This document shows positions 1 to 64,000 of a stretch of DNA of 64,000 nucleotides, in pieces. The first letter of the stretch is position 1. Every line of letters begins with the position of its first letter. Both the position numbers and the translations under genes were made by a program. The notes beneath the pieces were generated by a model. The model saw nothing but the letters and a program-made list of their open reading frames with translations. It was not told the DNA's origin and made no database searches. The stretch lies in the NCBI GenBank assembly GCA_030568195.1, contig JAJLTO010000002.1, forward strand, positions 1 through 64,000, given 5' to 3'. The stretch comes from Dipodascopsis uninucleata var. uninucleata. Lineage: Eukaryota > Ascomycota > Lipomycetes > Lipomycetales > Lipomycetaceae.

Positions 1-1170
1 CTGTAGTGAAAAGGGTATGAGTGTGGAACCCTAGATATATAAAGGAGTAGATAAATTTCTGTGAAGTAGTTAGAACTCAGAAAGTGAGGGGCAACTAATA
101 CATAATATCATTAGTAGCAACACCATGGCACCAAACACCAGAGTAAGATCTTCCAACGAAGTATCCAATGATAACTCCTTGTCCTTCATTCAAACTGAGC
201 ACAATGCTGCTATAAGCCACATTCAAAAAATACATATACTGGAGAGTGAAGACAGATCGCTTAGGGTAAATTAAACATTGTTGCTAAGATGTTTTGAACA
301 TATCTTATAGCAGCATTGTGCTCAGTTTGAATGAAGGACAAGGAGTTATCATCAGATTCCTCGTTGGAAGATCTTACTCTAGTGGTTGGTGCCATGGTGT
401 TACTACTAATGATATTATGTATTAGTCGTCTATTCTTCTTCTAACTACCTCACAAGAAGTTCTCTTCCTTTTATATGTAAGGGAGACTGTGTTCCTTTTG
501 AAACTGTGCACAAAGGACACCGGCCTCATATTCTATTCAACATTTGAGTTTAGTTTCATCTTAGCAACAACGTTTAATTTACCCTAAGCGATCTGTCTTT
601 CACTCTCCAGTATATCTATTATATGTAATTTAGAAAGTTACCCGAATATCAATTATCTTCCATAATTGTATTCCAACAAGATGAAACTAAACTCAAATGT
701 TGAATGGAATATGAGGCAGGTGGTTGTTTGTGTACAGTAACAAAAGGAACACAGTCTCTCTTACATATAAAAGGAAGAGAACTTCCTGTAAAGTAGTTAT
801 ATGTAGTAGCTGAATAAACGACTAATAAACAGTACAATTAGTAGTAAAGGCTCGTCCCAAAAGTTCATCATGCCTACCGTTAGATCTAAAGCTATTGAAG
901 AGGAAGATCGGTCTCTGTCCTATTTTGAAAACGAGCCGTGCGCTGGAGTCAAAAGATTAAAACAGTCCTTCATTCAAACTGAGCACAATGCTGCTATAAG
1001 CCACATTCAAAATATACGACTTATAAACAGTATAATTAGTAGTAAAGGCTCAAGTACAAAGTTTATCATGCCAGCCGTTAGATCTAAACCTATTGAAGAG
1101 GATGATCGGTCTCTGCCCTATTTTGAATGAAACCGAGCAGTGTGCTGGAGTTAAAAGATTAAAACACTTC
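1..1170. mobile_element. Mosaic of Copia-type LTR and gag-start remnants
   Basis: This stretch is built from pieces of LTR that match the LTR at 39.16-39.49 kb. Shared parts include a TATA-like box (TATAAAAGGAAGAGAACTTC), the segment ACGACTAATAAACAGTACAA, and an ATG-containing gag start beginning MPTVRSK (870 and, as a close variant, 1069). Roughly 35-227 on the plus strand and 303-500 on the minus strand form an inverted pair around an ATG with the variant start MAP. A further plus-strand copy occupies about 640-1140. Two LTR subfamilies are therefore mixed. It is a fossil, clearly broken, of the Ty1/Copia type; as in Ty1, the gag start lies in or right beside the LTR. Confidence 0.75.
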
Positions 1171-1725
1171 ATCTCGAAAAACCAGCCATACGCTGCCGTT
1201 ACATAACTTTCGATGTTTTTTCTTGGTCAATTTGTGATATAGAAGTGACAAGCAACTTAAAAATTTCAGATGATATCATGATGATTAGTAAATTGAGAAC
1301 TCCTTAAGGTAGTAATATATAGAGAGGACGCATTTCCGCACATTAAATTTTATTTAGAATTAAAGATTCAGCCGGAGGAAAATCGAAATCTGCAGCATTA
1401 TAGAAATAAAATAATAATTATGTTTTTTCAGGAATATCTAATAGCTCCATATCATGATATACAAGTCGTCACAAGTTTAAAATTTCCAAATATAAAATAA
1501 GATGACTATATTGACAGTCATGTAAAACATTAATGAATAAAGCCTAAATGTCGTAGTCATTTACCGAGAACATTAATCCTGAAACATAAGATTATCACTC
1601 AACGAGTGGTTGTTAAACACGAATACCCGACTAAAAAGCTAGAAACTATGCATCTAGTCCGGTGTTTCGCTTACAATCAGACGCATGGTATAACTAAAAT
1701 CAGTTGGTAATACATAACCGTAAAG
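1171..1725. other. Intergenic, nothing recognised
   Basis: AT-rich sequence between the LTR remnants and the 3' end of the thiamine pyrophosphokinase gene. I see no ORF, tRNA or repeat worth naming. Confidence 0.6.
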
Positions 1726-2621
1726 TTAGGGAGATTCATTAAACGGATAAGGCTTAACCTCCACAGTAAATAGCATTGGTAAGTCGCACTTTATAATTAT
1801 CTCATCATTTTCGAGATGATTACTAGTACTGACCTGATGCCCAAAACTAGTTTTCCAATCCTGAATGTCCCACTCAAGACCACTAGTAGATATAACAGAG
1901 GGTCCTGCAATGGGAATAATCCCACAGGTAGGACCTAGTACAGTTCTAGGCGTTAAAATACGTTGAGTCCCAGGCTTGATTAAAAACGACAAGCTATCAT
2001 CTGAGAGCAAAGTAATTTTCCACGGACTATCGTTACATAGCTCATAATAGAAAAGAGTATGTATAGAATGGAACGATTGGTCTACTCGGCCTCCGGTAGC
2101 TCCATACGCTACTATATGAAAATTTTGATTTAGATACAAATCAGTGATCTTAGACAGACATTTGCCAAAGTCAGTAGAATCTTGATCTTCGTATTTATAA
2201 ATTGGTGCTCCGAGTTCGTGTTCATAAAATTTGCGCACATTCAACTTCAAAGAATCCAAATCACCAGCTACGAAGTCAGGTTTCTAGAAAATATTAGATA
2301 TAGTCAACAACCATCAACAATTTTAGCTTACAAATTGACTTCTCTCGCTCTCCTCAAGCGATTCATATAAGCGATTAGCTCCACCATCTGCACATACACG
2401 TATCGAAGCTATTAAAGTTGTCAGCGAAAGAAATTCATTCTGCGTAGGCAAGAAATAATACCATTTCTCCACACCCTCTTGAAAACTTCTAATTCACCGA
2501 TGGGCTGATTTAAGATAACCAGAGCATACGGTTCTTTGCCTTTTGCAGAATAATCCTCTAGAAGGAAAGAAGAGTAATCAATCCGGGTAGCTGTTGATAT
2601 ATCGCTCTCAGTTAGAGGCAT
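1726..2621 (-). CDS. THI80: Thiamine pyrophosphokinase
   Basis: Transfers pyrophosphate from ATP to thiamine to make the cofactor thiamine pyrophosphate in the cytosol. Three exons on the minus strand (2621-2462, 2408-2332, 2283-1726) join in frame to 264 residues. The N-terminal part has LVILNQPI; the joins restore the family signature SIRVCADGGANRLY and then KPDFVAGDLDS, with YEDQDSTDF just after it. Those acidic motifs bind Mg-nucleotide and the pyrophosphate in this family. YGATGGRVDQ in the middle is the conserved glycine-rich motif. Length is normal for a fungal TPK. The start at 2621 is the first ATG in frame. It shares a 549-bp divergent promoter with MIA40. No TPP riboswitch was seen in its introns or leader. 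Identification is firm; the intron ends are by eye. Confidence 0.88.
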
Positions 2622-3170
2622 GATGCTGTCTTATAAGGAATATTGATGGATATGAATTGAAAAAATAGCTTTATTTAACCTAAATGCGCCGTTTTCAAAT
2701 TGTGAAGCTAAGATTTTTCTCACGACTGAGAATAATTGGTCTATTTGTTAGTATTTGGAGGATGACATTACTAGTTGAGCCGCTGAGTATTAGATCTCAC
2801 CGGGCTAACTGATATCAATGCAATTTTACGCCAAAAGTCACACTTGATCACCAAAAAAAAAAAAATATTTTCATCGCATATGAAAATCGATTATCTAGCG
2901 CTGAGACAATGTAAGTTAGAATCAAGTAATAGACATCAAATCAAAATGCTCACCTCGTCTGAACCGTAAATGTGATATGTAAGTCGCTTTATTGTAGTGG
3001 CCAAGAAGACACTTAAACATCCGTGTTAGGGTTTTAAAAATTTCTCCCGAATTTATAAGCAGTTCCCAATGCACTTATTGCTGCAAATTCAATCATATGA
3101 ACTGCTATAGACGTATATTTATATACAACGTTCTTATATTTCGCTATCGTATATCTGATTCAAAATCAGA
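2622..3170. promoter_or_regulatory. Divergent promoter region THI80 / MIA40
   Basis: The 549 bp between two outward-facing start codons. It contains a 13-base A tract near 2855 and AT-rich sequence. I see no conserved operator that can be named. Confidence 0.5.
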
Positions 3171-3891
3171 ATGATTCCACTTACTAGTTTATATAGAAGT
3201 TTACGTATAACCGGCTTTCCTCGCTTGAAAACAAGCTTCAGACCTGGTACTGGAATGGTCGCTAATTTTTCTATCTATAAAAGTACTACCCCGAGAACGA
3301 GAAATCTGGCGCCATTACTTCTTGTTTGTAGCGGACTGTTCATTGCTTCATCTTGCTTTAAAACTACTATTCTTGCAGATACGGGCAGCGGAGAGATTGA
3401 AGTACCAGAGCTGAAAGCCTCAGAAATTGAAGAAGTTCTACAAGAAGCTGTTGATGATGCTAATTCTACTGTGAGCGAGTCCACAGAAGCTGCAACTGAA
3501 AATCAAGAAGAATACGGTGCGTTCAACCCAGTTACTGGAGAAATTAATTGGGACTGTCCGTGTCTGGGTGGAATGGCACATGGACCTTGTGGTCCCGAAT
3601 TCAAGGCTGCTTTTTCATGTTTCGTTTTTTCTGAGGCAGAGCCCAAAGGCGTAAACTGCATATCACTTTTTGAGTAAGTTTTGGATCTAATTGCACATAG
3701 TTACGGAGTGATGAGTTGCCGTTTTCTGACTTTCTATGACTAGAACTATGCAAAACTGCTTCAGAAAACATCCTGAGGTCTACGCAGACGATATCAAATA
3801 TATAGACGAGCAACAACACGAAGCAGAGATCGAAGAAGCTGCTTTATCAACAGTCTCTACTGTCAATAAAGAGAAGACTACTAGCACCTAG
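3171..3891 (+). CDS. MIA40: Mitochondrial intermembrane space import oxidoreductase Mia40
   Basis: Mia40 oxidises and traps small cysteine-rich proteins entering the mitochondrial intermembrane space. Two exons (3171-3673, 3744-3891) give 216 residues. There is an N-terminal basic presequence, a membrane segment around residues 46-62 ([16 protein letters not shown]), an acidic linker, then the redox-active CPC at 129-131. Two CX9C pairs follow (C140-C150 and C163-C173), the helix-loop-helix that holds the structural disulfides. The intron splits the second CX9C helix, and the join CISLFE-TMQNC keeps the spacing exactly. This is the fungal, membrane-anchored form. Acidic and alanine-rich residues follow the core. 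It is transcribed away from THI80. Confidence 0.92.
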
Positions 3892-4201
3892 CTTTCATTA
3901 TGTGAGATTTGACAATGTATAATAAGAACTTCTTAAATCACCCAGTACTCCTCTCACTGACTGCTTCTTGGTTCTTACATCATCGCTGAGTAGCTTGGTA
4001 ACGATGAAAGAAGAATCGATGTAAATATTTAGTTAAAATGTTTTTAAGATTTATTGTAGTAATACATCAAAACTTGATCAGTGTTAGAATAATATTGTCC
4101 CAAAAAAAGTCAGTTTATATTCTATGCAAGTTATTTACGCAGTCTAAATCTTGAATGTGTTGATATGGATACACCGATTTCACTCCAACAAAAGGCTTGC
4201 G
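3892..4201. other. Convergent 3' intergenic region
   Basis: Separates the MIA40 stop from the stop of the minus-strand gene at 4202. Nothing else seen. Confidence 0.6.
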
Positions 4202-5266
4202 TCAATTCGATAACCATTTAGAAAATATTTTAAACCTGAGCCTACTTCTGGAAGCAACACCTAATATACCTAATACAGTGGCAACGGTGATACATTTAAC
4301 TTTAGTATTCATATACTTTGCTGGAAGCCCGAAACCATTATTTTGCTTTATCGTTGTAATAATAATCATTGTAGCGCCTACTGCAATGCCTACCCAACGA
4401 GAATAGTTGATAATACTCGATGATTTCTGTTGTTCTTTGCATGTACCATTGCTAGTGATTTCGCTGTTTTTCAAAGTTTCGATCGGAGTTGTTTTAGATG
4501 TAACATCAGATGGATGCTTAGAACTAATCTCGCTCATGAGTATTGGGCCATCCGGCTTCGCAGCCTCATTAGAGATTTCTCCGGTTTTCAAAGTCTCGCT
4601 TAGAACTTCTATAGATGCAGCATCTGATAGACACTTAGAACTAATCTCACTCTCGAACATTGGGCCATCCGACGTTGCTGCCTCATTAGAAACTTTTCCG
4701 AGCACCTCAAGTACAGTATTTAAATCCGTATCGTCGGAAATCTTCTGAGTAACAGCCTCTTCAAATATCGGCTTTTTAGGTATTGAATTTATATATGGAG
4801 CCACCTTATCTGATACCTTGCTACTTCTAAAACTTGAAGATGGGGGAGATGACGAAGGACTACTAAGAGGAGTTACAGTTGTAGACCTCTTTCGCTGGCT
4901 CGGCGAAGTAGACACTAGCGTACTAGAATCATGAGAAAAACTATACACACTAGATCCATCATATTTTTTCGATTCAAATGATTCGGTTAATTTCGGTCTT
5001 GACTTCGAATTTGATGACTTGTAGAACTTCATGAATTTTACCAATTTCGTCATCCTACTACTGCTTTTTGAGTTGGTGTTATTGACCTTTACTGTGGTCT
5101 TTGCTCTCTCCACAGGTTTAACACTGTCATAGTTGCTCTTTCTATAAATACTTGATATATTATTACTTCCCCTTTCAGGTTGTCGACTTCGTGCTCGTTT
5201 GATACCGAAGCTTGACCTAATGCTTGTACTTCTAGAGATATGATCGCTCTCTGTTATCGTAGACAT
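4202..5266 (-). CDS. Unrecognised Ser-rich protein with C-terminal membrane pair
   Basis: A 354-residue single-exon ORF with no family I recognise. The first half is basic and Ser/Thr-rich (many SS and SP pairs, likely disordered). Two adjacent 39-residue repeats at about 190-228 and 229-267 (starting VSNEAATSDGP and ISNEAAKPDGP) share about 22 identical positions. The C-terminus has two hydrophobic segments, one near WVGIAVGATMIIITTI and one near CITVATVLGILGVAS, separated by a short polar loop and followed by a basic tail. This suggests a cytosolic, phosphorylatable protein held in a membrane by a C-terminal hairpin, but no function can be assigned. The length, the duplication in frame and a clean ATG support a real gene. 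Confidence 0.7.
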   Translation of the reverse strand: MSTITESDHISRSTSIRSSFGIKRARSRQPERGSNNISSIYRKSNYDSVKPVERAKTTVKVNNTNSKSSSRMTKLVKFMKFYKSSNSKSRPKLTESFESKKYDGSSVYSFSHDSSTLVSTSPSQRKRSTTVTPLSSPSSSPPSSSFRSSKVSDKVAPYINSIPKKPIFEEAVTQKISDDTDLNTVLEVLGKVSNEAATSDGPMFESEISSKCLSDAASIEVLSETLKTGEISNEAAKPDGPILMSEISSKHPSDVTSKTTPIETLKNSEITSNGTCKEQQKSSSIINYSRWVGIAVGATMIIITTIKQNNGFGLPAKYMNTKVKCITVATVLGILGVASRSRLRFKIFSKWLSN

Positions 5267-6780
5267 TTCTGAATATCTTCAGTATTATTAGCATAAAAAT
5301 CCACATTAGACGATATGCATTTAACTCAAAATACTTACAGAAACGTGTATAAAATGCTATAAGGTATTATTAAAGAAACGACTTAGCTTATAATCCTCTT
5401 ATTAAAATCTCAGAATCATTCAGAAACGCATAAAATAAAAGAACCTAGTCTTTTCGAAAACGCTATACAGTAGAAAAATCACCAGCACCCGAAAAATGCT
5501 TGTACATCCGCTCTTTTCGTTATTCAGTTCTAATAGTTTTATATTAGTAATTTTTCTATTGGCACTAAGAAAATGAATATTCACTTGGAACTTGTCAAGA
5601 AAGCAGTAGCTGTTAATATATCATTATACTCGAGCAACTTCAATCAAGTGTGCTCCCAAAAACCTTTCTGCCTGAGTGGCTCTTTTTCATTTACATATAA
5701 AATGATGCCGATATTTTAGGACGGCAAACAGGTCGCGCGACTAAATTAGCCACAACATCCGTTGTTCACGATACGCATATTACAGCCACACGTACGATTC
5801 TTCTCCTGATTAGGGCGTAAAAATGATGGAGTGCTCAAATACACATAGATCACAGTTTCAAGTTACTATTTGTTACCAGAGTATGTTTAATGCTATATTT
5901 TATGACGTTGTTAAGTTATCTATTGGCTAACTCACATATATATATATATATATACATTCTATTTATTTCTAGTTAGCTAGAAGCCAAGCCAGATAAATGC
6001 TTTGTGACTTCAATCAAATAGTACCTCCGAATAGTTTCCTCGCTGTTGAATAAGTGAAATTGAATAGTTCTGAATACATATAAGATATTTAAGAATGAAC
6101 TGTATGCCAGATTGGCTTGTCTTCATTAATAAAGATATCGTAGATCGCGATTCCGCTAACTCAATACTACCCGAGCCGACTCTCACGCTCTTTAAAAAAA
6201 AAAGAGTATACGTGTGTTGGGTTAGGGTACATATCGGATAAGGAGTCCCAAATCAATTTTAGTTCAGCAGACAGGTTTAGGAATACGTCGATTCATGAAA
6301 ATAACAACGACGTGGACAATTCGAACAAATATTCTATTGATATTCTGACATCTGTTGACGGTAAATATTTACTAAGCTAACTATTTATTATGCAATAATA
6401 TCTATTTATGAGACAGTTTATCTTAAAGGTACGCTTTAGATCTTCATTATAGTTTAATTACTATGATTATGTTGTTATTTTTCATTTTGTGCTCGTTTGA
6501 CTGATTGGTTTGGTGAAGGCGCAAAACAATAAGCTAACACAGTTGTCTATAGAGTACGGCGAATGTGGCAATCATAAGCACTTCTACCATAGCATACATT
6601 ACTGAACACTGAATTTATACTTAATATAAATTAGCATTGCGATTTATAGGGGAAAGAACAGACCAAAGCAAGCGTAGGAACCTTTTTAATAGGTGCTAAA
6701 TATCAATGATAATCAAGTCATATGAAGAAGACATATCTTTGGCAGTATAGCTAAAAAATATCGTAAGAGATACTGATAAA
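5267..6780. other. Large intergenic region upstream of BOS1
   Basis: About 1.5 kb between two outward-facing genes. It holds a short TA run near 5937-5953, a 10-base A tract near 6194 and otherwise unremarkable AT-rich sequence. No coding exon, tRNA or repeat of the LTR family was found. Confidence 0.5.
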
Positions 6781-7606
6781 ATGGTATATAGTTACTTCGT
6801 TTTATGCTTTATGCTTGTAAAGTCGTCTGTATAAGATCTACTGACAGTTTTTAGAATGCCTTATTCAATCATGCTCTAAAGCAATCTCAGTCGCTCAAGC
6901 GGGATCTAGACTCGTTTTCGTCGTCACCTGCTGCGACAAGCTTAGCTTTGCAAGGTAATTAATGCTGACTTTGGTTTCTAAAGATACATTGTTCTGACAG
7001 TCTATTTTAGGTCAGATATCCGCTACACTAGCATCTCTACAACGGACAATAGATGAGTATGATGCAATGGCTAGACGAGAACTCGTAACAGAAAAACAAG
7101 ATAAGGCGTTTGCAAGAATAAAGAATTTTCGTACAGAGGCTAGTGAAGCTCGATCGCTATTTGAAAGATTAAAGAAAGAGCGCGAGGACGTTATCAATAA
7201 TCAAAATAGAACGGAACTTCTTGGCCGACGACCACATCATTCTGCCACACCTGACAATCCATATTCTAATTTAACAGACAGATCTTCGGCTTCTGGTCTT
7301 CAAAATCAAATTTTTTCAGACTCCATTCCTACTTCTGCAGTACCTCACGAGTTTATAAGTAGAACAGGAGAGCAATTAGATGAATTTATTGAGCGAGGAC
7401 GGGCAGTTTTAGGTGACTTAGTGGAGCAGAGAGATATCTTAAAATCAACACAGCGAAAATTATATAGCGCGGCCAATACATTAGGTATATCAAATGATAC
7501 TATTAAATATATTGAAAGAAGAGCGAGACAAGATAGGCTTTTCTTTTATCTCGGTGTGACTGTGTGCATAGTGTGTTTTTACTACATTTTAAAATGGTTT
7601 AGATAG
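6781..7606 (+). CDS. BOS1: Golgi/ER SNARE Bos1 (membrin family)
   Basis: A Qb-SNARE for ER-Golgi vesicle fusion. The model has three exons (6781-6783, 6855-6954, 7011-7606; 232 residues). The first exon is just the ATG, followed directly by GTATAT. It joins to NALFNHALKQ, the usual start of fungal Bos1 (M-N-x-L-[FY]-N-H). The middle region SLKRDLDSF...IDEYDAMARRE is the N-terminal helical domain. A SNARE helix ends at NDTIKYIERRARQDR, and a tail anchor LFFYLGVTVCIVCFYYILKW closes the protein. The second join gives LALQG-QISATL. It is convergent with the carrier gene (101 bp apart). The family call is strong; the start codon rests on family agreement. Confidence 0.85.
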
Positions 7607-7707
7607 ATTAGGAAACCTCTTACTGTACTTCTATAAAATTTAATTATACTGCATATAGGAAAATACATAGGAAAATACAAGAATTTTTTTCTAATAATTC
7701 GTCTAAT

Positions 7708-9768
7708 TCATGGTAAATTCATAATGTTCTTGCAGTTTTCATATGCAACGTAACTAATAAAGTCAGATGTTTGAAGCATCACACCGTTTCACAAAATATT
7801 TAACTTACCTTATGCTGACAGCTGGAGCAACCTTTATCAAATTCGGGAGTAGTCCTCGAAAAAGGCCACGATAGCCTTCATTTCGAAGAAGCTGCTGCAG
7901 TACCTATAGGATATATTAGTATTCTTCATTCCATGGTTACCAGTTATTTATACTTACATCGTTGACGCCGGAATATCGTTGAGGATGAGCAGCTGTACCT
8001 TGTGTTTGAAGTCTAGTTCTTAAAACATTTATCGGGTAGACCGCAGTAGCTCCTATACTTCCGCTTATAGCTCCCATGGTTAAAACAAGCATATTACCTA
8101 TGCTTATTTCCTCCTCTTTGACGCTGAGCTGCTTTGACTTAGCTTTCACGTAACCTCTTTTCATAGCCTCGAAAGTTCCAAGATCCAAAGCAGCAAATGG
8201 AAATATTCCTGCAAGGCCTAATGCCAGTCCTCGATAATAAGCTTTGAATCCTTCCGTTCGCCACATATCTTTGGCCGTTTTTACCAGAAGTGCATTACCC
8301 CGCAAGGAGCTAGATTCTGATTCACATTGTAAACGGCTAATAGACAACGACGAATCTCATATTAGAACAAGGACTTTAAGTAATATTATTGGAAAGGAGT
8401 GACTTCAAATTAAAATATAACCTACAATTTTAATGTGTCAACAGGATATACAGCAAATTGAGAAACGGTACCTCCTATTCCGCCTGCCAAAAAAGAGGAG
8501 ATTCCGGACATATCTGAGATTGTAGTGCCTTCTATATTTGCCAATACCTTCTTTGCTGTTTCAAAAGAGCCAAACTTAATGGCAGATTCCGGAAATATTT
8601 TCAAGATGTTTATACTATCTATTAGAATCTTTGGAATTATTCATTAAGAACATTAACTTACCCATTTCCTAGGAGATACGTTAGTTTTTAAAAATTGTTA
8701 AGCGTGCAATATTTAAAGACCAATACATCATCAGCATACCAACAAAAAAACTTCTAATTCCTCTTTCTGCCCATATAGCTTTCGTAGCTTGTACAATAGA
8801 ACTGGCCATAATTTTCGACCGAATACCAGGCACCGATTTTTTTTTGGCAATATGCGGAACTTCAGAAACATGTGCAATGAGATAAACCTTCAGCCTATAT
8901 GGATACGCTATTAAAATCAACTTCATAGACTAACAAATGTGTGCTACCCACCTATCAAACGGAGCTGTGGCAGTTCGGGATATGGCACCGGCGATACCAC
9001 CAGCGAGAAAATAGCCCATGTCATTCGAAGTATCGTCATTAATGACAACGTCCCCTTCCGTATTCATGGGACGATAACTAATGAAATATCTATAAGCAGC
9101 TTTAATACTCAACTTCTCAATAGGTAGAAACAAGAAATAATCTGTCCAATCTTTAAATGAAATTGCTATATAAGTAGAATATTAGTATCAATCATTGTGA
9201 CCAATATACACTTACATACCTCCATCTCTATCTTTATCCATGCTATCAAAAAATTGTTCTAGACGCTCCTTAGATACCTGAAGCCCAGCATTCTCCAGAG
9301 CGTCTGCGACTTCGTCCTTGTCTAAAAGGCCACTGTTGTCTCTATCAATAGCGATAAATAAATTCCATAGCTGATATTCCGCTTTCTGTACAAAAGTTTT
9401 AAATTCCTCATACTACATAAGTGTTCAGTCAGCGAACTTGAGTATCTGTAAAGATTTCAAAGGACTAAATCTTATAAGAGACATACCTCAATCTTCCCGT
9501 CCCCATTAGCATCGACCATAGCAATTATATCGGACACTAATTCATCTGCAGATGCCAATGCTATATGCATATTAGTAGAGGACGATTAATGACCGTAAAT
9601 ATCTTTCATACAATGTCTTGCCGAATCAAAAACCTCGCTTATTGCATCTTTATCTAAAAAGCCCAGGTTTTTCTTATCTAACGAATGGAAGAGAAGCTGG
9701 ATGCGCTCGTCTTTGTCCTTCGGCGATTCTTGATTCAGATCCTCTGGAAATTTTGGCAGTGTCGGCAT
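7708..9768 (-). CDS. SAL1: Ca2+-regulated mitochondrial ATP-Mg/Pi carrier (SCaMC/Sal1 type)
   Basis: Inner-membrane carrier exchanging ATP-Mg for phosphate under Ca2+ control. The model has ten exons: 9768-9594, 9545-9487, 9412-9220, 9165-8952, 8894-8740, 8662-8668, 8614-8426, 8336-7958, 7903-7809, 7753-7708, giving 503 residues in frame. The N-terminal half has EF-hands: one degenerate (DKKNLGFLDKDA) and three good loops (DANGDGKIEYEE, DRDNSGLLDKDE, DKDRDGAISFKD). The C-terminal half has three carrier repeats: GGIAGAISRTATAPFDRLKV, the FFVGNGINILK and PESAIKF segment, GGIGGTVSQFAVYPVDTLKF, and SGSIGATAVYPINVLRTR. A 7-nt exon supplies the invariant GNG. The second exon's acceptor is uncertain: a 33-nt intron is also in frame and would add five residues. 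This is the most intron-dense long gene in the window. Confidence 0.85.
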
Positions 9769-10484
9769 TGCGCTTGCTCATATAACTTCCAGATAATTCT
9801 CTAGGGCTATTTCCAAAATGCTTTTTAATTATGTCTATAACATAATAGATGCTTAATACCTCTACGCTCTATCAGCTCCGTAGAATGACGACTACAACTT
9901 TGTTGGAGTGAGGCTCCCAAAACAAATTTAAAGGCTCAGTCAGGTATGGCAAAGGATATCATGACGACTGGCGATGTATCTCAGTCACGTGCTTATACCC
10001 TAATACCTACTGCTCATGTAATATAATTTTTATACAAGCACCACTGTCAGGTGGCTGCAGCCATTTCATCGTGCTACTGTCGCGTAAAGCGCATCAGCCC
10101 ACTACAGTTTGACAAAGCAAGGTCCGCGCCATTCTCCAAAAATATCTAGATCTTTGGATGATGCATAATTGACCGTCATAAACTTTATTTATTGGTCCTA
10201 GCATTTGTAATCATGTTCATTCTGGATGTAGCAATTTTTTTCGTTTGAATACGATTAGACGAATAGTCCCCCCTGAATTTGCTCTGATCGGGTAAGTTGT
10301 AAATAAACAGCACCATAGTCCCGTGCAAAAGATCTACGAGGATGCCTTTACAGAGAATCTACAGTAATAGTCGCATTTATCAGTACGATAACAACAAAGC
10401 ATATTGTCATACTGAACATACTCAAAATTTACTTATCTTGGAGCGTAGCATATTGTTTAAGCTATCGAACTGCCATAGTATGAA
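9769..10484. promoter_or_regulatory. Divergent promoter region, carrier / TPX2-motif gene
   Basis: About 0.7 kb between two start codons facing outward. A CACGTG E-box lies at 9986-9991. No other element can be assigned. Confidence 0.4.
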
Positions 10485-11855
10485 ATGAAAATGCGAGTGA
10501 CAAGATCAGCGGCAAGAGCCTTGAAAGAGCAAACCATTGATGAAGGTCTGCGAGACGGGAAAGAAAAAGACAATCACAATGGTAGGCATCTGACACGTAA
10601 GTGAATCATATACACTTGAGATTTGGAGAGCACGCAGATATTGAATGATACTAATATTAGACTACTATTCATATATAGATGAAGTGACTCGAAAGAGAAA
10701 ATCAAAATCATTCGAAGGTATAAACGATCAAAACCTAGAAGCCGCCAGGGTGGTCGTAAAAGAAGCTCAAAATGATTCTACAGATATAACGACACCCCAA
10801 ACGAGTAGATCGAAGAAAGCAATTTCGAGAAGGAGTTTCTCTAGTGTAGGCGAAGATGATAGCCAAGAGTCAGACCGATCTTTTGAAAGTTCCATTATAT
10901 GGTCAGCTAAGAAGTCAAAACAACAGCCAACTCCTTTATCGTTAGGAAATAGCACCTATAAGCGTGGTGAAACAAAAATTTCTTACTCTCCTGTATTCGC
11001 TACAGTCATAGCTAGTGGCCTAAAGGAAACTGAAAAAACTGTATGAGTCGATTACCTTATATAATTGTGTTTTGAATATGTATATTGACGAATGACTTGG
11101 CCAACATAGGAGACGCGCATCTTAGATGCTGTCAAAAAATCATATAAGAAAGTTGATGAACCTAGCTATATCAAGGAATATGTAAAGGTGAGTATCACTT
11201 AATCATTTAGCACATGATCTCTGATTAATATCTGGCTTCTCAGACGCATGTCGGCTACCCTGTAAGAACCACTCGTAAGGTAGACGTCATGACCATACAT
11301 AATCATACTGTCGCCGAGGCGAGTACTAAGATACCCGGATCTACAGATAATCTGACAAAAGAGATCTCATATCTTTCTCTTGCATCCGGAAAAAAGTTAC
11401 AATCGAAACGACCGACAGTCGTTAGACCATTTTCGTTTGCTACTGATAGAAGAAATCGTGCTCCCGAGAAGAAGGAGACTAACAGCTTGAAACAAGGCTA
11501 TTGCACCATGACTGTCCAAAATCATGAAAAGCTCTATGGCTCGCCTCATGTATTGCATTCATCGCATAAAGAGAAAAAAGGCGTTCTCTTCGATCGAGAG
11601 AAGGTAGTTAAAAAATCATTAAGTGGTCTAAGCTTACGTAGTCAATGCTCTCTCAAAAGTGAGTTTGCGGAGAATGCCAGTGCGGCAGTTTCTAATGTAT
11701 ATCCTGCCAAAAAAGAAGACATTACTGAACACACGAAAGAGAACTGTACTCCTTTCACGGCAGCCGAATTACAGAAAATCAAGCGAAGTGCATCAGAGCA
11801 AGGTAAGCGTGTCGTACATCTATGGGCCAAAAGAAATATAAATAAACGATGTTGA
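10485..11855 (+). CDS. Basic disordered protein with a TPX2-like motif
   Basis: Four exons (10485-10581, 10679-11040, 11110-11187, 11244-11855) join in frame to 382 residues. The protein is basic and low in complexity, with many Ser, Lys and Arg. It starts MKMRVTRSAARAL. Around residues 236-246 it reads VVRPFSFATDRR, which resembles the KPFxFxTxxR core of TPX2/spindle-associated proteins. A second conserved-looking block is SYIKEYVKTHVGYPVRTTRK, around residues 170-190. Near the C-terminus FTAAELQKIKRSASEQGKR may be a helix. A microtubule or spindle role is only a suggestion from the one motif. The gene itself is well supported by three in-frame joins with standard splice sites. Confidence 0.65.
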
Positions 11856-12155
11856 TTAGTCAATTTAGGAGTGATATCTAACACTTTTAAAATTCTTCCT
11901 ATTGTCCTTTCATTTACTTATGTTTCGTTTATTTTTGATTGATTTTGTTCGATAGAATTGAGAAAATGTTATAATAAATGGTCGCAACAATTTGATCAAA
12001 CTATTATTAGTGGATTTTATTCGTGTTGGGAGCTTTTCCTAAGCCGCAAGCACAACTAGTGGTATAAAAATTATCCTAAAATTTTTTTCGGCAAATATAT
12101 AAAATATATTAGGACTTTAACTTGATAATAATATATCTACTATTATATTTTGATC
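11856..12155. other. Intergenic, tandem genes
   Basis: 300 bp of very AT-rich sequence between the preceding gene and MAK5, both on the plus strand. It holds the 3' end of one gene and the promoter of the next; nothing specific seen. Confidence 0.5.
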
Positions 12156-14436
12156 ATGCACTCACCAAAAGCTAGAAGTGTGAAACGCAAGCGATTGTCA
12201 ACTTCTGCGAAATCGGTCAATACAAAAAAGATCAAAGGAGATGTGGAATCTAACAGTTTTTCTAGTCAACAGACCCAGACACTGCTAGATTCTAGAGAGC
12301 TTGAATGGAAGCCTGGAAAGCTTCCGGATAGAGTCGGTGATCTTGAAGGTCTTTTGGGATTTGAGGAGATCGAGGGGATTGCTGTAGAATACGAAGCTTC
12401 TGGCTCGTCTGATCAAAAGTTAGTCAAATTTCGAAAGATAGACAATAATATCACTGATCGACACTACTCAAGCGGAGAATTACAAGCAGCAAACAAGTCG
12501 AATAAAAAGAAGTCAGAAAAGTCTAAATCAAAGAAGGCAGAGAAAAGGAATACCAATGACAACACGGGAAGTCATTTCAGTTTACTGAACTCAGAAGTGT
12601 CAGAAGTAAATTTACCGGAGTGGACTTCGATACATCCGCTGTCGGATGCACTATTACAAGGACTAAGCGAGCTGGGGTATCTATCTCCAACAGAGATTCA
12701 AAAGCAGTCTATACCTCTTATCATGAAAGGGCATGATATAATTGGAAAAGCTGCTACCGGATCAGGGAAGACATTAGCATTTGGTTTACCCATGCTTGAG
12801 AAAGTTTTATTGTCACCGGCTAGCGCAAGCAGTAATATCAGTAAGACTTCCTTTAATTTTGCAGATGCTATACCTCCAGTTGGTCTTATATTAGCACCAA
12901 CTAGAGAACTGGTTCTGCAGATTACTGACCATTTGACTGCTGTTTCAAAATATGCTCCTTCTAGTATTGTATCGATTACTGGTGGTCTAGCAATTCAGAA
13001 GCAAATGAGACTTCTAAAGTACTGTCCAAACATTGTAGTCGCTACTCCAGGAAGACTCCATGAAATTCTCTCTACGAATTCTGAAGGAATTATATTTTGG
13101 TTTTCTCGGGTGAAGATGCTCGTTCTAGATGAAGTTGATAGATTGCTACAAGATGGTCATTATAAGGAGCTTGATGAGATTCTTGACATGATTGGGCAGA
13201 GAGCAGGTGCTGAAGACGATTTGGAAGACGAAGATGAAAAAAGAAAGTCGACAAATACTCAAAGGCAAACTATGGTATTTTCTGCCACGTTTAAGACAGA
13301 ACTGACTCGTAAAATAAGCAAACATAAGAGTCAAGAGTTACAGAAATTGTCCTACCGTTCTTCGATTGGTAATGAACAAGAAGATAGTACGGCTACTTTG
13401 TTAGATAAACTGAACTTTAAAGAGCCAACTCACTTCGTTGACGTTAATCCCCGTGAATCTATTAAAGGCACTGTTGTGGAAGGTGTAATTATGTGTGATG
13501 ACTACGAAAAGGTATGCTAGTTAGATATTCTTGATGTGAAAATATTAGCGCTAATTTCCTTAGGACGATTATCTTTATTACTTCCTTGTTAAGTACATAG
13601 GAAGAACTATCGTATTCGTAAACAGCATAGACGCGGTTAAGCGAATAACAAGTTTACTGAGACAGCTTTCTCTTCAAGCTATTCCTTTTCATTCTCATAT
13701 GATCCAAAAGCAGAGAATGAAGGCGATAGAGCGCTTCAAGTTCATTGATAATACAGTGTTGGTTAGTACAGACGTTGCGGCAAGAGGTCTCGATATATCT
13801 AATGTGCATCACGTTATTCATTATCATTTACCCCGGTCCGCAGATATGTACGTTCATAGATCTGGAAGGACTGCTCGTGGTGCAGAAGAGGGAGTGGCTA
13901 TTTTGCTTTACACAAAAAATGAGCAGCAGATGCTCAAGTCTATGTTACAGAGTTTAAACAAAAATTCTAAAGATTTCCGTGTGTTTGATGTTGACAAAAA
14001 GGCAATCAAGCAAATCTCTATTAGGGTCGATATTGCCCGTCGCATCATAGAATTGGAATCTAACCGATCTAAAGACTTAAATAAAAATAAAAATACTTCC
14101 GAATCTGCACTGTTGAAACAAGCAGTAGAGGATCTTGGTATCGACGAGATGGATGCTGATGAATACTTTGCGTCTGACGGTGACACTATACTTCGAAATC
14201 AAAAGGGTAACAAGGAAAAAGAAAAGGAACTGTACATTATGAAGAGAGAGCTTCATGAGTTATTGAAGCAGCCTATTATGACCAGTGGGTTGCGTTCTGG
14301 TGGTTATCTTACTAATGGCATCGTGAACACCGCTCAAGAGCTTATTAACGGGATTGGACATCAAGCATTAGTTGGTATGAGAAAATCAACTGCATTAGAA
14401 GATATCACAAAACGAAAGAAAAAAAAAAATTTGTAA
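12156..14436 (+). CDS. MAK5: DEAD-box ATP-dependent RNA helicase Mak5 (DDX24-like)
   Basis: Nucleolar helicase for 60S ribosomal subunit assembly. Two exons (12156-13511, 13564-14436) give 742 residues. The N-terminal 150 residues are Lys/Ser-rich. Helicase motifs follow in order: Q-motif region YLSPTEIQKQSIP, Walker A AATGSGKT (about 199-206), PTRELVLQI, GG, TPGRL, motif II DEVD (325-328) within LVLDEVDRLLQDGH, SAT, then after the intron FVNSIDAVKRI, DVAARGLD and HRSGRTARG. DRLLQDGH after motif II is typical of Mak5/DDX24. Motif II reads DEVD rather than DEAD. The in-frame ATG at 12156 is chosen over an upstream TTG. The 3' end is convergent with the MFS gene, 56 bp apart. Confidence 0.92.
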
Positions 14437-14492
14437 TCAAGTCTCTATTTCGACAAGCAGATAAAATAAACCCATATATCATACATACAAAA

Positions 14493-16065
14493 TTAAACAG
14501 ATTCATCTCCTATCTCAGAGGATACAAAATAACCGAATCTTGATTTACTTCTAAGATGTGCACCATATCTATCTAAAAACCATGGGACTGGCATCAAAGC
14601 CACACAGACAAAACCGTAAAGACTTGTCGCCCAGTCAATGTGCAATTTTTCGTACATTTGAATAGTGAAAAGAGGAAATGCTGACGCCATAAGATATCTA
14701 AGCAGATTGTTTGCGGCAATGGCAGAAGCTAAAGACATTGGCGGATAGCACATAGCAAAATAGTTCATGACTGTGAAAAAGAGTAAAAGAAGAGCCATTC
14801 CAAATGGTACCCCGGATATCACTGGGACTATCCAGTGAACACTCTTTCTAGATGTCCAAGCGAGCCAAAATAAACCTATTGGTAGTAATATAGATCCAAT
14901 CTTGAGGGTTATCAGACGTGACTCCGGAGCCGGTGGATTAGGTTTAAGAAATTCTGGCTTAAATATACGGGCGTCCATAATAATGTATGTGAGCGTTCCA
15001 ATTAACAAGCCAACTCCAATTCCAATAAATGTCAGTCCCTGGTCACCATAACTGAATTCATAGACCGTTGTGAATACAAACGGGAAAGCTTCGAAGAATC
15101 CAAAGAGAACAGCAAAAACAAATGCCATATATAAAGAAAGTAATTGCACAATTGGCTCTACAAACAACATCTCGAAAGGTCTTTTAAGAACAACTGTGAA
15201 CAATAGCGTAAGTGCTGCTTTAGGTTCAGGCTTTGGAGGAAGAGGATAACCATGCTTCTTAGCGAGTTTCTTAATAATAACTGGTTTGTAAGTCTCTTCA
15301 AGGCACCAAATAAGAGGTAAAATTGCGCCACAGAACATCATGAGAACATACATTGTCCATCTCCAGCTCTTTCGCTCAATGAGGAATCCTCCAATAATAG
15401 GACCAAGAACTGGACCAGCAAAAGGTGCAAGGCAAAAAGTTGCCATGGCTAAGCTGAGTTCTTCCATCCTCCAGACATCTTGAATCGACCCACCGGCTAC
15501 TGCTAAAACAGGAGAAGCAAAAAGGCCAGCAAAAAAACGACACACAAGTACAGTGCCAATGTTATGAGCTCTAGCCACACCAAGAGTGAATAATAAGGAG
15601 AGAACGAGAGAATATCGATAAATTCCGAGTCTTCCAACTGTTTCTGACAATGGCGCAGCTATAACAGGACCAAATGCGAGACCAAGGAGATAGAGCGAAA
15701 GTCCGAGTAATGCAACTGTTCTGCCAACGCCGAATTCAATAGCCATTGTAATTGTACCCGAAACATAAATCGACGATCCGAAAGTACTGAAAAAAGTTAA
15801 CAAAAGCGCTCTTCTATGACATTATATATGTCATATCATACTTTATTAATATCACTTACACTACTAAACTCATCCAAGCTACTACAAGTGTAGTGAACCA
15901 TCTTTTCCAAGAAGGCCAATTTCTTGGGTTGTGCATATTACTACTGTTATTCCAGTCTAACTTCGCTTCTAGCCATGCTTCCACATTTTCAGGAGCGATA
16001 TTCTCTTCGGAGGAATTATCACCCTCGAATGAGCGTGGGTCTTTTTCTTGTATATCCTTCTCCAT
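14493..16065 (-). CDS. MFS transporter, DHA1 drug/polyamine family
   Basis: Plasma-membrane proton antiporter of the fungal DHA1 group (Tpo1/Flu1/Caf5-like) for drugs or polyamines. Two exons (16065-15860, 15786-14493) give 499 residues. The cytosolic N-terminus carries the fungal DHA1 signature NPRNWPSWKRW just before TM1. The join MSLVV-TFGSSIYV restores TM1. Twelve hydrophobic segments follow, with ETVGRLGIYRYSL after TM2, RFFAGLFASPVLAVAGG in TM4 and APFAGPVLGPIIGGFL matching the antiporter motif C of TM5. The central loop is short. The C-terminal tail ends in SSEIGDESV. The substrate cannot be read from the sequence. Confidence 0.88.
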
Positions 16066-17072
16066 TTATTTAAAGAACGGAAACTAAGACTCTGCAATAA
16101 TAGAACTATTTTGTAGTAGATGAATCAGGAGAGACCGAACTGAAAGGAAAAGGAAAAGTCGCATTAACATATATATATGGATTTGAGCATAGTTATCTAT
16201 ATCACTTATGATTAAGTTATAGTTTATCTCATTAACTTTCAAGGAGCTACGTCGATTTTCATTTCATCTTCTTTCTTCCTTAACTTCTCAAGAGACTGTA
16301 TTTTACATGCACTGACCAAGTCAGAAATATCTATCTCTAAGACACACACCTATCTTGCCTTTTCTAAACTGACCATCTCAGTCAGTCAATCTTTCTTAAT
16401 CCAGATCAGCTGGTATTAGAATCGTAATTAGCCTTAGCTGCAGTTGCATGAGCTGTATTGAAATGCAGACTGTAAGATCAAAGAGGTTTAAATTCATTGC
16501 GAAGCGACTGAGAACTAGCCATATATCCTCGGTAAATAACCGTCATCCTCGGTAAATTAGGTACTATCCTCGGTAGGACCTAAATTTAGTTAATAAGCTT
16601 ATATTAAATGAAGCACTATTCCGCTTTGAGGCATTTGAAAAACTCACGTGAAATTGCTAGGGTTCCTGAATTTAGGGCCTTAAAGAAGATGTAAAATAAT
16701 TAGGGCGTAATATTCAAATTCACAGGGACCCATATCAGTTCAAAAATTTTTCAGAAGAAATTTTTATAATCTTAATGGGACGAAGGAGAGGAGGTATGCC
16801 TGATAAATATACCAGAATCAGCAACGCATTTATCAATTCAAATTACGAGTTCCCGTCATTCATATATGCTGATATAAGTGATAACATCATTAATTAGGCT
16901 CAGTTTTCAGATCTATGGAGTAATCGCTAAGGTTAAAAAGGGCAGTTTGTATGTGACAGTTGTTTTTCGTGTTTTTTACTTGCTTAAACTGATTTTTTTT
17001 GTTTTTTTTGTTAACGAAGAAAGACAAAGCTTTATCTTAAATAAAATACTCAAATTATTGAAGGATTGAGAA
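16066..17072. promoter_or_regulatory. Divergent promoter region, MFS / KAP123
   Basis: About 1 kb. A T-rich stretch (16,987-17,010) precedes the KAP123 start. A CACGTG lies at 16,645. The repeat at 16,525-16,575 is listed separately. No coding exon seen. Confidence 0.5.
16525..16575. repeat. Three copies of ATCCTCGGTA at about 20-bp spacing
   Basis: The 10-mer ATCCTCGGTA starts at 16,525, 16,545 and 16,566. Spacing of 20 and 21 bp is close to two helical turns, as expected for an array of factor-binding sites. It lies about 0.5 kb from each flanking start codon. Confidence 0.6.
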
Positions 17073-20000
17073 ATGTCAGATCAACAATTCTTACTACAAT
17101 TAACTGATCTGCTTAGACAAATAACAGCGCCGAATAGTGCTGCTATCAAGGCTGCTTCAAGTCAGCTTCAGAAAGAATTTTATCCACAGAAGCAGACACT
17201 CCCTGCTTTAATCCAAATCCTACAACAAAATCAAGAAATTGGAATTCGGCAGCTAGCTGCTGTTGAATCCAGAAAGCTGATCGACAGTCAATGGGAAGAG
17301 TTGGATGAGTCAATAAAGGCTGACCTAAAAGCCTCTCTACTTCAATCGACACTGCAAGAGCAATCAGGTTTGGTCAAACATGCATCTTCGCGAGTTATTT
17401 CTCAAATTGCAACGAAAGATCTTTCAGGAGGAAAGTGGCCGGATCTTCTCGTTTTCTTACAGAAGACTGCACTGTCTGATGTTCCATCGGACAGAGAAAT
17501 CGGCGTTTATATTCTTTATACTCTTTTGGATTCAGCGGAAACAATTTTGTTGAACTCTCTAGGAGATATTTTTTCGCTCTTTTCCAGAACTATTAACGAT
17601 CCTGAGAGTCTAGTGGTTCGTACAAATACTCTTCTTGGTTTGGGGAAGATTTCTGAAATTCTTGAAGCGGACAGCACTCCAGAATACGTTCAAATGTTTA
17701 GATCAGCCCTGCCTGCAATGGTCGAAGTCCTAAAGCAGTTGATTAATGAACAAGACGAAAAGGCTGTTAACCAAGCATTTGATGTTTTTCAAACTTTGCT
17801 TCTTGTGGACTCTGCTTTAATAGCGAAGAGTTTGGGGGATTTAGTTCAGTTCATGGTTCAAATTGCTTCCGAGAAGTCACTGGAGCCTGAATTCCGTGTA
17901 CCTGCGATACAATTTTTGATTAGTGCTGTTCGCTTCAAAAAGCTTAAGATACAGTCAATGAAGCTTGGTCCAACATTGACATCTGTTGCATTGAATATAG
18001 CTTCCGAGGATATAGGTGACTTGAATAGCGAAGATGAAGATAATGCTTCGCGAGTTGCACTTTATCTTATCGATACTCTATCCACTTCTCTTCCTCCTAC
18101 GCAAGTTATGAACACTTTGCTTACTACTGTACCATCTATGGTGAACTCTGCTGATGCAAATGCGAGACGAGCTGGTCTATTGGCTATGGGTGTTGCGGTG
18201 GAGGGATCGCCAGATTTTGTCTCCACACAGATTAATATAATCCTTCCTCTTATTCTTCAAGGTTTACGTGACTCTGTATTAGAAGTGAGAGTTGCTGCAT
18301 TGCAATCTCTAGCTCAGCTAGCTGATGAATTACAAGATAGTATTAGCAAGGAACATGCTGTTTTACTACCTTTAGTCTTCGGTATGATGGAAACGTCCGA
18401 TCTGAAAATCGGTATTGCAGCCTGTACAGCTCTTGATGCTATGATTGAGACAATGGAAAAGGATGTGATTGTTGGATATTTGCCGACGCTCATGCAAAGA
18501 TTACTTGAACTTCTTAACCAGCCATCGAGTGATGTTTCTCTTAAAGGCTCCGTAATTGCTGCTATTGGCTCTGCAGCACATGCTTCTAAGGATGCATTCC
18601 TTCCTTATTACGAATCTACAATAAGATCTTTTGAAGTTTATATAAGTTTGAAAGAAGGAGAAAAGGAATTAGATGTTAAAGCTCGAACATTTGACTCAAT
18701 CGCAGCTATCGCAAATTCTCTTGGTAAAGAGTCATTCAATCAGTTTGCTAATCCTATTGTTAATGCTGCTTATGAGAGTTTGCAAGGTAATCATACTAAG
18801 TTGCGAGAGTCGGCGTTTCTTTTCTTTGGTACAATAGCAAAAGTTTATGGATCTGAATTTGCTTCGTTCTTACCACAATTGATGCCTGAAGTTTTCAAGT
18901 GTTTGGAACAAGATGAGGGTGCAACATTATTTCCGGAAGAACTAAATGGAGATGCAGATGACCATATTGGAGAAGCAGATGAAGAAGATGTATGGCAAAA
19001 TATAACCGTGAATAGTGCTATGGCAATTGAAAAAGAAGTAGCAGCAGATACCATTGGTGACCTGATTGTAGGAACAAAGGAAGCGTTCTTACCTTATATG
19101 GAGAAATCTTCTGAGATACTGATTGAACTGTCAAAGCACTTTTACGAAGGTATCAGAAAAGCTGCCGTTGGCTCTCTTTGGCGTGCATTGATTACTATTT
19201 ATGAAATTTCAAAACCAGCCAGATGGCAAGCAGGTTTGCCTCTTCGTGTACCTCTGTCCGAAACTGTAACTACATTTGCAGCTATGGTGAGGACTGCAAC
19301 TTTGGAAATGTTAGATGAAGAAGATGATAGGTATGCATAATTCTTCTTTTTAAACGGATGGAGGAGTGGTGGTACGTTAATTAATATGATGAAAAACTTT
19401 TTTCAAACTCAGCTCACTCAGATGCGCATGGTTGCAAATGCTGCTATAAATTTTCTGAAATTAACGTTTCAAATACCTTTGCCTTGTTGATGTTACTCCT
19501 GATTTTAATTCTAACTCAAATTTAGGTCCACTGCTACCATAGTTTGCGATAACCTAGCTGAAGCAATTAGAGAATGTGGTCCAGGCATTGTTGGTGATGA
19601 CTTGGAGAATATTCTTACTCAAATGCTGGCGATTTTGAAAGGACAGCACCGTTGTCAAACTATGGAAAACGATCCAGAAGAAGAGGAATACGAAGATTCT
19701 GCTGAATATGATATTTTGCTCATCGATTCTGCTATGGACGTTGTTGTTGCACTTGCCGCTGCTTTCGGTTCAGATTTCGGTAATTACTTTAGGACTTTCT
19801 GCCCAATTATATTAAAATACTGCTCTAGTTCTACGGAAGGCGAAAGAAAGTCTGGAACGGGTGCTTTAGCCGAAATTGTCAATGGTATGAAATCAGCCAT
19901 TACACCATGGAGTGCTCAACTCTTAAAAGCCTTCACGCATCGAATTTCTGACGAAGCTGTAGAGGTTCGAAGTAATGCAATTTATGGTTATGGGTTGCTA

Positions 20001-20456
20001 TGTGAATATAGTCAAGATTCAAATGACATTGTGGCCACTTATCCCAAGTTCCTTCAACGTCTTCAGCAAAACCTTGTTTCAGATTCAGATAACTTCCGTT
20101 GCGTTGCCAATATTTGTGGTTGTGTGGCACGTATGACGCATGCTCACGTTGATAAAGTTCCTCTGAACGAAGCTCTTCCTGCATTAGTTTACGCTCTTCC
20201 ACTGAAAGATGGTTTTGAAGAAAATGATCCTATTTTTAGACTTATTGTGGACTTGTACCGGAATAATAATCCTGTAGTTCAGGGATTGACAAACAACATT
20301 CTAACTGTTCTTGAACAACTATTTACGAATGATACTGTAGATAACAAACAATTTGAATTTGAAGAGACAAAACAACAAGTTAAGGATCTTCTTCGATTCT
20401 TAAACCAGAATAATCCTGGCATGATTCAAAGTGAAGTGCTCTTGCGCGCAATATAA
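17073..20456 (+). CDS. KAP123: Importin beta-4 family karyopherin Kap123
   Basis: Nuclear import receptor, in yeast chiefly for ribosomal proteins and histones, binding cargo and Ran-GTP through HEAT repeats. Two exons (17073-19330, 19526-20456) join DEEDDR-STATIVCDNL to 1062 residues, close to the usual length of about 1,110. The N-terminus DQQFLLQLTDLLRQIT and FYPQKQTLPALIQILQ are typical of Kap123; RQLAAVESRKL is the first-HEAT Ran-binding region. The whole chain is helical HEAT repeats. Acidic loops are visible (NGDADDHIGEADEED and NDPEEEEYED). The intron, at 195 nt, is the longest in the window. It is transcribed in the same direction as OCT1. Confidence 0.92.
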
Positions 20457-20853
20457 TCAGAAGTGCGTTGTTTGCATTCTGCTTACTATTACTATTATGG
20501 ATTTAATGATGTTTGTTTGGACATTAAAATAATTTATAATTTGAGTTTATGATTACTAGCTGTAATTTTTCATCACCTAAACCTTACTTAAGTTTGTAGC
20601 TTCATATTCCTAACAAGACGCTGATTCATGCGGGACTTTAGACCCTAATCTCAGTTGTGGTGAAATTTTCTTTTTCATGTACTTACGAACGTTTTTCCGT
20701 TAGCAGCGAGTTCGTGCTGTGATATTATTCCGAGTTTTCCTATAGAAATAAAGAGATTCTAGTAGTTAGAATTGTCATAATCTGTAAAGCATTTAATTAA
20801 GATATTATGCTTGCATTTTATGATTTGTGATTCTGCTGATAGTGGTGAATAGA
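20457..20853. other. Intergenic, KAP123 to OCT1
   Basis: About 400 bp holding the KAP123 3' end and the OCT1 promoter; nothing specific recognised. Confidence 0.5.
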
Positions 20854-23178
20854 ATGCTGACACCAAATACTTTTATAAGGCTGGCATCAGCCTCCAAATT
20901 TACGTGTTCACGGTGTCTCTCCAATCGACGATACTATCATGGTGGGGTACCAGTAACACAGAAAATTAGTAGTGCAATATCGCTGAATATTTCTGAAGGA
21001 AATAGCAAGGGGTCGGCTCGTGCTGAAGACATACAACTTCAAAGAGTGTTCGATTCGCTTGAAGAGTGGCAATCTTTTTTAGCTTCCAGTAGACATAGTA
21101 GTACAGGACTGCTTCACAATGCTGAACTGCAAGGTGGATATGAAAGTTTAGCATACTTTGCTGCTAAAACCTATAAGGCAGCCAAAAATATGACCGAAAA
21201 ACTACTGAATCTGAAGAGCGATAATGAACTGAAGGGAGCTATAAAGCTCTTTGACAGATTATCGGATATGCTTTGTCGGGTTATCGATTTGGCTGAATTT
21301 ATTCGATCTGTTCACCCCGATGAAAGATTTGTACAGACAGCAGAGTACGCTCATGATCTTATGATGAGATATATGATTGAATTGAACTCGAATGATCAAC
21401 TTTATCACCTCTTAACGAAAGTTTTACAGACGCCGTCGGTTCAGTCCTCTCTTTCGGAAGAAGAAAATATAGTCGCTAAATTATTGCTCCATGATTTTGA
21501 CAAGTCAGGTGCCGCACTACCCGAAAACAAGAGAACGCAAGTTATTGAAGTACAACAACGAATTTCGGAGCTTTCTAGGGCGTTCAATATGAATCATGGT
21601 CCTGCTCAAGATTCTGTGCGGTTTAATTTAACCGAGCTACAAGGAATGGATCCCACTATTCTTTATACCTTAAGAGGCCAGAATAGGTTTCGCAAGACTG
21701 TCGATATTCCGAGCACAGGACCTTTTGCGAGAATGGTATTAGAGAGTGTACAGTCTGAAGATGTACGGAAGCGATTATATATTGCAAGTAAAACGTCATC
21801 AATTGCATCAATTGAAACGTTAGAGGATCTTCTTGAATCTAGGAGACGGTTATCTCGAATATTGGGCATGTCGAATTATGCAGAGTATCAATTGAGTGAT
21901 AAAATGGCTCAAACACCTGAATCGGTATATGAATTTTTAGACAAACTAGCTATTTCAACTAAGCCACTTGCTCAGCGAGAATTAGACAAATTATCACCAT
22001 TTAGAGGTGGAGATATTACGCGTCTAAATGCATGGGATCGTGACTATTATGCTTCTAAACTTGTTGGCCAGGTTCGAGCTCGCATTCGATCCCCAGACTT
22101 TTTAGATTCTTACTTTTCTGTTGGCAGGGTAATGCAAGGAATATCAAGGTTATTTACAAGGCTCTACGGTCTTCGGTTTGTAGCCAGAGCCCCTGCTGCA
22201 GATGAAATATGGCACGAAGACGTGCGTCCTTTAGATGTTATCAATGAGAATGGCGACAGAGTGGGAATTCTTTACTGTGATCTTTTTGCACGTAATAGAA
22301 AGCCGCCAGCGCCTGCGCATTATACTATCCGCTGCTCGCGAGCTATAGCATCTGAAGAATTACATGACAATCTTGATGATTCTTTCCAAAATATTCCTAT
22401 TGGTGAAGATACTCACGGGCATATGATGCAGATTCCAACGGTAGCACTAGTTTGTGATTTTTCCGGCCGTCGTAACAGAAAGGGACCGACGCTCTTGTCT
22501 TTTGGAGAGGTGGAAACACTTTTTCACGAAATGGGACACGCTATACACTCTATGCTAGGCCAGACAGAACTTCATAACATATCAGGTACTCGTTGTGCTA
22601 CTGATTTTGTGGAGTTGCCGTCTGTTTTAATGGAGTCTTTCGCAGCATGCCCTGATGTCCTAGCGCTTTATGCGCGACATTATGAGACAGAATCTCCTCT
22701 TCCGTATAACTTACTCGAGGCACATATATCTACTCGTTCTCTCTTCAAACATGTTGATACATATTCTCAGATAGAACTTGCTTTGCTTGACTATTCTTTA
22801 CATACATCTGAAGGAGATGGTAAAGTTGACTCCACTTCTATCTATCATGAACTTGATAAACAGAGATCTCTATATCCACCCGTATCTGAGGCTTGCTGGC
22901 AGGGTATGTTTGGCCATTTGGTAGGCTATGGCGCAGTATACTATTCATACTTGTTTGATAGAGTTTTGGCAAGTTTGGTTTGGCAAAGAGTATTTAATTC
23001 AGGTCGTGGAAGTCTGGATCGTGAAGCAGGTGAGCGATTTCGTAATGAAGTACTTTCGCGAGGAGGTGGGAGGGATCCATGGATATCTTTAGCAGCGGTA
23101 TTAAATGAAGATAGCCTTCATGTTGGTGGCCCAAACGCGATGAAGTTTGTAGTTACTGCAGCAGGCGGCCAGCTATAA
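20854..23178 (+). CDS. OCT1: Mitochondrial intermediate peptidase (octapeptidyl aminopeptidase)
   Basis: Zinc metallopeptidase of the M3 family that removes an octapeptide from matrix protein precursors after MPP cleavage. Intronless, 774 residues. The first 40 residues are a basic presequence (FIRLASASKFTCSRCLSNRRYY). The active site HEMGH is at about 558-562, within LFHEMGHAIHSMLG, and DFVELPSVLMESF supplies the third zinc ligand. FGHLVGYGAVYYSYLFDR near the C-terminus is the substrate-binding tyrosine region of M3 peptidases. Length fits the fungal family (about 770-800). The start is the in-frame ATG at 20,854 rather than an upstream GTG. Absence of introns contrasts with its neighbours. 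Confidence 0.95.
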   Translation: MLTPNTFIRLASASKFTCSRCLSNRRYYHGGVPVTQKISSAISLNISEGNSKGSARAEDIQLQRVFDSLEEWQSFLASSRHSSTGLLHNAELQGGYESLAYFAAKTYKAAKNMTEKLLNLKSDNELKGAIKLFDRLSDMLCRVIDLAEFIRSVHPDERFVQTAEYAHDLMMRYMIELNSNDQLYHLLTKVLQTPSVQSSLSEEENIVAKLLLHDFDKSGAALPENKRTQVIEVQQRISELSRAFNMNHGPAQDSVRFNLTELQGMDPTILYTLRGQNRFRKTVDIPSTGPFARMVLESVQSEDVRKRLYIASKTSSIASIETLEDLLESRRRLSRILGMSNYAEYQLSDKMAQTPESVYEFLDKLAISTKPLAQRELDKLSPFRGGDITRLNAWDRDYYASKLVGQVRARIRSPDFLDSYFSVGRVMQGISRLFTRLYGLRFVARAPAADEIWHEDVRPLDVINENGDRVGILYCDLFARNRKPPAPAHYTIRCSRAIASEELHDNLDDSFQNIPIGEDTHGHMMQIPTVALVCDFSGRRNRKGPTLLSFGEVETLFHEMGHAIHSMLGQTELHNISGTRCATDFVELPSVLMESFAACPDVLALYARHYETESPLPYNLLEAHISTRSLFKHVDTYSQIELALLDYSLHTSEGDGKVDSTSIYHELDKQRSLYPPVSEACWQGMFGHLVGYGAVYYSYLFDRVLASLVWQRVFNSGRGSLDREAGERFRNEVLSRGGGRDPWISLAAVLNEDSLHVGGPNAMKFVVTAAGGQL

Positions 23179-23886
23179 AATTTCCTGGATAGTGACTCGC
23201 TTCAAAGATTGTACAGTAGTTTCATCAATATGTTGCTTGTATCTCTCTCCACTTTTATGAGATACATCTTATTAAACAGTTTTTTAGCTGCTGTTTTCCT
23301 GAAGCTGTTTTAGTTTTATCCACATGCGGGCAAAAAAATACGTCATAAATGAAGCGCGAGACCCTATTTTTGGTATATTTATAAACTCAACGACATCCAG
23401 AGGTCAAGAGTCACGGAATAAACTCATGTATGACCTGGTACGGCTGCCGGTAAAAATAAAGTTATAGTGTGTATATCATTATTTACTTTACTTCTGGCTA
23501 TGACGCATGCGTAAAGTCTAAAATCAAATATACGACATAGTTATAGTTATAATGGCAATATTTACCGATTATATTGCATTTAAAGTTCAATAGTATATCT
23601 CAGAGTACCAAAATATTCAGAAACTCAGAAACCTTGAATAAGACTTTAATTTAGCACGTCACAAGACTGTATTGTTTGAACACTTGTAACAGCCGTACTT
23701 CAATGATTTATAGAAGTAAAACCATAGTAGGAAATGCAAAAGTCCTCGAGGTTTCTAAAAAAAGGTCGATCAAAGATAAAATAGATTAAATAGAAAAATA
23801 TAAATACTAGTCGTCTTCTCTTTACATCTGCAACATACTCGTCAATTAGTTACTCAATAAGCAAAAAATTCATTAAAACAACCACC
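23179..23886 (+). promoter_or_regulatory. Promoter of the But2-domain gene
   Basis: About 0.7 kb. TATAAAT at 23,799-23,805 lies 82 bp before the start codon and is followed by a CT-rich stretch and then an A-rich leader (ATTAAAACAACCACC before the ATG). This arrangement is typical of a strongly expressed fungal gene. Confidence 0.5.
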
Positions 23887-24867
23887 ATGAAATTTTCAAC
23901 ATTGGTCACACTTGCTACCTTAGCAATTCCTTGTTTTACTTGGCCAGTACAGCGCCGAAGCGATGCTTTTGGATTCGTTGCAATACACTCTGGATCACCA
24001 CTCCAGTATGCCACTCTCATCTTGAAAGATGGAAAGGCTTATCTTGGAAGTGGAGACGGTCCAAGTTTCGAGATTGACAGTGGCAAGCTTAAGGTGGTTG
24101 GTTCTGACGAGTACGTCTATGTTGATAAGTCTTCTAGAGCAGTTCTCTATGGAAGTGATATTCCATCTGATGATATCTCTGTTACTTGGAATATTGACAA
24201 TTATTTGGAGCTAAACGAGAATGCTGGCTCAATTGCTTGTCAAGTCGGCAGCAGTTATCAGCTCTACTGGATTGATGAGAATGATAACTCTTTCTCTTGT
24301 TCCAACTCTTATGGTGTCGGGCTGATGCCAGTGTCCATTGCTTCCCCTACCACTTCTTCTTCTACTGCTGCTACCACTAAGGTGCATGCTGCAGAGGCTA
24401 CTGTAACTCTGTTGCCACCTAACTTACTCATTCCAGCTAAGAAGACTGAACCTACCAAAGCTTTTGGCTCCCAATATACAGGTAAGGTCGTCACCGATGA
24501 GATCGAGACTTTCGTCTCCTTCGATGTGCCACCCCTCTCTTCTAAGCAGGTTGGATCGTGCCACCTTAAATGGAGTACTCCATCAATTGGCTCTTTCCCA
24601 TCCACCATCAAGGGCACTAAGGAAGTTGATGTCTACGTCGTTAATGAGACACTTAACGAAAGTACTCTTACTTGGGATAATAAGCCTACTCGTGGATCGT
24701 TTGTTGGCACGTTCAACGCCGCTAGTGGTGTGTTTACTAAGTCCTCTGTAACTTGCGATTTTGGGAAGAAGCAGCAATTTGAGCTTGTTGCTCACGGTAA
24801 CTCTGATGTCGAGTGGTTCCAGGAGCTGAAACCACTGACTGGATTTAATTACATCATGTTGGCATAA
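23887..24867 (+). CDS. Secreted protein with C-terminal But2 domain
   Basis: 326 residues, intronless. A signal peptide (MKFSTLVTLATLAIPCFTWP) is followed by a QRRSD site that a Kex2-type protease could cut. Residues about 28-150 form a beta-rich domain (FGFVAIHSGSPLQYATLILK) that resembles N-terminal domains of fungal wall proteins. A Ser/Thr linker (TTSSSTAATT) may be O-glycosylated. Residues about 185-326 match the But2 C-terminal family: GKVVTDEIETFVSFDVP, CHLKWS and a W-containing strand. But2 C-terminal domains are frequent in secreted proteins of Taphrinomycotina and filamentous ascomycetes; their biochemical role is unclear. A strong TATA and the codon use suggest high expression. Confidence 0.75.
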   Translation: MKFSTLVTLATLAIPCFTWPVQRRSDAFGFVAIHSGSPLQYATLILKDGKAYLGSGDGPSFEIDSGKLKVVGSDEYVYVDKSSRAVLYGSDIPSDDISVTWNIDNYLELNENAGSIACQVGSSYQLYWIDENDNSFSCSNSYGVGLMPVSIASPTTSSSTAATTKVHAAEATVTLLPPNLLIPAKKTEPTKAFGSQYTGKVVTDEIETFVSFDVPPLSSKQVGSCHLKWSTPSIGSFPSTIKGTKEVDVYVVNETLNESTLTWDNKPTRGSFVGTFNAASGVFTKSSVTCDFGKKQQFELVAHGNSDVEWFQELKPLTGFNYIMLA

Positions 24868-27650
24868 ATGGAGCTCCGTCTAACGCACTATAATAATGGT
24901 TATATATAGTTTCTTCTCATGAACTTCTGGAAAGGCGATAGGCCAGGATAACTGATTTACTTCAAATATTACTTTCAAGTTTAATATACATATAATTTAC
25001 TGGGAAAAGAACTCGTTCTTAGATCTGCATTGTAATGCAACAAAGTCAGGGAATATCAGCGTTGTAAGAAAGCTCGTAGCTTGCTTCCATTAATAATTGC
25101 TTCTAGTGCCATGTGGTGCCTACTTCATGATGTATAAATAAGTTAAGGTTCGCTTGATTTAGTGTTCCGGAAGACGTAAATCTTATTTGATTAGCTTGGG
25201 TATTAAACGTTTTATTATGTGGTACCTTTTACATATTGTCTATTTATAATAAATGAAAATTGTTCCTTAATAAACTTATTCTCCAATGCTTCGCAGTACT
25301 AATACAGAAACCAATATAAGAATTCGAGATGAAATTGATATCATAATAATAAAAAAATAGTAATAATGACCATCTGACATTCTTACCGTAAGTGACAGAG
25401 TAGACAGTACTCAATCAATAACTTAACCTGCAGAATGAGATGTGAGAGAATTTTATGACCGTAATTGTTTGTGTTCTCATTTTTCACAGTGAGATTAGCC
25501 TTGTCACACAATTAAGCACACCATACAAATGGACGTCAGCAACAGATGTTAATTAGAAACGATGTTTACTTTTATTTGAGATATTTCGAGATACTATTTC
25601 GACTAGAGTACAAAACTGCAGTTTCTGTCATCTGGTCACTAGAAATCCCCAATCCCGGCTCACCTGGTCTTGCAAAACCAGTGAGACGAATTTACCCTTA
25701 AAAACTTTACTACCATGTTACTACCATGCCATGACTATGTATCCCATGCGAAATCCTCTCGATATTTCTCCACAGATCTAGAGGTATTGGCGCTTAGTTC
25801 TTTCCAGAATGAATAAGATAGCTACTGCTGCACAGGATCTGCGCCAACGACATTATTGTGTCTCATATAACTAATCAGCAAATTACGGCTCACACTTATA
25901 GATGCTATTATATCTTTCTCTGTTATTCCTGTATCTCGTTTCTTCTCTGTATATATAGAACTAGTTGTTTATTCAATCATTTTGAGGTTAACAAGAATAT
26001 GTCTAGCTTTGGGTCTTGTTGGTCATTACATTATTTATCGTTTATATAGCTGCTTTAATATCATAGGATGTGTATTTCAATATCGCTATGATATACCTAT
26101 TTGCTACATGAACTCCGGCAAGTCATGGAGCATTGCTCTCCTGGGAGCTTTGCTAGTCGTAGTTGACCATATCCCTGATCTCCTTAGATTTATATACGTG
26201 CTTTGAGGTGTTAGTTTGGCTAAAATTGCAAGCCTAACCTTTATAGCCCCTGTATACCAACAGCATGCACCATCCTCGCAATATTTTCTACTGTTCTCCT
26301 TCATTGTCTCGTCATATAGCAGCACAACGTCCCGATCATTACTCGTTCACGGGCTACACACTGGCTTTATTTACTTTTTACCCTAAAACATTAGCCATCA
26401 CTATTGCTATGCCCTTTCCCTGCGCTTAATCTGGCTAGGAATTCCTAGTAGCTATTATCTATTTACTCTGTTTAACCAGACGATTGGTGCCTAAAAATCA
26501 TACCCCTTTTGAACAGAGGCTCGGCGTCATAATAAGGTAAAGAGCGCAGCATATTTTGTATACAGAGTTTCATCACCACGCTTTTGACAGAATAATTGCG
26601 GGACTCCTTTTTCTGCTCATGAAGTCTTACTTGTACTTATATTGTCGTTTTTGAGCTTGAGTATCAAGCTTGTCATTTTGCTGGAAAGAGCGCCATTAAA
26701 TACATTCTCTTCAAGAAAATAAGTCTAGACCAATTAGTGGCAACAAGCAGCTGCACTGGCAGCGTAGTACAACTAGTAATCGACTAAGGGCTTCCATTCT
26801 TTAGGTAAAATCTATTCGATCCAACTTCAGCTTTGTGAGCTACGGAAAGAAGTAACTACATCCTGGAGGAATTAGTAACGATCTAAAATTATTTTTCGAT
26901 TTGCAGAATATTCTGGCTGAATATAAAATAGGGCCCTGGCCTCAAGGAGAGCATTGGACTAAAGAAAAGCCTTGCACAAATAAGTTACAATTGTGTTGAG
27001 GTTATCTATAGAAAAATTCAGCGTTTTTTATTTATTTTGCTTCTTTACTTTGTTTTCCTTTGTTTAGCTTGGCCTTTGGCTTGGTGGAAGTTTTCAGTAT
27101 CTCCGACCATTTTTCCTCTCGTTTAATGAAAACTTCTGACTAAGAGGAATTGTGAGCCCTTCTTTTAATAAATTATTTATCTCACCATTCTGCTGTTCTT
27201 TCGATTTGAATCGTCTTGATTGATTGTTTTTTCAAAAAATCAAAAACTCACAAATTTGTGGAGTTATATTGAGACAGTTTGGGGCATATTGAGGCAGATT
27301 CTTTGGAATTGAAGTAATCGCAGATTAGGAACCGCATGCTGTCTGCATTTGATTTGCAATAACCACATTCTTGCGCACGCGTTGACTTCGTTTTGCATTA
27401 AGATCTAGAGAAATCGCAGAAAGGCAGTATATAAAATATTCATTATTACTGCAAGATAAAAGGATATCTGGAAACGAATATTGTTGACTTTCGACTAAAA
27501 AATAAACTGCCTTGCGAATTTTTTTGCTTCAATTTTCTGATTTACCGGTTCTACTTATTCTTGAGAAAGTTTTTATTTCCTTTATAATCATTTGTTCAAC
27601 ATTACTGAATATCGTCGTTTGATTTTATTATCGGAATATATCATAGAATT
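24868..27650. other. 2.8-kb region without a gene
   Basis: The longest gene-free stretch in the window. It has short ORFs only (under 100 codons, no recognisable domain). A hairpin lies at 25,659-25,685. The last 600 bp before the RRM/R3H gene is pyrimidine-rich (27,010-27,080 and 27,480-27,620), consistent with a long 5' leader and promoter of a regulated gene. No tRNA or LTR match was seen. Confidence 0.5.
25659..25685. other. Small hairpin, about 9 bp stem
   Basis: CTCACCTGGT pairs with ACCAGTGAG around the loop CTTGCAAA, with one bulged C. It sits alone in the gene-free region. It could be chance, or part of an unrecognised transcript. Confidence 0.3.
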
Positions 27651-29480
27651 ATGATATCGTTGAATGAGCCTCTACGAGACACTCTACCAAGCCCATCTTC
27701 TCCTGTCGCTATTTCTGCTGCTTCATCATCTTCAACATCGTCGACAGATACATCTTCATCCATTGTTATGCCAACTTCAGATAAGCTTGGTAAAAGTGAT
27801 CAATCGAAACAATTGCCTATCGGTCAATTATCATTTGAAGAAAGGCCAGAGTCCAAATACGACGTCTTACCTTTATCGATGAACCGACCATTAAAGTCGC
27901 CGGCTGCTGTTAATAACAATAACATTACGTCTGTTCTGGCTCAGCCATCTCAGACTCGGAGTATGCAACCACAGAGTCATTTACTTCGCCGAACACAATC
28001 ACGATACTTCGAAACGTTTGGAAATGCTACTAATTCCACGGGTAATGCTGAAAATGAAAATCATAATGCAGGATTTACTAATGACATGTTCGATGTTTCT
28101 GTTCTGTCCAATAACTTATCGACACTAAATCTCAGTTCACAACATACGCAAGCTGACGCTCGTGAAGAGAATTTCTTATCTGCAGATGCGAGATTTGAAC
28201 ATCCCGGATATGAGTCAACTACTGGTGCTCAGAGACAGGTAACATATGGATTTCAGTCATCTCACCTACAACCTAACCAGTTATCACATCTTTCAAATGA
28301 TTATTTGTGGAGATATATGCCCTCAGGTAGAATGAGTGCTGTAAGTTTATGGTCATTTGTGACGTTTCCTCTTTGATCGTCTTTATTTAGGAATAGTACT
28401 AATTGCATTTACCAGTGGAGTGATTCGTCAAGCATGTTTGTGCCGTCTGATGCGTATTCCCAGCCAAGGGTTCCGTCCGCCAATTCATCTGGGGCTTATA
28501 ATACTATGGGCTCAAATAAGGCGTATTCTCCATCAAAATCAGATACGAAGATTCCTGAAAGCAATTTTTCTTCGTCACCTCAGTATCGTCAGCCAGCTTT
28601 TACGAATCATATATCGCAAACGCAAGAGCACACTGAAGATGAGTTAATACCTACCGCCATTGTCATCAAAAATATACCGTTTGCTGTAAAGAAGGAGCAA
28701 TTAATGGATACGATGCTGCAGTTAGGGTTGACTTTACCATATGCTTTCAATTATCATTTCGACAATGGCATTTTCCGTGGGCTAGCGTTTGCTAATTTCG
28801 CTACTCCCGAGGACACGGCACAGGTTATTCAGAGTTTGAATGGTCATGAAATAGCAGGTCGTAAACTTAGGGTAGAATACAAGAAAATGCTACCCGCTGC
28901 GGATAGGGAGAGAATCGAGCGAGAGAAGCGAGGTAAAAGGGGCCAATTAGAAGAACAGCACCGACCTAGCTTTTCATCGTTACCAAAGGCTCCAATATCT
29001 GCAATGGGAATTCCATCAAATATTATAACATCGTCGCCAACAAGACCAATTGATCTCGACTTGAATGATCCTGATACATTGAATATTTACTCCGAAATTC
29101 TTCTTTTTAGAGATGATATGTCCCGTGAGGAATTAGTTTTTAGTGGTGGATTAACAACTATTCAGAAGCGGAACATTAGCTTACTTGCTCACTCGATGGG
29201 GCTCTTGCACACTATACATGAAGATGGTGATTCCTCTGAGGTTATTGTAACGAGAGTAGCTAGTATGTATCGTCAAGTTCCTGAGACAGCCTCGGCTCTT
29301 ATTGATGGATATACGGGTCCTGGCTATGGTTATGCTGATAGGAGCTTGAGAGGGACTAAGTCCTTTGCAGATATACGGTCTACGACTCGTATCAATACAA
29401 TGTATCCAGCTCCGCCTGTTACATTGTTATCCGGTAATAATACCAATTTTGGGCATGTTTTAAGAGCACCTCAAGCATAG
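27651..29480 (+). CDS. RRM and R3H domain RNA-binding protein (Pin4/Cip1-Cip2 type)
   Basis: Cytosolic mRNA-binding regulator; relatives are budding yeast Pin4 and fission yeast Cip1/Cip2, which act in stress and cell-cycle control. Two exons (27651-28340, 28416-29480) give 584 residues. The N-terminal 300 residues are Ser/Asn/Gln-rich and disordered. One RRM lies at about 309-390 (IVIKNIPFAVKKEQL, with GLAFANFATPED as RNP1). An R3H-like domain lies at about 442-510 (NIYSEILLFRDD...KRNISLLAHSMGL). The tail is Gly/Tyr/Pro-rich. The join RMSA-WSDSS restores frame. The exact orthologue is less certain than the domain order. Confidence 0.85.
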
Positions 29481-30146
29481 TCGAGCTAAGAATTTAATTT
29501 GGAGAAAAGACCTAAAGAGTCAATGGACTCATTTCATAACTGCCTATTACTAATGGTGCATTTTCATTTTATCATAAGAAGGATATATCTCCTTACTTTT
29601 AAGAGATGATAGGATTCAAACTTACGAATGTCTTATGTCTCTTCATTATTTCGTTTTGGTTTTCTATGATCCACGAGTGATGGTTTTGTAGTTCAATTTT
29701 TGATTTCTGTCATCTTTAATCAACGACGTAATAACGATTGACGTGCTGATGATCAACGATAATTCTTTAATAAAAATTGTCGTTTCTTTCAATTCAAAGA
29801 ATATCAATTGGGGGATAGGGGACTTTTAAGATTTGTCCTATGAATAAAATGGTGTTTGGTATGGTTACCGGGACATGTAGGATTTGCTTTAATATATAGA
29901 AATGTTGCAAGCTTTGGAAAGCAGTTAATGTTTTTTTTAACGATTTTGAACTATAATAGCGCTTAACATGCGTAAATTGAAAAGGACTGTGAATCACTAA
30001 GACTGTTAAATATTATATTACTATTACTATTCTTATAGTTATTATTATTGTAAGACATCTTTGTAATAGACAATATCTGTAATCCGGCTTTTGACCACAA
30101 ATTGAAACAGCGCTGGCAAAATATTGATTTTCTCTGACACGGCTTC
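29481..30146. other. Convergent 3' intergenic region
   Basis: About 0.67 kb between the stop codons of two converging genes, T-rich, with an ATT-rich tract near 30,010-30,050. Nothing else recognised. Confidence 0.5.
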
Positions 30147-32414
30147 TTAGGTTGCCTCTATCACAGCAATAGAGATTATTCCAAATTGATAGTCAGATCT
30201 CAGGAATACTGGAATATTCTTGCCTTCAAGTGCAATTAGATCTCCATGTGACACCGATAATTTTAATCCTATACTTGAGCACTCGCATGTACCCGCAAAT
30301 CCTAAGATTAGCAAAGCAAGATAGTGTGTATCACATGCAGAGTATGGTAGCGTGTAAAAACTAAGACCCTCTATAAAGGCGATACTCTCTAGTACTCGAA
30401 TTCGGCAATTCGAGACTTGTGATTTCAAGGCAATGCTGATCAGCCTTTTCGTGTATGCAGTATCCAGTTTTATACATAAAGGCAAGTCTTCTATCTTTTC
30501 AGATGTTGAACGATAGCTAAAATATCTATTGAAAACTCCAGAAAGTTCAGTAGCGCATGTCTTCTCTTTGGGGTATCTGCGGAACAACGATAAAGAGTTT
30601 TTATATGCTCTGACAATGTGATCAGGCTCACTTTCATCATGCAATAGTGACGTTAATGGCATTATATGGTATATAGTATTCAGACTTGGTAAAGATGTTG
30701 AGATAAATCTCCGGCTGATATAGATCAAATCAGAGCAATCGGTATCATACGTATAGGTCTTCACGTCTATACTATCTTCTCGTTCAACAGAATCAGCTGT
30801 AAGTCTAAAATAATCTGACTTGATCGTAGAGCGGAATTGACTTGGTTTTGAAAGAGATCTGTCAACATCGTCAAGAATTCGTAAACTTCCTGTACAATTA
30901 TCGGCGCTGCAGTACCATCCATCCCATAATTCTCTAATGTTTAGCTTCCCACAAGTGGAACATCGCCACGCACCAGTATGTAATGGCCCTCTAAACTCAG
31001 AGAGTGATATATGCTCAAATGGTCGTCTTAATTTAAATTTATATGATATCGTCTTTAAAGCATATTCTGAAAAATTTGCCGATTCAATCTTCTTTGAGCC
31101 CTCTGGTGTTTTCCAAAAGAGTTCACAGTCATCAAAGAGACATATAGGTTCAAGATACAATCTAGGGGAAGATCTTTTACATGCTTCACAGTTAAACTCC
31201 TCGATCAGCGACGCAAATAGCTTATTAGTTGATGATTTCTCTATCCACCATGGTGATTGCTGATTAATTCCTAATCGTTCTAAACGAAACATCCGCAATT
31301 TGTGGGTAGAAGTATCATCCAATGCACACCAGCTGTGTGAAATCAGAAACCAATCCAAAATACAATATTTACGAGAGGGTCTACTATGTCGGAGAATGTT
31401 GATATCATTGCTAGTTATTAAAACAATCGGTATAAAATGCCTCCAGCTCTTCAAAAGAGACTTGCATTCGTCAGCAACGGCTCTAGGTCCATCGGTCAGA
31501 TTTCTATCACATATCAGTATTTGCATATCAGGTTATAAGAAGGTGAGCATACATTCCAAAAATTACCACATTCTCAAGAATATGTCTATTACATAGCTCT
31601 TCATTTAAGATAAAGCCTCTGGCAAATCCGTCGGATTTGAAGCAATTATTTGCATAGTCATCAAAGTAAGGATATGCCTCGCTAAGTTCGTTAAGTGTCT
31701 AATCAATGGTCGGTATACTATTATATCAAAGTGAAATAAAACTTCAATAGCACTTACATTAGACCAGACGACGGGACGTAAAAAAGACGTATCTTTAGAG
31801 TCTTTATCATGGCTACTGCTCCAAGAGCTAAGATTCACAATCTTAGGTCCTTCGAATTTTGATTTTAAGGCGTAGTTACTCTTTGGCGTTGAGTATAATG
31901 TCCGCGTCGGAACTGCTATCTTTGGATTAGCAGTTTTCATGATATTACCGTTTCTTCGCTCAGGAGAAGGAGGCGTATTTGTTAACAAAGCACTTTTCTT
32001 GTCTGGAATTCGAGTGGTTAGTTTAACTATCTTCTTCTGCCTTGTGCTTTCGGGAGGTGTTAACAAGATGGTATTCGAGGAAATGGTTGATATCTTAGGA
32101 CGCTTCAAGACTATTGTAGAATCATCAATTTCATTAGAACAGTGGCTTCCATTATTCAGTATGGAAGACTTCGCTTTCACTGTTCGCGGTTCCTGCACAA
32201 CTTGTAGAACCTGATGGTTGACAAGCCTATTAGCACTCGCATCTAGATCCTGAATAGGTTGACTTTGTCTTCGTTTGACAAGTCGGCGATACGAATCCTT
32301 CGTAGGAACGCGATCATCTTGTATTTTACTAGCTGTAGAATTTTGTTTTGTCGCTACTATTTCTACGCCATCTTTTTGAAACCTGGATCTCAATTTCATC
32401 GTTTTGTAATGCAT
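30147..32414 (-). CDS. Fungal AlkB-like 2OG-Fe(II) oxygenase family protein, probably inactive
   Basis: Three exons (32414-31758, 31698-31553, 31503-30147) give 719 residues. The N-terminal 210 residues are basic and disordered. From about residue 220 the order of blocks fits the fungal AlkB-like dioxygenase family: FARGFILN, then PIVLITSN and YCILDWFLISHSW, then a CxxC zinc motif WRCSTCGKLNIRELWDGWYC, then a C-terminal part ending HGDLIALEGKNI. In active relatives an HxD pair, a distal His and an Arg bind iron and 2-oxoglutarate. Here the matching segments read YSACDTHYLALLILG and PVFLRSDYQFGIISIAV, so those residues appear to be missing. It may be a non-catalytic DNA- or chromatin-binding relative. 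Family placement is from remembered family patterns, so moderate. Confidence 0.6.
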
Positions 32415-32761
32415 GCGGGAAAGCTATAAAGGATGTTTAGTAAATAAATGTTGAACAAAATAAGTATGATATTCAGTTACTGAGGTCTTCACGCTTACGA
32501 AGTATCTCGGCAATTTTCTCTTACGTAGCGTGACACGAAATTTCAGAAATAAGAAGTCAAAAAACTCGCGTCACGAGTACTCTACATTATTAAAAATAGC
32601 AATTATATAGAATAGTTTTATCAAACCCGCCTTGCTTTCTTTATTGCAATTGCCACATACTGTACACTCAATTCGAGAAATCAGATTGTAGCATTAAATT
32701 TGGAAAAGCTATCTTACAAAATCAGTCTTGTGACAAAGAACATAACGATTCTAGATTCGAT
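32415..32761. other. Intergenic, tandem minus-strand genes
   Basis: 347 bp with the promoter of the AlkB-like gene and the 3' end of RTF1. Nothing specific seen. Confidence 0.5.
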
Positions 32762-34658
32762 TCAGAGGTCTAAATCAAGCTCAATTCCAAAGTTAGTATT
32801 TGCAATAACATCATCTACTGCACTGAGAGGTTGCTTCGCAAACTTCTCCTCCAATTTACGTTGTTTAAGATCTTCCTCTTCGTCATCTGGTTGTGCAGCA
32901 GCATTATTATCAGCAGCAGTACCACTAGCAACTTCGGCTGAGTCATAGTACATGCGAGCATTAGTTCTTAACCTGCTAAATGGATCTGAAGTAACTGTAG
33001 ATTTCTTTTGTAAAGCAGCTTTACGACGTTGCTCGCTAGCTTTTATTTCAGCCTTTCTAATTTCATCCAAATTAGCTCGTCTATTTCTTTCATTGACCTT
33101 AGCCAACTTTTCTAGAGGAGTATCGCTAGTAGCAATGTTCAATTTTGCAGATTGTCTTTCATCAATCACCGATATTTGTGCATCGATCGCGCTGACTTCC
33201 TCTAAATCGTTCTGAGATAGAGCGATTATGCGTTTTTGAGAAAGGAGAGTTTTCTGCATGACAGCGTTAGAAGGCATATTGGCTGACAGTTTCTGTCGAA
33301 GATCTATCATAGCATTAATCTCTGCGGTTGTCAAGACTCTCTCTCTCATCTTCTGTAGCTGCTGAAGTTTATTCTCTATGCTTCTAACCGACGGCAATAG
33401 AAGATTTTCATATTTCATAGTTTTCTTCCATTTCTCGAACTCTTCTTGTGTGAAAGCGCTATCACTGCAAATACCCATTTCGAATATTCGTTCACTTGAT
33501 CCGTGAAGCAAAAGTAGACTATTATTCACGGTACGATTCATAAATGTGTATGTCTTGCTATTTACAACAGCTTTCACTTGGCAGACACGATAAATAGTTT
33601 TTCTCTGAGGATCATTACGATCTTCACCAAGGTTCACTCTCACAAAACAGTCAACAATAGTCTTCTCGAATTCTGGATAGTGGCAGTATTTTGCTAGGTG
33701 AGATCGCCCAATTCTAATTCTATTAATATCTTCAAGACCAATTTCTCTTGAAGACTGCTTCGACTCGGCCCAAACCACATCATCGTCCGCTTCGGCATCA
33801 TCCTCATCGTAATATTCATCGACTTGTTCTTCGTCTTCGTCATCCTCGTCATATTTCAAATTTGTACTATATTCGCTATCATTCGTTCGTTGTCTTGCAC
33901 GTACAGTTTTCTCTTCCCGTCTTCGTTTCAATTCCGACAGCTTGTTCTTCTTAGATGATGATGTTTTTGGAGTATCTCTGGTGGAGCTTCTGGTTGCCTT
34001 TGAAACCTTTCCAGCTCGTTTAGATTCTCGTAGTCGCTGAGCCAAGTATTTTCGCTCATTAAAACTTTGCATTTCTTGCGAACGTTCGAAAAGAATCTGC
34101 TCTCGTTCAATCTCTGCAAGAGATTCCAGCCAATTCATATCTTCTTCATTTTTATATTTCCCCATTAACGGATAGGGATTAACAAATTCTTCCTCAAGAT
34201 CGTCGTCATACTGGCTACCTTCATCACCATTCATACTAAATTCATTATGGTCTGCATTATTATGGCGCAATGATCGAGCACTGGCAACAATCTCCTCATC
34301 TTCGTCATCCAGATCATTTTCTAGTCCCTCTTCACCACTTGTAGACAGATCATCGTCACTAATAGCAAAAAAACAAATTAGTTGACGTTCTTCAAATTGA
34401 CAGAAGGTCCAGAATAACTCCTTCATATACTATTTGATAGTTCTCTTCCATATAGTACAGTACTATCATCTCCTTTTTGGCCTACAAAACTAGTATATAC
34501 GTGTTAGTCGTAATTCCAGAGAGCCCATACCTAAGTTTCCGTCTTCGTTTTGATGAACTTTTTCGTTTTGATGCTGATCTCTTTCTCGATGATTTTGCAC
34601 CAGTATCATCCTCTTGAGCACCTGCAAGAGCGAGTAAATCTTCATCCAAATCGGACAT
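32762..34658 (-). CDS. RTF1: Paf1 complex subunit Rtf1 (Plus3 domain)
   Basis: Transcription elongation factor that recruits Paf1C and drives H2B ubiquitination. Two exons (34658-34531, 34358-32762) give 574 residues. The N-terminus [13 protein letters not shown] is the canonical fungal Rtf1 start, then a basic block ([13 protein letters not shown]). The intron join makes [13 protein letters not shown]. The next 200 residues are strongly acidic/basic coiled sequence. The Plus3 domain lies at about 245-350 ([47 protein letters not shown]). The C-terminal third is helical with Arg/Lys/Glu and ends in [12 protein letters not shown], the conserved Paf1C-binding tail. Length matches fission yeast Rtf1. 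Confidence 0.92.
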
Positions 34659-34983
34659 CTTTTCACTGTAACAATACAATACTCTTTCGTGCTATTTTGG
34701 CTTGATTGAGAATGTTCAGACCGTTGATTCAAAATATAAGTAAAAATGAATAAGAGTATTCCATTCCATTTTCTTAAAAGCTTACTTTTGACTTCATCAG
34801 GGTAACTACATCTCGCTCGAGACCGGCTCTTTTATCCAATTTATCATTAGATAATATAATACAGAAAGAGCATCTTGCAGATTGGAAATCTAATACCTTT
34901 TGAAATTATTCTATTTCTATGATGAATTGACCTTTCTGTAATCATTCAATACGTAGATTGAAATACTAGCCGATTCTGAAATT
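34659..34983. promoter_or_regulatory. Divergent promoter region RTF1 / APS3
   Basis: 325 bp between two outward-facing start codons. Nothing specific seen. Confidence 0.4.
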
Positions 34984-35675
34984 ATGATTAATGCAGTGTT
35001 AATATGTAAGTTATAAACAAGTACTGGAGATTATTATATATCTATGGATGCTGATTGCTAGACTTCAGTCAATAACTTTGGGCTTCCTAGATTAACAAAA
35101 TTTTACACGCCGATTGTAAGTACTACATGATATATCTTAATAGTATATATTTATATTATAGATATATATGCTAACAAACTCTGAAGGATCTTCAAACTCA
35201 ACAGCTACTACTCTCGCAGTTGTTTCAGCTTCTATCATCAAGACCCTCCACTCAATGCAACTTTTTAACACCGCCGCCGTTGTTATCTTCTGAGCTTGAT
35301 GATATCAGAGTGATTTACCGCCACTACGCTACTTTATATTTTGTTTTCGTTGTGGACGAGCAAGAATCGGAACTGGGTATTCTTGATTTAATTCAGGTTT
35401 TCGTAGAATCGCTGGATCGCTGCTTCAGTAATGTCTGTGAATTAGATCTTGTCTTTGGGTGGGATGTACTTCATGTCGTCCTTAATGAGATAGTTCAGGG
35501 TGGTATGGTAGTAGAAACGAATATCAATGAAATTGTTTCAGCTGTCGATGAGATTGGAAAGCTGCATGGTAACAAAAAAGGATCCTTAGCCTCAACTACA
35601 TTATCGTTATCGGCTACTTCAAGTACGCTTTCTGCTTTGGCTAGAGACACGCGAGCAGCTTGGAATAATCGCTAA
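34984..35675 (+). CDS. APS3: AP-3 adaptor complex sigma subunit
   Basis: Small subunit of the AP-3 clathrin-adaptor-like complex, which sorts cargo from the Golgi to the vacuole. Three exons (34984-35005, 35069-35115, 35187-35675) give 185 residues. The two tiny exons encode MINAVLIFNNFGLPRLTKFYTPI, a near-perfect family start, and the third starts DLQTQQLLLSQLFQL. The longin-fold body shows VIYRHYATLYFVFVVD, ESELGILDLIQVFVESLD, CELDLVFGWD and GGMVVETNINEIV, all AP-3-sigma hallmarks. The tail is Ser/Thr-rich. A consensus CTAAC branch site sits in the second intron. The mu subunit of the same complex is 8 kb away. Confidence 0.93.
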
Positions 35676-36013
35676 TAAGTAGTTGTAGCAAGTCTTTCTG
35701 TATATATTATATATCCTTAGACTCATTATCTGTTTCTTTTAATTGTTTTGTGATTTCGTTCGTCTTATAATTTGGTTCGTTTATATTTGAGATGTAAGAG
35801 ACTTTCCACGCATGTTTGTGTAACAACGCATAATACAAATAGCTATCAAAAGAACAAAACACTTAGATACATAATATTTTTAATTTTCACTTGCAAGTGC
35901 TAAGTTACAGGTGTATCATCGTGACCAAGGCGCTAACAAACTACTTACTCGAGGCTAGAAAATTAACGTAACTGTATTTAAGGATTGGTTGCTATTAGGA
36001 AAACTATAATTAC
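35676..36013. other. Intergenic, APS3 3' flank up to the Copia element
   Basis: AT-rich 3' flank. The element-like sequence begins near 36,014, where TGTAAAGTAGTTATATG matches part of the LTR remnants at 787. No target-site duplication can be named with confidence. Confidence 0.4.
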
Positions 36014-39000
36014 TGTAAAGTAGTTATATGCTAGGATAATTAGGAGGACATAGGATTTCATGTACTGTAGGTGATTCATCGCAGTTGGCAATTGAGAAAT
36101 ATGGCTGATCAACAATCTTTTGATAGTGAAGATATAAGGGGTGCAGCTGTGATGTTGTTACTGCTAGATGTGAGAAATCCAGCAATGTTAAGACGCTGGG
36201 TTTAGCAGAGAAATGTGGCATCTCAGAACACGACTTACCTATAATCCTATCTAAATTCATTATTGGGGCAATACTCTTAGGCGTGCTGTACCTCATGATG
36301 TCCTACTTTGGTGGGAACATATTCGTTCGGGCTGAAAGCTATCCATACAAGACTTATTATGGTATAATAACGGGCAGAGATAGTGATCTAAGTTACACTG
36401 TTAGCACAGTTGTTAACAATGTTACAGGCAGGCCGCTACAAATCATACAGTTCGACGAGGAGGTCAGCGGTTATTCCCAACTGTCAAATGAGCAGATCGG
36501 AGAGATGGCCTACGATAGATATCTGAGCAATATCGAAAAGAGACGTGATGAATTGGGCATGTGAAGCAGGTATTGTTGGGATTTTATCCAGAGGCCTGGA
36601 GACTTTAGTATTACTCAGGAGAGTGAGTGGATAGAAGTCGATAGAGAGGTTTCGAGGGTCTTGATGAGAAGATTTACGAATGCGCGGACAAATGCGAGCG
36701 TGCATATAATGTCATGGAAACGCTGGATTCGTTGTTCAATATCGACGATGCAAGTCTCACAGCGAACTTTGTGAAAAGACTCTCAGATCTGAAGATGACT
36801 TCTAGAAAAGAAGGAAGATGGTTTCTAAGGGAAGTGAAGGAGCTCTACCAGTTCTTAGAGAAGCTGTCGGGTACAGAAATGTTCCTTAGACTGATGCTGC
36901 GCAAGCTTCAGGCACCAGAGTAGAGCTCGATCGTGGCAGTCCTGACGCGCGAAAAGTCGTTCACATATGATGACATGGAAAGGATGTTAATTCAGTATAA
37001 CATCACAACAGACGGCATGATAAGCCGAAGTGACCATCAAGAGAGAGAAAACCTCAAGAAAGGCGGGAAGTTAATCAGAAGAAGCCAGCATTGTGATATA
37101 AGTGTAATCAACCAGGACACTTTGCGGACAAGTGTACGTCGTTCAAGAATGAACCTAAGATACACTTAATGCAAGAAAGTATGAAGCACAAAGATGTATC
37201 TAAATGGAAGATAGATACGGGAGCAGAAGTACACGTTGCCACGGACAGGGAAGTGTTTGTGACATATGAATCTGTAAGAGACTACCAGACCGTACAAACA
37301 CTGGGTAACTTAAGCCTCAGAGTAGTTGGAAAGGAAACAGTTAAGTTACCCTTGGAAAACAGCCGATTGGCTATAAAGGATGTTTATCATGTACCCGAAG
37401 CGGGGTCAAATCTCATATCCATGTCCAAGCTGGAAGAGCAAGGACACGTAGTAACGAGAGCAGAAGATAAAGCCTGGAAAATAAAGTCAAACGAGGAAAA
37501 ACACACATTTAGGGATTATGTGTATGGAAGATCCAATGAAGTACTGGAAGTCAGAAATCAAATAGAACTGTGGCACAGAAGGTGCGGACATGCTAGTGAA
37601 AGCGTGTTAAATGATATGGCAAGGAACTTGTCAGGAACAGAGTTCATGAAAGGCACAAGCAAAATGCCGATGTGTGAGGCATGTGAGACAGCTAAAAGCC
37701 ATAGGTTACCATTCGGAAATGGTATACATACGGTGGTCGAAGTACCGTTAGATTTAGTGCACAGTGATGTATGCGGATATATGCGCTGTGTGGGAGTAGA
37801 TGGGTACCGATTTTATGTGTCGTTTATTGATGACTATACAAACTACGCGATGGTGTATTTGCTTAGATCGAAAGATGAGGTATTCAGCAAATTTAAGAGA
37901 TACATGGTAAGTGTAGAGAGACTCAAGGGACGAAAGATCAAGAGACTCCGAAGTGATCAAGGAACTGAGTACAAGAATTTGCAGTTTAGCAAATTGTGTA
38001 CAGAAACAAGTTATGAGCCCTGATAGCTTACATAGACTGGATACAAGGCAAGATTATCAACGGTGGAAAGACGATGCACATGACTTGGGCCTCACGAGCG
38101 GGAATAATTTGAGCTAAAGATCTAGGAGAGTTGAAGTATTTTCTAAGAATACAAGACGAAACAGAGAAAATTACTTAAAATGGATAGGTCAACCGATGTA
38201 CATTGAGAAGATGTTAGAAAGGTTCAATATGAAGGACTGCAAACCAGTTAAAACACCGCAAGAAGTTGGTATGCAGCTGAGTAAGAATAATTGTCCGAAA
38301 ACGGAAGAAGAGACCATGTCTATGAAGGCGACACCTTATGCAAATGCAGTTGGAAGTTTAATGTATGCAGCGAATAGTACGCGACCAGATATAGCTTTTG
38401 CAGTTAGAGAAGTGGCCAAGTATTTGCAAAATCCTGGATCAAAACACTGGAGTGCAGTGAAGAGAATATTTAGATATCTACAAGGAAGCAAAGAAGTAGG
38501 AATTACTTACAAGAGAGAGGAGGAACTCAAAGCTAAAGGATTTTCAGGTGCCAGTTGGATTTCTGAACCTGATACCTTGAAAGGTGTTACTGGATATGTG
38601 TTCTTATTAGCAAACGGGGTTATTAGTTGGGAAATAAAAGGAACTCCAAGTATTGCTCAATCGTCTACAGAGGCAGAATTGGTAGGTCTGACTGCTGCGT
38701 CGAATCAAGCACTATGGCTTAGTTATTTATTGTCTGATTGTAGATTTGATGTGTTACCAATCACAATTTATGAAGACAACCAGTCTACGATAAAGATCAG
38801 TGAAACTGACGTAATTAGTCATAGAACCAAAGATATTCAGGCGAAGGACTTACTAATAAGAGATAGAATATTGGAAGGAACAATTAAGGTTGAATATATA
38901 CCTTCAGAGAATATGGCAGCAGACATGCTGACGAAGGTATTACCTTACCAAAGGTTCAGTGAATTGAACAAAATGATTAGCGTATGTTGATTAGTCTATT

Positions 39001-39490
39001 TCTTAGATAAGCGCAACTATATTTGGACTACGTTTAACAGTCTGTCCACCTTTTGCAAGTTATGGGGCGGTGCTGGAAAAATAAATTTGAGGAGACAAAT
39101 CTTATGTTCGGTAACTCTCATAGTTGGATATTCAACTCTATGATACAGAAGTTGCTACGAGCTAGAGAGATCGTTTAGGGTAATTAAGCATTGCTGAAAA
39201 GAGGAAATTAAGCTCAAATGTTGAATAGAATATGATGTAGGTGTTGCTTGTGTAGCGGTTACACAAAGGACGCACAATCTTTCTTATATATAAAAGGAAG
39301 AGAACTTCCTGTGACGTAGTTATAAGGAATAAGCCAAATATACGACTAATAAACAGTACAATTAGTAGTAAAGGCTCATTCCAAAGTTCATCATGCCTAC
39401 CGTTAGATCTAAAGCTATTGAAGAAGAAGATCAGTCTCTGTCCTATTTTGAAAACGAGCGGTGCGCTGGAATTAAAAGATTAAAACACAG
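36014..39490 (+). mobile_element. Ty1/Copia LTR retrotransposon, broken
   Basis: A Copia-family fossil on the plus strand. Recognisable parts in order are a gag-like region (about 36.06-37.17 kb), then protease/pre-integrase and the start of the integrase (37.17-38.02 kb, with WHRRCGH, CEACETAKSH and FIDDYTNY), then an RNase H region (38.2-38.99 kb, ending with ENMAADMLTKVLP). The order protease-integrase before RNase H is Copia-type. A 3' LTR-like block with a TATA box and gag start lies at about 39.16-39.49 kb and matches the remnants at 1-1170. The element is broken, with several breaks, and cannot be active. Sequence close to the left-hand copies suggests a fairly young family, but the age is a guess. 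Confidence 0.85.
39160..39490 (+). repeat. Copia LTR with overlapping gag start
   Basis: Matches the plus-strand copy at about 650-970, including the ATATATAAAAGGAAGAGAAC box (near 39,287), the ACAGTACAATTAGTAGTAAA segment and a start reading MPTVRSK. It is the right-hand repeat of the element or a neighbouring solo copy. Confidence 0.7.
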
Positions 39491-39758
39491 CTCTAGCCAG
39501 TTTAATGGACTATTCATTTGATTATTATCTGACACCATAATATTTCTGTCATATGTATTTCAAAAAGAAAGGCGTGTCAAAAAATGAAAATAAAACACAG
39601 AAGAGTAGCATTAGTGAATCCACGGATAAGGACAAGGATTAGGTCAACTACAAGAATAAAAAGAGAAGAACAGAAAGGAAACGAAACAAACAACGTAGAC
39701 TTCAACTAAAAAAATCATAAACTACTATATGAAAGGTAATATGTTTAAAAGATCCTTT

Positions 39759-42088
39759 TTAAAATGTAGATCCTGCCAATAATGCTGCAGCGTTCTTAGC
39801 ATCAACTTCCGAAATGCCATCGTGTCCAAAGTCATCATTCTGGAAATCATCTTGTATCGCAGGAAGAAAACCGTTACCATGAGCTGTTTTCCTGTCTCCA
39901 CTCCAGCTATCTCCTTTTGGACCTTGGCTATGTGCAGCGCCTTGACGTCTAAAAATAGGTGGAAGTTCTCTTCTACCTAATCGACTTAGTCCTCCATTTC
40001 CATCAGCAGCACGAATATCTAATCGAATAGACTCCCATATAGCTAGCGTACGTCGTTCCGAGTCTATCATACGACGTGTGTAGTCGGCTATAAAGGCTTC
40101 CATATCGGACTCCACATTTTGAAACCACTCATGCTTTTCTTTGGTTAAATTGTGAGTCGATCTATTAACCTTTGATGTAATGGCAGCTTCAACTTGCTTA
40201 GCTTCCTCCAAGGCATTTAGAGCCTCATCTACTCTTAATGGGTTAATAGTGGCAGAACTTCTCAACCTAGCAGCAGTCGCATGCCGATTCTTGCTAGTTG
40301 CTTGAGCGGACAACATTTCTCTAATTAAAATCTGACGATTTGTAAGTGTCTCCTTGATCACATAGGCATCGTTTGACATCCACATTAGCCCGTCACCTAA
40401 AGTGACCATCTCAGAAGTAGCCTTGATAGCCTGGATATCCCCAACGCTCATGACTGTTTTCCCAAGCTTCTTCCACATGTTTATCATACCAGATTGAAAT
40501 TCTAGGGCCGTCATATTGCTGAATCTATGACCCAGTTCGATTTCTGCCATTCCTAAGCTTCTGCGCACTTTGCTAACCTTCGCAAGTTTGCTGTGTACGT
40601 CATTGGTTCCAACGTAAAAACTCTTTGCTAAGGGCCGGAAAGAAACAAGCTCTTCGCAGTCGTCTGGCGGAGGTTGAAGTTGCTTTAATGCCTTTCTTCT
40701 GATTCCGGTTGCTGGTGCTTTCTTTTTTGTTATGGGAGAATAGCCAAAATCAGCTTCAATGAAGTACATAACCTCCTCATCCCTCATTAATATAGCATCC
40801 GACATTATACGGTCTAGCCATTTTTGAAAGTTAACCTTTGTCCTATATTCATCTTCATCTGTGCCTGGACCGGCAGCCGTTGTAGACGGAGGGAGCGTAG
40901 GTACAAAGCATTCGGGATTTGCAGAGCTCAAATGAGTAAATAACTTCGAAAACTCGTTATAAGTTCTTCTAATGTCCCTGAAATGGGTTGTGCGAAATCG
41001 CGGCAAGTTTGTCTGTCAGAAGTAATCGTGTTAGAGTCAGTCAACTATTAATTTGACAACAACTGCAAACCAATTAATCATATCAGAGAATATCATGCAC
41101 TTACATAGACATCAAATTTAATAAGAGGTGGTTTCTTTCCTGATCTTTCCATGCCTGTTACACGAGTTCTGATAACATACTCTATTTGACCTTTCTGAGG
41201 AACCTGTGGTGCACGAATCTCCTCATGCTGATAATAAGATGCTGGATCATAATAAACTCGATGTGCAGGCTTATTTTGGGAAATACCGGTTGCAGTGTGA
41301 CTTTGCGTGATATTGCCATACGTTGAAGGCATGTTAGTAGAAGAAGTATAAGCGCTATTTCCTGAGCTAAAGGCAGTATCAGAAATGACAGGAATATCGG
41401 TCGATAAGCTAGCTTTGTTCACTTCTTCATTTGTTATGTGTTGTTTTGGATCTATTTCGTTGGCAAATAGTTTATTTCGTTCACCAACTCTAGAAGTGGG
41501 ATCAATCGTAATATCGTCGTCGTCATCCGATTCCCATAGCCGTGGCCTACCGTTCTGCTTGCTTTCACCATCGGAATCCGCTGAATGTTGTGTATCTACA
41601 GCTGGCATCTTTCCATCTTCGCGTCTGCTATCCACCGACTGATTTTCATAGTCTTCTGCCTCTGCTTGTACTGCGACACCTTCTGCGGAATCTGCATGGC
41701 CACCAGCTCCAAACCCATGGATCTCCCCGCGACCATCGTCCCAGGTGTTAGCATCCTCTTCTGCATAAGCAGACATGCTCTTACTTAGGTCACCAGTCAT
41801 AAAATGTTCCTCTGTCTGACTCCTATCTCCTATGGATCCTCTCCTTCCAGTATGTGCCTTTCCTTGACTTGCTCCGTTCGATAAATATGCTACAGTTGAG
41901 TTAAAATTGTCTGGATACATTGATGCGACTGTTGCCGAGTTGAATCCAAGACCTACTGTTGTAGTGGATCTAGCCGATGATTCGTCTATTTGCTCTTCTT
42001 TTGCTTCGACGGCCTGCGATGCGCTGTTTTGAAACAGAGAAGATTCGTCCTCAAATCCTGCGAGTTCTGGAGGAACTGACAATGACAT
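39759..42088 (-). CDS. VPS17: Retromer sorting nexin Vps17
   Basis: PX-BAR subunit of retromer, pairing with Vps5 on endosomes to bend membrane and retrieve vacuolar sorting receptors. Two exons (42088-41105, 41012-39759) give 745 residues. The N-terminal 300 residues are acidic and disordered. The PX domain starts near PPLIKFDVY and continues across the intron (KFDVY-TNLPRFRTTHFRDIRRTYNEF; then WLDRIMSDAILMRDEEVMYFIEADFGYSP). A conserved linker (KKKAPATGIRRKALKQLQPPPDD) leads to a long helical BAR domain ending ERRTLAIWESIRLDIRAADG and GGLSRLGR, a Vps17 signature. The first ATG is taken, not an upstream TTG. Confidence 0.92.
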
Positions 42089-42464
42089 TTTGACTGTACT
42101 CAGCAATGTGGCACAAATATGCTACCCGTCTTCTTGTTTGTACGACTGTCAATTGGATCCACGTTCTTCTGTCCGCGGGAGCCAAAGTAAAAAGGGGAGG
42201 ATGGGATAAATGTAATAACCTTTATGGCATATTCATGCAAATGTGTGTGGTGAGAGCCCACAAAAATGGGTATGCTCTCACGGATCTCACAACAGAATAA
42301 TATATAATAGTTCGGAGTATTTGAGCCAAGCTAAATGTTATCGGTGACGTATACTGGTTGAAGTAACTGCTATTAACGACTCCAAATACCACATTTATTG
42401 GAGATTACCTTTTACTTGCTTTTACATGGGTAGTCAATCAATTGAACAGTAATTATCTGATAAA
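42089..42464. promoter_or_regulatory. Divergent promoter region VPS17 / HAD gene
   Basis: 376 bp between start codons facing outward. Nothing specific recognised. Confidence 0.4.
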
Positions 42465-43689
42465 ATGCCTAGATTGATATTAAACCCCACTCTCTCTTCA
42501 GACATACCTGTAAAGGGAATTGTATTTGACATGGATGGCACGCTCTGCCTGCCTCAGGTGTGTTGAACTCGGATAATCGCCTTTAAATTATAATTTTACT
42601 AAAATAAATTCTTGATAGACTTGGATGTTTGGTAAGCTAACTATATCGTGAAACAAATGATCTTGTATAATAGCGAGGCTGACCAACACATGCGTCGTCT
42701 GGTTGGCATGTATATGAATGAATAGCAAATATGAGAGCGGCTCTAGGTATAGCAAAATCTGTCGATATTTTGGATCATGTATATTCTCTGGAAATAGCAG
42801 AGCAGAAGGTAGCAAATGAAAAAATTAGACAAATCGAACGAACAGCTATGGTAGAAATGGTAAACATTTTTGTGATAAGTTTATTTATATATTATTGTTT
42901 TGCTAACTATCTGTGATTTACTTACAGAAGCCGCAACCAGGTGAGTCGTGCATAAATTTGCCTACATGACCTATAATATACTGACAGTGTTCTGGAAGGT
43001 CTTGATGAATTGATGAGCGTATGGTGAAGAATCTCGATCTTTAGAAAGATATTATGAGTGTCTTTTAACACTATCTGTTTCTAGTTTCTCGAGAGAAAGG
43101 GTGTATTGAAGACAATTTGCACCCGTAATTTTGAGGTAATACAGTCGCCACGTGTAGCGCTACAAGAATTGAGTCTGACATATATACTATAGACGCCTGT
43201 CAATCATCTGCTCTCAACATTCCTACCAGAAAAATTATTTCATCCTGTAAGACATACTCCGTTCATTCTGATTAGCATAAGTATTTAGTTACTAATGGCA
43301 TCCTTTAGATCGTCACAAGGGAGTTTAAACCTCCAAAGCCATCTCCTGCGGGAATTCTACATATTGCAAAGCATTGGGTAAGATTCCTATATTTCAATGT
43401 ACGAAGCAGCTCTAATATATATATATATATATATACATGTGTGTAGAACATAGATCCTAAGAATATGATCATGGTCGGTGATTCAGTCGATGATATGCTG
43501 GCTGGTCATCATGCAGGTTGCGCGACTATTCTCTTAGAGTCGGATGTCAACGGACATTTAAAAGAAGCTCCAGAAACTGATGCAGTCGTTCCCCGATTAG
43601 ATTACATTATAAATCTCATTGAGGAAGGAATTGATATTCCTGTGAGATCGACTAATATATCGGACGCCGAAGTGAAGCAGTTGGATTAA
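42465..43689 (+). CDS. HAD-superfamily hydrolase (YOR131C type), nine exons
   Basis: A small haloacid-dehalogenase phosphatase like budding yeast YOR131C; its substrate is not known to me. Nine exons: 42465-42557, 42619-42631, 42726-42859, 42928-42940, 42999-43018, 43085-43135, 43193-43246, 43309-43377, 43447-43689, giving 229 residues in frame. Motif I is DMDGT (22-26), followed by LCLPQTWMF across the first small exon. The motif II region is TICTRN. The motif III/IV region is IVTREFKPPKPSP and IMVGDSVDDMLAGHHAGC. Join 4-5 reads KPQPG-LDELM and matches YOR131C spacing exactly. Two exons are 13 nt. Intron 8 contains a TA repeat. It is convergent with APM3 (96 bp). Confidence 0.87.
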
Positions 43690-43785
43690 ATTCTAAGTTT
43701 CAAATTACGGACAAACATTATAGATTTCCAAAAATAACCATACGTTAGTTAGTATAACAACCGCTACGTCATTATAGAAAGGATA

Positions 43786-45319
43786 TTAGCCTCTAATTAC
43801 AATGTCTTTGCCCTTCGTCAAATACTTCACCCCTTTATATGGCTTTGCACGATCTTCAGTACCTTTCCCACTAAGAATACGTAAACTCTCTACTCTAGCT
43901 CCACTCACTAACATTCCCTGGCAGTCATATGATATCTTAACAAATTTTGGAAACTCCTGAGGAACTGTACCGTCTGCTGCAGTTTCAAGATCCTCATTGA
44001 CGACCATGGTTCCTCTAAGAGAGGCATTCCAGCCCATCGGAGTTCTTCCCGGAAATCTCCAAACTCCACATCCCTTCTTTTCTATGTTAAACTCTCCCGA
44101 TGATGTCCGAATTCCTTTTATCGTCTGAGAACGGTCACCATCAAATACAAGTTCAACCTTTAGATTCTCAACATGCTTGACATTTCGTGGCACTCGGGTC
44201 CACACGCGGACCTCGAACTCATCTTTCGCAGGGCCTAAGCCAGTTTTGAGATCGCCTCCAACAGGTCCTGACTCTACACCTGATATGGTATATTCCAATA
44301 GACAACACTTCCCATCTGGAGGGATAAATGATAGCGTGCCAGGTCGCTCTTGCCATCTTGTCATTCGGACGCAAGGGTGAAATGCGGGCCCCTCCAGTAA
44401 ACGATTTGCAAACGAAATAATCAATTGAATATCTGGAACTCCTGAGAGTTTTGTGTTTGCATAGACGCATCCATTTGCTATGGATACTATGGGCTCGGCC
44501 AAAACCTGAGGTACGGAAGAAGTATAAAATGCAGATGATGATGCGACACCGTTAGTGCCATTTATATTATTGAGCAGAGCTTGCATCGCTGTAACTGCAG
44601 GAATTATAACACTAAGCGTCTCTTGAATATCCACATATAACTCCTGGTTATTGTGTTTTACATCAGCTCGACGCCAAGGAACACCGCTTCGCATACTAGA
44701 CGATAAAGCTTGCGAACTAATCGCATTGGAGGATAGTGATGTAGAAAATCCCTTTAGCGACTTTGCTGCCGCGGCCGGGAGCTTTGGTAAATACTTTGAA
44801 ATACCGTCTTTGTAAGGCACCAGATCCCGCAGTGGATTTTCCTCAGTGACAAATGGATAACCGTCCTCAATCATTTCATTTAATAGCATCATAATAATGG
44901 AGAAGTTTTTTTCGATCTTGACCTTCGAAATAGGTGGTGTAAAATAGTCATGGAGGACTTTTATCAGTCTAGATATGAATTCGAAAGGTACTAATGCAGG
45001 AACTGAGGGATCACATGGAACTAAAAATCGCAAAGCATCTTCCTTTCGATGAAAAAGCAATTCACGCGATGATACTTTGACTATGGGATCCTCATCTGAG
45101 GACTCCGACAGTGCTCTTAATAGCGTCTTACTAGTTGGAGGAACTGCAGACGCTGGATAACTCAAAATCTCCTGACTAAATGTTACACAAGTATTAGAAT
45201 AATTCAGTACGATTTCATATCTTTTCGCAATTGTCTTGTCAATAAATACTCTCTAGGTGATCTTTCCATCTTATGACATACCCATTGATATCAGTTATAT
45301 ACAGTGCTGAGATGGACAT
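43786..45319 (-). CDS. APM3: AP-3 adaptor complex mu subunit
   Basis: Cargo-binding medium subunit of AP-3. Two exons (45319-45282, 45175-43786) give 475 residues. The first exon encodes MSISALYITDIN, the start of the longin domain, and the join makes NG-QEILSYPASAVP. The N-terminal domain contains FEFISRLIKVLHDYF and NEMIEDGYPFVTE, conserved in mu subunits. The mu-homology domain begins near VPWRRADVKHNNQELYVDIQETLS (about residue 175) and runs to the C-terminus, with FHPCVRMTRWQERPGTLSF and the late WRFPGRTP. VPWR-x5-HxxNExYVDI-like wording and the pairing with APS3 in the same window support AP-3 over AP-1/AP-2. Confidence 0.9.
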
Positions 45320-45807
45320 CTTAGTTGTATTAGCCTTGCTTAGGTGACTATCGCACCTTTCTACAGGTCTTCGCTAACTCGATCGATTTATGTGACCTTT
45401 TGTAATATTCTTTTTTTTGGCCGACTTATTAGTCTTATTTACCACATGCAGCAATTGTTCTAAAGATAATAGAAGTCTGGGCAGCAACCAAGCGATAAAA
45501 GGATATAATCTTCGATGGTCGATATCAGCTTAGTCAAGTTGTACCCTAGCCCATAAAGAGTTCTTAAAGAGTTCTTTGACTCACTAATAATCACGCCTTC
45601 AAAGCCACTTCATATGCGGCGTCCACGAAAAACGTGTTCAGTCATATCTTTACTTTTTTTTGTGCACAAAATACCAGTATTCTAGTTTACAAGACGAAAT
45701 TTGTTAGTATATATATTCGAAAAATACATGGCATTTGCAAAAATAACCTAAATAAAAGCATAGAATATTATTTTAGATTTTAGTTGCTTTGGATATTATT
45801 ATCAACC
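45320..45807. promoter_or_regulatory. Divergent promoter region APM3 / MRI1
   Basis: About 0.49 kb. GTTCTTAAAGAGTTCTT at about 45,560-45,576 is a short direct repeat; no assigned element. Confidence 0.4.
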
Positions 45808-46975
45808 ATGGTTTTAGAAGCTATTAAGTATGGCCGTGGGAGCTTGGACATATTAGATCAACTTCAGCTCCCTCATCGGTCCATATACATGCCCATTAAA
45901 GACTCAATAGAGGCTTTTGATGCTATTAAAGCAATGAATGTTCGAGGAGCACCAGCAATTGCCATTGTGGCGGCCCTTGCTCTGGCTGTTGAGATTATGA
46001 AAATGGAGTTCAAGTCACCACAAGAAGTGCAAACGTACATAACGAGCAAGCTTGATTATCTCGTCAAGTCACGACCAACAGCTGTTAATCTGTCTGATGC
46101 TGCTCACAAGCTCTCAGTTATTGTGGAGAATACTGAAGGTGATGCTTCAGTCATTGCAGAGACATATATTGCTGCTGCAGAGAAGATGCTGGAGGATGAC
46201 GTGAACGATAACAAGAACATTGGTCAAAATGGTCTTAAGTGGGCAAAGAAAAACATTCCGGAGAGCAAATTTTCCGCTCTAACAATTTGCAATACTGGGT
46301 ATGTATATCGTTGGATATGCTAGATTATGATCAATTTATCTGAACGTTTATATTAGATCCTTGGCTACCGCTGGATATGGAACAGCTTTGGGTATCATAC
46401 GCTCGCTCTACAACGCGTCTATCTTAGAACATGCTTATGCACTAGAGACAAGACCCTATAACCAAGGTTCTAGACTCACAGCTTATGAACTTGTGAGCGA
46501 TAAGATCCCAGCTACTTTGGTGACAGATTCTATGGCTAGTTTTCTCTTAAAATCTAATCCATCTATAAAACTGATCGTTGTTGGAGCTGATCGCGTAGCA
46601 AGAAATGGCGATACAGCTAACAAAATTGGTACGTACCAACTTGCCATCATCGCGAAGCATCATGGTGTAAAGTTTGTTGTTGCTGCACCTACAACGTCGA
46701 TCGATCTCAGTACATCTACCGGTGATGATATTGTGGTCGAGCAACGTAAGCCCGAAGAATTGATTACTGTGAAAGGTCCAGTTGTCAATAGAGATGGATC
46801 TATCAACTTAGAAGAAACGAGAACTGTCCATATTGCTGCTCCAGGAGTAAATGTTTGGAATCCTTCTTTTGATATTACTCCCGCGTCTCTCATAGACGCA
46901 ATTGTTACCGAGAAATATGTCGTTGAGAAGAATAAGGATGGAACCTTTGACATGACTGCTTTGTTTAAAATTTAA
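45808..46975 (+). CDS. MRI1: Methylthioribose-1-phosphate isomerase
   Basis: Converts 5-methylthioribose-1-phosphate to the ribulose form in the methionine salvage pathway. Two exons (45808-46298, 46357-46975) give 369 residues. Visible family blocks are [47 protein letters not shown] (across the intron; this holds the catalytic Cys loop), [34 protein letters not shown] (active-site Asp) and [20 protein letters not shown]. The ATG at 45,808 gives the normal N-terminus [18 protein letters not shown]. Length is standard. Confidence 0.95.
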
Positions 46976-47312
46976 TATTTTTAAAATATAATATAATAGT
47001 GGGACTATACAACTTCTAGTAATCGGTTTGTGCTGAAATACAATTTCATATTTTACGAACGAGCCAGTCTAAAGAGGTCTCTCTATGTATGCTTTGATGT
47101 CCTGTTCGCCATATTTGAGTACAAGCATGGGTAGCAATAAATGCTAATCACGTGATTCATTCAAATTAAGAAATTTCTAATTCTTTGGCTGAAAGATCAA
47201 TTACAAGTGCTAAATACATTTACCATTTCTTAATTTCTGCTAGGATATTTTACCAGACCATATAAGATATATCGCAATGATATTATGCCTTATCTGATTG
47301 TTCTCGTATAGA
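46976..47312 (+). promoter_or_regulatory. Intergenic, MEF2 promoter
   Basis: 337 bp, with a CACGTG at 47,149-47,154, about 160 bp before the MEF2 start. Nothing else recognised. Confidence 0.4.
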
Positions 47313-49869
47313 ATGTTAAATTTAAATCCTAGTGTTGCTCTATTTCATCAAAGTCTAGTCCTGGCAACATCATTTTTAAGTGCTCGCAGCTGGCGCTATG
47401 CTTTGCCAACAATCTCAGCTGTAAGGCAATATGCCAATTCTTCTAGTGCAGCAAAATATGAAGCAGAGTGTAAGCTGGAAAATATTCGAACTATTGGCAT
47501 CATTGCGCATATTGATGCTGGCAAAACGACAACGACTGAACGAATGCTCTATTTGAGCGGCTATACTGGAAGAATCGGTAGTATGTACAAATAAATACCA
47601 ACTTACCCTTTATAGATGCTGATAATTTACAATCATACTTCTTATAGATGTCGATGAGGGTGATACCGTTATGGATTACTTACCTGCAGAACGAAATAGA
47701 GGGATAACTATTACGTCGGCAGCAATTTCGTTCGATTGGAATGGCAATCGAATTAATTTGATTGATACTCCAGGTCATGCTGATTTCACATTTGAAGTAA
47801 TAAGGTCCATCAGAGTCCTTGATGGTGCTGTTACCATTTTAGATGGTGTGGAAGGGGTTGAGGCACAAACCGAAAAAGTCTGGCAGCAGGCATCTGAGTC
47901 TGGCATCCCACGAATAGTGTTTGTAAACAAGATGGACCGAGAAGGTGCTGGCTTTGGAAGAACGATACGCGAGATAGCCGGTAAACTGGCTGTAAAACCA
48001 GTAATTGTGAACATGCCTTATTTTCGAAAAGATGTGACCGAGACTTCAACGAATACCGTATTTTCAGGAGTTGTGGACGTGCTAAATATGAAGTTGATTG
48101 AATGGATCCCGGGAAAAGATGGTAAAGATATATCAGTAAGAGATCTGGAAAGTGATATGTTAGAAGAGGCCAAAAGAGCTAGAATCGCTCTTGTGGAAAC
48201 ACTCTCCGAGCTAGATGATGTCTTAGTTGAAAAATTCTTGGAAGCTGAAGATCATATGGCTCTATCATCTAACGATATTAAAGATTCGCTAAGACGCTGT
48301 ACGCTCCAAAATACAGTAGTTCCTGTGCTCTGTGGAGCTAGCTTCAGAAATATCGGAGTCCAACCGCTATTAGATGCTATTGTCGACTACTTGCCGTCTC
48401 CAAATGATCGTCCAGTACCTGTTCTTAGAAGTGTGGATACGGCTATATCACTTTCTGACTGCCGAATAGGATGTGCCTTAGCTTTTAAAGTAATTCACGA
48501 CTCACATTCCAACGGTATATTGGTCTTTGTTCGTGTTTATTCTGGTACTCTTAAGCGCAATGCTAAAATTCTAAATACCTCGAATCAAATTCAAGAAAAG
48601 GTTCATAGAATATCTAGGATGTATGCAGACAGATCAGTAGATATTGACTCAATTGAACAGGGTCACATAGGAGTGATATCAGGTAGTCAACATGTCAGAA
48701 CGGGTGATACTATACTTTTTAATCTGGATCATATGTCTCCAGCTGCTAAGAAGCTTGGTAAAAATCTACGAGCTATGCAATTGAATCCCATTAGGGTTCC
48801 ATCACCTGTTTTTTTTTCTTCGATAGAGCCAGCGTCGTTATCGGAAGCGCGGTCGCTAGAGATGGCTCTTGCCACCCTTCTAAGAGAGGACCCTAGTTTA
48901 CAAGTAACTGTTGACGAAGAGACCGGTCAAACACATCTTAGCGGAATGGGCGAACTACATCTAGAAATTGCAAGAGACAGATTGATAAATGATTTAAAGA
49001 TCAAAGCGCATATTGGTAAAATTCAGATTTCCTACAGAGAATCGATCGAAGACACCTTTTTTTCTGCGACTCCTTCCAGCTATACGTACAAACAGATTGT
49101 AAAAGGTGCAGAATTCCCCGCTACTGTGGCCGTGATTTTGAGACCAATACCCGAAGATCTAGAGTATGTCGATGATAAAGATTTCTTGCGCGAGATAAAG
49201 AACGGTATTCCTCTTAATGATGGGAATATTTTGACAATAAGAGCCCGTCGAACGCACCAGAGAATCCCACAAGAGGAGATAGTTTCTGCCATTAAGTTCG
49301 GTGCTCAAGCTGGGTTGTACCATGGAAAGCGTTATGGTCTTCCAATGCAATCTGTTCAAGTAATTGTGACTGACATTCAATTGTCGTCTGACCAGGAAAA
49401 CTCAAGCCCTTTGACGCCTTCAATCAGGTTTGCAATTGTACAATTTATGGATTCAATACCGATGGATTCAAAGGTTCTTATGGAGCCTATGATGGATGTG
49501 ACAATAATATTAGACGAAGAAGATCTTGGAAACGTTATTTCCGATATATCATCGGCCCGTAGCGGTCGAGTATATGCATTAGACGATCAGGTACCAGCTC
49601 AAAATGATGGAGACACAAACGGTGTCGTTGATGCTGACAAGATATATTGTCCACCGGACCATACCTTACATCTCAGTAAACACAATATTAGACGCAGTCT
49701 CTACAAGAGACTTGTTAAAGCTAAAGTTCCTTTGAGTGAGATGGTTGGTTACTTGAAGCATCTTCGTAGTCTCACGCAGGGAAGAGGGTCTTTTATCATG
49801 AACTTCGATAGATATGAGAGAATGTCAAAGGACAGAGCAACCACAGTCTGGAAGAAATTTTACAGCTGA
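47313..49869 (+). CDS. MEF2: Mitochondrial ribosome-releasing factor 2 (EF-G2mt)
   Basis: GTPase that splits mitochondrial ribosomes for recycling. Two exons (47313-47580, 47648-49869) give 829 residues. A presequence ([20 protein letters not shown]) is followed by G1 [12 protein letters not shown]. The intron join gives [27 protein letters not shown]3 is DTPGHADFT and G4 NKMD. Domains II-V follow, with [21 protein letters not shown] and ending [38 protein letters not shown], the EF-G C-terminal signature. The SAA after GITIT and DY before LPAER follow EF-G2 rather than EF-G1. The donor GTATGT was preferred to a GTAGTA one base set upstream. Confidence 0.92.
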
Positions 49870-50499
49870 TGAGGCCGAGCCGAGAGAATTATTCATCATC
49901 ATTGTAATCATATGTATATATAACGAATTTTAAAGCGTATTTTGGTTGTAAATAGACTCTTCTGGCAATAGCCTTTTCGAAAGAAAACTCATATACTATT
50001 ATAATAAACTAGAATAATAAATAGTATCCCTAAATATGACTTAATGGCCTCTGACAGACGAAGAATGCTTAAACCTAAAAATTCAAGTAGTGAACGACAA
50101 AAATAGAACATATGTAAGAACTCCTTTCCTATAACAAAAGTATCGAGAGCCAAGTATTATTATGTTTGTAAACTTTTTGAAAAATTCTCTCAACATCATA
50201 GAGAATTATATATAATATATAGGACTATAAGAGAAACCAGTTGATGGGAAAATGAATAAAAATAACAAACACGACAACTCATAAACTACATTTTCGCGGT
50301 TAAAATCGCAACAGCAAAGAACAATAGATTTTTGATAGTAATAGAGATGATAATTAGAATTATAATAATGAATAATTATAACATAACTAGAAATTTTTAA
50401 AAACGGTACATATGACAAGAGTAAGAAATATTACAAATACAAAAACCAGAGGGTTCAGAACTATTATAGAATAATCCCTATATAAGTTCATGCTGTAAT
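49870..50499. other. Convergent 3' intergenic region
   Basis: 630 bp of very AT-rich sequence between two stop codons. Nothing recognised. Confidence 0.5.
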
Positions 50500-51808
50500 T
50501 CAGACGGTGCTAGTAGCTTTCTCTGAGGCTACCTTAGTAGACTCAGAAACTGGCTCTGCTGCTTTCTCGACTTCTGCAACCTCGTCTTCCGCAGACTCTT
50601 CATTCTTCGCTTTCTCTATCTGTGAATCGATAGCAATTCGAACTGCGATTGCTCGACCATCAAACTCTTTGCCATTCATCTCCTCAATGGCTTTCTTCTG
50701 TGTCTCCTCATTCGCAAATCGAACGAAGCCATATCCTAAGCTTCTTGGTTTGTTACCACGCTCTGTCATTTTCTTTAGAACATGAGCTGGTACATGTCGA
50801 GTTGCCACATGAATCCATTCAGGATCATACGCAGCGAAGTATTCCTTTAATTTCTCTTGCGTGCAAGCAAAACTCAAGTTTGCAACAAACACAGTTGTAG
50901 TAGAAGGAATACCATCTTTTGGCGGTCCTTTCTTCTTGGGAGCAACTACCCGACGCTTCGGACGTCCCTTAGTAGCTGGATTCGTAGCGTCAGAGAGTCC
51001 ACGATTCACATCAGTAGCTAATGTTTTGCCATCTGCGTGGGATAATTCTGTCGTCTCCTGAGAAGTGCCGTTTAGTTCCTTTTCAGTTTTTGAAGTATTC
51101 TTCCCCTTCGATTCTGTAGTCTCCTCGCTATCCTTAGGCTCTTCAGTAGTCCTCGATTGTGCATCTGCAGTCTTCCTGTTTTGTCGGCGACGCTAGTGAG
51201 AGTAAATAATTAGACTCAGATTAGCCAATGTCTTCAAGTGATGACAATAGAACATCAACGTTCACTTACCTGCTGGAATCGGCCCCCTCTTCCACGCTTA
51301 GAACCTCTGCCTCTTCGAGGCTCCCTCTTTTCCGATGGCAGACGTGCCAATTGTAAAAACACAGTCCGATCTCCAACTAACTTTCCGTTCTCTTGCTCGA
51401 GAGCCTTGGAAGCTAAATCAGCAGTTTCGAGATCAACAAAGCCAAAACCAGAATTACGGCCACTTATGAATGGATGTAAAGGCACAGACACCGATTCACT
51501 AAGTATGAAGCTAAATGTAAGTATCCGGTAGATATGTCGATAAAATTTAGTACTTACATGTCATATGCTGAGAATAACTCTTTCAGAGATTCTTCAGTCG
51601 ACGTATATGGTAGATTTCCAACATAAAGTCTGCGTTTCTCTCGAATCGCAATAGGAACCTCCTTTTCTACTGCAGCCGTTTCATCGCCATTTGCTGTGGT
51701 CTCTTCTACACTCTCTGCTGGGATCTCATCGTCAACAGGTGCGTCTGCAATAGTAGTGGTCTCCAGCTTTTGAATTGTCTGCTCTACTGTAATCTCTGTC
51801 GATGCCAT
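50500..51808 (-). CDS. RNA-binding protein with two RRMs and an RG-rich linker
   Basis: Three exons (51808-51558, 51498-51270, 51192-50500) give 390 residues. The N-terminus is acidic and Thr/Glu-rich. RRM1 is at about 58-138 (RRLYVGNLPYTSTEESLKELF; RNP1 GFGFVDLE; KLVGDRTVFLQLA). A basic RG-rich stretch follows (REPRRGRGSKRGRGGRFQQ), then a Ser/Thr/Glu linker and a KRRVVAPKKKG patch. RRM2 is at about 250-345 (TTVFVANLSFACTQEKLKEYF; GYGFVRFANEE). An acidic Ala/Glu tail closes it. The arrangement resembles fission yeast Rnp24-like proteins, but I cannot name an orthologue. Likely nuclear. The second exon's acceptor could lie a little further upstream. Confidence 0.85.
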
Positions 51809-52820
51809 CTTATATATCGAATCTTAATACAAAATAATCACAAAGTAAGCTGAGTAAATCGAGAAATAATAATATAAATAATACTAGATCCTTTCTCTCA
51901 AATTTGTAATCAAGAAAGCCGTTTAGTTAATGTGATTGTAATTAGGAATAAATAAGAAATGTAGAGAGCTAATGCAAAATATCATAAATATATTGATCAG
52001 ATCGAAAATTCCAGCAACTATACAAAACGTTAGCATTTGTTCATCGCCGTTTGAACGATTTGCTTCGCTGACTCTATTCCCTTGGGATCATCTTGAAATT
52101 CCATATATTCTCTTTTACTATCTTGCTGTGATGTCTCTCATTAACAATTTTTTAAAGTCCCCTATCTTCATTTTGTCTGCTAAACTGATCTGCCCTGCCC
52201 GTCTGCTCTCAACTATTGCTTACGTCCCCCCTTTTCTTTCGCCAAACGCGTTCTCTCAAACATATTGGAACCCCACGTAGAAACCATCTACTAAGCCGCA
52301 TTTATTGATCTCTTCATCATTACATACCTATATATTTTCTCTGATCTGTCATGCACTTTCTGATTTGTGTCAATATGCTGTGCGATCTGTCACAAAATAT
52401 GAGATTAGTAGTATACTTTTACTAGAAACTGAAAGAAAGATGAACTTCAGCCTGCTTCTACTTTGACAAATCTACCCGTAAATAGTAAGTGACTAGGTGC
52501 GTGCTAGAATAGATCTCACTAAGTATTATCTATCACCCCAGCGCACATTTCAGACCAATAGTGCAAGCTTGTAATTTATTACCCGGATTTTACTTTATTT
52601 AGCGAGCATTGTGTTTATAACCCTGTCAAACCAGAAAAAAAATTACCTGTGAATTGGCTTCATGAATGAGATACATAATCGTTAGAGGTAGAATAGAAGA
52701 ATAAAACAGCGAGCTTCGAAGTTCACTTAGTAGTATACATAATATCCTACCGGTAATTGCTTTAAACATCTATAATAGTCTCATTTACAAATAAAGCTAG
52801 AGCTGTTAAAGCGCATAACC
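51809..52820. promoter_or_regulatory. Divergent promoter region, two-RRM gene / RPC31
   Basis: About 1 kb. The part at 52,050-52,300 is pyrimidine-rich on the plus strand and has an incidental 102-codon ORF with no recognisable domain. No element assigned. Confidence 0.4.
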
Positions 52821-53744
52821 ATGGCATTCCGAGGTGGCAGAGGTGGCAGATCAAGTAGAGATGCAGGTCGTCCGCAGATACTATTTGGGCTCGATATTAA
52901 GCCGGATTTCACTCCGACAGAACTATACCCTGTAGGTTATCTGAAATTCGAATAGAATATATGTATTGTGGATGGTGAACTGACGCTACTTATTTGAAGA
53001 AAATTAACTTACCTATCCAAGCACCAATAACAGACTTGGAGAAGCGAAGCGTGTCGCAATTTTTACAGTATCAACAGGAAGTCAGAGACTCTGCATTTTA
53101 TATAGTTGATAAGAAAAGAAACATAATTGAATATGAAGGAGGAATTGATGATGGTATGTATATTATAGTAAAAGCTGAGCAAATAATATGTAGCAAATTA
53201 CTGATCCCAGAAACTTTGGAAATAGGTATCAAACGTTATTCTGATCGATTTTTGGCCAAAAAGAAGACTGGAAAAGCAGTGTCTGATCACCCTTATGGTA
53301 GGAACTGACTATTAAATACTGCTACTATAAATTAGTATTCGTTACTGATGTCATTATTTAGTTCTGGACCTGTTTCCTCAGGAGCTTTATCCAGTTCTAG
53401 GAATTAAATCCACAGGCAACGCAGCTGGAAAGACGAAGAAGCGAATATTAGATCTGGCAAAATTTCAGGAGTCCCTAGAGAATGCAGAAGATGCAGAAGA
53501 TGCAGAAGATGCAGATGCAGATGCAGATGCAATAAATCCAGATTTACGGACAGAGAAGCTGGCAAACATCGGCAACAACGAAGAAGAAGAAGATAATGAT
53601 GTCATTGATGATGAGGACGAAGATGATTTTGAAGATGAAGATGATTTTGAAGAAGATGAGGATGGAGATTATAATGCAGAAAAATACTTTGACGATGGAG
53701 AAGAAGACTATGATGACGGAGGAGACGATGAGGCTGCATACTAG
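52821..53744 (+). CDS. RPC31: RNA polymerase III subunit Rpc31 (RPC7)
   Basis: Subunit of the Pol III initiation subcomplex. Four exons (52821-52931, 53000-53153, 53226-53297, 53362-53744) give 239 residues. The N-terminus MAFRGGRGGR is the family's usual Gly/Arg start, followed by FGLDIKPDFTPTELYP. INLPIQAPITDLEK and RYSDRFL are conserved core segments, and DLFPQELYPVLG follows the last intron. The C-terminal third is very acidic (EDEDDFEEDEDGDYNAEKYF) and ends DDEAAY, as usual in this family. A short triplet repeat encodes AEDAEDAEDADADADA. The intron in GGIDDG-IKRYSD has several possible acceptors. Confidence 0.88.
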
Positions 53745-54103
53745 AGTATGTGTATGTTTCTTACAGCGGCGCAGATGCAGCGCTCTTGGATCCTTAATTT
53801 ATGTGTACACTCAACTGATTTTGTTCATACATGCATTTTTGTTAGGCGTTATTTTGGATACTTAAAAAACCCTGATCAAAGGATTTTTGGACAGCATTAT
53901 ATCTTTTTAGAGGAGTCACCAAGCATAGTACATATATGAAAAATATAGTGAAATGAGACTTTCCGCATTAGTTAATTTAAACGTGGTTTGAGATATTCGG
54001 TATACATAATTTGTGCGAATGATCAACTATAAGTTTATCTATTCAATTTCAGTTTCAGTTTCATGCCCTCAACCATGCAGTAGAACAAGATTTTAGTCTA
54101 ATA
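53745..54103. other. Convergent 3' intergenic region
   Basis: 359 bp between the RPC31 stop and the dehydrogenase stop. Nothing recognised. Confidence 0.5.
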
Positions 54104-55178
54104 TTATGAAATGCTATATGATTTACTTCTTAAAGCAGCTTCAGTCCAGTCCCACAACTTCTTTGCATTCTTGACATTATTTGCTTGGGCACTACAGGTA
54201 GCATGTCGGGCTATTGGTCCAAAGTACCCTCCACTATCAGAGTGGGTGATTTTGTCACTGAGTGCACAAAACAAGTTTGTAAATGAGCCTTCCTCTATGC
54301 TTACCCCAAAAAAAGGGCTCAATGTCATATCTAGTACACGTGCAATATACTTAACAAGTCCGAAAAATTCGTCACTTTCAAGAAGATGCTGGTAAAATGA
54401 CGTACCAGGAATCACTCCGGGATGTACAGCCATTGAAATCACGTTGGGGTGCTGTCTCGCGATCTCTTTGGTAAACATTATAATCGCTAGTTTAGCCTGA
54501 GCATACCGAAATCCTCCGATAACGAATTCAGGAGACATCAGCAGATTTGGATTGCTGAAGTTGAAACCTGGACATAAATAATGAACTATTGACGTCACAT
54601 TGATCACTCGAGGAGAAGGAGATGCATCCAAAGACTCCATTAGCAACCGAGTCAGCAAGTATGGTGCAATGTAGTCGACTTGTAAAGTCGTCTCAAAGCC
54701 GTCTTCCGACTCTTTATAAGGCGCATACATGCTTCCAGCATTATTAATGAGAATACTATGTGTGACGGTGTTAGACATTTGTTCATGTTCGGCGGTAAGA
54801 CCCAAACTAAAGGGTCCTCTTATGGTCTTGAGCACGAGACCACCACACTAGTCAAAATATCTTAAAAACTCACTCTAGTTTCGGTTCCCTAGACTTGAAA
54901 TCTTCTACTGCTTTGACAACAGTCTTCAGATCCATAAAGTCACAGTGTAAAATATGAATGTGATCTGATACTTGATCTGGTTTAGGAACGCTGTTTTTGA
55001 TCTCATCGATAGTTTTGCTTGCTTTCTCAATGTTTCGGGCAGTAAAATATACTGAGACACCATGGTTATACAGCTCGCGAACTGCTATCTTACCTATACC
55101 GCTTGTGCCTCCAGTTACTAGTGCCACCGGATGGCTTTCTGTATAATATGGCAGATCTTCCAGAGAAAAAGGTTGCAT
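54104..55178 (-). CDS. Short-chain dehydrogenase/reductase
   Basis: NAD(P)-dependent oxidoreductase of the SDR family, of the retinol-dehydrogenase/Tic32-like type. Two exons (55178-54874, 54806-54104) give 335 residues. TGGTSGIG (residues 22-29) is the nucleotide-binding glycine motif; LINNAG follows the intron; VTSIVHYLC and the later YAQAK supply the catalytic Ser, Tyr and Lys. HPGVIPGTSF is the usual post-catalytic motif. ARN after the second beta strand suggests NADP preference. The substrate cannot be read. The exon-2 acceptor chosen (CCCTTTAG) is the one that keeps frame; the linker before LINNAG is longer than usual. Confidence 0.82.
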
Positions 55179-56352
55179 TAGCGCGTGCTTGAAGAAATGT
55201 TATGACCTTTTGGGTGTAGCAAAATGAGAAGATCTAAGATTATCCTCTAGGCTAAGATCAAAACAAAAGTTAAGCTATCAAGCTCCTTGCTGTAAGACTT
55301 TTATGGGACTCCTACGACGAGTTGTTCTTCGCTTAAGAATAAAAATAGTTGACTTGTATTTACAGAGGAAAACAAGTTAAGAGTGTAGTCCCGCAATCAC
55401 GGGCCCTAAAATAATAGATGTGCCGAGATCATCCTTACTAGTCCAAAGGCAAAAGTCACCTTTAATATTTCACTTTTTCACGCTCCAAGACGCCGGCTAC
55501 TACTAGCTAACGTGAAACTATATCTAGTGCCCTTTTTTTGGGATGGTTTTCGAACCAAGAGCAATGATTACTACATGTTCCTGAAGACATCAAGAGACAT
55601 CCATGTTGAGTCGGGACGGGTAAATAACCTCTACGTAGCTGAATTATTCCATCACTCAACAATATCAGATATTTTCGGAGCTCACTAATGTCAGTCTGCT
55701 TAGCTATTGACATGTTCCACGAATCGTGAGAAAAACAAGCGAATTATAATAACGATTTAAGGACGATTCTAGTCCTCGTGCTTGCTGCAGGCTACCGATG
55801 AAACAGTAAATCGACTGTGATTTTTGACACGCGATCGGGCAAGACGCATTCGTCTCTGACGCTGCATTGGAAATAAAATATATCCTTGTTAGTCGTCGCA
55901 ATTGTACAGTTGCTACATATTGTTAGTTGACTGACTATACAACGAACTCGAGCTTAGAATCGCAAAATAGGAATCCTGTATTATCGAACGCATTTTCTTC
56001 TGCGCCAATGGTTTTCGAACATTGTACAAATGAAAATACTACTATTATCGTTTATATTTAATTCGCTTAGCAAATTCAGCGACTAACGCTCATTCTCACT
56101 TGTCCACGGGACTATATAACTGAAATTCAAACAACCACAGAACAACATTATTATATAAGCTTTAATATATATAATCGTATTTGCTCATATTATACATGGC
56201 GCTGTGAATAATATTAGCAGTCAGCAGTATATGTTAAGGAAGCGGCCATATTAATATCGTTTGATTATCACAACTCTCCAAAAATTATAGCTATTGCCCA
56301 TTTCACTTGAGAAAATCTGACACGATTTCATTAGGAATCCACTAGTTGGTTT
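55179..56352. other. Intergenic, nothing recognised
   Basis: About 1.2 kb between the dehydrogenase start and the racemase stop. Small ORFs only. A GGTTTTCGAACC near 55,548 was checked as a tRNA B-box and rejected. Confidence 0.5.
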
Positions 56353-57567
56353 CTAATTAGGTAGTAGAAGCAATTTGGATACAGAGTCTAGGTCAACATT
56401 TCCGCCACTGATTACAAGACCTATATTACCTACAATTCCTTCTCGCCTCCACGCGTCCGATAGTATTGCTGCTAAAGGAACTGCTGATGATGGCTCAACT
56501 ATTATCTTCATACGCTCCCAGATCAGTCTCATAGCAGATTGGATCTCAGTCTCGGACACAGTAAACACTTTCTCTACATTATTCAAAATAATAGGGAAAT
56601 TCGTAATTCCAACTGGCGTACGCAATCCATCGGCAATAGTTGTAGTGGATACTTTAGTTACACGCTCTTTTGACTCAAATCCTCGAAAGCAATCATCTGC
56701 TAACGCAGGTTCTGATGCATACACTTTCACCCCAGTTCCTTGTGCTGCCAATGCACATCCCGCAAGTAGGCCACCGCCGCCAACAGGAATTACAACGGCA
56801 TCTAGAATCACGCTATAGTCGTTTTGTGTCTGTTCAAGTAATTCAAGCATCGTAGTACCTTGACCTAGAATAACGTCTGGATGATCATAAGGTGGAATCA
56901 ACTTCGCGCCAGACCGGACCTGGATTTTAGACACGACAGATTCTCGCTCTGCAGCTGAGGGTCCCGAAAAATATACGTCTCCGCCATATGCTTTGGTTCC
57001 CGCTATCTTCGGTAATGCGGAATTTGAGGGCTATCGATTCAGGAACGATTAGAAATCAGTCAGACGGAAACATTAATCACATTGTAGCTTACCATCACAA
57101 TGTATGCTTTTGCTCTCTTTCTTTGAGCAGCTATAGCCAAGGCCTGTGCATGGTTTCCTGATGAATGAGTAATAACTCCTTTCGATAATTCTTCAGCTGA
57201 CAACTTTTCAATCGCATTAGTCGCTCCCTATTGAGTGCAATCAACGATCATCAGTACCATTAGAAGCTAGATATTCTTTGATTACATACTCGTATTTTAA
57301 AAGCACCCCCCTTTTGAAAGTTTTCACACTTGAAAAATAGTCGAATAGGTCTATTCTCATCGAAAGTGGCAATTTTTGATATGGACTCGTTAGTAAGAAC
57401 GGGGGTGCGCTTGACAAATGGCCGAATAATGTCATATGCCTCCTCCACACCTTTTCTTGAAAGATCTAGGACAAGCTCGTCGTCAGAGTCACATTAAAAA
57501 TGATTACACTCAGTTCACTCAATAAAGATAGCTTACTTGAAGATTCTTTTTCTTTTGGTACAATCAT
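56353..57567 (-). CDS. PLP-dependent serine racemase / threonine dehydratase family enzyme
   Basis: Fold-type II PLP enzyme close to fission yeast serine racemase and budding yeast Sry1. Model: 57567-57508, 57475-57290, 57227-57093, 57030-56353, giving 352 residues. The PLP lysine is in [26 protein letters not shown] binds PLP phosphate-side groups; [13 protein letters not shown] is the tetraglycine loop; ADGLRTPVG and ISGGNVD complete the pocket. [14 protein letters not shown] is typical of eukaryotic serine racemases. The 5' end is uncertain: the first join needs a 32-nt intron, otherwise the start lies elsewhere. No regulatory ACT domain is present, so it is not the biosynthetic Ilv1. Confidence 0.83.
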
Positions 57568-58409
57568 TTTATTACCTGTTTATATGAAAGACGATGGCCT
57601 CGCAGATATATAGCGAACAACAGAATAGAGTACGTTATTTTAACTCAACATCAAGTATTATTAAATCTACGTTTCTAACTTGACGATATGGGAAATCTTG
57701 CATGTAGTATTCTCACCAGTTCATAATAACAAACTGATTACAACACGATTATTGTGGGATCATGATTAAATGTCGAAATGACAACTTCGTTGAAATGCAA
57801 AATAAAGACAAGCATCTAGAAATAGGAAGATAGTACGCAGAAATCTAAACATATCTATCCAGCTTACATGAATAAAACTAAAATACTTCTGCTACAGTGG
57901 AGATCTTCAAAATGATCATCTAGCGAGCAAAAAAACAGAAATAAAATAAACAAAAATATCTATCATAGTTAATTGTATATAAACTTAACTATACTTAAAT
58001 AAAAGCACTAATATAAAATTTAGAAAACATTTTAAAAAACTGTAGACTGGAAACCAAGCGTTCAAGAACCATAGGACAAAAATAGTCATATATATGCAGC
58101 AATATCAACCCAATCCGAAAATGTGTAATAGAGAAAGAAAAATTAAGATGGAAAAATAGTCATATTGGAACAAATTATTTTGAAAAAAGTAGAGAAGCGT
58201 TGAATAAAGCAAATATGTATGCAACAATATTATTAAATCGCTGGATGCGATTCAGGAAATAAAACCAATAAAGAGATTTCAAGTATATCAAGTGCCGATA
58301 TCTCAGAAATTATTTCCATGGAACTTACTCGATCAGCTGCGAGCATATTTTACATCAAGTTCGGTCAAAGCATAGCATATCCTACGAAACTGTCTGTTTC
58401 TTCGTGGCT
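57568..58409. other. Intergenic, nothing recognised
   Basis: About 0.84 kb of A-rich sequence carrying the racemase promoter and the WSC gene 3' end. No coding or repeat signal seen. Confidence 0.5.
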
Positions 58410-60196
58410 TTACTCGTCATCAGGATTCAATACCTTCAAAACGCGTCTTGAGTAGTCATATTCATCTCGCAGACTGCCACGCGAGTAATTGTCGTGATAC
58501 TGCATATACATTGTTCCAGGATCAATTCGCTGGTCGACCTTAAATGCAGCAGGTGGAGGAGGTGCCCCATATTGGCCAGGAAATGTGAATGTCTTAGATC
58601 CAGAGGCAAGGTTACCCATCTGACTAGACTTTTCCGATTCACCATTAGATGCCAGCACCAAAGTTGATGTTGATCGCCGGCGGCGCTGAGGTACAAAACC
58701 GTACTTTCTAAGCGAACCACCAGCTCCTCCAATGGAAGGCGTATGAGGTGCACTATCAGTACCCTTATCGTCTTTCCGCCTCTTTCGCAGACATAATATT
58801 AAAAGAATAAGAAGGAACAGAAGGACAAGACCTACAGCCGTAAATACACCTGCCACCTTACCATGACTGTGCCAAAATGAATCGGACGACGATTTAGAAG
58901 GCGATGTGTTGGAGCTATTGTTACTAGAACTCTCAGAAGTTGAACTGACAGCCGCTGAACTTCCAGTAGACGATATTTGCTGCGTTGAAACTGTTTGAGT
59001 TATAAACATGGTTTTAGTAGCATCTGTTATAGTCTGCACAGATATAATCACACTAGCGGCTGCTGTAGAAGACATGACCGTATTTGTGTCAAGAGTCGAG
59101 GTAATCGTACTACTAGACGAGGTCTGTGTTGAAGAGGTCGACGAGATCGTCGTAGTGGAGATTGAAGTCCTAGATGAAGTGCTTGATAAGGTCGTAGATG
59201 TTGTGCTCGATGATGACACTAGGATAGATAGAAGCACGTTAGTAAAAGCAAAGAACAATACCGAATTGTACCTGACTCTAAAATATGGAATCTGTATCTC
59301 CCACTAGAAGTCAGAAATACGAATTCCACTGTTTATCAGTGCTTGGTACATATAGAAGATGTAATGATAAATAGAATGTACCATCAGATGTCGACAATAC
59401 GGACGATAAAGAGCTATCGATCATAGAGGTCGAGTCTGTAGAAGATGCACTACTACTAGTGGGAATAAAGGTAGAAGATGGTGATGAAGACGAGACAAGG
59501 GGAGTAGATGCAAATGTAGAGGTAGAGGTAGAGGTAGAGGTAGAGGTAGAAACTAGATTTGTAAGTAAACTTGTAGAAGATGCGAATGATAATAGAGCTG
59601 CATAAGAAGTAGACAAGAAAGACACTATACTACCTTTAGAAGACGTCTCAATACTAGACGTACTTGAGCTTGTCGAAGACTCAGCAGTGGTTGAGGAATC
59701 ACTGCTGACAGTCGAGCTTGGCGTGCTGAGGTAAATATATCCATAGTATCCTTTCGCTTCATTTCCACAAGGATCATCAGGATATCCTGGGCAGGAGTCG
59801 ACTGAACAGAGATCTAGAGTAACTGAATCAGCTGGTACATCGTTCGAACACCAACATTCAAAATCCTGTAAGATAGCAACGGCATATCCAGAACAGGATC
59901 CAGAGCATGCTCCGTATGACTGATATATAGAGTAAGCTAATATTAAAGAAGAAAACGTTAGCAGCTTGCGTATTAAAGCAGCGACTGTCTCTAAACTCGA
60001 TCTATCTAGCAATAAATATCCTCTCCGTAGAACAATCAAAAATCTAGAGTAGAAATTCCATTTATTTATACTTACTGCTATCGGATCCACTACCAGTGTT
60101 CGCCGACGAACATAAATTGAACTTATTCGCTCCAAGAGCTTTGTTTGCTAGTAGATTGAGGAGCACAACTACGCTAACGTGCCTACTTCCGAACAT
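58410..60196 (-). CDS. WSC-domain cell wall stress sensor
   Basis: Plasma-membrane mechanosensor feeding Rho1 and the cell wall integrity pathway. Three exons (60196-60076, 59936-59382, 59218-58410) give 494 residues. A signal peptide (MFGSRHVSVVVLLNLLANKALGA) leads to a WSC domain at about 25-110: KFNLCSSANTGSGS, YQSYGACSGSCSGYAVAILQ, ECWCSND, CPGYPDDPCG, YYGYIYL. About 200 Ser/Thr-rich residues follow, the rod of O-mannosylated sensors, partly from a GAGGTA hexamer repeat (about 59,516-59,550). One TM segment (VAGVFTAVGLVLLFLLILLILCL) then has a basic stop and a cytosolic tail ending RRVLKVLNPDDE, like the NPD motif of Wsc1-type tails. Confidence 0.9.
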
Positions 60197-62052
60197 CACG
60201 ATCGCCCTTGTAAGCTGCCTCCTGCTGTCGGTCACAGTAAGCGACTAATAAATGAATAAGAAAAGAGAAATAAATTAACGTTGAGCCCGATTGAATGTGC
60301 TCACAGTTACAAGCAGTTCTCACAATCGTTATATAAGCCTTGTATTTTATGTCGCGACAATATCAACCTTCCTGCGCAAATATCGGCGCTTTACCAAGGT
60401 AACAGCAACACCTAGCGAATGATTCTGGTAAAGCTGCACATATAATAAGCTGGCCCTTCAGTATACGCTTATTGTAGTATATTAAGTTACTAAACAATCT
60501 GAACTGCAAGCGACTGCGCGTTTGCTTGAATATCAGGACTGCCGTCTCTTTCACTCTGTATCAACAGCGAAAAAAAGGATGGAAAGAACTGAATATTCCA
60601 AGTTTCAAAGCTGATTAACTTTCACAGTATTTAGTTAACCTTCGTATTCAATGCTCCTCGTTCTTTAAACTCACCTATTATAAGTATCTGTTCCCGGTAA
60701 TAACAACTTTCGTATAAAACCAGTTGACCTACTTGGCTAACAAAAGTATTATTCGTCTGGCCTGACAAACAGAAGCTGCACCGTCTACACACCGCTAGCT
60801 GCTCTCTAAGTGAATACGCTTCCGCCGTCTCCTTGCTTGTGAGTTATGCATACAAAGGTCGCACACGTAATTGCAGATCCGGGTAAGCTCTATCATTCAC
60901 GCTAACGTGTTAATTTGACTTTGGCGTCCTGTGTTTATTATGCATCCCTAATTTGCGTTTATATTTAGCTTTCTCAAGTCGCTTTTTAGCATTCTCTACT
61001 CGGCTGTCTACAGCCAATTCACTGCAGATCTACTGCATGCCTCTGCACTTCTGCATATACCGCATTCTAATCCACGCACCCAGTGCAGTCACGTGAAATT
61101 TGCTATAAAGTTTAGGAATATCCCTATTAACGTTTAATATGTGGTGTGTGGTACTAATAGAGTTTGGAGGGAAGCTGTGAAAAGCTATAAAGTTTTTCTA
61201 GATTTCCTTCTATTGGTTTTCTATAAATTCAAATTAATGTCTAAGGGGCATACTTCGCCCTGTAATGCAATTAGGGTCTTTCCGCTCACTAAACGCAAAG
61301 AATCCACTCTTAAAGGAACTTGAGTATAAGTGAATATAGAGTATGTGAATACGATAATATGAAGGTCACTTTATTAGTCAACTGAATAATAAGAAAAGGG
61401 GGAGGCTTGGAGACGAAGAATGAGAAGCTATGTTTCCAAAGACCACGGCACTTCTCTCACAAAATGGGGCTCATTCACTAAAGGCTAAGAAATGGCATAC
61501 TAGGTCAATGTATACTCTACAGGAGGATTAACGAGGCACGTAAGTATGAGCAACAAATTACTAGATATAATAAATCAGATTTCGTGATATATAGTATCGC
61601 CCACAAATGGAGCAGTAGTAAATAAAATAGAAACAAAATCAAATCTCAATGTTTGGTCACAATATAAATGATAAGGATGATAAGGCAAGAAAGATAACGG
61701 CATGTAAACATGAAGGAACAGCAAAAAAGAGTGTAAGGGACTGCCATCATCCTCTATGAAGACATACAGTATTCTATACCGAATAAAAAATTTTTATGTT
61801 TTAGTTTTTGTTGTCATATTCCTGCAATTCAAAATCTACTGCGGCGAAAGCACACAAATTCCTTGAATATCATGACAGAAAAAAATGAACAATGTAAGGG
61901 AAATACAGAAAACTCAAAGAAAATTTTTGAGAACAAAAACTGAAATATATAGGCAATTCGACAGAAAACAGAAGAAAAGAAGGAAAGAAGGAAAAATGTA
62001 AATAAGAGTATAGAACGTGGAAGACAGAAACTAGCCCGAAAACGTTTAGCTC
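60197..62052. other. 1.9-kb intergenic region upstream of the WSC gene
   Basis: Promoter region of the WSC gene plus the vigilin 3' end. It contains a CTGCA cluster (about 61,020-61,056) and a CACGTG at 61,090-61,095. The last 500 bp is A-rich. No coding exon, tRNA or LTR match was found. Confidence 0.5.
61020..61056. promoter_or_regulatory. Cluster of CTGCA motifs
   Basis: Within about 40 bp the plus strand reads CTGCA four times (CTGCAG, CTGCATG, CTGCAC, CTGCAT), and CAGTGCAG, which gives it again on the other strand, follows at 61,081. It lies about 0.85 kb upstream of the WSC gene. A role is not known. Confidence 0.3.
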
Positions 62053-64000
62053 TTAGGTTGCTAAAGGTTTTGAAGCCCTCTTTTGATTATTGTTACGTTC
62101 CTTTTGGCTAATAGTGACTTCGGCAATTTTAGCTTTAGCTTTCTCGATGTCTTCCTGGGCACCTTCAATCTTGATTTCCGTGGTAGTATTCTGAGGTGGA
62201 ACTGTTAGAACGACACCGAATTCTTTTTCAATCGATCTTTTCGTGTTACCAGAAGGACCAATGACGTATCTGTGCTTGTCAAGTGGAACCTCAACCTTTT
62301 CCTCCACTCTTCTAGATAGAACATCGACGCGTCTCTCGATCTCCTTAATTATCTTAGCTACCACATCTTTCTTGCCCTGAACAATGATCTTGGAATCTGA
62401 CGACTCAGGAGGTGGTATTCGAATCATTCTACGCTGAGAACCACTTTGGTCACCAGCTCCAGCAATGTTCATAATTTCTCTCAATGCGAACCCTTTGTTA
62501 CCTATAAGACTCTTGTGGTACTTCTTATCAACGTCAATTGCTTGACTTGTAAACTGTTCCACCTCTTCTACAATGGCTGTAATCTTTGCCTTTGCCTTAG
62601 CAACAGAGTCTTCAGTTCCGGTCAAAACGACAGACACATTCTCCGTTTCAGTATTGTCACGACTAACATCGACCTTGGCGCCAGTATTATCCATGATCTC
62701 GTTAATATATTCACCATTTCTTCCAATCAATCGAGATAATGCCTTGCGTGGTACATCGATGGATATACTATATCCATGCTCTGCTTCATACTTATAAAGC
62801 TCCGTTAGCTCATCACGAGCTTTGGCTGCACCTTTGGATGGTCCCCGGATGACAACTTCATCCTTTGTACGCGGCATATATTCAGGTTGCTCAGCATCTT
62901 CTTCTTCTGAGCCGTTGTTACGGGGAAACAAGACTCTGACTTCGTATCTTTCTTCCAAACGACGTACAAACTTGCCCTTTTGACCAATCAAAGCAGCGTG
63001 ATAGTCATTTGGAACAGTGATGCGAATGATCGTCTCATCCTCAAGTCTCTTAGCAAGAGCCTTAATACGCTTCTCAGTTTCCAAAACATTGCTCTTAATA
63101 CCCTTGATAGTCAACGTTCCATCGTCTTCGAGATCGATTTTGACACCTAGTTCCTCTCGTAACTTGGAAATATTAGCACCACCTTTTCCAATCAATTGAG
63201 CAGAAAATTTCATCGGAAACTGAAAGTTCACTGTAAAGCTATTCAAGATCTCTTGGTTACTGGCCTCCTTTACAATCTCAGTAATGCTCTTTGTAACACG
63301 TTCAACTTCCTCTGCTGGACCACGAACAACAACACTGTCTTCTGTAAGGCCATCATTAGGCCTGTCCTTGCTCAGCCCAACCTGAACATAGATGGGTGAA
63401 TCAGGAGTGCCAATTATGGAATTGATAGTGGATCGCTTGGGACCAATAATATACTTGTGTTCGTTAACAGGGATCTTCAAGATTTTGGTCACCAGCTCAG
63501 CTTGTTTGTCTTTAATATCCTCGTAGACATCTATAGCTGCCTTCAGACTTGCTTTGATTTCAGACTCGTCCGGAGCAAAGTCATCGTCCGACTTACCATC
63601 ATAGACAAGAATAATGTCAGTGCTACCGTCAGTCTCGTCTGGAATGATCGTCTCAACGCCAAATTGCTCTTTCACCTTCTGGATGTTACGGCCCTTAAAA
63701 CCAATAATATGACGATGGATCAGAGGATCGATACCAGACAAATGAAAAACTCGTACAGGCGGAATTCCATTAACCAGATCAATGATTTCCTTGCGAGCCT
63801 TTTTAACACTTTCATTACTCTTGCCGGCAATATCATAGACTAAATCTGCAGAATTGACGTCAAAAATGTCTCTCGACTGAGGAACAAAAATCTGGACGTC
63901 GCTCTCTTTCTCGATAGCTTGAAGCTTCTTAGTGACCAAGAAATAACGCGTCAAATCTCCGGCGTGGGATCGGTTTTTTCCGTGGGACTTGGAGACATCT
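62053..64000 (-). CDS. SCP160: Vigilin-type multi-KH RNA-binding protein (5' part outside window)
   Basis: Polysome- and ER-associated RNA-binding protein of the Scp160/Vgl1/vigilin family. The reading frame is open through the right edge, so the N-terminal half is missing here. About 649 residues are visible without an intron. At least seven KH repeats can be counted from their GxxG loops in order: GFKGRNIQKVKEQFG, GPKRSTINS, GKGGANISKLREELG, GQKGKFVRRLEERY, GRNGEYINEIMDNTG, GNKGFALREIMNIAG, GPSGNTKRSIEKEFG. Several end in xxVxVPP or VDV-type strands. The C-terminus is basic (KERNNNQKRASKPLAT). In relatives of about 1,250 residues there are 13-14 KH domains, so roughly half of the protein is visible. 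Confidence 0.92.
   Translation of the reverse strand, partial: DVSKSHGKNRSHAGDLTRYFLVTKKLQAIEKESDVQIFVPQSRDIFDVNSADLVYDIAGKSNESVKKARKEIIDLVNGIPPVRVFHLSGIDPLIHRHIIGFKGRNIQKVKEQFGVETIIPDETDGSTDIILVYDGKSDDDFAPDESEIKASLKAAIDVYEDIKDKQAELVTKILKIPVNEHKYIIGPKRSTINSIIGTPDSPIYVQVGLSKDRPNDGLTEDSVVVRGPAEEVERVTKSITEIVKEASNQEILNSFTVNFQFPMKFSAQLIGKGGANISKLREELGVKIDLEDDGTLTIKGIKSNVLETEKRIKALAKRLEDETIIRITVPNDYHAALIGQKGKFVRRLEERYEVRVLFPRNNGSEEEDAEQPEYMPRTKDEVVIRGPSKGAAKARDELTELYKYEAEHGYSISIDVPRKALSRLIGRNGEYINEIMDNTGAKVDVSRDNTETENVSVVLTGTEDSVAKAKAKITAIVEEVEQFTSQAIDVDKKYHKSLIGNKGFALREIMNIAGAGDQSGSQRRMIRIPPPESSDSKIIVQGKKDVVAKIIKEIERRVDVLSRRVEEKVEVPLDKHRYVIGPSGNTKRSIEKEFGVVLTVPPQNTTTEIKIEGAQEDIEKAKAKIAEVTISQKERNNNQKRASKPLAT

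What the first reader, a model, noticed from the sequence alone, without database searches (positions are those of the whole stretch)
8662..8668. Seven-nucleotide exon in the Ca2+-regulated mitochondrial carrier
Between exons ending FFVG and starting with NILK the frame fails, and the invariant G-N-G of the carrier signature is missing. A 7-nt exon, GAAATGG, flanked by CTCCTAG and GTAAGT, restores frame and gives VGNGINILK. Exons this small are hard for splicing by exon definition and are easily missed by annotation software.
Basis: partly seen in the sequence, partly recalled or inferred. Interest (0 to 1): 0.75.

Follow-up and report, generated by a model that had tools for sequence, protein, structure and literature searches.

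The report
Seven-nucleotide exon in fungal carrier gene
A fungal gene for a calcium-regulated mitochondrial transporter very probably contains an exon of only seven letters that supplies a conserved glycine-asparagine-glycine; such tiny exons are already known elsewhere, and this one can be skipped by software without breaking the reading frame.

Summary
The observation largely holds. On the minus strand, GAAATGG (8668-8662) lies between a CTAAC branch-like site plus CCTAG and a consensus GTAAGT, inside a ten-exon, nine-intron model of a Sal1/SCaMC-type carrier: 502 aa, three Mito_carr repeats, EF-hands. Including it gives FFVGNGINILK, the best-scoring of the 18 in-frame splicings that I scored against PF00153: 76.5 bits, next 68.3. 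In 20,000 shuffles of the interval, GNG in frame arose twice without splice-signal demands and never with them.

Two corrections. The frame need not fail without the exon: joining 8740 to 8618, through a TAG four bases upstream of the proposed acceptor, gives an open FFVDSINILK, one residue short and without the signature glycine. The risk is therefore a silent misannotation. Exon definition is not the obstacle, since the flanking introns are only 71 and 47 nt.

Weak points: no transcript and no orthologous gene could be examined. The second intron's CTAAT is only 7 nt from its AG, and its acceptor scores below the competing one.

This is a new instance of a known kind; fungal exons down to 6 bp are in print (PMC1184071).

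The parts
8662..8668 (-). 7-nt microexon GAAATGG; completes the split Gly codon (G|GA), encodes Asn (AAT) and starts the next Gly codon (GG|T)
   Evidence: sequence; translation; PF00153 comparison; shuffles
8669..8739 (-). Intron 5, 71 nt, GTATGC...AACTAAC-12 nt-CCTAG, phase 1
   Evidence: donor score 8.8, acceptor 6.2, inside the training ranges 6.0-10.9 and 4.3-8.2; branch-like motif 12 nt from AG
8615..8661 (-). Intron 6, 47 nt, GTAAGT...TTCTAATAGATAG, phase 2; CTAAT only 7 nt from the AG
   Evidence: donor score 10.0, acceptor 5.3; motif distances
8619..8621 (-). Competing TAG acceptor four bases upstream; in frame only if the microexon is skipped
   Evidence: acceptor score 7.8; translations of four joins; CTAAT 3 nt from this AG
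8740..8894 (-). Exon 5, ends ...ERGIRSFFV + G
   Evidence: translation
8426..8614 (-). Exon 7, starts T + ATA AAC ATC... (INILKIFPESAIKFGSFE)
   Evidence: translation
7707..9768 (-). Whole coding region of the EF-hand mitochondrial carrier gene, 10 exons and 9 introns (51, 74, 54, 57, 71, 47, 89, 54, 55 nt), 502 aa; the last exon was given to 7707, one base past the stop codon
   Evidence: gene model; Pfam Mito_carr 231 bits with three stretches, EF-hand_7 74.9 bits; solved SCaMC-1 regulatory domain 66.8 bits

Best explanation
The gene encodes a fungal ATP-Mg/Pi-type carrier (Sal1/SCaMC kind) whose first carrier repeat is interrupted by two short introns, 71 and 47 nt, that leave a constitutive 7-nt exon between them. 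Each intron is recognised across itself (intron definition) and removed separately, in either order; the exon then supplies the signature glycine and the following Asn-Gly. Shown here: the sequence, the open frame, the profile gain and the splice signals. Inferred: that the cell splices it this way, that inclusion is constitutive, and intron definition.
For: The join is open over 502 aa. Of 79 in-frame splicings enumerated with GT or GC donors (12 with one intron, 67 with two) I scored 18, namely 8 of 12 and 10 of 67; the microexon form is best at 76.5 bits, next 68.3, in-frame skip 60.6. With it, the three solved ADP/ATP carriers gain about 7 bits each (1okc 82.2 against 74.9, 4c9j 78.4 against 71.3, 4c9g 74.6 against 67.3); for 1okc and 4c9j the printed alignments run without a gap over FFVGNGINILK against FWRGN.ANVIR, while the skip form needs a gap. 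It also aligns without a gap to repeats 2 and 3 of the same protein (BLOSUM62 59 and 48 against 45 and 40). Donor 8661 scores 10.0 and donor 8739 scores 8.8; the nine model donors are among the ten best of 104 GTs in the gene (seven of the nine were in the training set, 8739 and 8661 were not). Branch motif AACTAAC 12 nt from the CCTAG. Chance of GNG: 2 of 20,000, and 0 of 20,000 with signals.
Against: No RNA evidence. Intron 6 is atypical: CTAAT 7 nt from its AG, against 9-25 nt for the nearest motif in the other seven introns of the gene; a review gives a minimum of 8 nt in humans and a mean of 13 in S. pombe (PMC8624252). If CTTAAT is the branch site instead, the first TAG downstream is 8619, which scores higher (7.8 against 5.3) and would put a stop right after GNG. 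A skipping join keeps the frame.
Confidence: 0.92

Rival explanations
1. No microexon: one 121-nt intron 8739-8619 is removed, giving FFVDSINILK, a 501-aa carrier lacking the signature glycine.
For: In frame; acceptor 8619 scores 7.8, above 8615 at 5.3; found by an intron scan of mine that cannot see microexons.
Against: 16 bits worse against PF00153 (60.6 against 76.5); needs a gap against the other repeats and against the solved carriers; must pass over the AACTAAC/CCTAG and the GTAAGT inside it, and its only branch motifs are 3, 25, 34 nt or more from the AG.
Confidence: 0.04
2. Cassette switch: both forms are made. Skipping is paired with the upstream TAG of a 4-nt tandem acceptor, so a working (GNG) and a defective (DS) carrier of equal frame arise from one gene; the two mixed pairings stop at once.
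For: Of the four joins translated, only include+8614 and skip+8618 are open; skip+8614 and include+8618 hit stops at once.
Against: With two acceptors, one open skipping frame is not surprising by chance (my estimate, not computed). No regulatory element was sought and no conservation could be tested.
Confidence: 0.03
3. Sequence or assembly error, or a decaying gene, with the apparent microexon a coincidence.
For: None beyond the absence of RNA data.
Against: The other nine exons form one intact 502-aa frame with conserved domains; shuffles make coincidence improbable.
Confidence: 0.01

Closest known systems
Fungal microexons: Phanerochaete chrysosporium P450 genes (PMC1184071, passages)
   Same: Fungus; very short exons (shortest 6 bp) among small introns of 45-55 bp
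   Different: P450 genes of a basidiomycete; here an EF-hand carrier gene of a probable ascomycete, 7 nt
Trichoderma Xlr2 microexon (PMC11121469, passages)
   Same: Ascomycete microexon absent from the automatic gene model
   Different: There RNA-seq-supported and regulated by glucose; here only predicted, with nothing showing regulation
Plant microexons of 15 nt or less, down to 1 nt in APC11 and VPS55 (PMC8831610, passages); Drosophila 3-7 nt microexons (PMC8042270, passages)
   Same: Same size class or smaller; often missed by annotation
   Different: Other kingdoms; supported by RNA-seq and RT-PCR
Mitochondrial ATP-Mg/Pi carriers (SCaMC/APC; yeast Sal1) (PMC6283063, passages)
   Same: EF-hand regulatory domain, linker, carrier domain of three repeats
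   Different: First EF-hand loop non-canonical here; the microexon is a feature of the gene, not of the protein family

Membership tests
Spliceosomal microexon (30 nt or less) | Internal exon of 30 nt or less bounded by AG and GT | tested here: met
   7 nt, CCTAG|GAAATGG|GTAAGT
Spliceosomal microexon (30 nt or less) | Present in spliced RNA | not testable with these tools
   No transcript data among the tools
Spliceosomal microexon (30 nt or less) | Needed for a conserved protein sequence | tested here: met
   PF00153 76.5 bits with it against 60.6 for the in-frame skip; best of 18 scored forms
Mitochondrial ATP-Mg/Pi carrier (Sal1/SCaMC) | Carrier domain of three Mito_carr repeats | tested here: met
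   PF00153 231 bits, 3 stretches
[quoted passage not shown]
   Two EF-hand pairs (PF13499, 2 stretches); matches solved SCaMC-1 regulatory domain over residues 18-160; 3 of the 4 loops fit the PROSITE pattern quoted in PMC6283063, the first does not
Mitochondrial ATP-Mg/Pi carrier (Sal1/SCaMC) | Amphipathic helix in the linker | not tested
   [quoted passage not shown] its helix was not analysed
Mitochondrial ATP-Mg/Pi carrier (Sal1/SCaMC) | Closest to Sal1/SCaMC rather than other EF-hand carriers | tested here: inconclusive
   Length and the SCaMC-1 match fit, but no orthologue tree was possible: viral contigs and genome contigs held no relative by the tool's test
Stwintron (nested twin intron) | Internal intron interrupts a splice motif of an external intron, leaving no exon between | tested here: not met
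   The two introns are consecutive and the 7 nt between them are needed for G-N-G

The most novel reading that the evidence does not exclude
A coupled splicing switch: skipping the 7-nt exon together with use of the TAG four bases upstream of the tandem acceptor yields an in-frame carrier with the signature glycine replaced (FFVDSINILK), while the two mixed pairings stop at once, so a cell could tune active Ca2+-regulated carrier without changing transcription.
Probability: 0.04. Interest if true: 0.55.

Novelty: new member of a known kind. Interest (0 to 1): 0.27.

Why it matters
It is a clear, testable case of how a very small exon can vanish from a gene model without leaving a frameshift: the wrong model is open, only one residue short, and lacks a conserved glycine. 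It also offers an intron-definition test case in a fungus, with a 3' and a 5' splice site seven bases apart. The kind itself is known in fungi, plants and animals.

Tried and rejected
Tried without result: own-genome search (no genome held); relatives in viral contigs (6 stretches matched a pattern, 0 confirmed) and in genome contigs (125 matched, 0 confirmed), so intron-position conservation could not be tested; no tRNA and no Rfam match to help name the organism. Identity of the organism rests on a Kap123 best match and a But2 domain: a probable ascomycete, not named further.

Considered and rejected: stwintron; GC donor at 8735 (FFVGIINILK, 67.3 bits); donors at 8726 and 8720 inside the interval (68.3 and 66.0 bits, donor scores -0.1 and -1.5); the scan hit at 45282-45306, which is a probable first coding exon. 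Not scored against PF00153: 4 of the 12 one-intron forms and 16 of the 26 GT-GT two-intron forms, all of which use donors at 8794-8770 and delete part of the exon; and the 41 two-intron forms with a GC donor. Limits of the splice model: 21 training introns, 14 of them from my own scan, which already demanded GT[AG]NG, YAG and a branch motif; I kept 14 of its 28 listed introns by judgement, besides the 3 that belong to this gene.

Full report
What is there. On the minus strand the window holds a gene of ten exons, 9768 to about 7707, whose joined exons give 502 residues without an internal stop. Pfam finds three Mito_carr stretches (231 bits in all) and two EF-hand pairs. The solved regulatory domain of SCaMC-1 matches residues 18-160. 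Three of the four EF-hand loops fit the PROSITE pattern quoted in PMC6283063 (passages); the loop at residue 31 does not. It is an EF-hand mitochondrial carrier of the Sal1/SCaMC kind; no tree could be made.

The exon. GAAATGG sits at 8668-8662, after CTCCTAG and before GTAAGT. It completes the Gly codon begun by the last base of exon 5, encodes Asn, and starts a second Gly codon finished by the T at 8614: FFV-GNG-INILK. The exon's length is not a multiple of three, so the frame depends on the acceptor used downstream.

Alternatives. That is so for 8740 to 8614 (FFVV then stop). But a TAG four bases upstream lets 8740 join 8618 in frame: FFVDSINILK. Of the four pairings, only include+8614 and skip+8618 are open. 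I enumerated in-frame splicings with GT or GC donors: 12 with one intron, 67 with two, 26 of the 67 using GT twice. I scored 18 (8 of 12 and 10 of 67) on the first carrier repeat against PF00153. The microexon form has 76.5 bits, the next 68.3, the in-frame skip 60.6. Against solved ADP/ATP carriers the microexon form gains about 7 bits in 3 of 3 (1okc, 4c9j, 4c9g). In the printed alignments of 1okc and 4c9j it runs without a gap through this stretch, against FWRGN; the skip form needs a gap. The same holds against repeats 2 and 3 of the protein itself.

Chance. With the interval shuffled 20,000 times (dinucleotides kept), some in-frame microexon of 1-30 nt appears often when no signals are asked (6,422) and seldom when they are (67). 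FFVGN with the right spacing appears 30 times and once, FFVGNGINIL 2 times and 0 times. In the whole window, both strands, the strict signal pattern fits two places; the other is a probable first coding exon.

Splice signals. In a small model trained on 21 other introns, donor 8661 scores 10.0 and donor 8739 scores 8.8 (training range 6.0-10.9), and acceptor 8669 scores 6.2 (range 4.3-8.2). Intron 5 has AACTAAC 12 nt from its AG. The results against the reading lie in intron 6: acceptor 8615 scores 5.3 while the competing 8619 scores 7.8, and CTAAT lies only 7 nt from 8615. The other seven introns of the gene have the nearest motif 9-25 nt away. CTAAT lies 3 nt from 8619, too near to serve it on general grounds; if CTTAAT, 25 and 29 nt away, is the branch site, 8619 would be met first. 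I therefore expect some mis-splicing to 8619, which after inclusion gives a stop directly after GNG.

How it works. The nine model introns are 47-89 nt. With small introns, pairing of splice sites across the intron is thought to prevail (PMC8624252, passages), and the title of a fission yeast study, seen only as a reference entry (paper not held), claims this for S. pombe. The two introns can then be removed one after the other, and after the first removal the seven bases are part of a long exon. This step is inferred.

Annotation. A scan of mine that asks for at least 45 open codons on both sides of an intron returned the skipping intron 8739-8619 as an ordinary one. By its construction it could not have found a microexon, so this illustrates the trap and is no test of any real program.

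Novelty. Very small exons are known: 1 nt in plants (PMC8831610, passages), 3-7 nt in Drosophila (PMC8042270, passages), 6 bp in P450 genes of a fungus (PMC1184071, passages), and a regulated one in Trichoderma (PMC11121469, passages). Eight literature searches gave no listing of a microexon in a Sal1-type gene; the 10 listed of 33 papers had no use of the word microexon. This is a new member of a known kind.

Organism. Not named. Kap123 is the best solved match of the importin at 17070-19340, and a But2 domain fits an ascomycete (recalled distribution).

Noticed in passing
45251-45319 (-): Start of an adaptor-complex medium-subunit gene (Adap_comp_sub in the ORF 43786-45252). The N-terminal frame joins the main frame only through a 31-nt GTATGT...CTAGAG intron (45281-45251) among the five AG ends tested up to 79 nt that keep the start of the main frame; a 61-nt one also joins it further in. 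A 31-nt intron would be unusually short here.
   Followed up: partly
37097-38023 (+): Retrotransposon polyprotein piece: Pol_BBD and gag_pre-integrs above their cut-offs, rve just below its own (31.0 against 32.6); looks Ty1/copia-like (recalled).
   Followed up: no
6998-7606 (+): Convergent neighbour of the carrier gene: a V-SNARE_C/Sec20-type SNARE.
   Followed up: no
23794-24867 (+): But2 C-terminal domain protein with an overlapping weaker CBM96 match.
   Followed up: no
31-43 of the carrier protein (exon 1): First EF-hand loop DKKNLGFLDKDAI does not fit the PROSITE calcium-binding pattern while the other three do, suggesting a partly degenerate first EF-hand.
   Followed up: partly
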